Shown piece by piece: positions 1 to 57,723 of a stretch of 57,723 bases of DNA; the first letter of the stretch is position 1; the number at the start of each line of letters is the position of its first letter. Position numbers and translations under genes: made by a program. This DNA comes from Candidatus Gottesmanbacteria bacterium. Lineage in GTDB: Bacteria > Patescibacteriota > Microgenomatia > UBA10105. The stretch covers positions 1-57,723 of the forward strand of contig JAHFKJ010000007.1 in NCBI GenBank assembly GCA_023245415.1, given 5' to 3'. The notes beneath the pieces were generated by a model. It was not told the origin of the DNA and searched no databases. It saw only the letters and a list, made by a program, of their open reading frames with translations.

Positions 1-5
1 TAGTA

Positions 6-34
6 TTGACTTTGTACTTAAAAGTTTCCATAAT
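6..34 (+). promoter_or_regulatory. sigma70-type promoter, leaderless
   Basis: A -35 box TTGACT (6-11) and a -10 box CATAAT (29-34) are separated by 17 nt. The ATG at 41 lies 6 nt after the -10, so transcription would start at or next to the start codon. No Shine-Dalgarno sequence is visible, which fits a leaderless mRNA. Confidence 0.65.
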
Positions 35-40
35 CGCCTT

Positions 41-826
41 ATGGACAAAGAAGCTGCACCAAACACATTTGTGATACCCCGGCAAAAATCCCAGCTAAAC
101 CTTGCCATTTTTGTATTTGGGGCAATATTGCTCGTAATCGTAATCTTTCTTTACTTCCAAAACCAACAGCTCAAACAGGAACTCATTACACTTAAATCTG
201 TGCCTTCAAATCAAATTTCTGTTCTGCCTTCGCCTGTTGCGTCTGCTGAAGTTGATCCTACAGCAAGTTGGAAAACATATGAAATACCCGACAAACTTTC
301 TTTTAAATATCCGGCCAACCTGGAAGTAAAAGAAGCTGATAAGGAATTTATTAATATATCACCGGTGCAACGCAGTTCTGACTTGGATGTTTACTTTTCA
401 ATAGATGCAAGACTACAAAATAACTACGTAAATTATAACCAAGCAATAACTGCAATAAAACAAGATATGATTAATCCAATCGTGACCAATGTCGAAAATG
501 GTGTAAAAATTACCGGCACCGCTGGTCCTGGATATGGTGCGGGCCAACCAATTACGGTTGCACTTTTTAGATTTAATAACGGTGCTATTTCGTTTGAAAC
601 AACTTTAACTTCTGTACATTCGACTCCAGAGTTTAAACTATTATTTAACCAAATCCTCTCCACGTTTAAGTTTATAACAAAGGTTAATCATCCCGAAGCG
701 TTAAACCAATATTGTGCCGGACCTAATAACCTGCTTTGTCCAACAGGATATGCATGCAAATTAAAAGTCCTTTATAAATCTGAATTCGGCGGAAATTGTG
801 TTTCAGAATCTGAAACTAGTCCATAG
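41..826 (+). CDS. hypothetical membrane-anchored extracytoplasmic protein
   Basis: Unrecognised protein of 261 aa. Residues about 20-40 form one hydrophobic segment after a short basic N-terminus, so the protein is probably anchored in the membrane with the rest outside. A low-complexity Pro/Ser/Val linker follows (about 57-72), then a compact domain containing a SWKTYE...LSFKYP stretch that is common in secreted CPR proteins of unknown function. Four Cys cluster in the last 40 residues and could form disulfides. The gene has its own 17-nt-spaced promoter and is convergent with the glutamate dehydrogenase gene, 13 bp away. The start at 41 is favoured by the -10 box 6 nt upstream. No function is assigned. 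Confidence 0.8.
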   Translation: MDKEAAPNTFVIPRQKSQLNLAIFVFGAILLVIVIFLYFQNQQLKQELITLKSVPSNQISVLPSPVASAEVDPTASWKTYEIPDKLSFKYPANLEVKEADKEFINISPVQRSSDLDVYFSIDARLQNNYVNYNQAITAIKQDMINPIVTNVENGVKITGTAGPGYGAGQPITVALFRFNNGAISFETTLTSVHSTPEFKLLFNQILSTFKFITKVNHPEALNQYCAGPNNLLCPTGYACKLKVLYKSEFGGNCVSESETSP

Positions 827-839
827 TATCTCACAGAGT

Positions 840-2456
840 TTATCCCGAGTTTGCCGCATGGGTTCGAGATGAAGACGGATGTATGATTCTCTCCAACGCA
901 TACAGAAACGCGGCTTTGCGCAGATCGACGTTAAACTTTTCTTTTGCTTCCCAAACATGATGCAACGCTTTTTCCATGTAGGTTTTCAGCTTTTTATTCA
1001 CCTGCTCTTTGGTCCAATGTTTTCCTTGAACGTTTTGCAGCCATTCGAAGTATGACACCGTCACTCCACCGCTATTGGCTAACACATCCGGGATCACGCT
1101 AATCCCCCGTTTGCATAAGATCTCATCAGCTTCAGGTGTAACCGGACCATTAGCCATTTCCAATATTAGTTTGGCTTTTATCTTATGGGCGTTTGCCGCT
1201 GTAATCTGATTTTCCAAAGCAGCTGGAATTAAAATATCGACTGGTAATTCTAATAATTCTGCATTAGTAATTGCTTTACCTTTATTCAAATCGCATACTG
1301 ACCCTACGCAATAACAACCTGCCAGATAACCATTTTTCTGCTTGCATTCAAGCGTCGATTGTGGGTTCAACCCTTCCGGTACATAAATCCCACCTTGCGA
1401 ATCAGAAACGGCAATTACTTTAAAACCTGCCTGCCCACCAAAGCCTTGGCGAAGGTGGGATTCGTCTAAGAATTTGGCCATGTTAAAACCCACATTACCA
1501 AACCCTTGAACAGCGACAGTTAATTTTGGGTTTAGGGTATAGGGCATAGACTTAGGGTTTAGGGAAGAGATGGAAGAACTGGAAGTCAGGTTTTGGTTTT
1601 TGTTATTAAGTCCTTGTGCTATCCCCTGTTCCTGACTGGACCCTAGACCCTGCGACCTAATTCCTAGTTTTTCTAGCGTAGCGTACAAAACATATAATCC
1701 GCCTTTACCTGTCGCTTCCTCTCTCCCTTCACTCCCACCTTTATTCAAAGGCTTTCCTGTAAATGCTGCCCGAAAAATATCCCGAGTGCGGGTGGACAAA
1801 ATTTGTGCAGCTCGCATTCGAGGAGGGACTATGCCTCGATGGGCAACTTGAACTTTATCCCGATCGAGTTGCGGAGCAAACAAATTTTCGTCCTCCCGCA
1901 AATATTCTGTATTTTGCTTAATAAACTCATCACACATCCATTCCATAATTTGGCTATTTGTGTTGATATCCGGAGCCGGCACATCTTTATATGGACCGAT
2001 ACAATCAGCAATGCTTTTTGAATACGCCCGACTCAACCGTTCCAATTCATTCACTGATAAATCTTTCGGATTGACGATAACTCCCCCTTTACCGCCGCCA
2101 AAGGGAAGTCCGGCAACTGCACATTTGATCGTCATCCAAAATGCCAGAGCCTTAACTTCATCCAATGTCACTTGCGGATGAAAACGAATACCACCTTTAT
2201 ACGGGCCTAAAGCGTCGTTATATTGCACCCGGAAACCATGAAACACTTGAGTTAAACCGCTATCTAATTTAACAGGTATCGTTACATCAATAATCCGCTG
2301 CGGTTCATGTAGAATTTTTAATTTGTGTACGAGGATTTTCTTGTCTGTGGCAGATTTAGCAGCCAGCAACAAGTATTTCGCGGCAAGTTTTAATTGAGTC
2401 AGCGCGTTTTGAAAAGCATTATTCATTTTTTTTTCTGCTATTGAAGCGTTTTGCAT
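840..2456 (-). CDS. gdhA: Glu/Leu/Phe/Val dehydrogenase (glutamate dehydrogenase)
   Basis: Oxidative deamination of glutamate to 2-oxoglutarate with NAD(P), cytoplasmic. The N-terminal substrate domain shows the conserved KGGIRFHP and GLPFGGGKGG motifs with the catalytic Lys region, followed by PAPDINTN. The C-terminal Rossmann domain has the GFGNVG nucleotide loop near residue 316. At 538 aa it is clearly longer than the usual 410-450 aa. The surplus comes from two low-complexity inserts, residues about 264-311 just before the Rossmann beta strand and about 331-343 after it (listed separately). The first ten residues lie in the arm of a dispersed repeat, so Met11 (base 2426) is an alternative start that fits the family N-terminus better. 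Confidence 0.93.
   Translation of the reverse strand: MQNASIAEKKMNNAFQNALTQLKLAAKYLLLAAKSATDKKILVHKLKILHEPQRIIDVTIPVKLDSGLTQVFHGFRVQYNDALGPYKGGIRFHPQVTLDEVKALAFWMTIKCAVAGLPFGGGKGGVIVNPKDLSVNELERLSRAYSKSIADCIGPYKDVPAPDINTNSQIMEWMCDEFIKQNTEYLREDENLFAPQLDRDKVQVAHRGIVPPRMRAAQILSTRTRDIFRAAFTGKPLNKGGSEGREEATGKGGLYVLYATLEKLGIRSQGLGSSQEQGIAQGLNNKNQNLTSSSSISSLNPKSMPYTLNPKLTVAVQGFGNVGFNMAKFLDESHLRQGFGGQAGFKVIAVSDSQGGIYVPEGLNPQSTLECKQKNGYLAGCYCVGSVCDLNKGKAITNAELLELPVDILIPAALENQITAANAHKIKAKLILEMANGPVTPEADEILCKRGISVIPDVLANSGGVTVSYFEWLQNVQGKHWTKEQVNKKLKTYMEKALHHVWEAKEKFNVDLRKAAFLYALERIIHPSSSRTHAANSG
1427..1462 (-). repeat. in-frame GC-rich hairpin insert in gdhA
   Basis: CCCACC (1434-1439) pairs with GGTGGG (1454-1459) around an AAAGCCTTGGCGAA core. 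Read in the gdh frame it gives the LRQGFGGQAG peptide between two conserved parts of the Rossmann domain, where family members have no such sequence. A related GCCCGCC...GGCGGG hairpin lies outside genes at about 29546-29573. Confidence 0.6.
1522..1665 (-). repeat. in-frame CCCTAA-like low-complexity insert in gdhA
   Basis: The plus strand reads as imperfect repeats of GGGTTTAGGGTATAGGG, then a spacer with GTCAGG...CCTGAC arms, and ends with CCCTAGACCCT, the inverse of the start. It is translated as a Ser/Asn/Gln-rich loop of about 48 residues between the substrate domain and the Rossmann fold. The same sequence type occurs inside trxB and copA. Confidence 0.65.
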
Positions 2457-2618
2457 AATTTTTCTTACTGATAAGCAAAAGTGTGGAAACCCCGACTGAG
2501 TCGGGGAAGCTCCACCTGATTGCTTGAAGTTAGAAAAATTGCAAAACCTTCACTAGCTGTCGTTCCCTGCCTGCCGGCAGGCAGGTTTGATTACTTTCTT
2601 GGACAAGCAAGAAAGTAA
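2441..2618. repeat. structured dispersed repeat, copy 1
   Basis: Outer stem: TTGAAGCGTTTTGC...TTTTTCTTACT (from 2441) pairs with AGTTAGAAAAATTGCAAAACCTTCA (to about 2553). Inner stems are AAGCA/TGCTT (2473-2477 with 2521-2525) and TGGA/TCCA, separated by a conserved AAAGTG / CCTGAT internal loop. The tip is the hairpin CCCCGACTGAGTCGGGG. A second hairpin, ACTTTCTTG...CAAGAAAGT, follows (2591-2618). It lies between the dacA 3' end and gdhA and overlaps the gdhA start. Copies 2 and 3 are at 15321 and 53004. Confidence 0.75.
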
Positions 2619-2635
2619 GAATAAAACAATCTTAA

Positions 2636-3628
2636 TTACCTTCCCGGAATTTTTACTCCCAATTTCGGAAATATATAATCGTAAATTTTCACCACATCAT
2701 CACGAGACTGGCGGCTTCCCAATATGACCACAATGACATGTTTTCCTCCATTTTCAGCATAAGAAACAAGCGTCTCACCGGCAAAATCTGTCACACCTGG
2801 CTTCACGCCTTTGATACCCGGATACGCCCGATCCAGCTGCAAAATATTATACAAAAAGTAAGCTTTGTGTTTACCCTCTCTGTAGGGAAATTCTTTATAA
2901 TATGTCGAGACAATATTTGCAAATATAGGACTTTCCAATGCGTAATTGGAAAGGGCTAATAAATCCAGAGGGGTAGAAAAGCTGGTTTGACTTAGTGTCT
3001 CCCCATCAAGTCCGGTCGGATTAAAAAAATAGGTATCAAACATCCCTAATGCTTTGGCTTTTTCATTCATGGAAATGATAAATTCAACCCGTCCGTCTAA
3101 ACCTTGGGCCAATGTTTCCGCTGCATCGTTGCCCGATGGCAGAAGCAAACCATACAACAGCTCTTCAACAGGTACCTGTTCGCCGCCGGTAAGTCCCATA
3201 CTCGCCTCTCCGATTTTTGCTGCCGATTCACTTACTGTTAATTCCTGATCCTTTTTACTTTTTTCCAATACGACAATCGCAGTCATGATTTTGGCAACAG
3301 AGGCAATCGGCACTTCATGAGTTAAATTTTTCGATAGAAGAAGCTCGCGTGTATTTCGATCCATCACAGCATACCCTTTGGCTGTAAGACCTAAGTCATC
3401 AGAATATTTTGGCAAAAGATTTCGGGGGAAAAAATCGTTGGGCGGATAGACAGTCGTTGTTTTATGTTCAAACATAAACTTGTACTGACCTGATCGCTCT
3501 TCGTATCCTTGAGCTAACGGTGAGATTATACCGGGTGTTTTTCCCAAGCTCTTATTAACAACTACCCAACCTAAGACTCCGCTGATCACAACAGTACTGA
3601 CAACAATAATAATAAGTTTCAATTTCAT
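2636..3628 (-). CDS. dacA: D-alanyl-D-alanine carboxypeptidase (peptidase S11, PBP5 type)
   Basis: Trims the terminal D-Ala from peptidoglycan stem peptides outside the membrane. One N-terminal hydrophobic segment (about 4-24) acts as signal or anchor. The catalytic motifs are in order: SVAK (S110, K113), SGN (165-167), and a third motif reading KPG (about 276) where the family has KTG, followed by the usual T-x-x-AG. At 330 aa it has only the catalytic domain; the C-terminal beta domain and amphipathic anchor of PBP5 are absent, so the N-terminal helix must hold it in place. A TATAAA box (3635-3640) lies 6 nt upstream of the ATG. Confidence 0.9.
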   Translation of the reverse strand: MKLKLIIIVVSTVVISGVLGWVVVNKSLGKTPGIISPLAQGYEERSGQYKFMFEHKTTTVYPPNDFFPRNLLPKYSDDLGLTAKGYAVMDRNTRELLLSKNLTHEVPIASVAKIMTAIVVLEKSKKDQELTVSESAAKIGEASMGLTGGEQVPVEELLYGLLLPSGNDAAETLAQGLDGRVEFIISMNEKAKALGMFDTYFFNPTGLDGETLSQTSFSTPLDLLALSNYALESPIFANIVSTYYKEFPYREGKHKAYFLYNILQLDRAYPGIKGVKPGVTDFAGETLVSYAENGGKHVIVVILGSRQSRDDVVKIYDYIFPKLGVKIPGR

Positions 3629-3634
3629 AGGGGT

Positions 3635-3640
3635 TTTATA
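3635..3640 (-). promoter_or_regulatory. -10 box of dacA (leaderless spacing)
   Basis: TATAAA on the minus strand, 6 nt before the ATG of dacA at 3628. No clear -35 box and no ribosome binding site are visible. Confidence 0.45.
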
Positions 3641-3654
3641 CCCTTCTTACTGTA

Positions 3655-3689
3655 GTTTGCAACTTTTTCGTTAGAAAAATGTTGCTAAC
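3655..3689. other. hairpin between GT39 gene and dacA
   Basis: GTT.GCAACTTTTTC (3655-3669) pairs with GAAAAATGTTGC.AAC (3674-3689) around a GTTA loop. It has no T-tract on either side, so a terminator role is uncertain. Its arms resemble the outer stem of the 3-copy structured repeat, so it may be a solo or internally deleted copy. Confidence 0.4.
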
Positions 3690-3747
3690 TCAGTCTAGAA
3701 GGAGTTATACTCGGAACATATACAAATGTGTAGGGTATACTTCTATA

Positions 3748-5210
3748 TCAAATCACTTTGTAAACTCTCCAGTTTTTGTTGCGCTTTCCAGGACGTTCAA
3801 TTTCCAGTTCTTGATGCACATGAATTTCATTCGGGACAGTTTGAGCTGATAAAACCAGATATGTTTCTTGGGCTTGGTAATCTTTAGTAAATCGTGTAAC
3901 TGCTGTTTTATCAATTTGATCAAGGCCCACAACATGAACTTGAGATTTATTAAAATAACGAATTGCCATTCCATCAGGCAAAATTCCAATAGGGTTATCT
4001 GTCAAAATTAATAAGCGTATATCTTGGTGGCCATCAAAAAACTGATATAGCTGATCAATCCCCCATCCAGATGGTTCACCGGTCAAAAGTTGCCAGTGTT
4101 CAATTTCCGGTAGATTTGTTTGTAAAGGATTAAACAAAAGTAACCAATCATTATAAACATACGGAATAAATAAGAAAATAATTACCCCGATTACCCATAA
4201 TTTTTTCAGCTTCATTTTTTCATATATTTTGACCACTACCGAACTTGTCAAAATCAAAAGTGGCCAGACCATAAACAAAAGATGCCGCGGATATGCCTGC
4301 TTACTAAGTAACATAAACGGGACCAGCGGCAGCAGTACAGAACATAAGAGATAAACAACATATCTCTTTTTTGGAACAATAAATAAAGAAATTATACTTA
4401 ATCCGAGCACGCTAATTCCCAAATATCTAAATATCCAACTATTTATTTGCCAGGCATGGTTGATAATCTGATTAAATGGTGTATGTAAAAATTGCGTTGC
4501 ACTCATCACAAATTCGCTGTTTTTGTTTGCAATAATTTTAAAATAGTCATGCAAGAATATATACTCAATTCCTTTTGCCAGCATTACTGCCAAAAAACTT
4601 AAACTGATAAATTTACCGTAAACGACTCGTGTTTGATTTTCAAAAATAAGTATTCCCAACGGAAGAAATAATATAAAAAATACCGCGCCAGACTTCGTCA
4701 GCAATCCTAAGCCAATAATTAGTCCGAGACTAATAGCAATAAACCATCGCTGTCTTAACGCGATATGAATACTTAACAAACTGGCATAAATGCTCAATGT
4801 TAAAAGCAACCCATCCATTAGTGCCAACCCGTCGTATATTAGAAAAAAAGGAATAAAGGAATAAAGAATTATAGTAATTAATCCAACTGCCCCGTTAAAC
4901 AGGCGCTTCGAAATTTGGTAAAGGCCAACCAGGCTTAATCCTCCGCAGAAAACTGACACCACTCTTCCCGCTATGATTGGCTGTTGGATAATTTTAAGAG
5001 TTAATGCTACCAGCCAGATAAACAGCGGTTGTTTCCCATCCAAAGTTAATGAGGTATTGCGCCACACCCAGTCATGGGTTACATATTGTGCCCAGTGGAT
5101 ATAAATCGCTTCATCAAAAACAAGGGAAAACGGAAAATAAAAATTATTCGTGTAGATAAAAACAATCCGCCTGCCAATATTAAACCAACTAACATCCAAC
5201 GCTTATTCAT
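3748..5210 (-). CDS. GT39/ArnT-like membrane glycosyltransferase, frameshifted near the 5' end
   Basis: Multi-pass membrane enzyme of the dolichyl/undecaprenyl-phosphate-sugar transferase type. The catalytic first loop carries the conserved DE pair in VFDEAIYIHWAQ, and DGKQPLFIW follows. About ten hydrophobic helices and a soluble C-terminal part come after. The long frame can only begin at a TTG (5199) and lacks the first helix. In the next frame an ATG at 5210 encodes MNKRWMLVGLILAGGLFL and then IFRFPL, exactly the missing first helix. The two parts join if one G is restored in CCCTTGTTTTTG at about 5119-5126. So the gene carries a 1-nt deletion, either a real mutation or an assembly error. 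Its lipid-linked sugar donor is unknown. Confidence 0.85.
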
Positions 5211-5281
5211 AAAGTAGATCTGATATCATAGTTTTGATGTGTTTATATATTGTAGCTTAAAACCAAAATTGTATTCTCTGC

Positions 5282-5287
5282 TATAAT
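5282..5287 (+). promoter_or_regulatory. extended -10 box
   Basis: TGC-TATAAT, 9 nt before the ATG at 5297. No good -35 box lies 17 nt upstream, so the TG extension may replace it. The transcript would have a leader of a few nucleotides at most. Confidence 0.55.
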
Positions 5288-5296
5288 ACTCTCTCC

Positions 5297-7315
5297 ATGC
5301 CAAAATTGGGGTATAGAAAAATTGCCGCTCTTTTGGGTTTAACTGTATTTTTAAACCTATTCTTATTCCATTCGATTGGCATCCCGGTATTTATTCTCGT
5401 CACTTTGGGAATCTGGCTCTTCCTGCTGGCTATTTTTATTAACCATGGATCATGGCCAAAATTTAAATATTTAAGTCTAGCTGCCTCGGCTTTATTAATA
5501 ACTAATTCTTTAATTTTGCTTAACCGCGACTATTGGCTGGCGTATGTGTTGATAATTATCTCACTGCTTACAACCTTGGGCTTTACTACATACCTGTTTG
5601 CTTCTGGTTTAACGTTTTTCCGCTCAATCTATGAAATGCTGGTGTCTCCGCTTTTGCTTGGATTAACTTATTTTTTCGCCAGTCTGCGTTTACTCTTTTT
5701 CACAGTTTTAGAGGCACCAGCATTATTAAAAACTAAACATCTCCCTTACCGGACGTGGATTTCAATTGGAATTGGCTTGATGATTGGTTTACCTATAATA
5801 GTCGTGCTTATAGTTTTGCTTTCCCGGGCTGATCCGATCTTTAATCATTTTATTCAGCAAGTATTCAATATTTCCCTACTCCAACGTTTGTTTTTTACTT
5901 TATTTATACTAAGCGTTTTTTCACCCCTAATTATATTAAAACGCCAAACAAAAATTTATTCACCGATACCCCAAATTGAATCACTGGCCCTCATCCATGA
6001 ATTTACGGTTGTTATGGGGTTGGTTGCCCTCACTTTAGGTAGTTTCCTGGTGGTTCAAGCGCCGTATGTGTTTGTCAACGTCCCCTTTGAAACCAGCTTA
6101 AGCCAATTTGGCCTGAATACCTATTCTGAATATGTCCGCCGCGGATTTAGCGAGCTCCTTTTGGTCGGAGCCATCATTTATATTCTCGTGTGGGTTGGAC
6201 TTCTGATGCTGCGGGGTCAGACTGCGAAACGCAAACAATACCTACGCTACACACAAATGTTTGTTTTGGCAGAATTTGCAATTTTTATCATTTCATTATT
6301 TCGCCGGATCTGGTTGTATCAAGCTTACCACGGTTTGAGTTTAATTAGAATTTATGGCGGAATATTTTTACTGTGGCTAAGTTGCATCACCTTAATTTTA
6401 GTCTTACGCCATTTTGTCAAGCGAAAATGGGTCATGGCAGAAGTCGGGATCACAGTTATATTTGTAATTTTAACCGGGCTGTTTAATGCAGAAGATTTTA
6501 TCGCCCGTGTCCATCCGCCAACAGTCAATAAGCGCATCGATTACATCTATCTTTCGCGCATGTCAGCTGACGGATATATGGGCTGGAAAATGGCTTTTGA
6601 CCAGGCGGAAAAAGTTTTGCTCCAATCCGGATATTTGGATAAACCTCTGCTTGACCGTGAAGATCGCCGCGAAATTGCCTATAGCGGCAGGGCTTTGGCA
6701 TATTTAACATTCAAATACCATAACCTCATCCATAAATATGCCTCAGTTGAAGAATGGCGAAGGTACAACGAAACGATTTACAGTTATCTTAAAAGTGTTC
6801 TACAAAAAGAGTCAGATTATTTAATTTATGAACCACGGGTTAATAATAAATATCAAATTCCTTATATCACAGGAACATTGGTCACAAACCCTGCATTGAT
6901 TGAAAAAGAATTAAAACTTCTGGATGAACGCTTAAATAAATTAAACCAGCCTCAGACGTACAAGAAACGCGAGATAAACATCAGTTTTGGTATCTTATAT
7001 AACCCGACATATTTTCAAAACAAACCTTGTGATAACCAGAATATTGGAGTCTACTGTCAATACAGTATATTTTGGCTTGATGGTGAGACTAGTACATGGG
7101 ATACTTTTGAACCAGGAACACTGGATTATACCTTTGCCTGGAACGGATCGGAGTTTTCAGCCTATGAAAAGATGAAACAGGAGATGCCAATTGAAAAACT
7201 GTTGCAAATGCAGCAGGCTTATTATTCGCTGTATTACAAAATTAATGGCCAACCTGAAGCTGAACGTGACTACGACATCGACGTGTCATTTAATACACCG
7301 CTCTTGGGAGATTGA
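5297..7315 (+). CDS. DUF4173/DUF4153-like polytopic membrane protein
   Basis: 672 aa with about a dozen hydrophobic helices in the first 400 residues. The YSEYVRRGFSELLLV stretch (about residue 277-291) is the signature segment of the DUF4153/DUF4173 families. The C-terminal third (from about 400) is soluble, contains HPPTVNKRIDYIYLSRMS and a helical region rich in Tyr/Lys/Glu, and probably faces outside. The biochemical role of these families is unknown. The gene is divergent from the GT39 gene and convergent with the TPR gene, only 3 bp away. Confidence 0.8.
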   Translation: MPKLGYRKIAALLGLTVFLNLFLFHSIGIPVFILVTLGIWLFLLAIFINHGSWPKFKYLSLAASALLITNSLILLNRDYWLAYVLIIISLLTTLGFTTYLFASGLTFFRSIYEMLVSPLLLGLTYFFASLRLLFFTVLEAPALLKTKHLPYRTWISIGIGLMIGLPIIVVLIVLLSRADPIFNHFIQQVFNISLLQRLFFTLFILSVFSPLIILKRQTKIYSPIPQIESLALIHEFTVVMGLVALTLGSFLVVQAPYVFVNVPFETSLSQFGLNTYSEYVRRGFSELLLVGAIIYILVWVGLLMLRGQTAKRKQYLRYTQMFVLAEFAIFIISLFRRIWLYQAYHGLSLIRIYGGIFLLWLSCITLILVLRHFVKRKWVMAEVGITVIFVILTGLFNAEDFIARVHPPTVNKRIDYIYLSRMSADGYMGWKMAFDQAEKVLLQSGYLDKPLLDREDRREIAYSGRALAYLTFKYHNLIHKYASVEEWRRYNETIYSYLKSVLQKESDYLIYEPRVNNKYQIPYITGTLVTNPALIEKELKLLDERLNKLNQPQTYKKREINISFGILYNPTYFQNKPCDNQNIGVYCQYSIFWLDGETSTWDTFEPGTLDYTFAWNGSEFSAYEKMKQEMPIEKLLQMQQAYYSLYYKINGQPEAERDYDIDVSFNTPLLGD

Positions 7316-7318
7316 AAT

Positions 7319-9319
7319 TTAAGTTTTTAATCTTGCGGTGCCTGCAAAATTAGTAAAGATACTTTGTGCAAAAGTAATTATATCTTCATCAGGTCTAATT
7401 TTCTTTAAAACAGACGTTAATATATATTGCTGGGCTGGCATAAGTGTCTCAAACACTTTTACTAGATTGGTTTTAAAAACGTTTTCCATCTGCATATATA
7501 TATCCCTATCCAGCAACGGGCCTATCCTATATCCATATGCCGCAAACATGGCTTCGGTAGACCAGCTTAATATTCCAACCGGATCTTTTAACCACTGGCA
7601 AATTTTTGCGAGTTTGATACAGGCTTTTGCTGTTTGATGCTGGCTTCCGAATTTCAGATATATCTGATACGCTTTTTCGTAAGCAATTTTGGCTTCAGAA
7701 TATTTTCCAATGCTTTTGAAATGATCTCCCCATCCGATGGAGTATTTTGCCAGCAGTATTTCGAAATGCTCAGGTGACACACTTTGATCGACCTGTTGCA
7801 GTATATTTGCAGCTTCTAAAAGAGCCGCATATTCAAGATCATCCCTGCGTCTGATGACACTAACTGCACCCCCATCAAGATGAAAGTGGCGGGCCAATAA
7901 AAGTTTAAACTCACACTGCAACCGTGCTTCTACTCCTGAATTAGAATTCACCAGATTTTCTATTTGACTTCTTGTAGCAGCGAATTCACCCTGATAATTA
8001 TTAACCGTCGGATCATATCTGTGCCGTTCCAGTTGTTCCAGCTGGAACTGGGCAAGATTTATTAAGGCCTCGGCTCTTATGTCTACAGCCGCGTTTTCAC
8101 TCCCCTTTACTGCCATTTCATAACTTGCTTCAGCTTCTTTATAATTGCCCAGAACGACTTGCGCTTTGCCCTGCAAAAATAACAGACGCATGCTAAAATC
8201 AGCAGACTCACTCCACACTTGATCTTTCAGGAGTCTCTCTGTTTCTAATAATACATCCCAATGCTGTCCTTTATTTAGCAATATCTGTAGAGAATTTAAA
8301 ATAATAGTATGTGGATTAACTTCTTTATCAGTGTGTAAACTCTGCAGTTTTTGTTGAGCCCGGTTAAAACCTTCCCGATCAATTGGCATGCTTTCCATAT
8401 TTTCGCCCAACGCAGCTTTGCGGGCGATATCATACCAAACACGGGCAAAGTATCTATTTTCATCATCAGTGTACGTAAGCGCCTTATAACTATCTCCCAT
8501 ACCCATGGCAGTTTTATTTCTCCCGCGTACGTCTCCCAATTCGCGATACATTTCATACGCCAGTATATTATGCTCAAGAGCTTCTGCTGGTTTACCCAAT
8601 TCCAGTTCAACAGCTCCAGCCACAGAAAGTGCACGAGCCAGTCGATCGCGGACATAAATATTGTCTGTTTCTTTATCTAAAATCCTCCGGCACATACTGA
8701 TAGCGCTATAACTATTGTCCAGGATCGTCCTATCATAACTGTCTTTTGCCCCAAAGCGGGAATATATGATTCTTTCTTGCCGCTTTTTCAGCCATAAAAG
8801 CGCATTAGCAGTATAGTAATTAACCAGCGCAATTGAATCATGTTCAGGAGGAAGTGCAGTAATTAAATTTTTGGCCTCAGTTTTATAGATTTCTGCGTCA
8901 GCGAAACTTCGGTCAGGAAGTTCTCCTCCAGCTGCCATAATCATGAGTCCTGATAGAGCGTCAATATGCGCATAAGTTCGACCATTAGGATCGGCAAATT
9001 CGTATTTGTCTGCTACAGCTTCTGCGCCTCTATATGCTTCTCCTGCCTGATTAGATTTTCCGGCCATCCGTTGATACAACCCATATAGCAGTAATATTTC
9101 CGGGGGAACTAACGGCCACCTATCGCTTTCAATTCCTTGATCAGTTCTTGCGGCGTCTAATGAAGTTTTCAGCAATTCTACTGCCTCGAGCCAGCGGGCT
9201 TTTTGTCCCAGTTGAAATGCTTCACGGGACAAATATCCATATCTTATTTCAGCAGAAACAGCTGGAGACAAAGGATTCTCCGAATTCCTTCCTGTTGTTA
9301 TCAATTCACCAAGTACCAT
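7319..9319 (-). CDS. TPR-repeat protein of unknown role
   Basis: 666 aa, no signal peptide and no membrane helix, so probably cytoplasmic. It is almost entirely helical, with degenerate 34-residue TPR units. The clearest are around residues 210-270 (ALSVAGAVELELGKPAEALEH), 370-410 (GKAQVVLGNYKEAEASYEMA) and 540-580 (FKSIGKYSEAKIAYEKAYQI). No enzymatic domain is seen. Such proteins scaffold partners, but no partner is suggested by the neighbours. A TATAAT box lies 15 nt before the ATG on the minus strand. Confidence 0.8.
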   Translation of the reverse strand: MVLGELITTGRNSENPLSPAVSAEIRYGYLSREAFQLGQKARWLEAVELLKTSLDAARTDQGIESDRWPLVPPEILLLYGLYQRMAGKSNQAGEAYRGAEAVADKYEFADPNGRTYAHIDALSGLMIMAAGGELPDRSFADAEIYKTEAKNLITALPPEHDSIALVNYYTANALLWLKKRQERIIYSRFGAKDSYDRTILDNSYSAISMCRRILDKETDNIYVRDRLARALSVAGAVELELGKPAEALEHNILAYEMYRELGDVRGRNKTAMGMGDSYKALTYTDDENRYFARVWYDIARKAALGENMESMPIDREGFNRAQQKLQSLHTDKEVNPHTIILNSLQILLNKGQHWDVLLETERLLKDQVWSESADFSMRLLFLQGKAQVVLGNYKEAEASYEMAVKGSENAAVDIRAEALINLAQFQLEQLERHRYDPTVNNYQGEFAATRSQIENLVNSNSGVEARLQCEFKLLLARHFHLDGGAVSVIRRRDDLEYAALLEAANILQQVDQSVSPEHFEILLAKYSIGWGDHFKSIGKYSEAKIAYEKAYQIYLKFGSQHQTAKACIKLAKICQWLKDPVGILSWSTEAMFAAYGYRIGPLLDRDIYMQMENVFKTNLVKVFETLMPAQQYILTSVLKKIRPDEDIITFAQSIFTNFAGTARLKT

Positions 9320-9413
9320 AGTATTTGATTAATCATTATATAGATATTTTACCCCTTTATGAGAGTGTATTATTATAGCAAACCTGGCAGTAAAAGTACT
9401 TAATTCCGTATGC

Positions 9414-9419
9414 TATAGT
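9414..9419 (+). promoter_or_regulatory. extended -10 box of secreted-protein cluster
   Basis: TGC-TATAGT, 6 nt before the ATG at 9426, giving a leaderless transcript. No -35 box is recognisable. Confidence 0.5.
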
Positions 9420-9425
9420 ATCTTT

Positions 9426-10895
9426 ATGAAGAGACAGTTAATAATAGCTCTTACGGTGGTCGTATTTTCCTATATTTTGATCCGGTCTTTGCATTACAGT
9501 CAATTCGTTTATGCACAATCTTCATCCGTTATCAAACCCACTAAACTCTCCATTATCTACACCTCTCCCCAATCCGAGAATACTGGCGTGGCCCTGACTC
9601 CCGCAGCCGCCGCCCAAAAATTTCAGGTGGCTGTCTGGGCCAGAAACCAGGGTACGGCGAGTCTGCCCGCATATCTAACCGCAGGTTTTACGGGTATAGC
9701 CGTGCAATACTACATTCTCAATGAAGCCCTCTCCGCCCCGCCCACTTTTACCGACGTCGTCCCTACTGCCAGCACGCCTTATTGCACTTCCACCGAAAAA
9801 AATTACCAGGCTTATTCCAGCAATATCGACTCATTCAAAGGCGATTTTTGTCTCATTCATGACAGCATCATCGGCCGGCTACATAACGACGCTGCCAAAA
9901 AATTCGATCACGATCTGGATCCGGCTACTCCCCCCATCTGGGCCGATGAAACATGGTTTGTCCACCGCACCGACACCGGCCGCCGCTATATCAGTACCGG
10001 CCAAATTGGCAAACAATTTTATGCCAACCATAACCATCCCGACTGGCAAGCCTACTTTACTGCCCGCTGTCTGGAACAAATGCATGGCAGTCCCCGCTAT
10101 CCTAGTTTTGGCATGAATGGCATTTATCTGGACAATTTAGATCTCTCCTGGCGCCGCTACACCAATATGGGTTCTACTCCCAAAGAATTTGCCGCTTCTT
10201 CAGATTTCGTCCAGTCGGAAATCAATTTTGTCTCTCATCTCTATTCTGCCCTCCACACCAACGGCAACAATTTTCTCCTGTTTGCCAACCTGACCGAAGG
10301 CTCGGACTCGGGTTCCGATTGGGACCAGTTTACTTCTATTTTAGACGGCGGCCTCCAGGAAGACTTTCTGCTCAATTGGGGCCGCGGCCCGTATTCCTCA
10401 ACTATTGCTCTCAACCAATTCCGCCAGGCAGAAAAATGGATCGGGGCCGGCCGCCATTATATGGCTGTTGCCCCGGGAAACATGTGGTATAGCCGCACCC
10501 GTTTCGACCGCGAAGCTCTATACACTTTGGCCGGCCAGCTGCTTGTTACCGATGGCACCCGCACATCATTTAAATACTACAACGATTATGGCGATCCCGC
10601 CGGCTCCCGCACCCAATACTATGAACAGTTTTACGATTATCCCGAGTATTACTACCAGCTCGGCTTGCCTTTAGGCCCCAGATACCAATATACAACTAAT
10701 CCATTAGTTTACAAACGTGATTTTGCCTGCGGCCAGGTTTCAGTTGACTTTACCGCTATCACCGGTACCATCACCCAATCAACCTGCCAGACTTCTTCTT
10801 TCAAACAAATCATTCTCGACTATCTTAAAAATAGTCCCGCTTCAGATTTAAACCATGATGGTAAAGTAAACATCATTGACGCGTTTTGGCTATAA
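9426..10895 (+). CDS. secreted putative glycoside hydrolase with dockerin-like C-terminal tag
   Basis: 489 aa. A signal peptide or anchor (residues 1-30) precedes a domain resembling the putative TIM-barrel glycosyl hydrolases GHL15: GIYLDNLD has the Asp-rich strand end typical of such barrels, and WGRGPYS and FLLFANLTEGSD follow. The last 30 residues (KQIILDYLKNSPASDLNHDG) hold one dockerin-type calcium loop, DLNHDGKVNIID, and end abruptly in AFWL. The same tag ends the next two proteins. Base composition is visibly more GC-rich than in the neighbours, suggesting acquisition. The substrate is unknown; a role in outside polysaccharide turnover is inferred. Confidence 0.75.
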   Translation: MKRQLIIALTVVVFSYILIRSLHYSQFVYAQSSSVIKPTKLSIIYTSPQSENTGVALTPAAAAQKFQVAVWARNQGTASLPAYLTAGFTGIAVQYYILNEALSAPPTFTDVVPTASTPYCTSTEKNYQAYSSNIDSFKGDFCLIHDSIIGRLHNDAAKKFDHDLDPATPPIWADETWFVHRTDTGRRYISTGQIGKQFYANHNHPDWQAYFTARCLEQMHGSPRYPSFGMNGIYLDNLDLSWRRYTNMGSTPKEFAASSDFVQSEINFVSHLYSALHTNGNNFLLFANLTEGSDSGSDWDQFTSILDGGLQEDFLLNWGRGPYSSTIALNQFRQAEKWIGAGRHYMAVAPGNMWYSRTRFDREALYTLAGQLLVTDGTRTSFKYYNDYGDPAGSRTQYYEQFYDYPEYYYQLGLPLGPRYQYTTNPLVYKRDFACGQVSVDFTAITGTITQSTCQTSSFKQIILDYLKNSPASDLNHDGKVNIIDAFWL

Positions 10896-10904
10896 TTACT
10901 TTAT
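10801..10904 (+). repeat. 104-nt direct repeat, copy 1 (dockerin-like tag plus promoter)
   Basis: Identical to 12026-12129. It codes the C-terminal tag of the upstream gene and contains TATAAT (10891-10896), which overlaps that gene's TAA stop and lies 6 nt before the next ATG (10903). If one nucleotide were added after GACGC, the frame would read on as VLAIITL and end in a TGA overlapping the next ATG. Confidence 0.85.
10891..10896 (+). promoter_or_regulatory. -10 box overlapping a stop codon
   Basis: TATAAT lies over the TAA (10893-10895) of the preceding gene, 6 nt before the ATG at 10903. This spacing matches other leaderless starts in the window. No -35 box. Confidence 0.45.
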
Positions 10905-12120
10905 GAAAAAAATTGCGTTTCTCATCCTCACATTGACTTTGTACTTTCCGGCACACGTCAGCGCCGCAACTAACTACTACGTCTCACCTACCGGTAGTGA
11001 CACCAATGCCGGAACTGCCGCTGCTCCATTTAAAACAATTAGCAAAGGCATGACCGTGGCCCAACCCGGCGACACAGTCTACTTAGGTCCAGGGACTTAT
11101 CCATCTGTGGTAATTTCAAAGTCAGGTACAGCCAGCGCACCCATTACCATTCGTGGGAATCAAGCCATAATTTCCGGCGGAACGGTTGTGCTGAGCGTTA
11201 CCGGTTCCTATTTAATTATTTCTGGCATTGAAGTAACAAATGCTGTCAGCCATGGGCTGCATATTACTGGTAAACATATTACGCTGTCTGATTTTAGCGT
11301 TCATGACAACGTCACCGAAAATAAAAAAACGGATGGCTCTTGCGGCAATATCGTAGGCGGAGGTTGGGGCAGCGGTCTGTCGATCAAATACGGCAGCGAT
11401 GACATCCAAGTTACCAATGGCTTGCTTTATCACAACTGTGGCGAAGGTATGGCCGCGACGCGTGCACTAAATGTGCGTGTGTCCGGCATGACTTCATATG
11501 ATAATTTTTCTGCAAATTTATATATCGATAATTCCATCAATGTAACCTTAAGTGATAGTTTTGCCTATTGCACTCCAAATTCCAATTTTTATCGCGATGG
11601 CCAACTCGGAACGGGTATCTTGATTGGTGAAGAATATTATTCTGGTTGGGGCGCGCAACTAGAAAACATCCAAATTCTCAACAACATCTCTTTTAAATGT
11701 AAAGGGATAAATTTTTATGGCGCAGAGGTATCTCCCGGAGGTTTAGTCGGAGCATTGATTGCCAATAATACTATTTGGGATGTTTATAACGGCGGTAGAG
11801 CTATAAATATTTCGGCTCAACCCAACAATTCCAATATTGTCATCAGAAACAATGTGGCCGCCGGTGCGATTTCGACCGGAACCGGCATCACCGTCTCCAA
11901 TAATCAAACTACTGCCATATTCCAAACCACACCAACGTATAACATCAACTCATTTTGCCTCGCCCCCAATTCACCTGGGTTTGGAGTTAACGGATATCAA
12001 TGCGGTACTACCACCCCTCCTACCATCAAACAAATCATTCTCGACTATCTTAAAAATAGTCCCGCTTCAGATTTAAACCATGATGGTAAAGTAAACATCA
12101 TTGACGCGTTTTGGCTATAA
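10903..12120 (+). CDS. secreted right-handed beta-helix protein with dockerin-like tag
   Basis: 405 aa from the ATG at 10903, chosen because it starts a perfect signal peptide (MKKIAFLILTLTLYFPAHVSA) and follows a -10 box. The mature N-terminus TNYYVSPTGSDTNAGT is the start motif of DUF1565/parallel beta-helix proteins. Turns rich in Asn, Gly, Ile and Val follow (for example VRGTA-free runs such as ISGIEVTNAVSHGLHI, LIANNTIWDVYNGG), typical of pectate-lyase-like solenoids. The C-terminus carries the same 30-residue tag as the preceding gene. Probably a surface polysaccharide-binding or -cleaving protein; no catalytic residues can be assigned. Confidence 0.82.
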   Translation: MKKIAFLILTLTLYFPAHVSAATNYYVSPTGSDTNAGTAAAPFKTISKGMTVAQPGDTVYLGPGTYPSVVISKSGTASAPITIRGNQAIISGGTVVLSVTGSYLIISGIEVTNAVSHGLHITGKHITLSDFSVHDNVTENKKTDGSCGNIVGGGWGSGLSIKYGSDDIQVTNGLLYHNCGEGMAATRALNVRVSGMTSYDNFSANLYIDNSINVTLSDSFAYCTPNSNFYRDGQLGTGILIGEEYYSGWGAQLENIQILNNISFKCKGINFYGAEVSPGGLVGALIANNTIWDVYNGGRAINISAQPNNSNIVIRNNVAAGAISTGTGITVSNNQTTAIFQTTPTYNINSFCLAPNSPGFGVNGYQCGTTTPPTIKQIILDYLKNSPASDLNHDGKVNIIDAFWL

Positions 12121-12129
12121 TTACTTTAT
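12026..12129 (+). repeat. 104-nt direct repeat, copy 2
   Basis: Perfect copy of 10801-10904. It includes the now promoter-orphaned TATAAT (12116-12121), because no gene starts just downstream; the next gene starts at 12220. Confidence 0.85.
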
Positions 12130-12219
12130 AATCATCATACTCGAGTTTGCAACTTGTAACGAGAGTTGATGAGTATATACACATCGATTTTGCGAAGCAA
12201 ATTCAAGTACGATAGGTAT

Positions 12220-13599
12220 ATGAAAAAAATTGCGTTTCTCATCCTCACATTGACTTTGTACTTTCCGGCACATGTCAGCGCCGCAACCAACTATTACGTC
12301 TCACCCAGCGGTAGTGACACTGCCCCTGGAACTGAGGCTCAACCCTGGAAAACCATCCAAAAATGTATTAACACTGTTACCGCGGGCGATACCTGCATCC
12401 TCCGCGGCGGCACTTATCCCGAAACGGTCAATATCTCCAAGAGCGGTACATCTGCAAGTCCCATAACTTTGCGAAGTTACGTTAGCGAAAAACCCATCAT
12501 TGATGGTCAAAACAGCCGGGCCACGTTCACCATGACCAACGCCAGCAATTTTGTCTTCGACGGACTGACATTGGTTAACTCCACTAGTTTTGGCCTCTAT
12601 TCCGTAGGTTCCAGCAATGTGGTCATGAAAAATTGTGAAGTCGGCTATCCTCTGGACGGTGGGTTGGTTTGGCGCAACGCTTCCAATATTTTGGTTGACA
12701 GTTGCAATGTCCACCATACTAATTGGCGCGGCCTCACCGGCGAACATGAAGCAGTGACATTTAACAATATCAATGGCTATGAGATCAAAAACAGTCAGGT
12801 CCATGATGGTAAGGAGGAAGGTATCGACAGCAAATACGGAACACTCAATGGCAAAATCCACCACAACCGCGTCTATGGCAACAATGGTCCCAATATTTAT
12901 ATCGACGCCGCCAGCAATATCGAAGTCTATGCCAATGAAGTCTCCAATACTACCGGCGACAAATCCAATGTCGGCTTGGCAGTCGAAACCAACTCCGGCA
13001 ATTACTCTGTCAGCAACATTTCGATTTATAACAACATCCTTAGAAACGGCAAAGGCGGTGTAGATTTTTGGGTAGAATCAGGGGCAGAAAGTTATGCTTC
13101 CTTTAATTCGATAAAAATTTATAACAATCTTATCTATGCCAATTCCAATAGAGGCGGTATCCGTATCGGTGCGTACGTCAATTACACCTCAAACGTTCAA
13201 ATTATCGATAATATTTTCTGGAAAAATTCGAGTACCGTTGATGTCTTGGGTACAGCCCTGGTCAGCTACAATTTATTTGACACAAGTCCCAAAGGTACCA
13301 ATGCCATCACCACGTCTGATGTCAAATTTATCAATGAAACTGGTTTTGACTTTCATCTTGCCAACACTTCTCCGGCGATTGATGCCGGTACTACTTCCTC
13401 CACCACTGTTGATTTTGATGGTAACCCAAGACCCAACGGCCCAAGTTATGATATCGGACCATATGAATATATTTCCTCAACGATTCCCCCACCCACCGTC
13501 AAACAAATCATTCTCGATTATCTCAAAAATAGTCCCGCTTCAGATCTAAATCACGATACCAAAGTCAATGCTTTCGATTTTGCTATTTCTAGCAAATAA
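12220..13599 (+). CDS. secreted right-handed beta-helix protein with dockerin-like tag (paralogue)
   Basis: 459 aa from the ATG at 12220, chosen because the first 30 codons are almost base-for-base those of the preceding gene (same signal peptide, TNYYVSPSGSDT). The middle is a parallel beta-helix with motifs such as PIIDGQNSRATF, FDGLTLVNST and YEIKNSQVHDGKEEGID. It is followed by a LANTSPAIDAGT...DFDGNPRP closing motif known from choice-of-anchor and pectate-lyase-like proteins. The C-terminus is the shared tag in a diverged form (DLNHDTKVNAFDFAISSK). Identity is therefore high at both ends and low in the middle, as if modules were exchanged or ends homogenised. Confidence 0.85.
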   Translation: MKKIAFLILTLTLYFPAHVSAATNYYVSPSGSDTAPGTEAQPWKTIQKCINTVTAGDTCILRGGTYPETVNISKSGTSASPITLRSYVSEKPIIDGQNSRATFTMTNASNFVFDGLTLVNSTSFGLYSVGSSNVVMKNCEVGYPLDGGLVWRNASNILVDSCNVHHTNWRGLTGEHEAVTFNNINGYEIKNSQVHDGKEEGIDSKYGTLNGKIHHNRVYGNNGPNIYIDAASNIEVYANEVSNTTGDKSNVGLAVETNSGNYSVSNISIYNNILRNGKGGVDFWVESGAESYASFNSIKIYNNLIYANSNRGGIRIGAYVNYTSNVQIIDNIFWKNSSTVDVLGTALVSYNLFDTSPKGTNAITTSDVKFINETGFDFHLANTSPAIDAGTTSSTTVDFDGNPRPNGPSYDIGPYEYISSTIPPPTVKQIILDYLKNSPASDLNHDTKVNAFDFAISSK

Positions 13600-13779
13600 C
13601 AAACTATATTCTGATTCTCTTTAACCAATTTCGCTATAACCATAGTGGACCGGATGAAATAAACAACAAGTAATTAAAGTCAGAAAAAGCGAATAAATTA
13701 CTATTAATAGCTTTTAGAATAAAAAATTGTCACGGAATATATAATTTCACACTTCATAGTCAAAATCTAAATATTTAAT

Positions 13780-14211
13780 CTAAGTTGATTCAAGAGTCAA
13801 TTGGGTAATTAGTAAAGTCACTAACATTTTCTGATTTGGCAACTTGAGTCTTCCTTCAACAAACGAGTCAGATATCACTCTTTTAAATATAATTTTCGCT
13901 AAATCCCAATTCCCAGACTGACCTATTTCGTAACCTTCAAGTAAACCAAAAGTTGCTAGTGCAACATAATTTTCTTGGATATTGAACTCAACACATTTTT
14001 TAATATAATTATCTAAATCATATTGAGTATTTTTAAAAACTTTCAATCGTTGTTCTCGAATCTCGTTAGCTTCATTTCTAAGTTTTTTTACTCCCCAGCT
14101 TTCATTTTCTCGTGTAGGATCCGCTAAATAGGTTCTTATTCTAATTTCTGTATCTATTAACTGTGCCAATGAAAATGAATTAAGCCCATTTCTATTTTCT
14201 ACTACAGTCAT
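13780..14211 (-). CDS. hypothetical alpha-helical protein
   Basis: About 143 aa with no recognisable family. It is predicted mostly helical, has a charged middle (RNEANEIREQRLKVFKN) and no membrane segment. An upstream ATG at 14220 touches the TATAAT box (minus strand, 14226-14221), so it would lie before the transcription start. The ATG at 14211, 9 nt after the box, is therefore preferred. The 180 bp between this gene and the beta-helix cluster is AT-rich and shows nothing. Confidence 0.6.
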   Translation of the reverse strand: MTVVENRNGLNSFSLAQLIDTEIRIRTYLADPTRENESWGVKKLRNEANEIREQRLKVFKNTQYDLDNYIKKCVEFNIQENYVALATFGLLEGYEIGQSGNWDLAKIIFKRVISDSFVEGRLKLPNQKMLVTLLITQLTLEST

Positions 14212-14293
14212 ATAGGGCATATTATAGCCAAAAATCCGAAAGTATGCACGTTGAAGAAATCGAGGTCAGAGTTAAAAGTTTAGTTATAAAAAT

Positions 14294-15277
14294 TTAAGCC
14301 GTCTGTTCTTCCAGCCACTTTTGTGCATCTATAGCCGCCATGCACCCCATGCCGGCTGCAACAACTGCCTGGCGGTAGCGGGGATCGACGCAGTCGCCGG
14401 CTGCAAAAATACCGGGAACTGAAGTCCGGGTTTGCGGTGAGAGCATCTGGTTGATTTTATTTTTATTATCTCTCTGATTTCCCCCATCCCCCTTATCCAA
14501 AACTATATATCCTCTCTTATCGATTTCAATCACACCTTTCAAGAATGCCGTGTTTGGTTGGTGACCGATTGCAAGAAAAAATCCTTGAGTTTGATAAGTT
14601 TCAACCTTGCCGGACTTTGTATCTTTCATGCGAACGCCAGTCACTGCTGCTTCTCCCAAAACCTCTTCAATGATTTTATTCGTGAAAAATGTGATCTTCG
14701 GATTTTTCTTCGTCCGATCCAACATGATCGCCGAGGCCCGAAATTCTTCCCGGCGGTGGATAATAGTCACTTTAGTAGCAAATTTGGTGAGGAAATTAGC
14801 TTCTTCCATAGCCGTATCGCCTCCACCAATAACTACCACTTCTTTGCCTTTGAAAAAGAAACCATCGCAGGTAGCACACGCTGACACGCCTTTGCCCATC
14901 AGCCGCTTTTCAGAAGGCAAATCCAAATACTTTGCTGAAGCTCCCGTTGCCACAATCACCGTTTTTGCCTTAAATTCATTTTTCTCAACAGTTTCAATCA
15001 CAAATCCTTTTTGAAACCCTAAACCCTGAACCCTAGACCCTGATTCCAATTTAATTTCAGTTCCAAACCTTTCCACCTGTTTCTTCATCTCTTCCATAAG
15101 TTGCGGACCCTGAACGCCTGTTGCAAATCCGGGATAATTATCGACTTCAGTGGTGATCGTGAGTTGTCCACCAGACTGAGGACCTGTCAACATGAGCGTC
15201 TTCAAAAACGCCCGCGAAGCATACAAGCCGGCTGTATACCCCGCCGGCCCAGTACCTAATATAACTACATCGTACAT
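14294..15277 (-). CDS. trxB: thioredoxin reductase
   Basis: FAD/NADPH enzyme that reduces thioredoxin in the cytoplasm. FAD-binding GTGPAGYTAGLYASR is at residues 8-22. The redox pair is CATC (C134, C137), the NADPH loop is GGGDTAMEEA, and the C-terminal FAD motif is GIFAAGDC. Length (327 aa) is slightly above the usual 305-320. Two extra low-complexity stretches explain this: about residues 77-91 (CCCTAA-type insert) and about 258-275 (KGDGGNQRDNKNKINQML), which replaces a short loop. Its partner trxA lies 1.3 kb away at 16290. A copy of the structured repeat sits just upstream. Confidence 0.95.
   Translation of the reverse strand: MYDVVILGTGPAGYTAGLYASRAFLKTLMLTGPQSGGQLTITTEVDNYPGFATGVQGPQLMEEMKKQVERFGTEIKLESGSRVQGLGFQKGFVIETVEKNEFKAKTVIVATGASAKYLDLPSEKRLMGKGVSACATCDGFFFKGKEVVVIGGGDTAMEEANFLTKFATKVTIIHRREEFRASAIMLDRTKKNPKITFFTNKIIEEVLGEAAVTGVRMKDTKSGKVETYQTQGFFLAIGHQPNTAFLKGVIEIDKRGYIVLDKGDGGNQRDNKNKINQMLSPQTRTSVPGIFAAGDCVDPRYRQAVVAAGMGCMAAIDAQKWLEEQTA
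15004..15046 (-). repeat. in-frame CCCTAA-like insert in trxB
   Basis: The plus strand reads ACCCTAAACCCTGAACCC and then TAGACCCTGA. It is translated as GSRVQGLGFQK between two conserved blocks of the FAD domain. Same family as the inserts in gdhA and copA. Confidence 0.6.
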
Positions 15278-15320
15278 ATTTTATTTAATCAAAAGATTTC
15301 CTTACCAAACTATCTAATCC

Positions 15321-15478
15321 TTGAAGCGTTTTGCGTAATTTTTCTTACTGAAGTGCAAAAGTGCGGAAACGGCCCCCTGGTCCGAGGCTCCGCCTAATTG
15401 CTCGAAGTTAGAAAAATCGCAAAACCTTCACGGGTTTGCCCTTCTTTGGATACTTTCTTGGGCATACAAGAAAGTATC
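15321..15478. repeat. structured dispersed repeat, copy 2
   Basis: Outer stem TTGAAGCGTTTTGCG...TTTTTCTTACT (from 15321) with AGTTAGAAAAATCGCAAAACCTTCA (to 15430). The inner stem CGGA/TCCG replaces TGGA/TCCA of copy 1, a compensatory change. The AAAGTG and CCTAAT internal loop strands are kept. The trailing hairpin GATACTTTCTTG...CAAGAAAGTATC (15449-15478) is extended symmetrically relative to copy 1. The rest of the 388-bp gap before 15666 is AT-rich and holds the promoter of the next gene. Confidence 0.75.
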
Positions 15479-15607
15479 ACATCCTGCTTGGGACAAGCAA
15501 GATATGAAGAAATAATAGATTTGTATTATAGAATCCACTCAACTTTGTTTGAAGAGTATTAGTTAATTTTAAGTATACGTAATTTATGTTTTTTTTGCAA
15601 AGCAGAA

Positions 15608-15656
15608 AAATAGTCATTTTGTACATATTGACTATTTTGTCTATTTTTGGTATAAT
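15608..15656 (+). promoter_or_regulatory. promoter with inverted-repeat operator of the toxin-antitoxin pair
   Basis: The -35 box TTGACT (15628-15633) and -10 box TATAAT (15651-15656) are spaced 17 nt. The inverted repeat AAATAGTCA (15608-15616) / TGACTATTT (15629-15637) covers the -35 box. This is where a Phd/YefM-type antitoxin would bind to repress its own operon (inference). Confidence 0.65.
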
Positions 15657-15665
15657 CATTTTATT

Positions 15666-15920
15666 ATGGATACATTTAGCGTGAGCATTACAGACCTTAA
15701 ACAGAATACGTCAGAAATCATCAACCGTGTCGTTTTTGAAAAAAAAGAAGCTGTCATTAAACGTCACGGAAAAGTTGTCGTCCACATTGTACGCCCTAAA
15801 ACAACAACGCCTAAAATCGACTTGGCAAAAGCGCTGAAAGAGACGTTTGGGGCTATTCCTGATTTTCCTGATGTAAAAAAATCCCGTTATTTCAGTGGAC
15901 GCCGTTTTAAGGGATTATGA
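15666..15920 (+). CDS. antitoxin, Phd/YefM family
   Basis: 84 aa. The N-terminal DNA-binding fold is typical: SVSITDLKQNTSEIINRV, then EAVIKRHGKVVVHIVRP. The C-terminal tail (about 50-84) would wrap the toxin. Its stop overlaps the ATG of the following PIN-domain gene (ATGA at 15917-15920), the usual arrangement of such pairs. The palindrome over its promoter suggests autoregulation. Confidence 0.85.
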   Translation: MDTFSVSITDLKQNTSEIINRVVFEKKEAVIKRHGKVVVHIVRPKTTTPKIDLAKALKETFGAIPDFPDVKKSRYFSGRRFKGL

Positions 15921-16293
15921 AGTATCTTCTTGATACTGATGTAATTATTCTCATATAAACGGGAAAATTCCGCTTGAATTTGATCATGTTCAAGCTGCAG
16001 GAATAAGCGTAATAACATTAGGTGAAGTTATTTATGGGTTTGAAAAATCAAAAAATATTAAAAAAAGCCAACAATTTAAGGATTTAGTCAGTGAATTAAG
16101 TATTGAAATTTTTTCTTTAACAGAATCAGTTATCCAGACCTTCGTCCAGCTTAAACTATTACTTGAAAAACAAGGCCAAAAGCTTGACGAATTTGATCTT
16201 CTAATTGCGGCAACTGCTCTGGAGCACGATTTAACCCTCATCACAGCCAACAAACGTCATTACTCCCGCATCCCCCATCTCAAACTGGCTTAA
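15917..16293 (+). pseudogene. VapC-type PIN-domain toxin, broken by a 1-nt frameshift
   Basis: The frame starts MKYLLDTDVIILI and stops at a TAA (15956-15958). The sequence continues one frame over as INGKIPLEFDH, then ISVITLGEVIYGFEKSK, FDLLIAATALEHDLTLITANK and ends at 16293. Together these are a full PIN domain with its acidic residues (LLDTD, GEVIYG, DEFDLLIAA, TAN). Adding one T at about 15952 (CTCTATATAAAC) restores DVIILYINGK. The reading length of 377 nt is one short of a multiple of three. Either the toxin is dead and the antitoxin is left alone, or this is an assembly error. It ends convergently with trxA, with a 4-nt overlap. Confidence 0.8.
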
Positions 16294-16610
16294 CTGATTA
16301 ATTTATCAAATTCACTCTTCAGTACTTCTTTACTCTGCACCCCAATCCACTGCTTAATGAGTTGCCCCTTGTGAAAAAGCATCAAGGTAGGAATACTCAT
16401 CACCCCATACCTTCCGGGAATCGTGGGATTTGCGTCAACATCCATCTTTGCTATCACGCCTTTATCATCCAAATCTTTTTCTAATTCTTCAAGAATCGGG
16501 TTTTGCATCTGACAGGGTCCGCACCATTCCGCCCAAAAATCCACCAGAATCGGTTTTGTCGATTTCAATACTTGGTCTTCATAATCAGCATCAGTTACAG
16601 TTATGTGCAT
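16290..16610 (-). CDS. trxA: thioredoxin
   Basis: 106 aa, the normal size for a single-domain thioredoxin. The active site WAEWCGPCQ (C30, C33), the cis-Pro region SIPTLMLFHKG and the buried Asp in ILVDFWA are all present. It reduces disulfides in cytoplasmic proteins and is recharged by the nearby TrxB. No signal peptide. Confidence 0.95.
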   Translation of the reverse strand: MHITVTDADYEDQVLKSTKPILVDFWAEWCGPCQMQNPILEELEKDLDDKGVIAKMDVDANPTIPGRYGVMSIPTLMLFHKGQLIKQWIGVQSKEVLKSEFDKLIS

Positions 16611-16722
16611 ACTAAAATCCTTTCGAGTTTATAATTATTACTTCAACGATCTTTAAGATAACATATCTTTAGCATTGAATAAATACCTGACTTTGAGTAT
16701 ATTCAGACATGCGTAAGAAATT

Positions 16723-16800
16723 ATGGATAAACTTATAATTACCATCACCGGTTTATTTTCAATTGCAGCTATTTACTGGTTTTTCTTTGGCAAAAAATGA
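16723..16800 (+). CDS. 25-aa single-helix membrane peptide upstream of copA
   Basis: The ORF encodes a short peptide: [20 protein letters not shown] then FFGKK. It is one hydrophobic helix with a positive C-terminus. The stop overlaps the copA start as ATGA (16797-16800), so the two would be translationally coupled. Comparable single-helix subunits accompany other P-type ATPases (for example KdpF), so an accessory role for CopA is an inference from position. Confidence 0.6.
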
Positions 16801-19187
16801 ACAATGAACGAACCAACCAACTAACCAAAGTTTCCTTCCCCATCATTGGCATGCACTGTGCCAGTTGCGCGAAGTTAATTGAACACAAACTCAAAAAAAC
16901 TCCTGGTATAATAGATGCCAGCGTCAATTATGGCAGCGAACAGGCAAGTGTGGATTATGACCCGAATATTTCAAGTGAAGAAAATCTCGCGTCTGCTATC
17001 AAAGATATAGGTTATACGGCAGTTCTTCAGACTAGAGAAAATGGACAATCCCCTGATGACATCAAGGAGGCTGTGAAAAAACAAGAATTGGTGATCTTGA
17101 AAATAAAAGTCGTCGTATCCGCGATTTTAAGTATTTTCATTTTTTTAGGAAGTTTCCCTGAATGGTTTCCCTTTATGCCTACACTTTTAAACAATCCTTA
17201 TATGTTGCTCGTGCTCGCGACGCCAATCCAATTTTGGGCTGGCTGGAGTTTTTATCAGGCATTCTGGTCAGGACTCAAAAACCGTACTGCCTCGATGGAT
17301 ACGCTCATAGCTATCGGCACCAGCGCAGCCTACGGATTTTCCCTGTTAATGACCTTATTTGGTAATTATTTAAACCTGTTAGGGGTAGCACAAGTTTATT
17401 ATTTCGACACCGGCGCAGTCATCATTACACTGATCCTTTTGGGCAGGTATTTAGAAACCAAAGCTAAATTACATACATCTGATGCGATCAAAAAACTCTT
17501 GCATCTGCAAGCAAAGACCGCTCGGGTACTAAGAAGTGTAAAAGACATCTCGGACGGTGGCGAAGCAACGACTTCGACTCCTCCGAGGTGGAACGACTAC
17601 CAGGAAATTGATCTCCCAATCAACCAGGTAAAAGTTGGTGATCTTATCCGCGTCCGGCCCGGTGAAAAAATTCCGGTTGACGGCAAAATCATTGACGGCA
17701 ATTCGACAATTGACCAGTCCATGGTGACTGGTGAGTCAATCCCTGTGGATAAAAAATCCGGCGACCAGGTTATTGGTGCAACCATCAATAAAACCGGCAG
17801 TTTTATATTTGCAGCTACCAAAGTTGGCGCGGAAACCATGCTCTCGCAAATAGTGAAAATGGTGAGTGAGGCCCAAAGCTCGCGCGCGCCGATTCAAAGA
17901 TTGGCTGATACCGTCTCCGGGTATTTTGTGCCGCTGGTGCTGATGCTTTCAATTGCCACTTTTGTCATTTGGTATGATTTGGGTCCGCCAGCTGGCGGAT
18001 TTGGCGCGGCGTTTACCAATCTGATCGCGGTTCTAGTCATAGCCTGCCCCTGCGCATTAGGACTGGCTACCCCTACCGCCATCATGGTGGGAGTAGGAAA
18101 AGGTGCCCAACACGGAATATTGATCAAAGATGCCGCGGCACTTGAAATCGCCCACAAAGTCAAAACAATTATTTTTGACAAAACCGGCACGCTGACAAAA
18201 GGCGAACCCCAAGTCACGGATTTTGCATTTATGGATAATATCGGAGCAGTTGCGAGTAGTTTAAAGTGGCCGCTGCCTAAAAATACAGATATTTTAACTT
18301 TTATTAAATCAGCCGTCCTCTCTATAGAAAAACTTTCCGAACACCCATTGTCAAAAGCGGTCATTACTAATTTATCCGCTCTCCCAACTCTGCCAATAAA
18401 AAACTTCGTGGCTGTCGAAGGTTTCGGTGTAAAAGGGCACGTCAACGACTTGTCAGTAGTGATCGGTAATAAAAATCTCATGGAAAAAGAATCCGTCATG
18501 CGCTGCGCTGGCTTAGATGAGTTGGCAAATACCTGGACTACCCAGGGTAAAACTTTGGCATATGTGGCAATTGACAAAAAAAATGTCGCGCTTATCGCTA
18601 TCTCCGATACACTCAAAGATGAAGCCAAGGAAACAGTTAGCCAGCTACAGGATTTGGGTGTCAACGTCTGGATGATCACCGGAGATAACGAAGCTACAGC
18701 CCGGGCAATCGCAAATCAAGCTGGAATTGATAACGTGATGGCCCATGTTTTACCTCAAGAAAAAGCAAATAAAATTAAGGAGCTTAAGTTTTCTCTAACC
18801 CCTAAACCCTATACCCTATCCCTTAAAATAATCTCATTTGTGGGTGACGGGATAAATGATGCTCCGGCTCTAGCCAGTGCCGATGTCGGTATTGCCATGG
18901 GCACGGGCACCGATATCGCGATTGAGTCAGCCGGCATCACGCTACTTAATAAAGATTTAAGAAGTGTCGTATCGGCAATACGGCTTAGCCGGGTAACGCT
19001 ATCAGTTATTAAACAGAATTTGGCTTGGGCTTTTGGCTATAACGTGATTTTAATTCCGGTAGCTATGGGCATACTCTATCCCTTTACCGGATTACTCTTA
19101 AATCCGGCACTGGCCGCATTTGCCATGGCTGCCAGTTCTTTTTCAGTAGTTAGCAACTCACTGCGTTTAAAAGGGATGAAAATATGA
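16797..19187 (+). CDS. copA: copper-translocating P1B-type ATPase
   Basis: 796 aa. An N-terminal heavy-metal domain carries GMHCASC (C21, C24). Eight transmembrane helices include the CPC ion site in [11 protein letters not shown] (about 418-420). TGES marks the actuator, DKTGTLT (D461) is the phosphorylation site, SEHPLS is the P1B HP motif, GDGINDAP the hinge, and M..SS in the last helix ([13 protein letters not shown]) fits Cu(I) specificity. It exports Cu(I) from the cytoplasm. Two in-frame low-complexity inserts lie at residues about 251-268 and 664-678. The gene overlaps micro-membrane genes at both ends. Confidence 0.95.
17549..17600 (+). repeat. in-frame hairpin insert 1 in copA
   Basis: CTCGGA...TCCGAG arms enclose GAAG...CTTC arms. 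It is translated as [16 protein letters not shown] in the actuator domain between [13 protein letters not shown] and the conserved [13 protein letters not shown], where relatives have a very short link. Confidence 0.6.
18790..18829 (+). repeat. in-frame CCCTAA-like insert 2 in copA
   Basis: CCCCTAAACCCTATACCC then TATCCC. It is translated as [13 protein letters not shown] just before the conserved [11 protein letters not shown] hinge, replacing the usual few residues between KANKIKELK and VAFVGDG. Sequence family shared with gdhA and trxB. Confidence 0.65.
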
Positions 19188-19321
19188 TGGGAAATTTTTA
19201 TGGTGGGATGATGGGAACTTATGGAATAGGCACCATCTTTGGTCCTATTATTTACCTGGTTTTACTGGCGTTTTTGATACTGGGTTGTATCTACTTCTGG
19301 AAGCAAATCAACCGTAAGTGA
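19184..19321 (+). CDS. 45-aa Met/Gly-rich single-helix membrane peptide
   Basis: The start overlaps the copA stop (ATGA 19184-19187). The N-terminus is [16 protein letters not shown], rich in Met, followed by one hydrophobic helix and a short basic tail. Met clusters bind Cu(I), so a role as copper relay or CopA partner is an inference from composition and overlap. No family was recognised. Confidence 0.65.
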
Positions 19322-19335
19322 CGCTGAAAATAGTG

Positions 19336-19341
19336 TATAAT
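19336..19341 (+). promoter_or_regulatory. -10 box, leaderless
   Basis: TATAAT, 7 nt before the ATG at 19349. It separates the copA transcript from the inserted small-protein/protease genes. Confidence 0.5.
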
Positions 19342-19348
19342 TAAATGC

Positions 19349-19642
19349 ATGAACAAAAAACTTGCATCATTATCTATTATCAATCCCCAGGAATTGGCGG
19401 AAAAAGGCGGACAAATTTACGCTAAATTTAAATCAAATATAGATCAAACTCATCAAGGCGAATTCGTCGCAATTGAAGTCGAGTCTGGTAAATATTTTGT
19501 CGGTAAAACAGACAGTGAGGCCTTAATGAAAGCCAAACGTCAATTTCCCCATAAAGTATTTTATATGGTGAAAATAGGTTCTCGTGCAGTAATTCACTTC
19601 TCATCCGCTCAAAGACCTATTTCCTATGGAAACGTATTTTGA
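19349..19642 (+). CDS. small protein paired with a retropepsin-like protein
   Basis: 97 aa, cytoplasmic. The segment GEFVAIEVESGKYFVGKTDS followed by EALMKAKRQFP resembles the DUF5678 type of short beta-alpha proteins. It overlaps the following aspartyl-protease-like gene by 17 nt. The same order (DUF5678-like protein, then overlapping retropepsin-like protein) is repeated at 20387-20975. Function unknown; the tight overlap suggests the two products work together. Confidence 0.7.
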   Translation: MNKKLASLSIINPQELAEKGGQIYAKFKSNIDQTHQGEFVAIEVESGKYFVGKTDSEALMKAKRQFPHKVFYMVKIGSRAVIHFSSAQRPISYGNVF

Positions 19643-19991
19643 TGTAAATCGACAGCCTAAAATTAATCTTTTAGTTAAAGGCAGTCGCAAAAGTGGAATA
19701 CTTGTAGCATTACTCGATACAGGTTTTGACGGATATTTGTCTTTGCCTATTACACTTGCAATATCATTAGGATTGGAACTTATTTCTGTTACAGCAGTGC
19801 AATATGCTGATGGTCGAATTAAAAATGAGCTGGTTTTTTCAGTAACCGTAGTCTTAAACGGCAAAGAAAAATTGGTACAAACTACACTTACCGATAGTAC
19901 TGAAGCGCTTGCTGGTACGGCTTTATTTGCTGATTATGAAGTGAAATTTAACTTCGCCACTCAGAAAATTAAACTGGAAAAGATACATTAA
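19626..19991 (+). CDS. clan AA aspartic protease-like (retropepsin fold) protein, pair 1
   Basis: 121 aa, the size of one retropepsin lobe, so it would work as a dimer. The catalytic motif is LLDTGFDGYLSLP, starting near residue 30. The hydrophobic-hydrophobic-Gly motif near the end is weak (LAGTALFADYEVKFN). No signal peptide. It overlaps the 97-aa partner gene. Proteolysis is inferred from the motif only. Confidence 0.75.
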   Translation: METYFDVNRQPKINLLVKGSRKSGILVALLDTGFDGYLSLPITLAISLGLELISVTAVQYADGRIKNELVFSVTVVLNGKEKLVQTTLTDSTEALAGTALFADYEVKFNFATQKIKLEKIH

Positions 19992-20000
19992 TATAGGATT

Positions 20001-20264
20001 ATGCGAATTATAAAATATGGAATTTTAGCAGTTGTAAGTAGTTTTCTGTTATTTGTATTATGGATGAATGTGACTCCGGGGCATTATGATTATTCCTTTC
20101 CTCCAATAAATGGAGATTTTACTTGTGTTCCAGTAGTGTATGGTCTATCTCATAACCCAGAACCTAAGGGTGGTTATCCGATTGATAGTTTTTGCGAGAA
20201 ACCTTTAGTAAAAGTTCCTAATGATTTATTGATTAGTTTATCCAAATTGGATTTTTATAAGTAA
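20001..20264 (+). CDS. hypothetical protein with N-terminal membrane helix
   Basis: 87 aa. Residues 5-23 form one hydrophobic helix, followed by a short outside domain with two Cys and several Pro/Gly. No family recognised. It lies 9 nt after the protease gene and probably shares its transcript. Confidence 0.6.
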   Translation: MRIIKYGILAVVSSFLLFVLWMNVTPGHYDYSFPPINGDFTCVPVVYGLSHNPEPKGGYPIDSFCEKPLVKVPNDLLISLSKLDFYK

Positions 20265-20272
20265 TTAATCTT

Positions 20273-20329
20273 ATGAACCTAGGTGTGATATTTTTAACCG
20301 GTGTGACAACCGGCGGGTTTACGTGTCTG
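20273..20329 (+). repeat. 57-nt direct repeat, copy 1
   Basis: Nearly identical to 21478-21534. The two copies flank about 1.15 kb that holds the second small-protein/protease pair and a membrane protein. Confidence 0.85.
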
Positions 20330-20338
20330 ACGGCTTAA
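20273..20338 (+). pseudogene. 5' fragment of the DsbD/TauE-like gene
   Basis: The first 57 nt match the start of the gene at 21478 with one mismatch (G for C), then diverge and reach a stop after 21 codons. This is a truncated duplicate start left upstream of the inserted segment. Confidence 0.8.
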
Positions 20339-20386
20339 GATCAATAAGTTTGTCAGATCACGGCAAAAGTGTTAAACTGAGAAAAT

Positions 20387-20608
20387 ATGAATCCAAATGT
20401 TTATACTACGCTACAAAAGAAATTTGGTGGGAAGTGGATTGCTTCAAGCCCTGACGGTCAACAAGTATTAGCTGCTGGAAAAGACGTCGACAAAGTTTTT
20501 GCGACACTTTTCAAGAAAAAAATCGATCCCCAAAAGACAGTTATTGGTTTTATCGAGAAATATGGCCATGTCAGCGCTTACATATCCGTATCTGTACAAA
20601 AGAATTGA
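20387..20608 (+). CDS. DUF5678-like small protein, pair 2
   Basis: 73 aa. FGGKWIASSPDGQQVLAAGK is the typical start of DUF5678 proteins, with VDKVFATLFKKK as the helix. It overlaps the following retropepsin-like gene by about 40 nt in another frame. Parallels the pair at 19349-19991. Function unknown. Confidence 0.75.
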   Translation: MNPNVYTTLQKKFGGKWIASSPDGQQVLAAGKDVDKVFATLFKKKIDPQKTVIGFIEKYGHVSAYISVSVQKN

Positions 20609-20975
20609 TTTTGGGAGAATCTTCAATCCGCTTGTCAATTTATCCGTAAAAGCTAAATGGGGATGGCAACCTCTCTGGTTTTTGGTAGATAGTGGCGCCG
20701 ATACCACCATGATGACTCTTCAACTTGGTCTCAAACTCGGTCTGTCGGCAAACCAAGAACAGCAGACGTCTCTTTTCGGAATTGGTAAAAAAAGACTACC
20801 AGCATACCCTGGAAAAATCAGCTTAAAATTTGGTGAATATGAGATTCAAACGCGAGTCTATTTTATTAAAGCAGTCGAATCGACTCTACTCTTAGGTCGT
20901 CTGGATATATTCGATCGCTTCAACATTACGTTCAATAGTCAAACGCAACATGTTGTATTTCAGCCATTGGTGTAA
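20562..20975 (+). CDS. retropepsin-like aspartic protease, pair 2
   Basis: About 137 aa from the ATG at 20562, chosen because the first recognisable part is YPYLYKRIDFGRIFNP; an ATG at 20568 is equally possible. Motifs are FLVDSGADTTMM (catalytic Asp in DSG) and a closing TLLLGRLDIFDRFNITF, which has the hydrophobic-Gly-Arg pattern expected for retropepsins. Single lobe, no signal peptide. Overlaps its DUF5678-like partner. Confidence 0.8.
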   Translation: MAMSALTYPYLYKRIDFGRIFNPLVNLSVKAKWGWQPLWFLVDSGADTTMMTLQLGLKLGLSANQEQQTSLFGIGKKRLPAYPGKISLKFGEYEIQTRVYFIKAVESTLLLGRLDIFDRFNITFNSQTQHVVFQPLV

Positions 20976-21052
20976 ATAATATAATATACACGACACAAAA
21001 TCGAGTTTGTTAAAAAGTAAAGGTTATCCTATAATTGAGTTGAGTAGAATAT

Positions 21053-21475
21053 ATGTATAAAAAAATTAATAGCTTATTATTCGACGTTTATCAGAAAAAA
21101 GATTTAAAGAACGCTTTATTTTTTTATACGCTCCATCTTGGAGTGTTGTTAGTATCATCTTTAGCAGTAGTTACTACAATAGGTATAAGTTATACCTTAA
21201 GTACTGTTCAACTCGCATACTTTAAACTCTTTATGTTATATTTACTTCCTCCACTTACTTTCCTAAATATATTCTTGCTTCTAGTATATCCGCTAATTTT
21301 GGATTTTTATATTCTATTTAAGAAAAATGTAATAAAAGACCTTATTTATATTATAATAGCATTCATCCCTATTATTTTATACTCAATTGGTTTTAAAGGA
21401 CCATTATTTACTTTGATTGCGCCAGCATTTTTGACTTCATTAAATCCTAACAAAAAACTGCTTCATAAACAATAA
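21053..21475 (+). CDS. hypothetical four-helix membrane protein
   Basis: 140 aa with four hydrophobic helices (about 25-50, 60-85, 90-105 and 110-130) and Lys-rich ends. It ends 2 nt before the DsbD/TauE-like gene. No family recognised. It lies inside the segment flanked by the 57-nt direct repeats, so it may have arrived with the protease pair. Confidence 0.65.
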   Translation: MYKKINSLLFDVYQKKDLKNALFFYTLHLGVLLVSSLAVVTTIGISYTLSTVQLAYFKLFMLYLLPPLTFLNIFLLLVYPLILDFYILFKKNVIKDLIYIIIAFIPIILYSIGFKGPLFTLIAPAFLTSLNPNKKLLHKQ

Positions 21476-21477
21476 AT

Positions 21478-21534
21478 ATGAACCTAGGTGTGATATTTTT
21501 AACCGGTGTGACAACCGGCGGGTTTACCTGTCTG
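21478..21534 (+). repeat. 57-nt direct repeat, copy 2
   Basis: Matches 20273-20329 with one mismatch. This copy forms the true 5' end of the DsbD/TauE-like gene. Confidence 0.85.
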
Positions 21535-22527
21535 GCTCTTCAAGGCGGATTGTTGGCTACAGCTATAGCGTCGCAAAGAGATGCACCGACTGGTGCGTCT
21601 CAAAGAGATGTACCGACTGGTGCGTCTCAACGGGGAATTAAATCAACCCTATTGCCCACTGCAATTTTTCTCATTGCTAAAATCTCTGCCTACACCATCG
21701 TGGGATTTCTGTTAGGCTGGCTCGGATCCATATTTACCCTCTCCATCACAGCGCAAATTATTATTCAATTTATTGTGGGTATCTTCATGATAATTACGGC
21801 CCTGCATATGCTTGATGTCCACCCTATTTTTAGAAGATTTGTGTTAACGCCCCCCAAAGCTGTGTTTAAATTTATGCGTGCAAATGCCAAATCCGGTTCC
21901 TATTTTTCGCCCCTTATTCTAGGTCTGGCGACGGTGTTTTTGCCCTGCGGCACCACTCAAGCTATGGAAGTTCAGGCTATTGTAACAGCTAAACCATTTT
22001 TAGGCGCAGCTATTATGTTTGCCTTTACTCTGGGCACTTCTCCCCTCTTTTTTATCCTGGGAAGCCTCGCTACCAAGTTTTCGCAAAGTCTAGAAAAATA
22101 TGTCTATCCTGTAGCTGCCGCACTCGTCTTAGTTTTAGGTATTCTGGCAATTGATAACGGATTAACATTATCCGGATCGCCGTTTACTTTAAAAGAATTT
22201 TGGTCAACTGCAACCGGCACGGGTTCAACAAATACTTTAGGCACAGCCACGGTAGTGGGTCAAAAACAGTCTGCACTTATCAACGTCTATGCCACAGGCT
22301 ATGAACCCAACCGCATGACCTTAAAAGCCGGTATTCCGACAACTCTTAGCATAGTGACGAACCGGACCCAGGGCTGTACCCGCGCGATCACTTTTCCGAC
22401 ACTAGGAATCCAAAAAATCTTACCGGAATCCGGAACTACTGAAATTGAACTGCCGACCCTTGCTAAAGGCCGTGTCCCTTTCTCTTGCAGTATGGGCATG
22501 TTTACGGGAACGATTGAAGTGATTTAA
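21478..22527 (+). CDS. DsbD/TauE-SafE-like membrane protein with C-terminal cupredoxin-like domain
   Basis: 349 aa. Six helices of the cytochrome-c-biogenesis/UreH-like type contain paired cysteines in GGFTCLALQGG and LPCGTTQAM, likely a redox relay through the membrane. From about residue 265 a cupredoxin-like domain follows (INVYATGYEPNRMTLKAG) that closes with PFSCSMGMFTGTIEV, offering Cys and Met as copper ligands. It sits between copA and a CopZ-like gene, so copper handling at the cell surface is likely. A 27-nt tandem repeat after the first helix adds ASQRDAPTG-type units. Confidence 0.8.
   Translation: MNLGVIFLTGVTTGGFTCLALQGGLLATAIASQRDAPTGASQRDVPTGASQRGIKSTLLPTAIFLIAKISAYTIVGFLLGWLGSIFTLSITAQIIIQFIVGIFMIITALHMLDVHPIFRRFVLTPPKAVFKFMRANAKSGSYFSPLILGLATVFLPCGTTQAMEVQAIVTAKPFLGAAIMFAFTLGTSPLFFILGSLATKFSQSLEKYVYPVAAALVLVLGILAIDNGLTLSGSPFTLKEFWSTATGTGSTNTLGTATVVGQKQSALINVYATGYEPNRMTLKAGIPTTLSIVTNRTQGCTRAITFPTLGIQKILPESGTTEIELPTLAKGRVPFSCSMGMFTGTIEVI
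21568..21634 (+). repeat. in-frame 27-nt tandem repeat (2.5 units)
   Basis: Units start at 21568, 21595 and 21622 (partial). Each contains the small palindrome GCACCGACTGGTGC or a near copy. Translated as ASQRDAPTG, ASQRDVPTG, ASQRG in the loop after the first membrane helix. Confidence 0.8.
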
Positions 22528-22529
22528 AT

Positions 22530-22948
22530 AGCGTGAAGTGGAAAGGGTTAAGGGTGAAGTAAAATGAGCATAAAATCATATAAAGATCTAATCGTTTGGC
22601 AAAAAGCGATGATCTTGGTAAAAGAAATATATCTATTGACGGAATATTTTCCTAAAGATGAATTGTACGGGATAACACAACAAATCCGACGGGCAGTTGT
22701 TTCAATTCCCAGCTGCATTGCAGAAGGATATTTAAGAAAACATAAAAAAGAATATGTACATTTTCTCTCAATTTCTTTAGGTTCGGCGGCAGAACTGGAA
22801 ACACAAATTCTTATTTGTAAAATGTTACCGAAATTTACACAAATTGATTTTACACGCACCGAATCACTGCTAACTGAAGTTTTGAAAATGTTATATGTCA
22901 TGACTAACAAATTAGAAACTTAACGCTTGACGCTTAACCCTTCACGCT
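22530..22948. mobile_element. putative small mobile unit carrying a four-helix-bundle (IVP) gene
   Basis: Imperfect terminal inverted repeats enclose the IVP gene: AGCGTGAAG (22530-22538) with CTTCACGCT (22940-22948), and GGGTTAAG (22545-22552) with CTTAACCC (22933-22940). The unit separates the DsbD-like gene from copZ, whose ATG (22950) is directly after the right arm. Confidence 0.5.
22564..22923 (+). CDS. four-helix-bundle protein (23S rRNA intervening-sequence type, S23/IVP)
   Basis: 119 aa. The family pattern is clear: SYKDLIVWQKAMILVKEIY, then YGITQQIRRAVVSIPSCIAE with the conserved Ile-Pro-Ser-x-Ile-Ala-Glu-Gly core, and FLSISLGSAAELETQIL. First known from intervening sequences in 23S rRNA genes, such proteins are scattered in many genomes and their function is unknown. 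Here the gene lies between inverted repeats within a copper gene cluster. Confidence 0.9.
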   Translation: MSIKSYKDLIVWQKAMILVKEIYLLTEYFPKDELYGITQQIRRAVVSIPSCIAEGYLRKHKKEYVHFLSISLGSAAELETQILICKMLPKFTQIDFTRTESLLTEVLKMLYVMTNKLET

Positions 22949-22949
22949 T

Positions 22950-23159
22950 ATGAAAGCTACACTCAAACTTTCCGGCATGCACTGTACAACGTGTAGTGTC
23001 CTCATCGACACTGTCCTTGAGGAACTGGACGGCGTACATAGAGCTAAAACTTCTTATGCTAAACAACTTGTTGAAGTGGAATATGATGATACAAAAGTAA
23101 ACCTAAAAACTATGGCTCAAGTTATTAAAAATGAAGGCTATGACGTGCAGTCTTCATAA
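22950..23159 (+). CDS. copZ: CopZ-like copper chaperone (heavy-metal-associated domain)
   Basis: 69 aa, one complete ferredoxin-like HMA domain. LKLSGMHCTTCSVLID provides the CxxC copper site, and KNEGYDV is the usual end. It would carry Cu(I) to CopA or to the neighbouring membrane protein. It could also be the detached metal domain of a transporter, but it has a proper start and stop. Confidence 0.85.
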   Translation: MKATLKLSGMHCTTCSVLIDTVLEELDGVHRAKTSYAKQLVEVEYDDTKVNLKTMAQVIKNEGYDVQSS

Positions 23160-23184
23160 TTTACCACTCTAACGCGTTTACTGC

Positions 23185-23190
23185 TATAAT
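23185..23190 (+). promoter_or_regulatory. extended -10 box, leaderless
   Basis: TGC-TATAAT, 6 nt before the ATG at 23197. The core and spacing match those at 9414. Confidence 0.55.
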
Positions 23191-23196
23191 AGCTTT

Positions 23197-24045
23197 ATGA
23201 TAGGGCTTCAATCTCAAACTCCAACCGCCAAACCGTTAAAATATTTAGCGTATTGGTATATCTATCTACCAGTTTTAAGCGTCATCGGTTTTGCCGCACT
23301 TGTAAGCTTTTTGGCTGTTTACAATACCCGTGTAACTGAAAAATCCACTTCTCTTTACGCATTCTCCGATCCCAGTCCAACTCCTTTTGTCATCCCCAAT
23401 CCGCAAACGCAAAAATGGCTGCTTTCAGCCGGAGCTGTGCTTTCGGTAAGAAATCACGAAAATTATGACACGCTTGGTTCAAACCTGCCAAAAGATGGGG
23501 TACAAATATTGCTGTATGACTCGTGGGGAGTTTCTAATCGTACCGAAGCGCTAGATATCCTAAAACAACTTAAAAATCAACTCCACGGCCGGCAATTTAA
23601 GGCGCTGCGTAAATATCTACTTGCGGTTACCAACAACGGAGACAGCGAAATGTATTTAAAAGTAAAAACAGATGTCATGTCTGGGCTCTATGGACAGGAA
23701 CCGCAAGTCCAGGAATTTCTTGTCGATTTCACTTGGCAACACCGCAACGATTTAGCTGAAAAAAACCTCCTCGCTTGGGATTATATGCGTTTAATAAATG
23801 TCGCCAGATGGTCATATTCGCTGGGCTTTATTACTGAAAACGAGGCCTGGGAAGATATTGATTTTGCCGGCAGAAAGCTCCAACAAAATTATACATCGTG
23901 GGATGACCTGGGTCGCAGTTACATCCTGGGAAGAACATTTTGGTTATACTCAAATTCTCATCCTGAGATTGAATCAGCTATCGCATGGCTGGAAAGTCAC
24001 TCATCAAGTCCTTGGAAAACTATACCCTGGGATCTGAAACTATAA
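23197..24045 (+). CDS. DUF1266-containing membrane-anchored protein
   Basis: 282 aa. One membrane helix near residues 25-46 is followed by a helical domain. Its second half reads LINVARWSYSLGFITENEAW, then SWDDLGRSYILGRTFW, the hallmark of DUF1266 (Trp-rich helices, bacterial, unknown role). Convergent with the next gene, with a 6-nt overlap. Leaderless start. Confidence 0.8.
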   Translation: MIGLQSQTPTAKPLKYLAYWYIYLPVLSVIGFAALVSFLAVYNTRVTEKSTSLYAFSDPSPTPFVIPNPQTQKWLLSAGAVLSVRNHENYDTLGSNLPKDGVQILLYDSWGVSNRTEALDILKQLKNQLHGRQFKALRKYLLAVTNNGDSEMYLKVKTDVMSGLYGQEPQVQEFLVDFTWQHRNDLAEKNLLAWDYMRLINVARWSYSLGFITENEAWEDIDFAGRKLQQNYTSWDDLGRSYILGRTFWLYSNSHPEIESAIAWLESHSSSPWKTIPWDLKL

Positions 24046-25512
24046 ATTTCGCAAAGGCTGAGTGCGGGGTTTATTGAGTTTATCCAATTGTCGAGTAGTT
24101 TTGTTTCTATTCTCTTCCAGGAGTTTCTTAATCTCAGTAATTAAATTCAATGCATCTTTGGGAGCTTCAATTTTAACAGTTTTACCTCGACTGACTTCCG
24201 TTTGGGAAAAGTGTAGCTCGAGTTTTTCAATCTTTGGTGCAGAAAACCCAAGCTCAACCTGAAGCTTCGGCAAATCGGCCTGGACGGTAAATTCAGATTT
24301 CAGCAGTGAGTTATCTACAGGACTTATATATAATTTCAGATCACTCACATTAAACAAATCGAATGCCTTCTCGAGATTTTTGTTAAACAGCGTTTTATTT
24401 TCTGGCGCAGTCAGCTGTTTCTCCAGATTTTCAAACATCGTATCTACTTGTTCTGCACAGTCTGGAGGTTGAATACTGACCGGTGTCACCGCTTCACAGT
24501 AATTAACCAAATCAGTCCGGTATTTCTTAAGTAACACAATATATCCTTGAACTATTTCCGGTATGGCTTGCACCATTTGTGCCTTACTAAGTTCTACCCC
24601 AAAAACCAGGCTTTCCTGACCGGCAATTTTTTGCCGGGCCAGCTGATCAATTTTGGCATTCCTAAAAAGATTGCCAACTGCATTCTGTTCGAACGTTAAT
24701 GCATCCGGGTAGAACTTATCTTCGAACTCTTTCAGTATTTTCTGGGCTTTTTGTGGATCTAAAGCTGCAGGTTGTCCTGGTTGTCCTTTTATTTGAGTAT
24801 ATGAAGTTATAAACGATTGATACTCAAGTAGATTTACCGATAAATATCGATTCAAATATTGGTTCATTAAAGCTGTACTGCTCTGATCACCTGAAGCTGC
24901 CATGACCGATTCCCAGGTTTGCTTCATTTTGTCTGAAAGTTCGAGCTTTCCATAAAAGTCTTGTCTATTGGGGATAATTAAATCTAACTTGAGACCATCC
25001 TTACCGGTATCGAATGTAAAAACTCCTGATGAGAATTGTCCGTTGATACTACTGTGACTGGTCATTCCTACTCCATCGGCTGCCCGGGACATAGTTGTCG
25101 TAGCGTTTAACTCTCCTGAAAAAGCCGGTATATCTCGCGTTTGTGCGGCTTTTATTTCGAACTTTAAAGTTTCTTCATTCTCCTGTCCGCCAATTCTTTT
25201 AAGGTGGTCTGGATTTAAATCATCAGTTATGGCATCTGCAACCAACTGCGCATTTGACTTGCGGAATTTCTCTAACAACTTGATCTTCTCTGCTGGAATA
25301 AGCGCTGACAACTTGGACCACGGCTTATTTTTACCTATTCCCTCAGCAGCTAAAACAACGACTGTCCCCGTCACACAGGCGAGAATTATCAATACGGCAG
25401 CCACGCTCATTACTAATTGCTTCTGGGACTTAAGTTTTTGGGGTTGGCGCAGAACTTTCCCGGGAGAATCAATTTTCTCATCGACCTCTTTGGTTTCTTT
25501 GGTTAAGGACAT
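24040..25512 (-). CDS. hypothetical membrane-anchored protein
   Basis: 490 aa. A charged N-terminal tail (1-32) precedes one membrane helix (about 33-56). The large C-terminal part is probably extracytoplasmic, with long amphipathic strands (FSGELNATTTMSRAADGVGM, LPKLQVELGFSAPKIEKLEL) reminiscent of lipoprotein-like beta sheets. Its layout resembles the protein at 42165-43766, but no shared motif is evident. A TATAAT box lies 8 nt before the ATG (minus strand 25526-25521). Function unknown. Confidence 0.75.
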   Translation of the reverse strand: MSLTKETKEVDEKIDSPGKVLRQPQKLKSQKQLVMSVAAVLIILACVTGTVVVLAAEGIGKNKPWSKLSALIPAEKIKLLEKFRKSNAQLVADAITDDLNPDHLKRIGGQENEETLKFEIKAAQTRDIPAFSGELNATTTMSRAADGVGMTSHSSINGQFSSGVFTFDTGKDGLKLDLIIPNRQDFYGKLELSDKMKQTWESVMAASGDQSSTALMNQYLNRYLSVNLLEYQSFITSYTQIKGQPGQPAALDPQKAQKILKEFEDKFYPDALTFEQNAVGNLFRNAKIDQLARQKIAGQESLVFGVELSKAQMVQAIPEIVQGYIVLLKKYRTDLVNYCEAVTPVSIQPPDCAEQVDTMFENLEKQLTAPENKTLFNKNLEKAFDLFNVSDLKLYISPVDNSLLKSEFTVQADLPKLQVELGFSAPKIEKLELHFSQTEVSRGKTVKIEAPKDALNLITEIKKLLEENRNKTTRQLDKLNKPRTQPLRNL

Positions 25513-25565
25513 ATGTTGAAATTATAACACAAAATTTGGTATTTTCCAAAACTAACACCCGTAAT

Positions 25566-25991
25566 CTAACTTTTAACGATCTTCACAAACTCTTCTGCCA
25601 GGACAAATCCGTTCTTGGTATAGCCCTTATCGAAAGATAATATACATTCAACTAGGTTTTTCCTAGCCGCTATCATATTATAGCAATCAAACAATGATTC
25701 TTCTTTGGATTTTTGGCTAAGATATAAACCAATAGCATCTTGTGTTAGCTCTGTCGTCATTTCTAAATGAATAACGTTTGAGTGTATCAGTTCATTCGTA
25801 GCGTTCTGTGTTTGCATTCTTCCCATTTTAATCGTTGCTAGTGTGACAAATTCACCTAAAGTTGTCGGTAAAAGCGCTGTGTCAATATTTTCTTCCGCCA
25901 AAGAATTTATAAGTCGTTTCGATCGCCTATGTAAGGCATCATTTTTATCAAATAAACCCACGAGAGCATCTGTGTCAACGATACTGATCAT
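25566..25991 (-). CDS. PIN-domain protein, VapC-type toxin
   Basis: 141 aa. PIN-fold acidic residues are present: VDTDALVGLFD at the N-terminus, TTLGEFVTLA in the middle, ESLFDCYNMIAARK and LSFDKGY near the end. Such toxins cut RNA. It overlaps the upstream antitoxin gene by 17 nt. All key residues are intact, unlike in the broken PIN gene at 15917. Confidence 0.85.
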   Translation of the reverse strand: MISIVDTDALVGLFDKNDALHRRSKRLINSLAEENIDTALLPTTLGEFVTLATIKMGRMQTQNATNELIHSNVIHLEMTTELTQDAIGLYLSQKSKEESLFDCYNMIAARKNLVECILSFDKGYTKNGFVLAEEFVKIVKS

Positions 25992-26280
25992 GAATACGTT
26001 TTAGGTCTTTTTCTAATATTTCCGCTAAGTATTTATCGTGATTTTGGGCTAAATCTCGCGGCGCATCTTGACCCCAATTTTCCCGCTCTGCTCTCTCTGC
26101 TATTTTTAGCAAACTCCAAGCGCCGCCTTTGCCGCGGCGGGACTTTTGTTTTTGCTTTAAACCCAAAACAACTGCGTCGCGAAGAACCTGTGTAATCGTC
26201 TTTTTGGAGGCTTTCGCAAGTAGTTGCAGTTCAATATACATCTCCTGGGGCAGATAAAATTTGCGCTGTACCATAGTCAT
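25975..26280 (-). CDS. antitoxin-like ribbon-helix-helix protein
   Basis: 101 aa. RKFYLPQEMYIELQLLAKAS then KKTITQVLRDAV is a ribbon-helix-helix DNA-binding start, and the charged tail would bind the toxin. Met3 (26274) is an alternative start. It directly precedes and overlaps the PIN gene. Confidence 0.75.
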   Translation of the reverse strand: MTMVQRKFYLPQEMYIELQLLAKASKKTITQVLRDAVVLGLKQKQKSRRGKGGAWSLLKIAERAERENWGQDAPRDLAQNHDKYLAEILEKDLKRIHDQYR

Positions 26281-26349
26281 ATGGTAGTATTATGCGCTTT
26301 TTTAGCCTCCTTGTTAAGGCACAAGTCACAAGGCATATTGTGCTTCAAG

Positions 26350-27009
26350 TTATAAATACATCACCACTGCCAGATTCCAGAAGACATGGATGAGAACGGG
26401 AACGGTAAGAGTTTTCGTTTCGTTAAAAATCATCGTATTGGCTATCGACATCACGATGTTCGTTGCGACGAATACAATCAGCGTCATTCCTGACAATCTT
26501 GTGATGACAAAAACAGTCGGCACCAGCAGCATAAAATACATGAGGGCTGATACTAGCATGGCTTTCAGTTCACTTTGATAGGCAGTTCTTAGCCTGGTGT
26601 AGAAAAACCCCCGAATCAAAAGTTCTTCGGCAAATGAGGCAACCAACGCTGTTATTATAATCGCAAGTGTGCCAATAGGTCCAACTGAAACCAGCGGAAT
26701 AAGAGAAATTCTGCCATACTTAACTGAATTAGACAAAATACCTTCTACAGCAAAAAGCAGTCCAAAACTTAGTCCAATTCCCAGGTCACGTTTAAATTTT
26801 GCCCCTGATAAACCAATTGAAGAAAGTGGCAGACGTTCAATTGCTACAACATAATAAAAAATAGGCGCCGCAAATACGAGAGGTTTGATTACTAAATCGC
26901 TCATCCAGTCGGGCAATTGCGAAAAAGCCCGATAGAACGCCCAAATTATCATGATAGTCCCCCACATGGTAAATGAACGTTCGACTAGTTTTGTGTTTTT
27001 TAATTCCAC
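26350..27009 (-). CDS. CPBP-family intramembrane metalloprotease-like protein
   Basis: 219 aa with about seven hydrophobic helices. The first CPBP motif EExxxR is present as AEELLIRGFFYTRL and the last as HVFWN. The middle motif normally reads FxxxH, but here it is SALMYFMLLV, with no His, so activity is doubtful. GTG start at 27009. Substrates of such proteins in bacteria are mostly unknown. Confidence 0.8.
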   Translation of the reverse strand: MELKNTKLVERSFTMWGTIMIIWAFYRAFSQLPDWMSDLVIKPLVFAAPIFYYVVAIERLPLSSIGLSGAKFKRDLGIGLSFGLLFAVEGILSNSVKYGRISLIPLVSVGPIGTLAIIITALVASFAEELLIRGFFYTRLRTAYQSELKAMLVSALMYFMLLVPTVFVITRLSGMTLIVFVATNIVMSIANTMIFNETKTLTVPVLIHVFWNLAVVMYL

Positions 27010-27054
27010 GCCAATAGTGTATAAAATAACGCTTATACAATCAATGATTTGACG

Positions 27055-27345
27055 TCAACTCTCCAGTGCATCTTCCGGATTTTCGCAAATTTCAGCCCGT
27101 TTCACCCAAAACCAGATTCCCAAAGCCAAAAATACTAGACTAAATCCCATAAATATCAGAATAAATTTAGGATCTTCAAGAAATAAAAAAGGTACAAACA
27201 AAAACGCTACGGACATGATGGATAGAGTTACAACGATCAGCTGACAGATAGTCAGTTGAGCCTCCATTTTGTCAATTTCAGATTGAAGATTGTCACGAAA
27301 ACCTAAGCTTTTGAGTTCATGACGAATTTTTTGGACTAAACTCAT
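27055..27345 (-). CDS. small two-helix membrane protein
   Basis: 96 aa. A charged helical N-terminus (1-28) precedes two hydrophobic helices (about 33-55 and 60-82) separated by a short loop, then an acidic tail. Its start overlaps the stop of the gene before it (ATGA, 27342-27345), so they are probably one operon. No family recognised. Confidence 0.65.
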   Translation of the reverse strand: MSLVQKIRHELKSLGFRDNLQSEIDKMEAQLTICQLIVVTLSIMSVAFLFVPFLFLEDPKFILIFMGFSLVFLALGIWFWVKRAEICENPEDALES

Positions 27346-27782
27346 GTTATGATGAAAAGTAATGTTTCAAATAAAAATATAATGTACAAAATGATAAGAT
27401 ATGATCGCGGCTGAATGCGATCCGTAATTCCACTAAACCATTTTTCCAGAGACTTCTGCCGTTTATATTCATCCTGCTGTAAATAAATATACCGCAGATT
27501 TAATAAAAGTACGACGCTTTTACCTATGTATAGTCGGCTCGAAGTTAAGACAAATATCGTCAGGAGAGTCACCAATCCTTGCGCTATCACGGTCCGAAAC
27601 GGTGACTTTGGTAAATTTAAAAGCGCTTCAATTATTTCCAAAAGGTGCAGGCCAATGACTGCACCTACGATAAAGGCCCCGATATCAAATGCAAAATTAA
27701 AACGCCAATGCAGCAATATGGTAAGTATTGTGTAAATTATTGCCCACCCATAAACTTTCGTTTCCAGAATAAAACGCTTCAT
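27342..27782 (-). CDS. hypothetical four-helix membrane protein
   Basis: 146 aa with hydrophobic helices at about 10-28, 32-52, 65-90 and 128-145, and a basic loop (QQDEYKRQKSLEKWFSG). No family recognised. Translationally coupled to the next gene. Confidence 0.65.
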   Translation of the reverse strand: MKRFILETKVYGWAIIYTILTILLHWRFNFAFDIGAFIVGAVIGLHLLEIIEALLNLPKSPFRTVIAQGLVTLLTIFVLTSSRLYIGKSVVLLLNLRYIYLQQDEYKRQKSLEKWFSGITDRIQPRSYLIILYIIFLFETLLFIIT

Positions 27783-27826
27783 ATGATGATATTAACATGG
27801 GCACTTTGATTTGTTAATGAGAGTAA

Positions 27827-28099
27827 TTACCTTATTATTTCAAACGCGAGAAATTCTTGCGGTTTTTCCTGCCAGGTAGATTGAATATTTTCAATCCCTG
27901 CTATATCTGGTCCTTTACGACATAACTTAAACATCTTTTTCAGTGATTCTTCACTTCCTTCTGCAACTAATTCAACCGTACCATCTTTCCGATTTTTCAC
28001 CCAGCCGGTAAGCTGCATACTTTGAGCCATTCGTTGAACCCATGCTCTAAATCCCACTCCCTGGACATCACCGAAGATTATAAGATGTATGCGAGTCAT
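27827..28099 (-). CDS. acyP: acylphosphatase
   Basis: 90 aa, the normal length. GDVQGVGFRAWVQ holds the phosphate-binding loop and the catalytic Arg, and GWVKNRKDGTVE holds the catalytic Asn. It hydrolyses carboxyl-phosphate bonds such as acetyl phosphate. Cytoplasmic. Confidence 0.93.
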   Translation of the reverse strand: MTRIHLIIFGDVQGVGFRAWVQRMAQSMQLTGWVKNRKDGTVELVAEGSEESLKKMFKLCRKGPDIAGIENIQSTWQEKPQEFLAFEIIR

Positions 28100-28190
28100 A
28101 TGTGGAAGATATTAAGATATTGGAATACTAGGATACATAGAGAAAAAAACTTCTTAATATCTTAATATCATTGTATCTAAGTATCTATAA
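28100..28190. repeat. AT-rich GATATTAAGATATT palindromic repeat (intergenic copy)
   Basis: Left arm AAGATATTAAGATATTGG..GGATAC and right arm CTTAATATCTTAATATCATT..GTATC form an imperfect inverted repeat. Related copies are at 28467-28592, 35270-35312 and, inside a gene, at 53765-53858. Confidence 0.6.
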
Positions 28191-28463
28191 TTACTCCTCC
28201 CCTTTGCGCAGTCTTGCCATTTTCCACATAAAGATTTTGGCTTTTGACCTGGCATTGCTGTCTTTGGCAAAATTTAACGCTCTTTCCAAAATTGCTCTGG
28301 GCACACTTTTGGCAAACCTGATGTAAATGGCCTTATGTTGATAATCACCCAGCTCTTCTGATAAATAAATCCCGTAGGATTGAAATTCCCGGGAAATATA
28401 CTTGTCTTCTAGGGGATTGAAATTTACGAGAATATCGGAAATGGATTGGGGTTTGGTTAACAT
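28191..28463 (-). CDS. hypothetical small protein
   Basis: 90 aa, soluble, basic C-terminus (ARSKAKIFMWKMARLRKGEE). No family recognised. It lies between two copies of the AT-rich palindromic repeat, so its expression may be independent of its neighbours. Confidence 0.55.
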   Translation of the reverse strand: MLTKPQSISDILVNFNPLEDKYISREFQSYGIYLSEELGDYQHKAIYIRFAKSVPRAILERALNFAKDSNARSKAKIFMWKMARLRKGEE

Positions 28464-28466
28464 AAT

Positions 28467-28592
28467 GAAGATATTAGGATATTTGAGATACTGAGATAGT
28501 AAGATATTGAGATATTAGGATATTAAGAAAATAAGAATAACAATTTTTCCTTATCACTACTTAGTATCTGAGTATCTTTGTATCTTTATATC
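28467..28592. repeat. AT-rich palindromic repeat (intergenic copy 2)
   Basis: GATATTAGGATATT and GAGATATTAGGATATTAAG on the left face TATCTGAGTATCTTTGTATC then TTTATATCTTTAA on the right. Same family as 28100-28190. Confidence 0.6.
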
Positions 28593-28593
28593 T

Positions 28594-29187
28594 TTAATTG
28601 TATTGGTTCATCGCCTTGTCTATGCCTTTTTTTAAGCTTAATTCCAGGGCCTTGGCTGCATGCTTGATCAGCGTCCGGACTGTTCCAGCTTCATTGTCAT
28701 GAAAAGTTGAAACGACATACTTTTCGATACCCTGATGTACCATATTTTGATTCATTGTCTTCTTCTCTTCCACTTTACCCCGACCTACCCCTAATCTAAA
28801 TCTCATAAATCCATCCTCAGCGTTAAATTCTCTCATGATCGATTCCACACCATGATGTCCGGCAGATCCACCTCCCCGGCGTATCCGGATTTTGCCTAGG
28901 GGTAAGTCGATATCGTCATGAATTACCCAAATATCCTCGATATGAATTTTATAAAGATCAGCCAGACGCCTGACTGCAACGCCGGATGCATTCATAAATG
29001 TCAAAGGTTTGACGCAGACAATTTCCGGTGTTTTAAAAACTGCCGCTTTAAAATCCTTTTGTTCGATCCACGTCTTATCTACACTTACCAAATCTCTGAC
29101 CATTTGATCTATTACCATAAATCCGATATTATGCCGAGTTGATGCGTACTTTTCCCCTGGATTACCTAAGCCTGCAATAAGATGCAT
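28594..29187 (-). CDS. pth: peptidyl-tRNA hydrolase
   Basis: 197 aa from the ATG at 29187, which gives the family start MHLIAGLGNPGEKYASTRHN with catalytic His19; an ATG 24 codons upstream is in frame but would add an unrelated peptide. DDIDLPLGKIRIRRGGGSAG and HHGVESI follow as expected. It releases peptides from tRNA, recycling dropped-off peptidyl-tRNAs. Confidence 0.93.
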   Translation of the reverse strand: MHLIAGLGNPGEKYASTRHNIGFMVIDQMVRDLVSVDKTWIEQKDFKAAVFKTPEIVCVKPLTFMNASGVAVRRLADLYKIHIEDIWVIHDDIDLPLGKIRIRRGGGSAGHHGVESIMREFNAEDGFMRFRLGVGRGKVEEKKTMNQNMVHQGIEKYVVSTFHDNEAGTVRTLIKHAAKALELSLKKGIDKAMNQYN

Positions 29188-29188
29188 A

Positions 29189-29527
29189 TTATTTCCCCAA
29201 CTTTTCCAATTGTTTTTCGGCCATATCTCCAACATAGGGAAGCTTAAACATTTCACCATTGTATGCTTTCCACATCATGACTATCCATAAAATAAAACTG
29301 GCCAGGGATAAAAAGAAACTCACAATCCAGCCTAAAATTGGTATTAACACCAGACCTATGTGTACTATAAATAAGCCTCCGGACAGGATCGTTGATTGCA
29401 TTGCGTGGAATCTCACATACTTACTTTCTTTTTCAACCACTAAAAGTATAATACCGGTAATAAATCCCAGTAAATAAGCTAAAGCGCCTTTTAAATTTTC
29501 GTCATTTTTGGTTTTTTCATCCGCCAT
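29189..29527 (-). CDS. DUF4870-type membrane protein
   Basis: 112 aa with three hydrophobic helices. ALAYLLGFITGIILLVVEK then VRFHAMQS is the recognisable DUF4870 (Tic20-like) signature. Function unknown. It ends 1 nt before the start of pth, so probably the same operon. Confidence 0.85.
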   Translation of the reverse strand: MADEKTKNDENLKGALAYLLGFITGIILLVVEKESKYVRFHAMQSTILSGGLFIVHIGLVLIPILGWIVSFFLSLASFILWIVMMWKAYNGEMFKLPYVGDMAEKQLEKLGK

Positions 29528-29654
29528 AACAAATCACCTCCTTTGCCCGCCGTAGCTTAATGCGAAGGCGGGTTACATATAAAAATCCAGATTCAACCGG
29601 GATAAGTTTAGACGAGTAGTACTATTACTATCTTAGTTTCTCACGAATTTGATT

Positions 29655-30344
29655 TCAAGCACTAAAAAAATCAGTAGTCTGATGATTGTGTTGATTCTTC
29701 TCTGTAAATCCTTTGAGGAAATATTCTTCTTTTGGCTGATCTTTTTTATATTTTATGATCCATTGGGCATCTTTTGCTTGAGATTTATGAGATAGCATTG
29801 CATTTACTTTAGTCTTCCATACATGGTGAATATCAATCACGACATCCATATCCGATTTCCGGTACCCAGGAGGAAAGTAAATAAAATAGTTGAGTTCCAA
29901 ATCTGTGGTCTCTTTCAACTCACACATATAAAACAGTGTCACCTGATCCTTGATTTTTTGACACACAAACGTCGTCACCATCGCCACCATTATGTGATCA
30001 ATATGCCCCGAAACGCCAAGCCGGTCAAAAGTAAGAACTACCTGGGGTTTAAAGTTTATAATTTTCTGTGTTATTTTTTCCGCCATTTTATGATAGAGAC
30101 TGTTTGAGAGCATGCCGTCGATAAATCCCATAAATTCCACTCGTTCGACGCCGATTATCTTTGATGCGTTCATAAGTTCCTGCTCGCGGATTTTCCCTAA
30201 ATCACTGCCACCCCGTCCATTTTCTCCGCGTGTGGCACACAGCACATGTATCTCGACTCCTTCCTGGGCATACTTTGCCAGCGTTCCCCCGATGCCAAAC
30301 GATTCATCATCAGGATGAGCTATAACTGCGAGTATTTTTTTCAT
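29655..30344 (-). CDS. PIG-L/LmbE-family deacetylase
   Basis: 229 aa. The zinc site motif AHPDDESFGIGG (residues 9-20) and the distal HIDH motif (SGHIDHIMV) are both present, and ATRGENGR is the substrate loop. Such enzymes remove N-acetyl from sugars, for example GlcNAc-linked lipids or bacillithiol precursors. Its start overlaps the stop of the endonuclease Q gene by 4 nt. Which sugar is used cannot be told. Confidence 0.9.
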   Translation of the reverse strand: MKKILAVIAHPDDESFGIGGTLAKYAQEGVEIHVLCATRGENGRGGSDLGKIREQELMNASKIIGVERVEFMGFIDGMLSNSLYHKMAEKITQKIINFKPQVVLTFDRLGVSGHIDHIMVAMVTTFVCQKIKDQVTLFYMCELKETTDLELNYFIYFPPGYRKSDMDVVIDIHHVWKTKVNAMLSHKSQAKDAQWIIKYKKDQPKEEYFLKGFTEKNQHNHQTTDFFSA

Positions 30345-31750
30345 AACAAACTCAACTGTTCTTTTTGGTCTTCCGCTTGCTTAACATCAATTTCATCCGG
30401 CCAGATTTTCACCGTTCCAAAGACGCCGTCATAACCGGGATTGATCGAAATATCTCCGCGTCTTACTCTGGCAATACCTTCGGCGATTCTTTCTGATGAA
30501 CGGCGGGCGATCTCTGCTGTTTCAGTTTTAAATAATACATTAAATTCCCCGCTAAATACGGCTACAAGTGAGTCATATTGTTCCTGGACTTTTTTACTAA
30601 AGCTTTGCACTTCAAAAACTTCGGCAATAATTTCTTGAAGCGGCACCATCATGATATAAGGCGCGCGTCGCGGAAATGTCTGGGAATAAATCGCGGACAG
30701 TGGAAAATCACCCAATTTTTTCTTATACAACTTCAAGTCTGCTTCGCTCCGACCGGCTAAATCCTCCACTCGGTGCAAGACGCCGATCGTCATAGGCTTA
30801 CCGCAAACAGGACAAATGGTACCTTTAAGTTTCGTTTCTAAAGGGGGCAGACGTACGTTGCAGTTGCGATGACCGTCAAAGTGATATTTACCTTCTTCCG
30901 GATAAAATTCCAGCGTTGCCCCAATATACGGTTTAGTTTTATCGCGTTCATAATTTTTGAGAGCTGTACTGATTGAGGCAAATGAAAATTCATTTTCTGG
31001 AGTGGCAAAAATGGTGGCTTCACGCATCAGTTTTGGCCCACTATGAGAATCCGAGCAGGAAATAATCGTCCGCTGATCCAATTCTTTTATGCGCCAGTTC
31101 ATTGCCGGGTCACTGGACAATCCCGTTTCCACCGTATATATGCGATTTGCATATTCACCAAAACACTCAGTTAAACTGTCATAACCTGACATACTCCCAA
31201 ACAAACTAAACCACGGTGTCCAACAATGCGCAGGTATAACTAATACTTCTTCGGATACACTCCAGACTACTTCACAAATCTGCTGACTTGATAAGCCTAA
31301 AATGGGCCGGCCATCCGAGGATAAGTTGCATCCCCGTTTAGTCAATTCTGCGTTAATTTTATCAACTACAGCAAATGATGGCGCGAACAGCAAAATGTGA
31401 TTTCTGCGCACCTTTCCATTATGGGAATAAATGCACGACACCTCACCGGATAATAAAAATAACGGATCACGTACTCCATCACTGTGAACTTGTTTCAAAG
31501 TCCCTACCGAGTTTTCAGAAGTCTTTATTAACTGTTCTTTAATTTCTTTTTTAAGTTTAAGCAAGCCGTTTCCGAGTTCCTCAAGATGGGCTTTTAATTC
31601 GCGGATCCACATGGGATGAGTCCAGTCTCCGGTAGCAAGTAGTCCAATACCTTTCTTCAAATTCCATTCATACATTTTGGGGATGATCATGTTCTGCGAC
31701 ACTGCCCGGCTATATTTAGAATGGAGCTGGAGATCAGCGATAATCTGCAT
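30341..31750 (-). CDS. endonuclease Q-like (PHP domain) DNA repair nuclease
   Basis: 469 aa. PHP metal motifs: IADLQLHSKYSRA at the N-terminus, GLLATGDWTHP, LLSGEVSCIY, PAHCWTPWF and SCSDSHSG. A zinc finger CPVCGKP lies at about residue 318. This order matches endonuclease Q, which cuts 5' of deaminated bases or abasic sites and is known mainly from Thermococcales and a few bacteria. It may act with the ATP-dependent ligase, PolA-type exonuclease and Fpg found in this window (inference). Confidence 0.82.
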   Translation of the reverse strand: MQIIADLQLHSKYSRAVSQNMIIPKMYEWNLKKGIGLLATGDWTHPMWIRELKAHLEELGNGLLKLKKEIKEQLIKTSENSVGTLKQVHSDGVRDPLFLLSGEVSCIYSHNGKVRRNHILLFAPSFAVVDKINAELTKRGCNLSSDGRPILGLSSQQICEVVWSVSEEVLVIPAHCWTPWFSLFGSMSGYDSLTECFGEYANRIYTVETGLSSDPAMNWRIKELDQRTIISCSDSHSGPKLMREATIFATPENEFSFASISTALKNYERDKTKPYIGATLEFYPEEGKYHFDGHRNCNVRLPPLETKLKGTICPVCGKPMTIGVLHRVEDLAGRSEADLKLYKKKLGDFPLSAIYSQTFPRRAPYIMMVPLQEIIAEVFEVQSFSKKVQEQYDSLVAVFSGEFNVLFKTETAEIARRSSERIAEGIARVRRGDISINPGYDGVFGTVKIWPDEIDVKQAEDQKEQLSLL

Positions 31751-31755
31751 TATGG

Positions 31756-32580
31756 TTATTCTGTAATACTTTTAATGAGTTCTAGAAAGTATTTTTCGGC
31801 TTTTTCAAATCCTGTTTCCTTTTTGAATTGTTTTGATTTTTTATACCAACCTCCACCCATCGGATAATAAAATAAATTTTGTTTAATATGGCCTTTGGTG
31901 ATCATATGTAATGCGGCTTTGGCGTTTTTTTGCAGAACATTCAATCTACCTTCTTCACGATATCGACGTAAAGAATATATTAGTCTGGGATACTTATAAA
32001 TTTCAAGTGTATAACCTAGATTGTAAAGACGGTCTGATAATTCACAATCCTCTCCATGTATAATTTCTTCAAGAAAACCAGTATTTGTTATAAACGTTTG
32101 GCGTTTTATAATGAAATTAAACCCATATAGACATGGTTTTTCAAGTAATTTGCCTATATCAAGTGCCAGGCTGGAAACGCGTGCAATCATTCGATCGTAA
32201 ATATTGTGGCTATCTGCCCGCAGATATGTAGTTGCCATATCCGGCAGGTTATTGCTGAGCAGATAGCGAACATTCTGTAAGAATCTTTTGGGTAATTGTA
32301 CATCAGCGTCAAAAAATACCAGATATTTGCCTTTTGCTAGTTTTGCACCTAAATTTCGTTGAAAACTGACATTAGATTTTGGGGAAATTTCGATATGTAA
32401 AGGTAAGCTGTTTTTAAATTTTTCGGCTAATTCCCGAGTCTTATCGGTACTCCTTCCATCGACAACTATAACCTCAAACGCTCTCTCTTTCTGCTCTGAT
32501 AAATCTTCAAGGAGTCTGGGCAAGTAATCCTCTTCGTTAAAAGTTGGGATCACGACAGAGAAATATAGTGTTTTTATCAT
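31756..32580 (-). CDS. family 2 glycosyltransferase
   Basis: 274 aa. GT-A fold start VVIPTFNEEDYLPRLLEDL, DGRSTDKT, metal-binding FFDADVQLP (DxD) and GEDCELSDRL (acidic base). It ends in a basic region without membrane helices. Its start shares one promoter region with a second GT2 gene on the other strand. Confidence 0.9.
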   Translation of the reverse strand: MIKTLYFSVVIPTFNEEDYLPRLLEDLSEQKERAFEVIVVDGRSTDKTRELAEKFKNSLPLHIEISPKSNVSFQRNLGAKLAKGKYLVFFDADVQLPKRFLQNVRYLLSNNLPDMATTYLRADSHNIYDRMIARVSSLALDIGKLLEKPCLYGFNFIIKRQTFITNTGFLEEIIHGEDCELSDRLYNLGYTLEIYKYPRLIYSLRRYREEGRLNVLQKNAKAALHMITKGHIKQNLFYYPMGGGWYKKSKQFKKETGFEKAEKYFLELIKSITE

Positions 32581-32585
32581 GCTCG

Positions 32586-32593
32586 GTTATAAT
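32586..32593. promoter_or_regulatory. overlapping divergent -10 boxes
   Basis: GTTATAAT. On the plus strand TATAAT (32588-32593) lies 8 nt before the ATG at 32602. On the minus strand TATAAC (32591-32586) lies 5 nt before the ATG at 32580. One symmetrical TTATAA core thus serves both genes. Confidence 0.55.
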
Positions 32594-32601
32594 TGTATCA
32601 A

Positions 32602-33336
32602 ATGAAAAGAAATGTCGCTATTTCAATAGTCGTACCAGCCTACAATGAAGAAAAACTGATTGACCGCTGTCTGACGTCTTTATTAAGTCAGGACTTTAAT
32701 CTTCCTTATGAAATTATCGTCGTCGACAATAATTCAACAGATCAAACATCAGCGATTGCGCAAAAATATAACGTTAGGATCATACAAGAATCTCGACAGG
32801 GAGTCGTATTCGCCCGCCAAAAAGGCTTAACTTGCGCCGTGGGCAAAATAGTGGCAAGCGTCGATTGCGACGCTACGTATCCCAACAGCTGGCTGGCAAT
32901 TCTTTACGAGTCATTTTACGATTCACACACGGTCGCAGTTGCCGGAACGCCAACTATGGAAGCAAATCCTTACTGGGCCTATTTTTGGTACAAAAGCTGC
33001 TTTTATGTAATTAAATCCGTCTACGGATTAACGGGATATTTAGTCTATGTCGGAGCCTATAACTTTGCCTTTCGCAGGCAAACTTTTTTAGATTTGGGTG
33101 GTTACCGGACTTATCTTGATGCCGGCGGGGATGAACTGGATCCGTTATCGAGATTAAGGATTTGTGGAAAAGTGATGTTTAACCCAAAACTTAAAATGAA
33201 AATAAGTGCGCGTAGATATCGGCAGGGATTTTTTAAATCCATGCTAATCGACGGTATATATTATTATTATGTGAGTTACCTGCTGGCCAAAATCTTCAAA
33301 CACACTTCTATCAGAAACCATCCAATTCGTGAATAA
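32602..33336 (+). CDS. family 2 glycosyltransferase
   Basis: 244 aa from the ATG at 32602 (8 nt after a TATAAT box); a TTG at 32593 is unlikely because it overlaps the box. ISIVVPAYNEEKLIDRCLTS, VVDNNSTDQT, SVDCDATYP (DxD) and GGDELDPLSRL are the GT-A motifs. No membrane helix at the C-terminus. Divergent from another GT2 gene. Confidence 0.9.
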   Translation: MKRNVAISIVVPAYNEEKLIDRCLTSLLSQDFNLPYEIIVVDNNSTDQTSAIAQKYNVRIIQESRQGVVFARQKGLTCAVGKIVASVDCDATYPNSWLAILYESFYDSHTVAVAGTPTMEANPYWAYFWYKSCFYVIKSVYGLTGYLVYVGAYNFAFRRQTFLDLGGYRTYLDAGGDELDPLSRLRICGKVMFNPKLKMKISARRYRQGFFKSMLIDGIYYYYVSYLLAKIFKHTSIRNHPIRE

Positions 33337-33425
33337 GCAACATCCCAATATCCCACTTGGGAGGTGCTTGTCCCCCTCTGGCGGAGAATAGATAGGCCAC
33401 CTAAGAATATACGTATGCGATTAAA

Positions 33426-35216
33426 TCAACGTTTGGATTGAGCAGCAAACATAGATTCAAGTTCTTTGACCGATGTCGCATCTTCCGGCCGCTTGTCATC
33501 ACGAAAACGTTCAAGTCTGGGAAAGCGTAGCGCAAAACCGGCGAGCTTTACGCTTAAGGCTTTACCGCTTTTTGACGGTTCCATGACCCGTCCTGCGCTG
33601 TGAACGGCTGAACGCGTAATTTCGTCGCAGCTGACCTCAACAACTAACCCCGGCTTAAGCCAGACATCAGGGGTGAGTAATTTTTCCACATCATATTCCT
33701 GAGGTTTTTCTTTTGTTTCCAGCTTGTGTACTCGTTTATAAAACTCCCGAAACTGCTCATCGGTTAGCCCTGTGCCAATTTTGGAAATTGTAACGTACTT
33801 TTCTTGCTTCAAGTCATAGACGCCGGTCAAAAACTGGCCGACGCCAAAATTAGTCCGTTTTCCCTCACCTTTGGTATACCCCATCACAAGTACGTCTACG
33901 GTATCCATAAGTTTTTTGCTCATCGCCTTTTTAAACTTGATCCAGCTCCATCCGCGCATACCGGCTTCATACAGCCCGTCCAATTTTTTAGCAATAATGC
34001 CTTCGAAATGTTTTCTTATCGAGTCATCAAATACCTCTTCGATCTTTTCATCTGTACTCACAAGTTCTTCCTGGGCGTAAACAATGGTGCTACCAGATTT
34101 AATCACGTCCTGCAATTGTTTTTTTCTTATCCTGTAGGGCTCATCCAGCAAACTTTTGCCATCGATATAAAGAATTTCAAAGGCAAATAATTTAACCGGA
34201 ATTTCAGCTGCCTTTGATTGGATGTCATATTTACGCTTCCTTTGCATGGTTTCCTGAAAGGGAACAAAGACACCTGTTTCGGGGTTGTAGGCTACAATCT
34301 CACCTTCAAAAATCGCCGAATCTGTAGTAATCTGCTTCTTGATCGCTTCACAAATGTCCGGAAACATCTTCGTCATATCTTCCAAATTCCGCGAAAATAA
34401 CTTAATATAATTACTTTTTGAATTTTTAATTCTTTTATAATGAGCTTGCACCCGAAGTCCATCATATTTATATTCCACCGCGCACTGACCGATCTTTTCG
34501 ATAATCTCATGAGCAGAGCTCAACCTATTGGCCCGGGCCATCATGATCGGTGTTCCGGGATTGGGTTTAATATGTGAAAGTCCAGCAATTCCTTTTGCCT
34601 TAACCGTTTCGGCAACAAAAGCCAAATCTGGACGAACATTGTAAGCCTTCTCTAATCTTTCCTTTTCACCCTTACTGCCAACGAGCATCCAGGATAACCC
34701 ATCCAACATCGTCATATCAGAAAATCCCAGACGCAATTTCGCAAGGACTATTCTGACGATATATCGAGCTGATAAACTGTCAACGCTTTTTATGATTTCT
34801 GCCAGCAGTTTAATCTTTTCATCCTGTGATCCTTCACCGGTTGTACTTGCCATTTTGTGCAGTAACGCAAATATGTCAATGACAGTTGTATTTTTGTTTA
34901 TTCTTAATTCTTTATTCTTCACTCTTAATTCCTCGACGGTAAATCCTAAATCCCCTGTCAGCTTAAAAACCTTGGTTACATCCCCAATACTCGCATTTAA
35001 CGCTTCTCCTATTGCCCGGATCACCATTTTATCCGCCATTCCAAATTCCAGAGATTCATATAAAGGCACTACTCTGCCCTGAAGTAAATAGCAAATCTTC
35101 CCAATCGTATCCTGTTCTGCTGCTTTAAATAGAAGCGAGAGCACCACCGTCATTTCGTTGCGGGAAGTGATTTTTTCTAAATTAGCAAAGTACTCGGCAA
35201 GTTTTGCAAATTTCAT
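33426..35216 (-). CDS. lig: ATP-dependent DNA ligase (archaeal type)
   Basis: 596 aa. An N-terminal helical DNA-binding domain precedes the nucleotidyltransferase core with motif I VEYKYDGLRVQAH (Lys adenylation), then LFSRNLEDMTKMFPD, FEGEIVAY, EGIIAKKLDGLYEAG and WIKFKK, and an OB-fold end. It seals nicks using ATP. Family IV ligases of this length are typical of archaea; bacteria use an NAD-dependent LigA, so this is an acquired or additional repair ligase. A low-complexity insert (TTCTTAATTCTTTATTC type) sits at residues about 94-107. Confidence 0.93.
   Translation of the reverse strand: MKFAKLAEYFANLEKITSRNEMTVVLSLLFKAAEQDTIGKICYLLQGRVVPLYESLEFGMADKMVIRAIGEALNASIGDVTKVFKLTGDLGFTVEELRVKNKELRINKNTTVIDIFALLHKMASTTGEGSQDEKIKLLAEIIKSVDSLSARYIVRIVLAKLRLGFSDMTMLDGLSWMLVGSKGEKERLEKAYNVRPDLAFVAETVKAKGIAGLSHIKPNPGTPIMMARANRLSSAHEIIEKIGQCAVEYKYDGLRVQAHYKRIKNSKSNYIKLFSRNLEDMTKMFPDICEAIKKQITTDSAIFEGEIVAYNPETGVFVPFQETMQRKRKYDIQSKAAEIPVKLFAFEILYIDGKSLLDEPYRIRKKQLQDVIKSGSTIVYAQEELVSTDEKIEEVFDDSIRKHFEGIIAKKLDGLYEAGMRGWSWIKFKKAMSKKLMDTVDVLVMGYTKGEGKRTNFGVGQFLTGVYDLKQEKYVTISKIGTGLTDEQFREFYKRVHKLETKEKPQEYDVEKLLTPDVWLKPGLVVEVSCDEITRSAVHSAGRVMEPSKSGKALSVKLAGFALRFPRLERFRDDKRPEDATSVKELESMFAAQSKR
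34891..34935 (-). repeat. in-frame low-complexity insert in the ligase gene
   Basis: TTATTCTTAATTCTTTATTC then TTCACTCTTAATTC: short direct repeats translated as ELRVKNKELRINKN in the N-terminal helical domain, between TGDLGFTVE and TTVIDIFALL. Confidence 0.5.
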
Positions 35217-35269
35217 GAAGATTATTTTTATTGTTCAATCCGCCCGAGAAGGATCGAAGATTATACAGT

Positions 35270-35312
35270 AGATATTCTTAATATCTTAATATCTTTGTAT
35301 CCTAATATCTAG
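35270..35312. repeat. AT-rich palindromic repeat (intergenic, one arm)
   Basis: ATATTCTTAATATCTTAATA then TCTTTGTATCCTAATATC, upstream of the ligase gene and downstream of the Fic gene. Same family as 28100-28190. Confidence 0.5.
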
Positions 35313-35319
35313 TAATTCC

Positions 35320-36435
35320 CTAAGATCTCAATACATAGCGTGCGCCTTTTGTGATGCCTTCCTTGACTATTATGCCTTTCTCAACCAGATCTTTCAACTC
35401 CCTCAGCACCGTATCTTCAGAAACCATCGGAAATAATTCAAAGAAGGCTTTATTTTGTAAGAATCCGGTATGCTGCAGATATTCCACAAGTTTTATCTGC
35501 CGTGGCGTCAGCTGCAGCTGCTGACCGCCAAGCTCTTCTTTAAGCTTGACATCCCGGGAAAGCGACAACACTTTTTCTTTAACACGCGTCAGTTCAATCG
35601 CCAAACCTTCACTAAAATAACCCAACCATTCGGTTAGGTCGCCCATATTTCGGGTCACACTTTGCAGCGCCTCATAATAATGTCCGGGCTCGTGATCATA
35701 AAATTCTTCGAGAGCGAAAAATTTCTTCGTATCATATCCATCTAAAAATAAGGTTAAGGTTGCCACAGCCCGGGCTACACGGCCATTTCCGTCAATAAAC
35801 GGATGGATCCGTACCAGTTCATAATGCGCAATTCCGGCCTTCATCACCGGGTGAACTGTATCGGATGAGGTCGTATTTAAGTAATCCAAAAAAGCCCGGG
35901 TCTGGAAAGGAACTTCGATCGCCGGCGGAGGCCGAAACGTAATTTCCCCAGTAAGGCTATTTTTTACGACTACCTGAGTCACACGATATGTTCCGCCATG
36001 AGGCACATCTAGAATCTTTTCGACAATCAAATTGTGAAGGTACAATATCACTTCCTCTGTTATCTTTTTATGAGCCCGGCCGATAATTTCCCGCGTTTTT
36101 ATATCTTCAATATTATCTACCACATCGCCTTGAGATTGGGGTTGAGAAAACCGGTTTAAAAAATCCAATACCCGGCGGTAATTGAGCACTTCCTGTATAT
36201 CCCGATCCCGTCCCACCACTTCCTGACCTGCCACAACTTTCGCCGCTTCGGTATAATTGAGTTCATTGCCTTCGATATGCGTCCCGTGATGCACCGTACG
36301 AATGATCGCCTCTTCCCGAAATTTCTCCTCCCATGCCGGCACCAGAGGCGCATTCATAATCACTTCCCGCGCCGCCTCTAGAACTCCAATATTCTTGAGA
36401 ATTTTATTTGTTATAGTAAATTTTGGAGTATACAT
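35320..36435 (-). CDS. Fic-family AMP transferase with C-terminal winged helix
   Basis: 371 aa. The Fic core motif HPFIDGNGRVARA is complete, with catalytic His and the phosphate-binding Asn-Gly-Arg. The N-terminal region has HGTHIEGNELN, matching the inhibitory-helix [ST]xxxE[GN] pattern, so it is probably a self-inhibited class II Fic protein. The last 70 residues look like a winged helix (LTPRQIKLVEYL, SEDTVLRELKDLVEKGIIVK). It may modify a partner by AMP transfer and regulate its own gene. Confidence 0.88.
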   Translation of the reverse strand: MYTPKFTITNKILKNIGVLEAAREVIMNAPLVPAWEEKFREEAIIRTVHHGTHIEGNELNYTEAAKVVAGQEVVGRDRDIQEVLNYRRVLDFLNRFSQPQSQGDVVDNIEDIKTREIIGRAHKKITEEVILYLHNLIVEKILDVPHGGTYRVTQVVVKNSLTGEITFRPPPAIEVPFQTRAFLDYLNTTSSDTVHPVMKAGIAHYELVRIHPFIDGNGRVARAVATLTLFLDGYDTKKFFALEEFYDHEPGHYYEALQSVTRNMGDLTEWLGYFSEGLAIELTRVKEKVLSLSRDVKLKEELGGQQLQLTPRQIKLVEYLQHTGFLQNKAFFELFPMVSEDTVLRELKDLVEKGIIVKEGITKGARYVLRS

Positions 36436-36439
36436 AGTA

Positions 36440-36545
36440 ACAAGTGAAAAGTGATAAGTTTTTTAACTTGTCGCTTGCTCGCCTCGCTACGCGGACTTGT
36501 CTCGCTACGCGGACGAAGCGGGTTGCTTGTCACTTATTGCTTAAT
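36440..36545. repeat. intergenic direct/inverted low-complexity repeat
   Basis: AAGTGAAAAGTGATAAGTTT on the left, CTTGTCACTTATTGCTTAAT on the right and two TCGCTACGCGGAC units between them form a large imperfect hairpin. A piece of the same wording (CTTGTCGCTTGCCCGCC..TTATCACT) occurs inside fpg. Confidence 0.55.
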
Positions 36546-36591
36546 CTATTAACGCATTTTTCCCTCATGTAGTATACTATATGATGTAAAT

Positions 36592-36903
36592 ATGGCAACA
36601 CTAAACGTCACCAAACAAAAAAGTGTTACAGAAAATCTCAAAAAAGAACAGGCACAAATTACACTGGCGGTATTCAAACAAATGGTGGCTCTGGCAACCA
36701 GTGGTTTTGGCCTGGTTGCAGCTTTGGCCTGGAACAACGTAATTCAGGAGGTTGTAAATAATTATATCAAGCCTTATTTACCCAAAGGCAGTTCTTTATT
36801 TTCTTTATTTATATATGCAACTCTGATCACCACGTTAGCAGTAGTAGTGACGTATAATTTAGCCAGAGTTGTAAAAAAGCTGGAAAATATAGTTAGTAAT
36901 TAA
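36592..36903 (+). CDS. DUF5654-type membrane protein
   Basis: 103 aa. Residues 1-30 are charged and helical. Helix 1 (about 37-57) contains FGLVAALAWNNVIQ, the recognisable DUF5654 motif, and helix 2 is at about 72-92. Function unknown. A TATGAT box lies 6 nt before the ATG. Confidence 0.8.
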   Translation: MATLNVTKQKSVTENLKKEQAQITLAVFKQMVALATSGFGLVAALAWNNVIQEVVNNYIKPYLPKGSSLFSLFIYATLITTLAVVVTYNLARVVKKLENIVSN

Positions 36904-36912
36904 AAGATCTAG

Positions 36913-37920
36913 TTATATACTTATCAATAACTCTTTCATTACCCGGGGAATTTCATCGACTAAATCCGAAGCGTTGAAAAAAGGACCAACACTCTTATAT
37001 AAAGAATCACCAGCTTGTTTGTTAATAAAAGCTCCGGCAATTGTTGCCAAATAGGGATCATTTTTAGTGGCCAGTGCCCCGATCAGTCCTGCCAGGACAT
37101 CACCTGTACCGCCTTTGGTCATCCCCGCATTTCCTCCGTTTATCTTGACACATTCACCCCGGTTGCAGATTTTACCACCGCTGCCTCCCCCGTTACAGGC
37201 TATATCAATCTGTCCTTTAACTAATATAATGCACTGAAAATGTTGTGCTAGAAGTTTAATTTTATCTTCAAACTTTTCCACCTCGCGCCCAACAAAACGT
37301 TCCATATTCGAAACTTTACTCCAAAGCAACTCAAATTCTCCTTGATGCGGAGTCAGAATCGCATTCTTAGGAATCAGTGCCACATCCATCATTTGCAATG
37401 CTCCGGCATCAATCACCCACTGTTTATGCGGAAATTTGTGGAGTAAATAATTGATTAACGCTTCGGTTTGTAAACCTTCGTCAGTAATTTCTTCGAGTTC
37501 TTTTAAGTTTTGAATTGTAAAATGCAATTTTCCCGCCTTCACTTGATTTATAGGATTAGCCCGATCCCGCTTTGGCGGTGATGATTTTTGACTTTTGATT
37601 TTTGATTTCTCTGTGCGCACCATTCCCGGCCCGATCAAAATACAGTCATCCTCTTCAATGTATGATTCAATCTCAGTCCGTGGCACCACTATCCCGTCGC
37701 GAAATTCTTCCTTTTGCCTCAACACCAACTCATTATTTTCCGGCACTGAGCTGTAATGGACTAAATCCACAATTCTCGATGCCACCTTTAACGCCCAGAG
37801 ACTAGCTGCATGGAACAAATGCGACCCGCCAATGATTAAAAGCCGCCCATTCTGGCCTTTATGGGAGTCAGGTGGTGGTAAGTAGAGTGATTTCAGATCA
37901 TTTGTTGTGATAGTCTTCAT
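36913..37920 (-). CDS. nnrD: ADP/ATP-dependent NAD(P)H-hydrate dehydratase
   Basis: 335 aa, the C-terminal YjeF (ribokinase-like) domain alone; the NnrE epimerase part is absent. GRLLIIGGSHLFHAASLWAL, DAGALQMM, LTPHQGEF, and GGNAGMTKGGTGDVLAGLIG (phosphate loop with catalytic Asp) are clear. It repairs hydrated NAD(P)H. A basic low-complexity insert occupies about residues 102-127. Confidence 0.92.
   Translation of the reverse strand: MKTITTNDLKSLYLPPPDSHKGQNGRLLIIGGSHLFHAASLWALKVASRIVDLVHYSSVPENNELVLRQKEEFRDGIVVPRTEIESYIEEDDCILIGPGMVRTEKSKIKSQKSSPPKRDRANPINQVKAGKLHFTIQNLKELEEITDEGLQTEALINYLLHKFPHKQWVIDAGALQMMDVALIPKNAILTPHQGEFELLWSKVSNMERFVGREVEKFEDKIKLLAQHFQCIILVKGQIDIACNGGGSGGKICNRGECVKINGGNAGMTKGGTGDVLAGLIGALATKNDPYLATIAGAFINKQAGDSLYKSVGPFFNASDLVDEIPRVMKELLISI
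37535..37617 (-). repeat. in-frame low-complexity insert in nnrD
   Basis: TTTTTGACTTTTGATTTTTG repeats (37580-37605) next to CCCGATCCCGCTTTGGCGG. Translated as KSKIKSQKSSPPKRDRANPI, where relatives go straight from the GPG-M loop to the next helix. Confidence 0.55.
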
Positions 37921-37928
37921 AACTACCC

Positions 37929-38316
37929 TGTCATTGCGAGGCGTTTTATCAACGCCGAAGCAATCTCTATTTGATTAAATCTTCATACAAGTCTTTCCAA
38001 GTCGGATTTAGTTGATTAATCAAGTCAATCTTCTTTTGACGTGACCCTGCTTTTATTTGTTTTTCTCTTTTAAGTGCTTCTAAAATCTCATTAGATTCCT
38101 CAAAATAAACTATTTTAGATACGTTATATTTTGCTGTAAATCCAGCAAGTGTTTTAGTTTTATGTTGATAACATCTCTTGATTAAATTATTAGTTACACC
38201 AGTATATAGAACAGTATTCGCTTTATTAGTTGCTATATAGACAAAATATTGTTTGTTTTGCATTTAGATTGCCAAGTCGGGATGTACTATCTGGTACATC
38301 CCTCCTCGCAATGACA
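37929..38316. mobile_element. putative mobile unit: GIY-YIG gene inside TGTCATTGCGAGG inverted repeats
   Basis: Outer arms TGTCATTGCGAGG (37929-37941) and CCTCGCAATGACA (38304-38316). Inner arms GCAATCT (37960-37966) and AGATTGC (38266-38272). Each end also has its own hairpin (GGCGTT..AACGCC, GATGTAC..GTACATC). The ORF fills the space between the inner arms almost exactly. Confidence 0.65.
37967..38263 (-). CDS. GIY-YIG nuclease-superfamily protein (UvrC N-terminal-like)
   Basis: 98 aa, a stand-alone GIY-YIG domain. YFVYIATNKANTVLYTGVTN contains the Tyr pair (here VYI...YTG), then LIKRCYQHK with the catalytic Arg, and KYNVSKIVYFEESNEILEAL with the metal-binding Glu. Such single-domain proteins are frequent in CPR and Bacteroidetes and often linked to repeats. 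Here it lies within inverted repeats, suggesting it helps the unit to spread (inference). Confidence 0.9.
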   Translation of the reverse strand: MQNKQYFVYIATNKANTVLYTGVTNNLIKRCYQHKTKTLAGFTAKYNVSKIVYFEESNEILEALKREKQIKAGSRQKKIDLINQLNPTWKDLYEDLIK

Positions 38317-38324
38317 ATTATAAA

Positions 38325-39434
38325 TTACTTTCTTAATTCTATCATTTGTGCATTATTTACCAAACCCTCAGGTAAAAAATGTCGATCAGTAGTCGTTAGT
38401 ATGGTTTGTTGTTTTGACATGACGCGAAATACTTCTTCCCTATGCTCATGATCCAGTTCAGAAAAAATATCGTCTAACAGTAATACCGGTCGTTCGCCAG
38501 ATATTTTTTCAATATAATCTAATTCTGCCAGTTTCAGCCACAGAATTGCGAGCCTCTGTTCTCCGCGTGAACCAAATGTTGCTAAATCCCGATTATGTTC
38601 AAAAAATTGAAAATCGTCCCGGTGTGGACCCACAAGAGTAGTTGCAGAAGCTACTTCCGCCTGCGCGTATTGCTTCAATCTCTCCTCGGAAATAAGACTT
38701 AAATTGTAATACAGGCGATACTGGCCAAACGGTTTTGCACTTGCATTTATCCCGGCTATAAATTTTTCACGCCTGCGCGTCAGATAATTTCCGTCTTTAA
38801 TCAACAGCTGGTCCCAGAAAAAAAGCTGAGTCCGGGAAGCCTGTCCTTCACGAATAAATTCCAATACTTTGTTGCGCTGACGGATACCTTTTTCGTAAGA
38901 AGTCAAAGACCGACGATACTCGAAATCTACTTGAACTAGAACAAAATCCAGATACCGTCTCTTAAGTGTTGGCGGACCAATCACGAGTTCCAAATCTTCA
39001 GGCCAGAAAAGCACAGCCTTGAATTTTCCTATAAAATCATTTGGCCGTTTAATTACGCTATTTACTAAAAACCGCTTCAAAGGTGCTTTCTGTCCACCTG
39101 CTTCCCCACCCGTTAACATAATTTCTAATTCTATCTGGTCCTTAAGATTTTCAGCCAAAGGCTGATCTCCTCCCAAGGCGGATGCGCCTCGGGTGTACGT
39201 CTTGGGCGGAGTGATTTTAGATTTAATTCTAGCTATCTCACTCTCCCATCGTATTACTTCGCTGTCTTTATCTGCACGAAAACTTTTGCCTACTGCAAGT
39301 AAATAAACGGCTTCCAAAAGATTTGTTTTTCCTGACGTGTTGGGACCTAAAAATACAGTTATTAGGGGTGAAAATGAAAAAGTGGTTTTTTTGTAACTGC
39401 GGAAATTTTGTAGCGTTAAAGTTGCAAGCGTCAT
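38325..39434 (-). CDS. recF: DNA replication/repair protein RecF
   Basis: 369 aa. TLQNFRSYKKTTFSFSPLIT, Walker A FLGPNTSGKTNLLEAV, the long coiled middle, an SMC-type signature (FGSRGEQRLAILWLKLAEL) and Walker B PVLLLDDIFSELD. It loads RecA at single-strand gaps. A GC-rich hairpin insert lies at about residues 68-95. The ATG overlaps the stop of the upstream ATPase gene. Confidence 0.94.
   Translation of the reverse strand: MTLATLTLQNFRSYKKTTFSFSPLITVFLGPNTSGKTNLLEAVYLLAVGKSFRADKDSEVIRWESEIARIKSKITPPKTYTRGASALGGDQPLAENLKDQIELEIMLTGGEAGGQKAPLKRFLVNSVIKRPNDFIGKFKAVLFWPEDLELVIGPPTLKRRYLDFVLVQVDFEYRRSLTSYEKGIRQRNKVLEFIREGQASRTQLFFWDQLLIKDGNYLTRRREKFIAGINASAKPFGQYRLYYNLSLISEERLKQYAQAEVASATTLVGPHRDDFQFFEHNRDLATFGSRGEQRLAILWLKLAELDYIEKISGERPVLLLDDIFSELDHEHREEVFRVMSKQQTILTTTDRHFLPEGLVNNAQMIELRK
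39148..39215 (-). repeat. in-frame GC-rich hairpin insert in recF
   Basis: Nested hairpins: CAGCC-aaa-GGCTG (39152-39164) and CTCCTCCCAAG ... CTTGGGCGGAG (39167-39211). Translated as ITPPKTYTRGASALGGDQPL, where RecF proteins normally have a short turn. Confidence 0.6.
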
Positions 39435-40684
39435 GCCAATCGTGTGACAATTTTCGTATTAAAAAAGGGGATAAAATAGACATGGCTAGATTCAAAGTTT
39501 TTTTCCATAGGCTGACCTAGATGAATGATATAAGCTTTTAGCGGCTTATATCTGTGCAGGAAAGATCTGAATGAACGACTGATTTCTGGCAATTTTAATT
39601 GAGTGAATTTTACTTCGATGGGGATAACTGCATTTACCACATCAAGAACGAAATCTACCTCGGCTTTGTCTTGTGTCCTCCAGAAATGGAGGCGCGAAGG
39701 TGGTTGGAGATATTCTTTGAGAAGCAGGAAGATAAAGTTCTCAAAATGAAATCCGCCTGACATATTAAGTGCAGCTGTACCAAATTGTCTTTGAGCATAA
39801 TTCTTCATGCCCAAATCACCAAAGTAGATCACCGGAGTTTTGGTAATTTCTTTACGAATATTTTTATAGTATGGAGTAACTCGATCCACAATAAACGTTT
39901 TTTCCAGATACCAAAGATAATTCTGTACCGTTTTAATCGAAATCCCCAGGGTAGAAGATAATTCAGAGATATTTACCAGATTGCCTGTTTGAGAGGCTAA
40001 AACACGAACTAAACTCGTGAAACTTTCAGTCTTTTGGACGTTCAAAAGATAGGCGATATCTTTTTCCAGGTAGCTTTGGTAAATGTCTTTAATAGTTTCA
40101 GTCTTATCATCTAAAGTTTGCGCTAATATTACTTTAGGATATCCGCCGAAATTGAGATATTCATTCAATAAATTTTGTGTTTGATCTGAAAAAAGGGTAA
40201 AAAAATCTGGAAGTCGATCTTCATACTTATAATCTGTTTTGAAGTTTACAAATTCGAAAAATGAAAGTGTAGTTAGTTCAAACAGCCTCTTTCTTCCCGC
40301 TAAAGATTCCTGCACTTTTTCTTTTAACTCAACGCTACCGGAACCAGAGATAATAAGTTTATAAGGCAAACCTCTGTCATATAAACCTTTTAAAAAAAGA
40401 CCTGCATTTTCTTTTCGTTGAATTTCGTCAATGAAAACATACCCTTTTTCCTCTCCTAGTTGCAGTTTAATTCGATTTAAAAGTGTAACCTGAGACTTAA
40501 ACATTGGCCCGTCGCTATCATTATCAAGACTTAAGAAAAGCGTGTTTTCACCCAATTTTGAGAGTTCATCTTGAAGTTGACGCATGAGCGTTGTTTTACC
40601 AGCCTGTCTGGGTCCAATAATGAGAGATATTTCTGGATTTGTCAGATGTGACTTAAGAATAGGAAAGAGAGATCTACGAATCAT
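39431..40684 (-). CDS. AAA ATPase with DUF4143 nuclease-like domain
   Basis: 417 aa. Walker A LIIGPRQAGKTTLMRQL, Walker B YVFIDEIQR, and sensor ISGSGSVELKEKVQESLAGR. A DUF4143 region follows (GGYPKVILA, LSSTLGISIKTVQNYLWYLE, FHFENFIFLLLKEYL, then FWRTQDKAEVDFVL). The last segment has the Asp and the E-x-K-like IPIEVKF of PD-(D/E)XK nucleases. Role unknown. A TATAAT box (minus strand 40696-40691) lies 6 nt before the ATG. Confidence 0.9.
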   Translation of the reverse strand: MIRRSLFPILKSHLTNPEISLIIGPRQAGKTTLMRQLQDELSKLGENTLFLSLDNDSDGPMFKSQVTLLNRIKLQLGEEKGYVFIDEIQRKENAGLFLKGLYDRGLPYKLIISGSGSVELKEKVQESLAGRKRLFELTTLSFFEFVNFKTDYKYEDRLPDFFTLFSDQTQNLLNEYLNFGGYPKVILAQTLDDKTETIKDIYQSYLEKDIAYLLNVQKTESFTSLVRVLASQTGNLVNISELSSTLGISIKTVQNYLWYLEKTFIVDRVTPYYKNIRKEITKTPVIYFGDLGMKNYAQRQFGTAALNMSGGFHFENFIFLLLKEYLQPPSRLHFWRTQDKAEVDFVLDVVNAVIPIEVKFTQLKLPEISRSFRSFLHRYKPLKAYIIHLGQPMEKNFESSHVYFIPFFNTKIVTRLA

Positions 40685-40777
40685 ATATATATTATAACCC
40701 GATAAAATAGAATGTCAAATACCTAAATTATCGTGTTTACTGCCTAGCTTAGTTTGACTAATTGAGACTGGTACTCT

Positions 40778-42106
40778 CTATTTTTCGAGTAGGAATGAGG
40801 TGTCAAGCGCCCCAGGAAGCCGCGGCCACCAGCAAGGTTTAAGCTTCAACTCATGTTCTTTCCACAAATTTTCCCATCTCGCCACGTCCAATACCGATAC
40901 GTGCGACAAGTCTGTTCCATGCAGATGTCGCAGGAGCCAATTTTCTGTCGTGTAAATTTTGTGTAAAATCCGCTTCTTGGATACTCGCGTACACTCATCG
41001 ATGGCCCCAGGCAAATCGTCCTGATGAATGTGCTCCAGTACGTCAACCGTCACCACCAGATCAAAAGAATTTTCTTTATAGGGGATACTGCGAATGTCCC
41101 CCTGTTTTAAGAAAGGTTTTACTGCTGACAATGCAGACTCAAGTGCATATTCAGAAATTTCCAGGCCCCGGGCATCCACGCCCAACATCCTTAAAAAATG
41201 AACCGTATACCCCAAACCGCAGCCGACATCAAGAACTGTTTTCGGATTAAATACCAGTTTGATAAGGAGTGCTCGATATAAAGATCGCAATGGAACTGCA
41301 TTGCGAAAAATCTTTTTGCCATATTCACCCTTTGACCCGCGAAAGTATTCCCGATCATAAAATGCAGCATCAAGAGTAAGAGGTGCGATCACTGTCCCGA
41401 CGAATTTCTCCCCATCAATCGCATTTTCGAGGTTTTTTATATTTTTGCCGTTTAAAATAATTACGTTTAAACCTAGTGTTTTAGCTTTTTGCGTTGCTAC
41501 CGGATCAAATGGCGCGTTTAGACCGGGTATCCACTTATTGCCTACCAGTTTTTCAAAATTATCCCAGCTCATTTTATCTATGGCTTTGGCGTCTTTGTAT
41601 TTACGGGGATCCTTATCGTACACTTTGTCGATATTCGACAAATTTACTACCGTCTTCGACCCCTGCCCTTCAGCGACTAAAACCGCGCAAAAATCTGTCG
41701 ACCAGCCGGGTTTCCAGCCTGAACAGACAACTACCGGTTCATCTTTGATATCATACTGGCGGTCATAATGTTTGAAGATTCTCGGATATGCTATATCGCG
41801 AAACACGGTTCTGACAAGATGAGCATTTAAACGTGTAGAGTGAATCCCGAGCCAGTCTTTATCATCGAATGTAATTGTTTTCCCCACTACCCTACTCCCC
41901 GCTTCAATGTAATTACGAGCGGTTGCCCCTCCGCCACAGATAATAAAAAATCGCCGGTTGTGTGCGGCGATTTGGTTTCTGACAAATTTGCTAAACTCAA
42001 TCAAAAAATGAATATCAATGCCTCCATTGGGCACAATCAATGATCCGCCTAGGGAGAGGACGATAGTTTCTTTCTCACCCATATTTTTTCGCAAAAAATC
42101 CCGCAT
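40778..42106 (-). CDS. fusion of UMP-kinase-like amino-acid-kinase domain and SAM methyltransferase
   Basis: 442 aa. Residues about 10-245 are an archaeal-type UMP kinase fold: IVLSLGGSLIVPNGGID, ICGGGATARNYIEAG, VVVCSGWKPGWSTDFCAVLVAE, and NLSNIDKVYDKDP. Residues about 285-442 are a class I methyltransferase: VLDVGCGLGYTVHFLR (motif I), QGDIRSIPYKENSFDLVVTV and DVLEHI. The kinase would convert UMP to UDP. The target of the methyltransferase is unknown. The combination is unusual. Met9 (42082) is an alternative start. Confidence 0.85.
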   Translation of the reverse strand: MRDFLRKNMGEKETIVLSLGGSLIVPNGGIDIHFLIEFSKFVRNQIAAHNRRFFIICGGGATARNYIEAGSRVVGKTITFDDKDWLGIHSTRLNAHLVRTVFRDIAYPRIFKHYDRQYDIKDEPVVVCSGWKPGWSTDFCAVLVAEGQGSKTVVNLSNIDKVYDKDPRKYKDAKAIDKMSWDNFEKLVGNKWIPGLNAPFDPVATQKAKTLGLNVIILNGKNIKNLENAIDGEKFVGTVIAPLTLDAAFYDREYFRGSKGEYGKKIFRNAVPLRSLYRALLIKLVFNPKTVLDVGCGLGYTVHFLRMLGVDARGLEISEYALESALSAVKPFLKQGDIRSIPYKENSFDLVVTVDVLEHIHQDDLPGAIDECTRVSKKRILHKIYTTENWLLRHLHGTDLSHVSVLDVARWENLWKEHELKLKPCWWPRLPGALDTSFLLEK

Positions 42107-42164
42107 CTACGGGACTAGCTCGGATTTTAGCATTATATTCCGACTTGTCAACCAAAACCACACA

Positions 42165-43766
42165 TCAGTCAAAGTCTTTTTGCATAAGTTCGTGCGGATA
42201 CAAGGATTCTGAAGTGATCCCATAGTAAGGCGTGTAATTGGCGTACATCATTGTACCGGGTGATTCGATATACAACACAAACTTTTTACCGTTACTTCTT
42301 AAGCGATACTGATAAGAAGCAACTCTTAAAAGTATTGGATCGGTAGTCTTAATATAGGCTCCGGTAAGCTCATTTAACGCAGCCGGATAGACTCCCTTTG
42401 CCACATAATATTTTAACAGTCCGTCAGAAAGTATCTTCATGTCTGCGTTAAACTGAGTCCGTTGTGCTTCCTGTTTCTTCTGCGCTTCTGTTTTTAAGCC
42501 GTTTTCCAAAAGTTGTCCGTATTCATCAATTGTTTTGACAGGTGTCGGAGTTGTTACGGAAACTGGTTTATTAATGTCGCGTACCAATATGGCTAGAGTC
42601 AAATTTAATTTCTGTCCTCCAATACTTTCGAACGGATTTAGTACTGCAGCTACGGGTGAAGTTGCCATATCCATATACGCTTTGCTTATGGATTCTAAGT
42701 TCACCTGCGACGTGACAGTCATTTTCCGCGTCAGATAATCAGCTTCCCCATACCAGCTGTCAACTTGAAGTAAGTCAACACCCCCAACCACCGCATCAAT
42801 AGCCTTAAGGTTATCTGTGCTGCTGCGTTTGTCTTCTGGCAGACTTTCTTTTATTAGTTTTGTCATGGTCTCTTTTGTAGGTATAACTTGGATATGGAAC
42901 GACCTGACATTATCAATAACTTCAGAAGACAGAAGTTTAATTTCACTTAGAACCATTTTATCAGTCAAAAACTGCAGAGTTTTTTTGTTGGCCGAATCAA
43001 TCAGCGATTGTTCCTGGCTATGCTCCATAAGCTGTTTGCGCGCCTGCGAATCAATACCTTTCGTGTCGTAGCTTACCCAGTTAGTAAAGACTGCGTCCAA
43101 GTTATGTTTGATTTCGGCGGACGTCATCGTACTGCTATGAGCACCAAAATTACCAAGTATCCCAAATACGTTTTCGGAAATCTCATCAATTTTTCCATAA
43201 ACGGTCTCTCCAACTTTAAGCAGTTTGCCTTTACCGGTATACAGACTTCCGGCAATATTTACTCCCACGTCAACGTTTATATCAAACGTAAAATTTTTCG
43301 GGTCGTTAAAATCAATCGGGCCCATAAGCTTCAGATCAACAGACCCTAAACCAATGGCCGTGCCTCCTACCGAACCGCTCATTGAAAATTCGGGATTATA
43401 GGTTTTCAATTGTTTGTTTGCCTCGTATGCTGTCAGGACAATTTGTTCGGCAGTTTTGGGTATAAAAGGCAGTTTAGCTGCAAGTTTAACTATCCCCCTG
43501 CGCTGGTCGACTGAAATAAAAGGTAATTCAACTCGCCCATATACGGTCGCAGCTCCTGCACCAGCAACGCCAATTACCAGTAAAAAAATCAGGAAAAATA
43601 AGATCGAACCAAGAAGCGATTTTTTCTTTTTCACAGGTATGTTAGCTGATGGAGCTTGCGACAGAATATACTCCGGTTCAGGTTGTACAGGCGGCGAAGG
43701 CTGTGCGGGTGATTCTGACGGAGTTTGTCCGGTAAAGCTAAATTGGTCATCAGGAGCAGACTGCAT
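42165..43766 (-). CDS. hypothetical membrane-anchored protein with a Pro-rich tail inside
   Basis: 533 aa. A Pro/Ser/Gln-rich cytoplasmic N-terminus (1-45) precedes one membrane helix (about 52-72), then a large extracytoplasmic part. That part includes LNLTLAILVRDINKPVSV, a coiled segment (ENGLKTEAQKKQEAQRTQFN), and a C-terminal region resembling the end of pilin-like proteins (LSDGLLKYYVAKGVYPAALN, YQYRLRSNGKKFVLYI). Function unknown. Confidence 0.7.
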   Translation of the reverse strand: MQSAPDDQFSFTGQTPSESPAQPSPPVQPEPEYILSQAPSANIPVKKKKSLLGSILFFLIFLLVIGVAGAGAATVYGRVELPFISVDQRRGIVKLAAKLPFIPKTAEQIVLTAYEANKQLKTYNPEFSMSGSVGGTAIGLGSVDLKLMGPIDFNDPKNFTFDINVDVGVNIAGSLYTGKGKLLKVGETVYGKIDEISENVFGILGNFGAHSSTMTSAEIKHNLDAVFTNWVSYDTKGIDSQARKQLMEHSQEQSLIDSANKKTLQFLTDKMVLSEIKLLSSEVIDNVRSFHIQVIPTKETMTKLIKESLPEDKRSSTDNLKAIDAVVGGVDLLQVDSWYGEADYLTRKMTVTSQVNLESISKAYMDMATSPVAAVLNPFESIGGQKLNLTLAILVRDINKPVSVTTPTPVKTIDEYGQLLENGLKTEAQKKQEAQRTQFNADMKILSDGLLKYYVAKGVYPAALNELTGAYIKTTDPILLRVASYQYRLRSNGKKFVLYIESPGTMMYANYTPYYGITSESLYPHELMQKDFD

Positions 43767-43822
43767 AAATTTATTTAAACAGGTTTACCCTTTGTTTGCA
43801 ATGCACACGATACTTCTACTTA

Positions 43823-44743
43823 TCACTTGTCACGTATCTGACACTTGGGGCAGAAATAAGTTCCCCGACTGCCTAATGTGATCTTCTTAATCACTCCGCC
43901 GTCACTGCGTAAGCATTTTTTCCCTTCCCGGTCATATGTACGGAAGTGTTCCTGATAGTGACCGCCTAATCCGTCAAGGTTAATATATTTGGCATCACTG
44001 GTTGTCGCCCCGCCATATCTAATCCCTTCACGTAAAACTTTAATTAAACTTGCACGTAAAAGCTTAGCTTCTTGAGAAGCTAAGCTTTGAGCATTCCTGC
44101 CCGGATGTATTCGTGCTTCCCACAGCCCATCATTGGCATAAATATTGCCGATTCCGGATATGACAGTTTGGTCCATAATCACGAGTTTAATCGCTTTCTT
44201 GCGTTTCCGGATCAATTCATAAAACTGGTCATCAGTTATATTCCATGGCTCCGGCCCCAAGTTCTTCACAAAACTATCTTCTGCCAACTGTAAACTGCTA
44301 ACTACCCTCACCCAACCAAATATCCTTTGATCGTTAAAATACATTTTGGCCCCGGACTGTAATTTAAAAATCGCCCGGGTGTGTTTACTCGGCAATTTTC
44401 CAGTCCAGTCTCCACTCGGATGCCCGCCTACTATCCTAATTTTTTCTCGATTCTTAATTCTTGTCGCTTGCCCGCCTTGCCGCGAGGCAGGTTTCTTATC
44501 ACTACTCACTAACACAAGTTGTCCCGACATCTTAAAATGAATTGCAAGATGCAAATCATTTTCCAAATTAATTACCAGCATTTTTCCCAGACGTCTGACT
44601 CCAATTATCTTTTTTCCGATCACCTGACGCGTATCACCCTGGACTGATTTTTTATGCAGCGTCTCAATTGCGGAAATTCTCTCCCCTGTGAGTTTTTCCT
44701 CAAGCTGAAGTTTGATGGTCTCAATTTCTGGAAGTTCGGGCAT
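43823..44743 (-). CDS. mutM: formamidopyrimidine-DNA glycosylase, altered zinc finger
   Basis: 306 aa. PELPEIETIKLQLEE gives the catalytic Pro2 and Glu3, and Lys-containing KMSGQLV, GIGNIYANDGLWEA (H2TH) and the finger follow. It removes 8-oxoguanine and nicks the abasic site. The finger reads KKCLRSDGG...GTYFCPKCQ: the second Cys of the first CxxC pair is Ser, and one residue is added. A low-complexity insert of about 25 residues (SSDKKPASRQGGQATRIKN) lies at 77-101. It is active only if the finger can still fold. Confidence 0.92.
   Translation of the reverse strand: MPELPEIETIKLQLEEKLTGERISAIETLHKKSVQGDTRQVIGKKIIGVRRLGKMLVINLENDLHLAIHFKMSGQLVLVSSDKKPASRQGGQATRIKNREKIRIVGGHPSGDWTGKLPSKHTRAIFKLQSGAKMYFNDQRIFGWVRVVSSLQLAEDSFVKNLGPEPWNITDDQFYELIRKRKKAIKLVIMDQTVISGIGNIYANDGLWEARIHPGRNAQSLASQEAKLLRASLIKVLREGIRYGGATTSDAKYINLDGLGGHYQEHFRTYDREGKKCLRSDGGVIKKITLGSRGTYFCPKCQIRDK
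44418..44520 (-). repeat. in-frame low-complexity insert in fpg
   Basis: GTCGCTTGCCCGCCTTGCCG next to CGAGGCAGG contains GCCT..AGGC arms. The wording CTTGTCGCTTG..TTATCACT recurs in the intergenic repeat at 36440-36545. Translated as KKPASRQGGQATRIKNREKI. Confidence 0.55.
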
Positions 44744-44761
44744 ATAAAAATTGATTATCTA

Positions 44762-45631
44762 TCATTTTTTTATAAGTAAAAAACACGACGGATATTTACT
44801 TTTACTTTTTGTCACATCACCGGTTAAATCTAAGACAGAAATATTGCGCTTTTTGAATTCCTTTTTCCAGTCTGTGGGAGATGAAAAAACTATACCTTGA
44901 GCAACTACTTGCATAAGCTGCGGCAGTAGAGACAAGAAATAGTCCGCTCCGCCAGGCTGCAGGTTGATTCCAAAAGGCGGATGCGTCACAATCCAGTCAA
45001 AAGTATTTTGGGGAAAGGGTAAGTTCTTTGCGTTCGCATAAGTATACTTAGTCATAATTCTCGACAAATGAGGATTGCACCAATCCGGTAAATTTTCATA
45101 AATTTTCTCTATTTCTTCGCGATTTCGTTTGGGATCATAATACATTTCTGTTCCTGGGACATACATTCCGCCGGCATAACACAGATCGGAGCAAACGATA
45201 TTTTTAGGTGAACATGCTGCTGCAACCAAAAGCATATCATTGCCTGAACCCGCAAACGGATCCAATATCGTACGGCCCCGTATTAACTGGGTAAGTTTAG
45301 GTAGTACCGGCTCAATTCTGAAATATTCCAACGTCCATGCCTGTGAAACAAAGTCTGATTTATTATCACCTGCAGGCGTTTTAAGATAGCGCGAAGCGCC
45401 TTTCAGAAAAAAAACAAATACAGCACGATTGAGCTGGTCTGTGATATCCTGTTTTAATTTTTTTAATGTGTTGTCTTTAAGTTTTGAGAGTTGAGGAATT
45501 AATTGTATTAGTTTTGGATAAACATCATCAAACATAACGCCGTCACGCGGATCCAATCCGAACGTGTTTCGCGTCTTTTTCAGTTTATTTAAAAATCTTA
45601 ACAATAAATGTATTTCTTGAACGGAATTCAT
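44762..45631 (-). CDS. Trm11/UPF0020-type methyltransferase
   Basis: 289 aa. SAM-binding ILDPFAGSGNDMLLVAAA, and the catalytic THPPFGINL, a variant of (N/D)PP(Y/F). A helical N-terminal domain precedes these. Families with this order methylate tRNA guanine (Trm11, TrmG10) or DNA adenine. No THUMP domain is seen, so the substrate is open. Follows fpg after 18 bp on the same strand. Confidence 0.8.
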   Translation of the reverse strand: MNSVQEIHLLLRFLNKLKKTRNTFGLDPRDGVMFDDVYPKLIQLIPQLSKLKDNTLKKLKQDITDQLNRAVFVFFLKGASRYLKTPAGDNKSDFVSQAWTLEYFRIEPVLPKLTQLIRGRTILDPFAGSGNDMLLVAAACSPKNIVCSDLCYAGGMYVPGTEMYYDPKRNREEIEKIYENLPDWCNPHLSRIMTKYTYANAKNLPFPQNTFDWIVTHPPFGINLQPGGADYFLSLLPQLMQVVAQGIVFSSPTDWKKEFKKRNISVLDLTGDVTKSKSKYPSCFLLIKK

Positions 45632-45784
45632 ATGAAAGAATCAAACAAAACCAGAATGCAGAATAAATATTTAAAAGTAACGTAAGCTTAAACAATTACC
45701 TGATTGGTTTGGATAATTTAACATTGATAAACTCATTTCATAACTTAGATTAAAAGTATCACAAATATCTATATATTGGTTTTT

Positions 45785-48202
45785 TTAAGACAACAAGCTT
45801 GTCATTTTAGCAGCAAGTAGTTGTCCTTCTCTGGAAGAAAAGACCAGCTCATATGCTTCCGGCACATCTCCTCCAAGTACATACGTTTTAGCATAAAACC
45901 AGCGCAAAGCTTCACGAAAATATAATGCCTTTTGGGCTTCAGGTAGAGTAATAAGATTTCGTTTTATATATCTGATCCAATCTACGACCGTGGTTGCTTC
46001 CAATACTTCAAGACCGATACCTGCATGAACTAATGGCTTGATAAGTTGCCATAACTTGTGCTTCATACTCTTGATATCGATTTTACTGCCCTTTGAGAGC
46101 GGGTTATTTAATACATTATAAAACATATAAATTTCTATAATATCTGAATCGCTGAAATTGGATAGAATCTCATTCAAATGATTGGTATATGCTCCTTGTC
46201 TGCGTGGAAAATAAAAATCTACTTCAACTATTTTACCATCTTTTACCTGCACCCGATCCATCATCAGACGCATGATTAGTCCAAGACGTATTACTTCGGC
46301 AAATGCGTCCGGAAACGGTTTAGTTATGTAGTCTTCGTCATTTTGTTCTCTGTAAAGTCTTTCCAGCTGTCTTGCAGTCATACCGGATCGATGTTGTTTA
46401 ATCAGTCTGTATAGTTTAACCAGGCTATAAATTTCATCTTTTAATTGCTGCCGGCGACGAATCTGTTTATCATTTAAATCAATTTTATCATTTAATTTAA
46501 TATATTCTTGAATTTTTATCTGCAAGTCAGTGGGTGCATACTGTTCAATTTCATTAATTATATCAATTATTGGTCTGGCTCCTTCAAAATGTGAGTGACT
46601 TTCATCTAAAATCTGATCACCTACTGCTTTGAGTTGTTCCGACGTGATATTACCACCATCCAATGGTATCACCCCATAAAACCTGCTTCCAACAGTAACT
46701 TGCGCCATGTTTTGTACCGAGGGTAATAACTCTTGCGCCTCACGTTTCAGTATTTTTAATGAATCCGTCTTCTCAAGAAACAAATTAAAAAATGCTCCTA
46801 AATAATCATCCTTCACTGAAGCATCTATTAATTTTAGCTCAACCAGTGCGTTGATAAACATTTGCAATCCGTTAGTGAAACGTTGTTTTCCAGGTATTAT
46901 TTCTTCCCGGTAGAAATCCCGTTGTCTGTGAATATAGGCTTCATCTCGCCTTTCTATCGAAGTTGGTTGCATATTATACATTAGTAGAGAAAAACTGTGT
47001 GAGCGTAAAATCGCACTATAGTCAAACGGAGTCAATCCACGTAGTCCTGGAATCAAAGCAGGTAAACCACTATCACGCAGCATCTGCACAGTCTGGTAGG
47101 GATCGTATGCAAAACATACCCTTAACTCTTTAATAATAACGAATAATATGGCTCTATCGATAGTTGTTCGTTTATCTTGAGCTTCTGTGAATGCATCTTG
47201 AATTTCAAAAGCGGAACTGCTGTCAAATTGGGGAATAAACCGGCTAAAATTAATCTCATCCTCTAAAGGATGTGAAACATTGATACGCATTTCTCGAGTA
47301 GTTATCTCTGCAAGCGACGGCGCATCTTTAATTTTAATCGTACTTGGTTGGCGCATTACAAGTCTTGCTTCCTTAGGCAAACATGAATACAGCCGATGAT
47401 CTCGAACCGTCAGTTCAGCTTGTCCTTTATCCTGTTTGCTGGTTGTGTAGACAACTCGTTTATCTTTTACCGCATTAACTACGTCTTGAGGAAATGTACC
47501 GACATGAATGTCAAACACCGACTCAGGATTAGAGTCTGAGTTTTTTACGTTATTCTCGCATAGTTTGATGGACATAAGAACAACTTCCGGTCTTGTTCTC
47601 AACGGCCCAATATCAACAACGACTGTATAATCTCCATTCTGAAATAAGGTATAGTGTTCATGTCCGTCGCTACTTATTACCAATTTTTGATCGATCCTGT
47701 GTTCTTTTTTTAACCAATCCGAGAATTGTTTTACTGGTGTTGTTAAAAACGTAATGTCTATATCCGGAGCTTGGGAGAAACCTAATCCGCTTTGATTAAA
47801 TTCTTTGACTAGCGGATGAGTTGAAGTTGTACCCGCTGTTTTCATTTCCTGGTGTAGTGCCTCAAAGTGCTGCCAGTAAAATGGATTCATTCTATCTGCC
47901 TGTATCCGCGCTACTTCACCGGTGATACGTACTTGTCCAATTTCATCTTTATGTTGCTCAAATATAGGCACAAAGACTTTATTGAGTATATCGGGTATGC
48001 GGGAAGTTAAAGTTGATGGCTCTGACGTTTGCGTCACCAGTTGCGGATGCTCTTGCCTAAGAATCGGATAATAACCAGATAAATACTCATGATCAATAAA
48101 GGTATCAACAAAACCCTCTACAGATCCATCTTGCTGTTCGATTAATCCAACGTTTTCTGACGACAAAAAACCTCGACTAACCTGCATTTCAGTCAGTATC
48201 AT
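45785..48202 (-). CDS. 805-aa protein of unknown function, possible nucleotidyltransferase fold
   Basis: No family recognised with confidence. It is soluble, with no signal peptide. The segment QVRITGEVARIQADRMN then PDIDITFLTTPVKQF, with YTVVVDIG downstream, is laid out like a pol-beta-type nucleotidyltransferase (carboxylates DxD and a third Asp). TTIDRAILFVIIKELRVCFAYDPYQTV then resembles the neck helix of CCA-adding enzymes. The rest is helical. The start overlaps the regulator's stop by 14 nt, so the two are coupled. The fold is an inference, and the usual G-G/S loop before the DxD is not clear. Confidence 0.65.
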   Translation of the reverse strand: MILTEMQVSRGFLSSENVGLIEQQDGSVEGFVDTFIDHEYLSGYYPILRQEHPQLVTQTSEPSTLTSRIPDILNKVFVPIFEQHKDEIGQVRITGEVARIQADRMNPFYWQHFEALHQEMKTAGTTSTHPLVKEFNQSGLGFSQAPDIDITFLTTPVKQFSDWLKKEHRIDQKLVISSDGHEHYTLFQNGDYTVVVDIGPLRTRPEVVLMSIKLCENNVKNSDSNPESVFDIHVGTFPQDVVNAVKDKRVVYTTSKQDKGQAELTVRDHRLYSCLPKEARLVMRQPSTIKIKDAPSLAEITTREMRINVSHPLEDEINFSRFIPQFDSSSAFEIQDAFTEAQDKRTTIDRAILFVIIKELRVCFAYDPYQTVQMLRDSGLPALIPGLRGLTPFDYSAILRSHSFSLLMYNMQPTSIERRDEAYIHRQRDFYREEIIPGKQRFTNGLQMFINALVELKLIDASVKDDYLGAFFNLFLEKTDSLKILKREAQELLPSVQNMAQVTVGSRFYGVIPLDGGNITSEQLKAVGDQILDESHSHFEGARPIIDIINEIEQYAPTDLQIKIQEYIKLNDKIDLNDKQIRRRQQLKDEIYSLVKLYRLIKQHRSGMTARQLERLYREQNDEDYITKPFPDAFAEVIRLGLIMRLMMDRVQVKDGKIVEVDFYFPRRQGAYTNHLNEILSNFSDSDIIEIYMFYNVLNNPLSKGSKIDIKSMKHKLWQLIKPLVHAGIGLEVLEATTVVDWIRYIKRNLITLPEAQKALYFREALRWFYAKTYVLGGDVPEAYELVFSSREGQLLAAKMTSLLS

Positions 48203-49436
48203 ACAATGATTGGGGCAGCTTAAATCGGTAACCTTTACCGCGGATAACTTCCAGAAGTTTAGGTGAAAAAGAAAGTTCTTTCAGACGTTTGCGCAGTCGG
48301 GCGATCAGCTGATCTATAGCCCAATCCGAATATTCTTTTTCTGTATGCATTGGCCACATGGACTGGGCTATACTTTCACGGTCCACCACTTGATTATCGT
48401 GTTTTAGCAGTAGTTTCAATACTCGCAGTTCAGTTTTGGCAAATACATTGTCTACCAGTACTTCGTTTACATATATCCGGTTATCTTTCAACGTAATTTC
48501 TTCGCTACGAACATGCGGACGCAGCAGCAAATCGCTAAATCCGCCAATCAGACACGCTTTTCGTTCATTTGTAAATCGCATTTTGTTGAAATACTTCAAA
48601 CTATGCTCTTCATCCTGATTGAAATTTTGCTTGTCAGTAACCAATTTTTGAATTAAACTGCGCTCACTTGGCATTAAACTATTAAAAATTGTTCTGAGTC
48701 GGAACATCATTCCTTCGCTTTCAGTTTTCCAATCCCCGAATGAGGAAACTTCCCTAACTGCCTGTTTTACCAGCCAAAAATGTCCTCCACCTGCCTGCAT
48801 GATAGATTCCCGGGCTTTTTCAGAGAGATGCAAATCCCAAAGACCTTCGAGCATTTTAATAAACACGACCGTGTCATCCGGTGTATAGAGCGGGTACAAA
48901 AAAATATTTTCATATAACCGGGTCGATACAGGCATAAGGTTAAAATTATGCGGATGCGTGAAGTTTGATTCAAAAAAACATAATATTCTAGTAATCGGCG
49001 CATACTTTTCGCTAAACTCTGACACTAGAGAAAGAATTTGTTTATGTTCTGGAGTAAGATATATCTCCGCCTCAGGTAGTACAAGCACCAGGTGTAGCAA
49101 GTGGCGTGAAAAATAATCCATCCATTGCAACAAATCATTGGTTTTATGAGGAAGATGTAAAAGATTTAACTGTTCACAGATTTGTATACTTACATCCTGT
49201 AATTCATGCGTCATATCGAGATCGAATGTCACACGTAAGAATATGTATTTATCCGGATCACCCAATACCTGCCCAATCATAGTTTTGTCCTGCAATAAGT
49301 GGTTAAGTCGAATCAAACGGTCAGTTTTGGGTACGAACAATACAGTCGCATTTTCCTGACGCTTGATTGCCTGAAGCCATTTCGGGACTTCGTCCTTATA
49401 CTGCTTCGTCTCAAGAAATATATATTCATTTGCCAT
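48189..49436 (-). CDS. transcriptional regulator: inactive P-loop-like domain plus OmpR-type winged helix
   Basis: 415 aa from the ATG at 49436 (9 nt after a TATAAT box on the minus strand; a TTG two codons upstream is unlikely). Residues about 330-410 form an OmpR/PhoB DNA-binding winged helix: FAKTELRVLKLLLKHDNQVV, DRESIAQSMW, and LIARLRKRL then VIRGKGYRF. The N-terminal 300 residues look like a STAND-type ATPase, but the Walker A position reads VLFVPKTDRLIRL without GKT. It is probably a sensor that binds the palindromes just upstream and controls both divergent operons (inference). Confidence 0.85.
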   Translation of the reverse strand: MANEYIFLETKQYKDEVPKWLQAIKRQENATVLFVPKTDRLIRLNHLLQDKTMIGQVLGDPDKYIFLRVTFDLDMTHELQDVSIQICEQLNLLHLPHKTNDLLQWMDYFSRHLLHLVLVLPEAEIYLTPEHKQILSLVSEFSEKYAPITRILCFFESNFTHPHNFNLMPVSTRLYENIFLYPLYTPDDTVVFIKMLEGLWDLHLSEKARESIMQAGGGHFWLVKQAVREVSSFGDWKTESEGMMFRLRTIFNSLMPSERSLIQKLVTDKQNFNQDEEHSLKYFNKMRFTNERKACLIGGFSDLLLRPHVRSEEITLKDNRIYVNEVLVDNVFAKTELRVLKLLLKHDNQVVDRESIAQSMWPMHTEKEYSDWAIDQLIARLRKRLKELSFSPKLLEVIRGKGYRFKLPQSLYDTD

Positions 49437-49445
49437 GATCAAGAG

Positions 49446-49451
49446 ATTATA
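49446..49451 (-). promoter_or_regulatory. -10 box of the regulator operon
   Basis: TATAAT on the minus strand, 9 nt before the ATG at 49436. The first operator palindrome begins 16 nt upstream. Confidence 0.5.
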
Positions 49452-49466
49452 TACTTCTTCAGTGTT

Positions 49467-49503
49467 TCTGACAAGTTATTGTCAGATAATTTATCAAGCA
49501 TTT
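49467..49503. promoter_or_regulatory. operator-like palindrome, copy 1
   Basis: Perfect palindrome TCTGACAA-GTTA-TTGTCAGA (49467-49486), followed by TAATTTATCAAGCATT. The same 36-nt pattern recurs 89 nt away, centre to centre. It lies just upstream of the regulator's -10 box. Confidence 0.75.
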
Positions 49504-49555
49504 ACTCCAAATTTTTAGTAAAATTTTTTCTTTTATAATAAGTAGATTAATATAA

Positions 49556-49592
49556 TCTGACAATTTTTTGTCAGATAATTCATCAAGCATTA
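49556..49592. promoter_or_regulatory. operator-like palindrome, copy 2
   Basis: TCTGACAA-TTTT-TTGTCAGA (49556-49575), followed by TAATTCATCAAGCATT. It lies 31 nt before the TATAAT box at 49607 of the divergent operon. Confidence 0.75.
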
Positions 49593-49606
49593 TAACAATT
49601 ACTACT

Positions 49607-49612
49607 TATAAT
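49607..49612 (+). promoter_or_regulatory. -10 box of the micro-ORF/FecR operon
   Basis: TATAAT, 21 nt before the first micro-ORF ATG at 49634. It is the only strong -10 box before the FecR-like gene on this strand. Confidence 0.45.
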
Positions 49613-49633
49613 AAACTTGATTAGACAAGGATT

Positions 49634-49717
49634 ATGGAAAACGAAGATTCAATTACTGATTTTCTTAAAGGTTATGAATCCGGATATAAATATTATCAAT
49701 CCTATGAATACTTCTAA
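49634..49717 (+). CDS. 27-aa micro-ORF
   Basis: MENEDSITDFLKGYESGYKY then YQSYEYF: acidic and Tyr-rich, with no hydrophobic helix. It lies directly after the promoter and overlaps the next micro-ORF by 14 nt in another frame. Could be a leader peptide that controls the operon or a small product. No homologue recognised. Confidence 0.4.
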   Translation: MENEDSITDFLKGYESGYKYYQSYEYF

Positions 49718-49817
49718 ACATACAGTTTCATTTGACTGGGATGAATGTACGATTGATCAGGATAATGGGTCTGTGGTGGTGACATTTCCTGTCAATCAAC
49801 CGGAGGAAAATGTATGA
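49704..49817 (+). CDS. 37-aa micro-ORF
   Basis: Acidic peptide (SFDWDECTIDQDNGSVVVTF). The stop overlaps the start of the next micro-ORF as ATGA (49814-49817). A purine-rich CGGAGGAAAA lies before that start, which looks like a real ribosome binding site. Confidence 0.5.
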   Translation: MNTSKHTVSFDWDECTIDQDNGSVVVTFPVNQPEENV

Positions 49818-49966
49818 ATATCATGATCCATGCCAAACCCTGGATGTCGATCGGCGAAGCTCTCCACAAAATGTGGAATGAACTCATGTTTGCCAATTTC
49901 CACTTCACTGGAGCTACTCAAAACGAAGAAACGCCGGATGACACCACAAATTCTCAAGAGGAATAA
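49814..49966 (+). CDS. 50-aa micro-ORF
   Basis: MNIMIHAKPWMSIGEALHKM, then WNELMFANFHFTG, an acidic Thr/Asn/Glu tail. It is preceded by GGAGG and coupled by ATGA to the previous ORF. The first half could form an amphipathic helix. No family recognised. Confidence 0.5.
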   Translation: MNIMIHAKPWMSIGEALHKMWNELMFANFHFTGATQNEETPDDTTNSQEE

Positions 49967-50030
49967 ACGCAACACCAAAAACCTCTTCTCTCCTCTTGTT
50001 CTCTTACTTCAGTTTAAGTACCATGTTTAG

Positions 50031-51275
50031 GTGGAACATAAACATAAAATTAATCATCCTCACGCTGTTAATTTAAAACAAATGCTCGTACATGTTATGA
50101 AGCATAAGTATATTTTCGGACTGGCAGCTGCGTTGATTTATGGTGCTCTAGTTTCCGGACTCATCTTCTGGGCAATTCAGCCAACATCATCCTTTACCAG
50201 TCTTATCCGCCTTGCCAAAAATAAAGAAGTCGTCTCACCGATAACCAATGGTGCTTCTCCCAAATCCGTAACCGCAGCCAGTAAAGCTACTTTTATCGCT
50301 ATCACTTCTGATGTGCGCGTCATGCAGCAGGGAAAATGGTTCAAAGCCGAAGCTTCCACGGAAATTTCCCAGGGTGATTCAGTCTATACCGGAGAAAAAT
50401 CACAGGCTGCCATCATGTTTAGCGACGGATCATTGCTTAGACTATCTGAAAACAGCTATATTACTCTAAATCACTACGCAGTAAGTGAAACACAAACACA
50501 AGTCGATCTATACCAGCTGGTTGGCAAAAGCTGGAACCGGGTCCAACACCTGGCAGGCAAAGAGACGCAGTATCAAGTGGAAACTAACACTGCCGTCGCT
50601 ACAGTCAGAGGTACGGCATTCGGGGTTGAAGCTGATTCGATAAATTCTGATATTACGGTCGAAGAAGGCACCGTCAGCGCATCACTGGTTGACCGGACTC
50701 AAAGCGTTCCGGTCACGATGTTTGAAACCCAAGTTGCGAAAAATCAGCTTGCCGCATTTTCCAAAAATCAGCTGTCGCAAATGCAAGCCGCCAAAGCTGA
50801 AAACAAACTTTTTGATACTACCCCCATGCAACCAAAAGCAGTTGCCAAAATGCCGGTTTGGATCTCGGAAAACATCCAGGCGGATATGAAAGTCATGCCG
50901 ATAATCGAAAAGTATAAAGATCAGCCGGTTCCTCTGAAACCGGAAATTATTCTAGAGCTTCGTAATGAAACAAAATCTGATATGACGCCTTCCAATCCTT
51001 CTCCTTCGATAAGCCCCACAATTCTCAAAACTAACCTACAGACCGTGGCTCCGGCTCCGTTACAAATAGCACCCACGCCTACACCCCTTTTGCTGCCGAT
51101 CAACAATAACAATGCAACAATTGACAATATTGCACCCGTTCAATTGGCCCCCACAGCTTCTCCAGCAGTTATCCTCTCACCCACAAGAGCAGTTTTGCCA
51201 GTTTTTATCGCTACTCCAACCCCAACTCCCCTACTTAACATTATTCCATTTAATAACAACGTCAAAATTAAATGA
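50031..51275 (+). CDS. FecR-domain membrane protein
   Basis: 414 aa from a GTG at 50031; an ATG at 50083 would also keep the membrane helix (about residues 28-45). Outside, about 85-215 is a FecR-type domain: SDVRVMQQGKWFKA, GDSVYTGEKSQAAIMFSDGS, and ETNTAVATVRGTAFGVE. The last 150 residues are Pro/Thr/Ser-rich and of low complexity. FecR domains receive or relay signals at the cell surface. The divergent regulator has no membrane part, so a relay is only an inference. Convergent with the GT4 gene, with an 8-nt overlap. Confidence 0.85.
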   Translation: MEHKHKINHPHAVNLKQMLVHVMKHKYIFGLAAALIYGALVSGLIFWAIQPTSSFTSLIRLAKNKEVVSPITNGASPKSVTAASKATFIAITSDVRVMQQGKWFKAEASTEISQGDSVYTGEKSQAAIMFSDGSLLRLSENSYITLNHYAVSETQTQVDLYQLVGKSWNRVQHLAGKETQYQVETNTAVATVRGTAFGVEADSINSDITVEEGTVSASLVDRTQSVPVTMFETQVAKNQLAAFSKNQLSQMQAAKAENKLFDTTPMQPKAVAKMPVWISENIQADMKVMPIIEKYKDQPVPLKPEIILELRNETKSDMTPSNPSPSISPTILKTNLQTVAPAPLQIAPTPTPLLLPINNNNATIDNIAPVQLAPTASPAVILSPTRAVLPVFIATPTPTPLLNIIPFNNNVKIK

Positions 51276-52374
51276 CTTTAAATACAAACTCACTCATTTT
51301 TTTGATAAAAACTTCTTTGTTAAACACCTGCCCCCATTTTGTACAATCTAACGTCCAATCACGTTTTAACGCTAAAAATTGTTTTAAGACTTGAGCAAGC
51401 GCTTCTGTCTCCGGCTTTTCGAAAAATAAGCCGGTCTTGCCTGTAATTACTGTTTCCATCACACCTCCCTGCTTAAGAGCAATCACTGGAATACCATTTT
51501 GCATCGCTTCGACGGGCACCATGCCAAAATCTTCTTCCAGGGCGCAAAATATCAACGCTTTGGCTCTTGTGTATAATCCTTGCAACACATTATCGGAAAC
51601 ATTGCCCAATAATTCGATCGTTGGCCCGGCAATTGAACGTAAATATTTTTCTTCTTTACCTGTCCCAATTATTTTTAAGGGCAACTTAAGCAAATTACAC
51701 GCGCCAATCGCCAAATCAACCCGCTTGGCATACGTCAATCTGCCAACACTTAAAAAATATGATTTATTCTTTATTTGAGAATTTGAAATTTGAAATTTGA
51801 AATTTGAAATTGTAACCGGTGGATATATCACTTCTGCTTCCCGACGATAAAACTTTTGGATTCGGCGTTTTGTCTCCTGGGAATTTGCGATAATATAATC
51901 AACTCTCTGCATAACCGAGTAGTCATAAATTCGTAAAAAAGGATTTATAACTCCGGCATATGCCCGAATCAGCGAATTTTTTTGAGTCGATCCGGTTGCA
52001 TAACCGTATAAATTCCGCGGCGGGTGGTGAATATATGAAATATGCACTTGTCCCGGATGCGTGATTACTCCCCGGCTGATAAACCAACCTGATGATGAAA
52101 TTACTACGTCAAATCCGCTCAAATCCAGACTTTCCCACACCAAGGGAGTCAGGAAACGCAGGGGTGAATGGAATTTCCTCATGCACCATATATTTCCCAC
52201 AGGACTCACACGAATGTCCCAGGATTTAAATCTCTCCCCCATCTCACCCAAATTTCCCCAGTCTACAAACGCCGTATATAGAGGCGCTTGCGGATACATT
52301 TCATGAAGCACCTCAACTACCCGCTCGGCTCCCCCATATTCCCGTAAATAATCATGTACCAATGCAACTTTCAT
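51268..52374 (-). CDS. family 4 glycosyltransferase
   Basis: 368 aa. KVALVHDYLREYGGAERVVE is the donor-independent N-terminal lobe, and the C-terminal lobe has SVGRLTYAKRVDLAIGA, EEDFGMVPVEAMQNGIPVIA (the ExxxxxxxE catalytic motif) and GGVMETVITGKTG. It transfers an activated sugar to a cell-surface precursor. A TTTGAAATTTGAAA-type insert lies at residues about 188-200. The start overlaps the stop of the HD gene by 4 nt. Confidence 0.93.
   Translation of the reverse strand: MKVALVHDYLREYGGAERVVEVLHEMYPQAPLYTAFVDWGNLGEMGERFKSWDIRVSPVGNIWCMRKFHSPLRFLTPLVWESLDLSGFDVVISSSGWFISRGVITHPGQVHISYIHHPPRNLYGYATGSTQKNSLIRAYAGVINPFLRIYDYSVMQRVDYIIANSQETKRRIQKFYRREAEVIYPPVTISNFKFQISNSQIKNKSYFLSVGRLTYAKRVDLAIGACNLLKLPLKIIGTGKEEKYLRSIAGPTIELLGNVSDNVLQGLYTRAKALIFCALEEDFGMVPVEAMQNGIPVIALKQGGVMETVITGKTGLFFEKPETEALAQVLKQFLALKRDWTLDCTKWGQVFNKEVFIKKMSEFVFKVI
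51765..51812 (-). repeat. in-frame TTTGAAA tandem repeat in the GT4 gene
   Basis: About four copies of the 10-mer ATTTGAAATT. Translated as ISNFKFQISNSQIKNK between the two lobes of the enzyme. Related wording occurs in the intergenic stretch at about 54285-54300. Confidence 0.6.
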
Positions 52375-52964
52375 AGTTTTGGGTTTAATTTTTTAGCTGT
52401 GTCTTGACGAATTAAACTTCTTAACTCTTTAAACACTTTGTTAAAATCACACTGTACATTTCCGTATTCGGTGCTATACGCGGGCGTTTGCTCTATTTTG
52501 GTCCACGTTTTAATATCAGCCTGATTATGTTGAATGATAACCTCCATTTTATCAAGTGCGTGAGCAATTTTTGCCTCAAGTGTCACATTGGCTTCAAATT
52601 CTAACCATATATCCAGCAAATGTTTTCCCGTCTGGATTGGCAAATTTTTAGTCATTTTTTCAAGCGCTTTCTTTTCAAGCAGATATTTATTTCCCTGCTG
52701 CTTTTTAAAAACAGGCCGATCACCAGCATACACTTCAGGTAAATCATGAATCAAAATCATTTCTAAAAGTCGCTCCAAGTTGATCTGCTCATCTAACTGT
52801 GGGATTAACACAATCGCCATCATTACCATCCGCCAGGTATGTTCGGCCACACTTTCACGTCGGCCATTTGACAACCAACTATGCCGCAATTCCCGTTTCA
52901 ACCCCTCACATTCTTTAATAAAGTCAAGAATATTTGCTAATGATTGAACTACTGCTTTAGACAT
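52371..52964 (-). CDS. HD-domain phosphohydrolase (YfbR-like)
   Basis: 197 aa from the ATG at 52964. A longer frame starts at 53063, but its first 33 codons lie in the dispersed repeat, so it is rejected. RRESVAEHTWRMVMMAI (His), ILIHDLPEVYAGD (HD pair) and KIAHALDKME (Asp) form the metal site of HD_3 or 5'-deoxynucleotidase-like enzymes. It probably dephosphorylates nucleotides. Overlaps the GT4 gene by 4 nt. Confidence 0.85.
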   Translation of the reverse strand: MSKAVVQSLANILDFIKECEGLKRELRHSWLSNGRRESVAEHTWRMVMMAIVLIPQLDEQINLERLLEMILIHDLPEVYAGDRPVFKKQQGNKYLLEKKALEKMTKNLPIQTGKHLLDIWLEFEANVTLEAKIAHALDKMEVIIQHNQADIKTWTKIEQTPAYSTEYGNVQCDFNKVFKELRSLIRQDTAKKLNPKL

Positions 52965-53003
52965 ATATACGTGTACAAAAGAGCTTTTGTACTGTTTAAG
53001 ATT

Positions 53004-53200
53004 CCTTGGAGCGAATCCATAGTTTTTCTTACTGAAGGGTAAAAGTGGGGAAACGGTCTCCACCAGCTGGCGGATGGTCCGAGGGTTCCCCCTGATTACC
53101 CGAAGTTAGAAAAACAACCTGCCTGCCGGCAAGGCAGGGAAAACCTTCACGAGTTTCCTTCTCTTTGTTTACTTTTTCTGGGTAAGCAGAGAAAGTAAAG
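53004..53200. repeat. structured dispersed repeat, copy 3
   Basis: Outer stem TTTTTCTTACT / AGTTAGAAAAA is kept, but the right arm is split by a CCTGCCTGCCGGCAAGGCAGG insert. Inner stems are GGGTA/TACCC (53037-53041 with about 53097-53101) and GGGGAA/TTCCCC (53047-53052 with 53086-53091), fully changed relative to copies 1 and 2 yet still paired. The AAAGTG / CCTGAT loop is kept. Trailing hairpin TTTACTTTTTCTG...CAGAGAAAGTAAA (53168-53200). Confidence 0.75.
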
Positions 53201-53207
53201 ATTAAAT

Positions 53208-54218
53208 TTAAAACAATTCCATTTGCTTTTTCGAATCTATATTTGGATTTTTACTCTCAAGCGTTTTTTTACTCATCTCACTAAGACGGCGTAAAAGAGT
53301 CTTAAATCCTAAGCTTCCAAACACATCAATCACCTCTCTGGTTAACAAATCGTGTAACTGGGTTGGGGAAATTTGAAATTTAAGCGGCACATCGACTACG
53401 ACAGTCGCCAGTTTATACGAAAGCAGCGCCTTTTCTTTATCGCTTATTAATTTCTCCCTAACGCCTGGGTTAGTAACTTTTTCTATATGCTTATACAAGT
53501 TCTCTACACTATTAAATTTATTCAGCAGCGCTATTGCAGTTTTAGGGCCAATTCCCGCTACTCCCGGATAATTATCAGAAGGATCTCCGGCTAACGCTTT
53601 GTAATCTGGTATTTGCTCAGGACGCACTCCCATCCGTTCCTCTGCTTCTTTTTTTCCGAATATTTTCGAATTGGACAAACCTTTCACCGGCATATATAGC
53701 TTCACCCGTTCGTTAACCAGCTGCAGCAAATCCCGATCCCCGGTAACAATAACTACCTGGATATTCCGATATTCAGATACTGAGATATCAGGAGAAGGAC
53801 TATTTTCTTTCTGTTTATTCTTAGTATCTTTGTATCTTAATATCTTAGTATCTTGACAAGCTTGTTTTACAATCGTCCCCAATACATCATCTGCTTCATA
53901 CCCGTCTTTTTCATAAATTGGAATGCGCATCGCCTTTATAACTTTATGAACTTTTTGAACTTGCGATACTAGCGCATCATCCATTTCCGGCCGCTGGGCC
54001 TGATATTCTTTAAACAGCTGTTTACGGAACGTGGGCTTGGGCCGGTCAAAAGCGACTGCCAGATGCGTTGGCTTGAGATCCTCAACGACTCGAAGAAGCA
54101 GCGCCACAAATCCATAGACCGCGTTTGTCGGTTCTCCCTGGTCATTGGTCCTGGGAGGAAGAGCATGATATGCCCGGTGTAAAATAGCGTTGCCCTCGAG
54201 TAATACGAGTCGAGACAT
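53208..54218 (-). CDS. PolA-type 5'-3' exonuclease (stand-alone)
   Basis: 336 aa. RLVLLEGNAILHRAYHALPP, AVFDRP-like AVAFDRPKPTFRK, GYEADDVLGT, VVIVTGDRDLLQLV and GDPSDNYPGVAGIGPKTA give the full FEN/PolA exonuclease set with its metal-binding Asp residues. The polymerase domain is missing. It removes RNA primers and flaps. A translated AT-rich palindromic element lies at residues about 120-151, between the first catalytic half and the TGD motif. The structured repeat lies directly downstream. Confidence 0.93.
   Translation of the reverse strand: MSRLVLLEGNAILHRAYHALPPRTNDQGEPTNAVYGFVALLLRVVEDLKPTHLAVAFDRPKPTFRKQLFKEYQAQRPEMDDALVSQVQKVHKVIKAMRIPIYEKDGYEADDVLGTIVKQACQDTKILRYKDTKNKQKENSPSPDISVSEYRNIQVVIVTGDRDLLQLVNERVKLYMPVKGLSNSKIFGKKEAEERMGVRPEQIPDYKALAGDPSDNYPGVAGIGPKTAIALLNKFNSVENLYKHIEKVTNPGVREKLISDKEKALLSYKLATVVVDVPLKFQISPTQLHDLLTREVIDVFGSLGFKTLLRRLSEMSKKTLESKNPNIDSKKQMELF
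53765..53858 (-). repeat. in-frame AT-rich palindromic element in the PolA-type exonuclease gene
   Basis: Left arm GATATTCAGATACTGAGATA (53769-53788) and right arm TTAGTATCTTTGTATCTTAA (53821-53840) and further are imperfect inverse copies. The same family is intergenic at 28100, 28467 and 35270. Translated as KILRYKDTKNKQKENSPSPD and so on, between EADDVLGTIVKQA and VVIVTGDRD, which are almost adjacent in relatives. Confidence 0.75.
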
Positions 54219-54221
54219 AAA

Positions 54222-54330
54222 TAAATACCAATAAGTGCCAATGTCAAATATCCAATAAATACCAAAGTATTGGTAATTATTTGTATATATTTGAAATTTG
54301 ATTATTTGTGGTGATTTTTCCTATTTTACC
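54222..54330. repeat. AT-rich intergenic low-complexity stretch with small palindrome
   Basis: CCAATAAATACCAATAAG-like units and the palindrome TACCAA-AGTA-TTGGTA (about 54262-54277), plus ATTTGAAATTTGATTATTTG. It lies upstream of the exonuclease gene and downstream of the VWA gene. Confidence 0.4.
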
Positions 54331-54340
54331 ACGACTGCCG

Positions 54341-55975
54341 TTACGGCGTCACCCGCCGCAGCTGAATCGAAGTAGAGGAGCTATTGATAATAGTTATAAT
54401 ATCGTTCAGTTTACCCGTAAGCTCATTGGCGCTCGATAATTTAATATAATTGGTGTCAATATACTTTTTGTACATATTTTCTAAAGCCGGTTCAATCCAA
54501 CTATATACAGTCAGCATATATAAATCGATCTCGGGATCCCGTCTGCCTTTACCGGATAATGACAGACTATTTTCCGAAACTGTCCGAGTCTGATCCGCCA
54601 TTGCACAGGCGAGTTGACTTGTGGCAGTTTTGCTGCAACTTAACCCATAATTGATTGGCCGGAGACTTTCGCCGTATACATAACAGGACTTATCTGCAAA
54701 ACATGGTTTACCTGGGCTTGGAGCTGGTTGCTCTGGGATGTTGCATATATTTGTCGCAAGATTGCATATATCTTTACCGGTCGGAGATAAACCTGATTTT
54801 TTTTCGCAATTACCGACACTCTTTTCCCCGGTATTATAACCGCTAAATGGCGTTGGCAAGTTATTGCAGTAACCATAATAATTTGCGCAATAATATTGAT
54901 TGCCGCAACCAAAGGGATTGGTTATGGGATCTGCCACATCAACAATAGCCACGGCTCCTCCGCCATCGGTAATTAGAATAATAGCCTGTTTGGTATTTGC
55001 CGGCCGGGGTCTGGTAATATTATCTTCGGCGAACATAACTCCAGAACTGATGCTGGTATTTCCATTTAAACTTTTGATTGTTTTTGAGCCTGTAAGTGTC
55101 AAAGGATTGTTGCATGCCGGAAACTTCTCAAACTTTGCATATGCTGATGGAATTGAACAGCCTGAATCATAACAAATCGCCGGATCACGTAAAATCCTAT
55201 CCCAGCATTTAAGTGAAGGTTGAGTATTTCCCGTATCAGTAGTCCCATCTGCTTTTACACAATCAGGGTCATCCGGAAAAGCATAATTAATCGCCCCTAC
55301 AAGTCTTCTGGGTGGCGTGATGCTGTAATCATTGGTCGGCAAAACAAGATCACTGTCATTTCCGGCAGAAGCCTGCAGCCATCTGGCGTTGTCACGAAAA
55401 ACACTTATGCCTAGTTTAATTTTGTCTTTATTGGCTAAAGCGTTAATAAAACTAATTAAATTTAAGACTGCTATTTTTTCGGCGTGCATCCGGGATATCC
55501 ATTTATTTCGATCTGGTTCCGACTCATCGGATAAATCAGTCATACTGGATGTGCAGTCAAGAGCCAGGACTATTTCATAATTATCAAAACCACCGGATAT
55601 CAGCGTGGTATTTTTAATCGCTTCGATTTTACTTACCGCGTAGGGCCGTTTGGCAGTTAATGTAAATGTCTGGGGATTTGTGCCAGTTATCATAAGATCA
55701 ATTACTGTTCCGTCAGCCAGTGTTTGCTCGGCTGGAAAACTGGTCGCTCCAAAAGATATGATACGCTTCAATATGTCGTTGATCGTTGATTCCGAAGCGT
55801 ATTGGGCTATCAAAATATCTGATAATGATTTATTACGGGCAATTGCTAAAAGCAGCCGGGACTGGATAACTGCAATCACCAGAGTTGCCAAAAATGCGAA
55901 GAAAATCATGATCAAAAGATTGCTAAACCCGTGACGGTTTTTGGCTGCCGAGATTGTTAGGAAATTATTTACCAT
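54341..55975 (-). CDS. VWA-domain protein with N-terminal membrane anchor, pilin-cluster component
   Basis: 544 aa. The N-terminus HGFSNLLIMIFFAFLATLVI has a prepilin-like Phe-initiated hydrophobic helix preceded by Gly. The VWA fold follows, with the MIDAS-type YEIVLALDCTSSMTDLSD (DxTxS variant) at about 153-170 and the later ILITDGGG. Cys-rich C-terminal half (about 20 Cys). It is the last gene of the pilin-like operon and could be a pilus-tip or adhesive subunit. The role is inferred from the context. Confidence 0.8.
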   Translation of the reverse strand: MVNNFLTISAAKNRHGFSNLLIMIFFAFLATLVIAVIQSRLLLAIARNKSLSDILIAQYASESTINDILKRIISFGATSFPAEQTLADGTVIDLMITGTNPQTFTLTAKRPYAVSKIEAIKNTTLISGGFDNYEIVLALDCTSSMTDLSDESEPDRNKWISRMHAEKIAVLNLISFINALANKDKIKLGISVFRDNARWLQASAGNDSDLVLPTNDYSITPPRRLVGAINYAFPDDPDCVKADGTTDTGNTQPSLKCWDRILRDPAICYDSGCSIPSAYAKFEKFPACNNPLTLTGSKTIKSLNGNTSISSGVMFAEDNITRPRPANTKQAIILITDGGGAVAIVDVADPITNPFGCGNQYYCANYYGYCNNLPTPFSGYNTGEKSVGNCEKKSGLSPTGKDICNLATNICNIPEQPAPSPGKPCFADKSCYVYGESLRPINYGLSCSKTATSQLACAMADQTRTVSENSLSLSGKGRRDPEIDLYMLTVYSWIEPALENMYKKYIDTNYIKLSSANELTGKLNDIITIINSSSTSIQLRRVTP

Positions 55976-55981
55976 TTGTCT

Positions 55982-56479
55982 TTAAACAGAAATTTGCGTT
56001 ATCCGTTTGGAAACGACAATCCGGAAATTATCTTTGATTGCTTTAAAGCCTTTATTCTCCATCTCTATTTCTATCTCCAGACTACTTAGACTGTTCACGC
56101 CGGAACGCTCATCGACATTAAACTTCGTTACCGTGACCTGATCCGAAGTGATCCGAATCCCATTTCGGGTCAAGGCACCGTTTTCTATAAGGTACGTTTT
56201 CTCAATTCCAACCGGACCAATTTTTAACGAATCCTGTTCAGCGTTATCGGTAAGCGTTATATCCCCTCCCCATCGAGTTGTATTACTAAGTTCCTGAACC
56301 AGATCATTTTTTGTCTGTTCCAGCTCGTCAAGCTGCTTGGAACGGGAATTAGATGTCAATAACACAGTGATTAACGACGTCACTGCCAGAAAAATCATGC
56401 TCGACAAAACCACACCAATTAGCAGCTCAAGTAAACTAAACCCTGACTGCGGTGTTTTATGTTTATGATTAACTTTCAT
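55982..56479 (-). CDS. type IV pilin-like protein (PilW/GspJ type)
   Basis: 165 aa. Prepilin cleavage site and helix: SGFSLLELLIGVVLSSMIFL, with Glu at mature position 5. A beta-rich head follows. It ends 6 nt before the VWA gene. Minor pilin, processed by a prepilin peptidase that is not in this window. Confidence 0.88.
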   Translation of the reverse strand: MKVNHKHKTPQSGFSLLELLIGVVLSSMIFLAVTSLITVLLTSNSRSKQLDELEQTKNDLVQELSNTTRWGGDITLTDNAEQDSLKIGPVGIEKTYLIENGALTRNGIRITSDQVTVTKFNVDERSGVNSLSSLEIEIEMENKGFKAIKDNFRIVVSKRITQISV

Positions 56480-56485
56480 GTATTG

Positions 56486-56995
56486 TTAAGAACTCGTAAA
56501 CTTGGTTAATAAGAGTTCTGCCTGTAAAGGCTTGGCTCCAGGTTCATCCCAGGTAACCGTTGTTCGAACTATTCGCCCGCTTGCATCAGCCGTGCCGGGC
56601 GCACATAATCCCGATAGCGGTGTACTGATACGTTCACCAGCTGCATTTCGACAGACTTCAACTATCACTATTTCCCGGGTAAAACGCGTTTGCAGAAGGC
56701 CTTCATTCCCCAGTTCCAATCCCCAGGTCTCGAGGGCTCCGATACGGATGGGTTTATATATCTTATCTGCTCCAACCGGATATAAACTCCAGTCAGAATT
56801 TGCCGAAAATACATTGTATGCGACTTCCATTCCCTCTTGAAGCAATAAACTTCCCTGGGCATCATATTTCGTCCGATGCATGCGCTTGAACATAAAGTTG
56901 ATAGTGGGAAAGATGGACACGATGAGAATTCCGAATATTACTATGGCCAATAACGATTCCAGAATTAAAAATCCTGATGATTTTTGTCTGTACAT
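56486..56995 (-). CDS. type IV pilin-like protein (PilV type)
   Basis: 169 aa from the ATG at 56995; earlier in-frame starts would overlap the previous gene. SSGFLILESLLAIVIFGILI is the N-terminal cleavage site and helix with Glu at mature position 5. A beta-rich head follows, including VEVCRNAAGERISTPLSG. Operon neighbour of other pilins. Confidence 0.88.
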   Translation of the reverse strand: MYRQKSSGFLILESLLAIVIFGILIVSIFPTINFMFKRMHRTKYDAQGSLLLQEGMEVAYNVFSANSDWSLYPVGADKIYKPIRIGALETWGLELGNEGLLQTRFTREIVIVEVCRNAAGERISTPLSGLCAPGTADASGRIVRTTVTWDEPGAKPLQAELLLTKFTSS

Positions 56996-57002
56996 ATTTT
57001 GA

Positions 57003-57443
57003 TTATAATGCATGTACCTCCACAACTCCGGTAACGAGTACCGTAACTTTAAACACCTTGCTGTATTTATTTTGCAAAATTATTGTCTGTTGGGAGGGTA
57101 TAAAACCGTCATTTTTCTGAAACCAGATCGTGAAATTACTGCTAAAACCTATGTCCTGATGCAAAGTGTAAGATTTATCTACAACCGGTACAGCTTGATC
57201 TTTCACCAGTTCATAAGTTGATTCGTTGCTTCCCTGTCTCACTCCCCAATCAACTTCATCTTTGAGTTCCCGGGAAAAAATATGTGCTATACGCAGCACA
57301 TTTGCCAATTCCTCACCCGATCCCTGTAAGTCCTGGTTGGCACGGGATCTGACGTAAGAAGAAAAAGCTGGTATGAGAATTATTCCGAGAATCGCAAACA
57401 CTATGAGTATTTCGACGATCGTAAAGGCAGGTGAAGATTTCAT
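57003..57443 (-). CDS. type IV pilin-like protein (GspH/FimT type)
   Basis: 146 aa. SPAFTIVEILIVFAILGIIL is the prepilin helix, with Ala replacing the usual Gly at position -1. ANVLRIAHIFSRELKDEVDW is the extended alpha-helix. Fourth member from the 3' end of the operon. Confidence 0.87.
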   Translation of the reverse strand: MKSSPAFTIVEILIVFAILGIILIPAFSSYVRSRANQDLQGSGEELANVLRIAHIFSRELKDEVDWGVRQGSNESTYELVKDQAVPVVDKSYTLHQDIGFSSNFTIWFQKNDGFIPSQQTIILQNKYSKVFKVTVLVTGVVEVHAL

Positions 57444-57448
57444 AAAAC

Positions 57449-57723
57449 CTATTGCACTTCCAAAAGTACCGGACTGGTAATGATATGTACGGCTTCCAAA
57501 GCCGTGGTAATAACTTTTTCCTGCGGAATATTGACGCTAAATACGCCCGTTTGTGTCGGAGTTACCGTTATGGTGGCGATCTTTAAACTGCCGCGAAAAG
57601 GTTTGTTATAGGAAATTGCGGCCTGATTTATTTGTACTGACGCGTCAGATTCTATTATCAGAGACAGCGTGGGAATCAGCTTCGTATCATCGGCAAACTC
57701 GGCCATTACGCTAAGTTTAATCC
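57449..57723 (-). CDS. 3' end of a protein, 5' end outside the window
   Basis: The frame stays open to the window edge, reading IKLSVMAEFADDTKLIPT and then mostly beta-strand-like sequence to a stop at 57449. An ATG at 57706 exists but is probably internal. The strand-rich pattern (SLIIESDASVQINQAAISYN, IATITVTPTQTGVFSV) suggests an extracytoplasmic beta-sandwich, possibly a pilus-associated subunit. No family assigned. Confidence 0.6.
   Translation of the reverse strand, partial: IKLSVMAEFADDTKLIPTLSLIIESDASVQINQAAISYNKPFRGSLKIATITVTPTQTGVFSVNIPQEKVITTALEAVHIITSPVLLEVQ

Follow-up and report, generated by a model that had tools for sequence, protein, structure and literature searches.

The palindromic elements of the window

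The window (the whole analysed stretch of 57,723 nucleotides) contains a gene for a PolA-type 5'-3' exonuclease in which a palindromic element is read in frame. Three further elements of the same GATA/TATC family are found between genes (Table 1). Each element is built from an 8-bp module, GATA-YTRR, that is repeated three to eight times and followed by a loop of about 20-40 nt and by the inverse array (NNNN-TATC). The arms can thus be written as (GATANNNN)n and (NNNNTATC)n with a period of 8 bp, and the total length is about 50-125 bp. In the window, the array of one arm reads TATCNNNN and that of the opposite arm GATANNNN. A period of 8 was called by Tandem Repeats Finder at 28468, 28560, 35276 and 53819.

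Table 1. Positions of the elements, of their neighboring genes and of other repeats
Feature	Position	Strand	Remarks
PolA-type 5'-3' exonuclease ORF	53208..54218	-	PF02739 + PF01367
In-frame element, exonuclease	53760..53852	-	4 GATA units, loop ~30 nt, 4 TATC units; peptide DTKILRYKDTKNKQKENSPSPDISVSEYRNI on the - strand
Intergenic element	28470..28592		fills the junction of pth and the first 90-aa ORF
Intergenic element	28108..28185		fills the junction of the two 90-aa ORFs
Degenerate intergenic copy	35271..35309		mostly one arm; between Fic/DOC and the ligase gene
Peptidyl-tRNA hydrolase (pth) gene	28594..29259	-	
First 90-aa ORF	28191..28463	-	
Next 90-aa ORF	27827..28099	-	
Fic/DOC gene	35320..36435	-	
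ATP-dependent DNA ligase gene	33426..35216	-	
Glycosyltransferase gene	51268..52374	-	
7-bp array (ATTTGAA)5	51773..51811		in frame in the glycosyltransferase gene
Imperfect AT-rich palindrome	54220..54290		directly upstream of the exonuclease start
Heptamer array, AAACCCT	15014..15043		degenerate
Heptamer array, CTTAACG	22919..22950		degenerate
Heptamer array, ATTCTTA	34897..34931		degenerate
Heptamer array, TGATTTT	37582..37608		degenerate
One-armed copies outside the window	C28:29365, C53:2896, C57:3563, C59:7608, C59:9200		pattern search
Other copies outside the window	C1:29510, C3:35170, C14:22231, C17:3744, C33:622, C38:55658, C40:17653		pattern search

The first-pass annotation had placed one recurring unit at 28100, 28467, 35270 and 53765. 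It was confirmed that these four places belong to one family, with the limits corrected as in Table 1, so the observation is real, but it was described too narrowly. The 20-mer that had been quoted as the unit, TATCTTAATATCTTTGTATC, occurs exactly only once in the window (at 35282), and the recurrent part is the array with its 8-bp period. Among 127 units from 11 genomes, the first spacer base is a pyrimidine in 125 and the second is T in 104, the third is mostly A or G and the last depends on the lineage; these counts do not measure the conservation of GATA, which the search pattern prescribed.

In the exonuclease, the element adds about 31 residues between the segments EADDVLGT and VVIVTGDRD, at the break point of the Pfam, Taq and mycobacterial-type (solved) Pol I alignments. 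The insert is absent in 29 of 29 relatives and was found only in the window's own genome among the 30 sequences compared. The first-pass annotation had described the two segments as split by the element but almost adjacent in relatives. The split stands, and the adjacency holds only in part: the aligned segment spans 32-59 residues in the relatives versus 63 here, with 43 and 45 in the two genomes of the same family (G001 and G002). In G027, the same loop is occupied by a different coding palindrome (FPRKRES...PDQVGDD). Together with the variable length, this palindrome marks the loop as a permissive site, a caveat to the otherwise valid claim that the insertion does not reflect evolution specific to this gene.

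Copies in the genome and its relatives

The window's own genome (G000) comprises 1.55 Mb in 60 contigs. Its size and gene content, together with the uniformly small genomes of its relatives, point to Patescibacteria. The pattern TATC-N4-TATC-N4-TATC matches it exactly 38 times, compared to 0 for the reversed control, and a two-armed pattern matches 9 times per strand, again compared to 0. The arrays are thus far above chance. After merging, 16 copies remain, four in the window and 12 outside, five of the latter being one-armed. With these roughly 12 additional copies, and with no other examined genome having this insert in the exonuclease, neither of the two outcomes that the first-pass annotation had named as refuting its reading was observed. 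A weak match within a long ORF (C28:64036) was treated as chance.

Most copies are located at gene junctions, often between co-directional genes. Besides the junctions of pth and the 90-aa ORFs, they occupy those of a 2-oxoacid oxidoreductase subunit pair, of UDG and RNase J, and of dnaX and YbaB, as well as a position upstream of nusG (names of junction genes without a Pfam match were read from the sequence). Some copies overlap a gene end, so that the stop codon or a short tail at the C terminus comes from the element. Three copies lie inside ORFs, namely in the exonuclease, in a ComF gene (immediately ahead of IDDVWTTG) and in a FemAB-family gene, where comparison to a solved homologue did not reveal a clean insert. 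On inspection by eye, no two copies of this genome share a loop, and no recent identical copies were found among them.

In their only stop-free sense frame, coding copies with two arms encode (K)ILRYYDIKK-loop-ISQYPNI or a close variant, and the peptide usually has an ISQYPNI-like end. These copies are open by selection of the set, as they were chosen for lying in ORFs. For the intergenic copies, the canonical frame is open in 0 of 18; their stops mostly fall in octamers where they can be predicted (RY*D, S*Y). It follows that no ORF belongs to the element itself, and that the coding copies which survive are set apart from the rest by the units prone to stops.

A covariance model derived from 20 elements was run on 374 genomes of the same class and gave matches in 19 of them (~5%). 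With both strands included, 13 matches were counted in G000, 8 in G079 and 6 each in G118, G172 and G209; the model detected no copy in G001 and G002 of the same family. Outside the class, elements of the same type occur sporadically in the phylum sample (G707, G646, G404 and G625). The pattern also picked up palindromes in G183, G211, G027, G271, G356, G014, G010 and G086, which are composed of other units and were left out.

Coding copies were also found in other proteins. TopA carries one at the same site in G100 and G306, in degenerate form in G277 and as a half copy in G179. The copies in TsaD (G079) and RsmH (G305) correspond to clean gaps of about 20-25 residues in the alignments to the solved TsaD and RsmH. 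A nucleotidyltransferase-like protein of 293 aa without a Pfam match has the element at one loop in four genomes (G079, G334, G345 and G363), and further in-frame copies are present in O-antigen-ligase-like proteins (G172 and G307), in a MerR-type HTH protein (G172) and in ComF (G022). The TsaD of G079 (L169) contains, besides the GATA element, a second coding palindrome (VVPAQAGIHKNN..HIDSRFRGND), which resembles the CGTC/dRS3 type.

Turnover within a genus and tests for a mobilizing mechanism

The presence of the element at fixed loci was followed in the genus g75 (12 species, 10-11 of which were examined per junction). The element between rnpA and yidD occurs in 1 of 11 species (G172 only), the one before the RNase J gene in 2 of 10 (G209 and G307) and the one after uvrC in 2 of 11 (G209 and G341). 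The O-antigen-ligase element of G172 lies in another loop than that of G307; in congeners, these loops contain other coding palindromes (CHPEGKARRI..RFFVSLRMT; NRFWSR..QND) or are short. The sister species possess several unrelated palindrome families or nothing at the junctions of RNase J and uvrC (L318-L327, L258-L280), which indicates rapid turnover at fixed sites.

The units themselves also differ between lineages. The fourth spacer base is A in 77% of the units of G000 and in 5% of those of G079, and the spacer dialect is shared more within than between lineages (label permutation, p < 1/5000; related g75 loci contribute, so the data are not independent). The presence/absence within the genus and the lineage-specific dialects support insertion and a lineage-restricted spread of the family.

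Signs of a mobilizing mechanism were searched for in the flanks. Direct repeats of 4-6 nt, as expected for a target-site duplication, do not exceed the frequency seen in shuffled flank pairs, and the REP tags GTAG, CTAC, CGTC or GACG occur in only 2 of 50 flanks. The flanks of a few kb around the seven Y1_Tnp (PF01797) genes of G000 contain no GATA/TATC element, and a RAYT/Y1 transposase was rejected as linked mobilizer. The empty-site alleles are too diverged, and there is no conspecific of G000 among the genomes, so that no base-exact empty junction was obtained. From the presence of the unit both between and inside genes, the first-pass annotation had argued for active insertion. Of this, the lineage-specific spread by insertion is upheld by the g75 loci and the dialects, while a currently active transposition mechanism is not supported, given that neither target duplications nor shared loops nor a linked mobilizing gene were found. 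On contig C38 of G000 (L138:2393-2443), a 23-nt inverted repeat (TAGGGTTCAACCCTAAT..) is located close to a Y1_Tnp gene; it may represent a separate, transposase-associated palindrome outside the GATA family.

Explanations and comparison to known systems

The best explanation, with a probability of roughly 0.6, is a family of non-autonomous palindromic elements with tandem GATAYTRR arms that spreads within lineages into gene junctions and exposed protein loops. Its evidence comprises the family identity, the copies throughout the genome, the in-frame placement between intact conserved segments, the absence from close relatives, the patchy occurrence at fixed loci among species of one genus and the lineage-specific unit consensus. 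The elements would settle where a compact genome tolerates them, at gene junctions (most copies) and in exposed loops of proteins. Within a loop, an in-frame copy without stops would survive as a translated extension of 20-30 residues. The spread may proceed by copying with the help of a trans-acting enzyme, perhaps one that recognizes single-stranded hairpins. The inserts are probably neutral or mildly costly, and the insert-bearing proteins would presumably stay active. The sharing of a dialect could, however, also result from a lineage-specific binding protein or from mutation bias.

Alternatively, each element could have grown in place by 8-bp replication slippage and hairpin template switching, the likeness between loci then being convergence on a favored unit. 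Some copies do have one arm only, and the number of units varies. Degenerate 7-8-bp arrays with other sequences exist elsewhere in the window, and sister species show, at the junctions in question, AT-rich palindromes that contain short repeated units but differ in sequence. The absence of a target duplication is also in line with such an origin. Template switching, however, predicts that the two arms of an element pair better with each other than with foreign arms. Own arms gave a mean of -16.7 kcal/mol versus -17.5 kcal/mol for arms of different elements (permutation p 0.91); arm co-evolution is thus absent, which argues against the copying of one arm from the other as well as against selection on each element's own hairpin. 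The result is compatible with copies of a palindromic consensus that decayed independently of one another, or with a protein that recognizes each unit. As one GATAYTRR consensus moreover recurs across families, an origin in place is considered unlikely.

The same lack of element-specific arm complementarity weighs on the idea of a functional RNA hairpin under selection (an intercistronic stabilizer, processing site or attenuator), with the coding copies as tolerated side effects. The location of most copies at junctions between genes, often co-directional ones, would suit such a role, as would the position before the gene for RNase J, seen in G000 as well as in G209/G307, and the folding of some copies, which is better than that of shuffles (z -4.7 for 28470..28592 and -2.6 for the exonuclease copy). 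Yet most congeners lack the element or have unrelated palindromes at the same junctions, and an Rfam search of the window gave no match; this role appears quite improbable. Another reading, in which the GATA/TATC arrays are clusters of DNA sites bound by a regulatory, segregation or nucleoid protein, is very improbable. The constant spacing of 8 bp would fit, as would the first spacer base, which is far more constant than the last (with GATA fixed by the search), but there are only about 16 places per genome, some in coding genes and patchy between congeners, and no candidate protein was identified. A broader proposal can be put forward tentatively: the GATA family would be one dialect of a general class of rapidly turned-over palindromes in Patescibacteria, all made of 7-8-bp modules. 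Since sister species have families of different sequence at shared junctions and protein loops, a common inserting or generating mechanism may write coding extensions into essential proteins of these streamlined genomes.

Several known systems resemble the GATA family. The Rickettsia palindromic elements (RPEs) are palindromes of about 100 bp that occur between genes and in frame in conserved genes with a recurrent short peptide, and analogous protein-coding palindromes are described for Wolbachia (PMC2229807, PMC10969869). The GATA family is likewise found in both contexts, with a recurrent short peptide in conserved proteins. Its arms of tandem 8-bp modules, however, are a build that the consulted RPE descriptions do not mention, and its intergenic copies have no intrinsic ORF. 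By analogy, the best reading is that the GATA family would work like the RPEs with a different architecture.

The GTAG/CGTC-tagged REPs (RAYT-associated; dRS3; RPE-4 and RPE-6) are palindromes located at the ends of genes or within them, and replication/repair genes are among their coding targets (PMC3733652). GATA copies also occur in both kinds of place, but they differ in their lack of an end tag and of a Y1 transposase link and in their low copy number. The TAACTGA heptamer repeats of Beggiatoaceae and cyanobacteria are short tandem units, mostly intergenic with some overlapping ORFs, and patchy across lineages (PMC4679880). The GATA family shares the short tandem units, the mostly intergenic location and the patchy distribution, but consists of degenerate octamers in facing inverted arms instead of exact heptamers in direct orientation. 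MITEs are short and non-autonomous, have inverted termini and can fuse in frame with genes (PMC10969869). In contrast, the GATA family has no target-site duplication, and no parent transposon was found in the Y1_Tnp search of the few-kb flanks. A published description of the GATA family was not found in a full-text literature search, with most subscription journals outside its coverage.

Coding palindromes are well known from Rickettsia and Wolbachia. Their occurrence, with a different build, inside TopA, TsaD, RsmH and the PolA-type exonuclease of Patescibacteria shows that intracellular alphaproteobacteria are not the only bacteria with this process. The elements also provide many natural pairs of alleles with and without insert, on which insertion, tolerance and the fate of the peptide can be tested.

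Other repeats were observed in the window. The (ATTTGAA)5 array of the glycosyltransferase gene encodes TISNFKFQISNSQIKNKS before YFLSVGR and is a second coding repeat, unrelated to the GATA element. The imperfect palindrome next to the exonuclease start is made of ACCAATA/TATTGGT-like repeated units. In the four heptamer arrays, the unit differs each time and the degeneracy is of the same kind.
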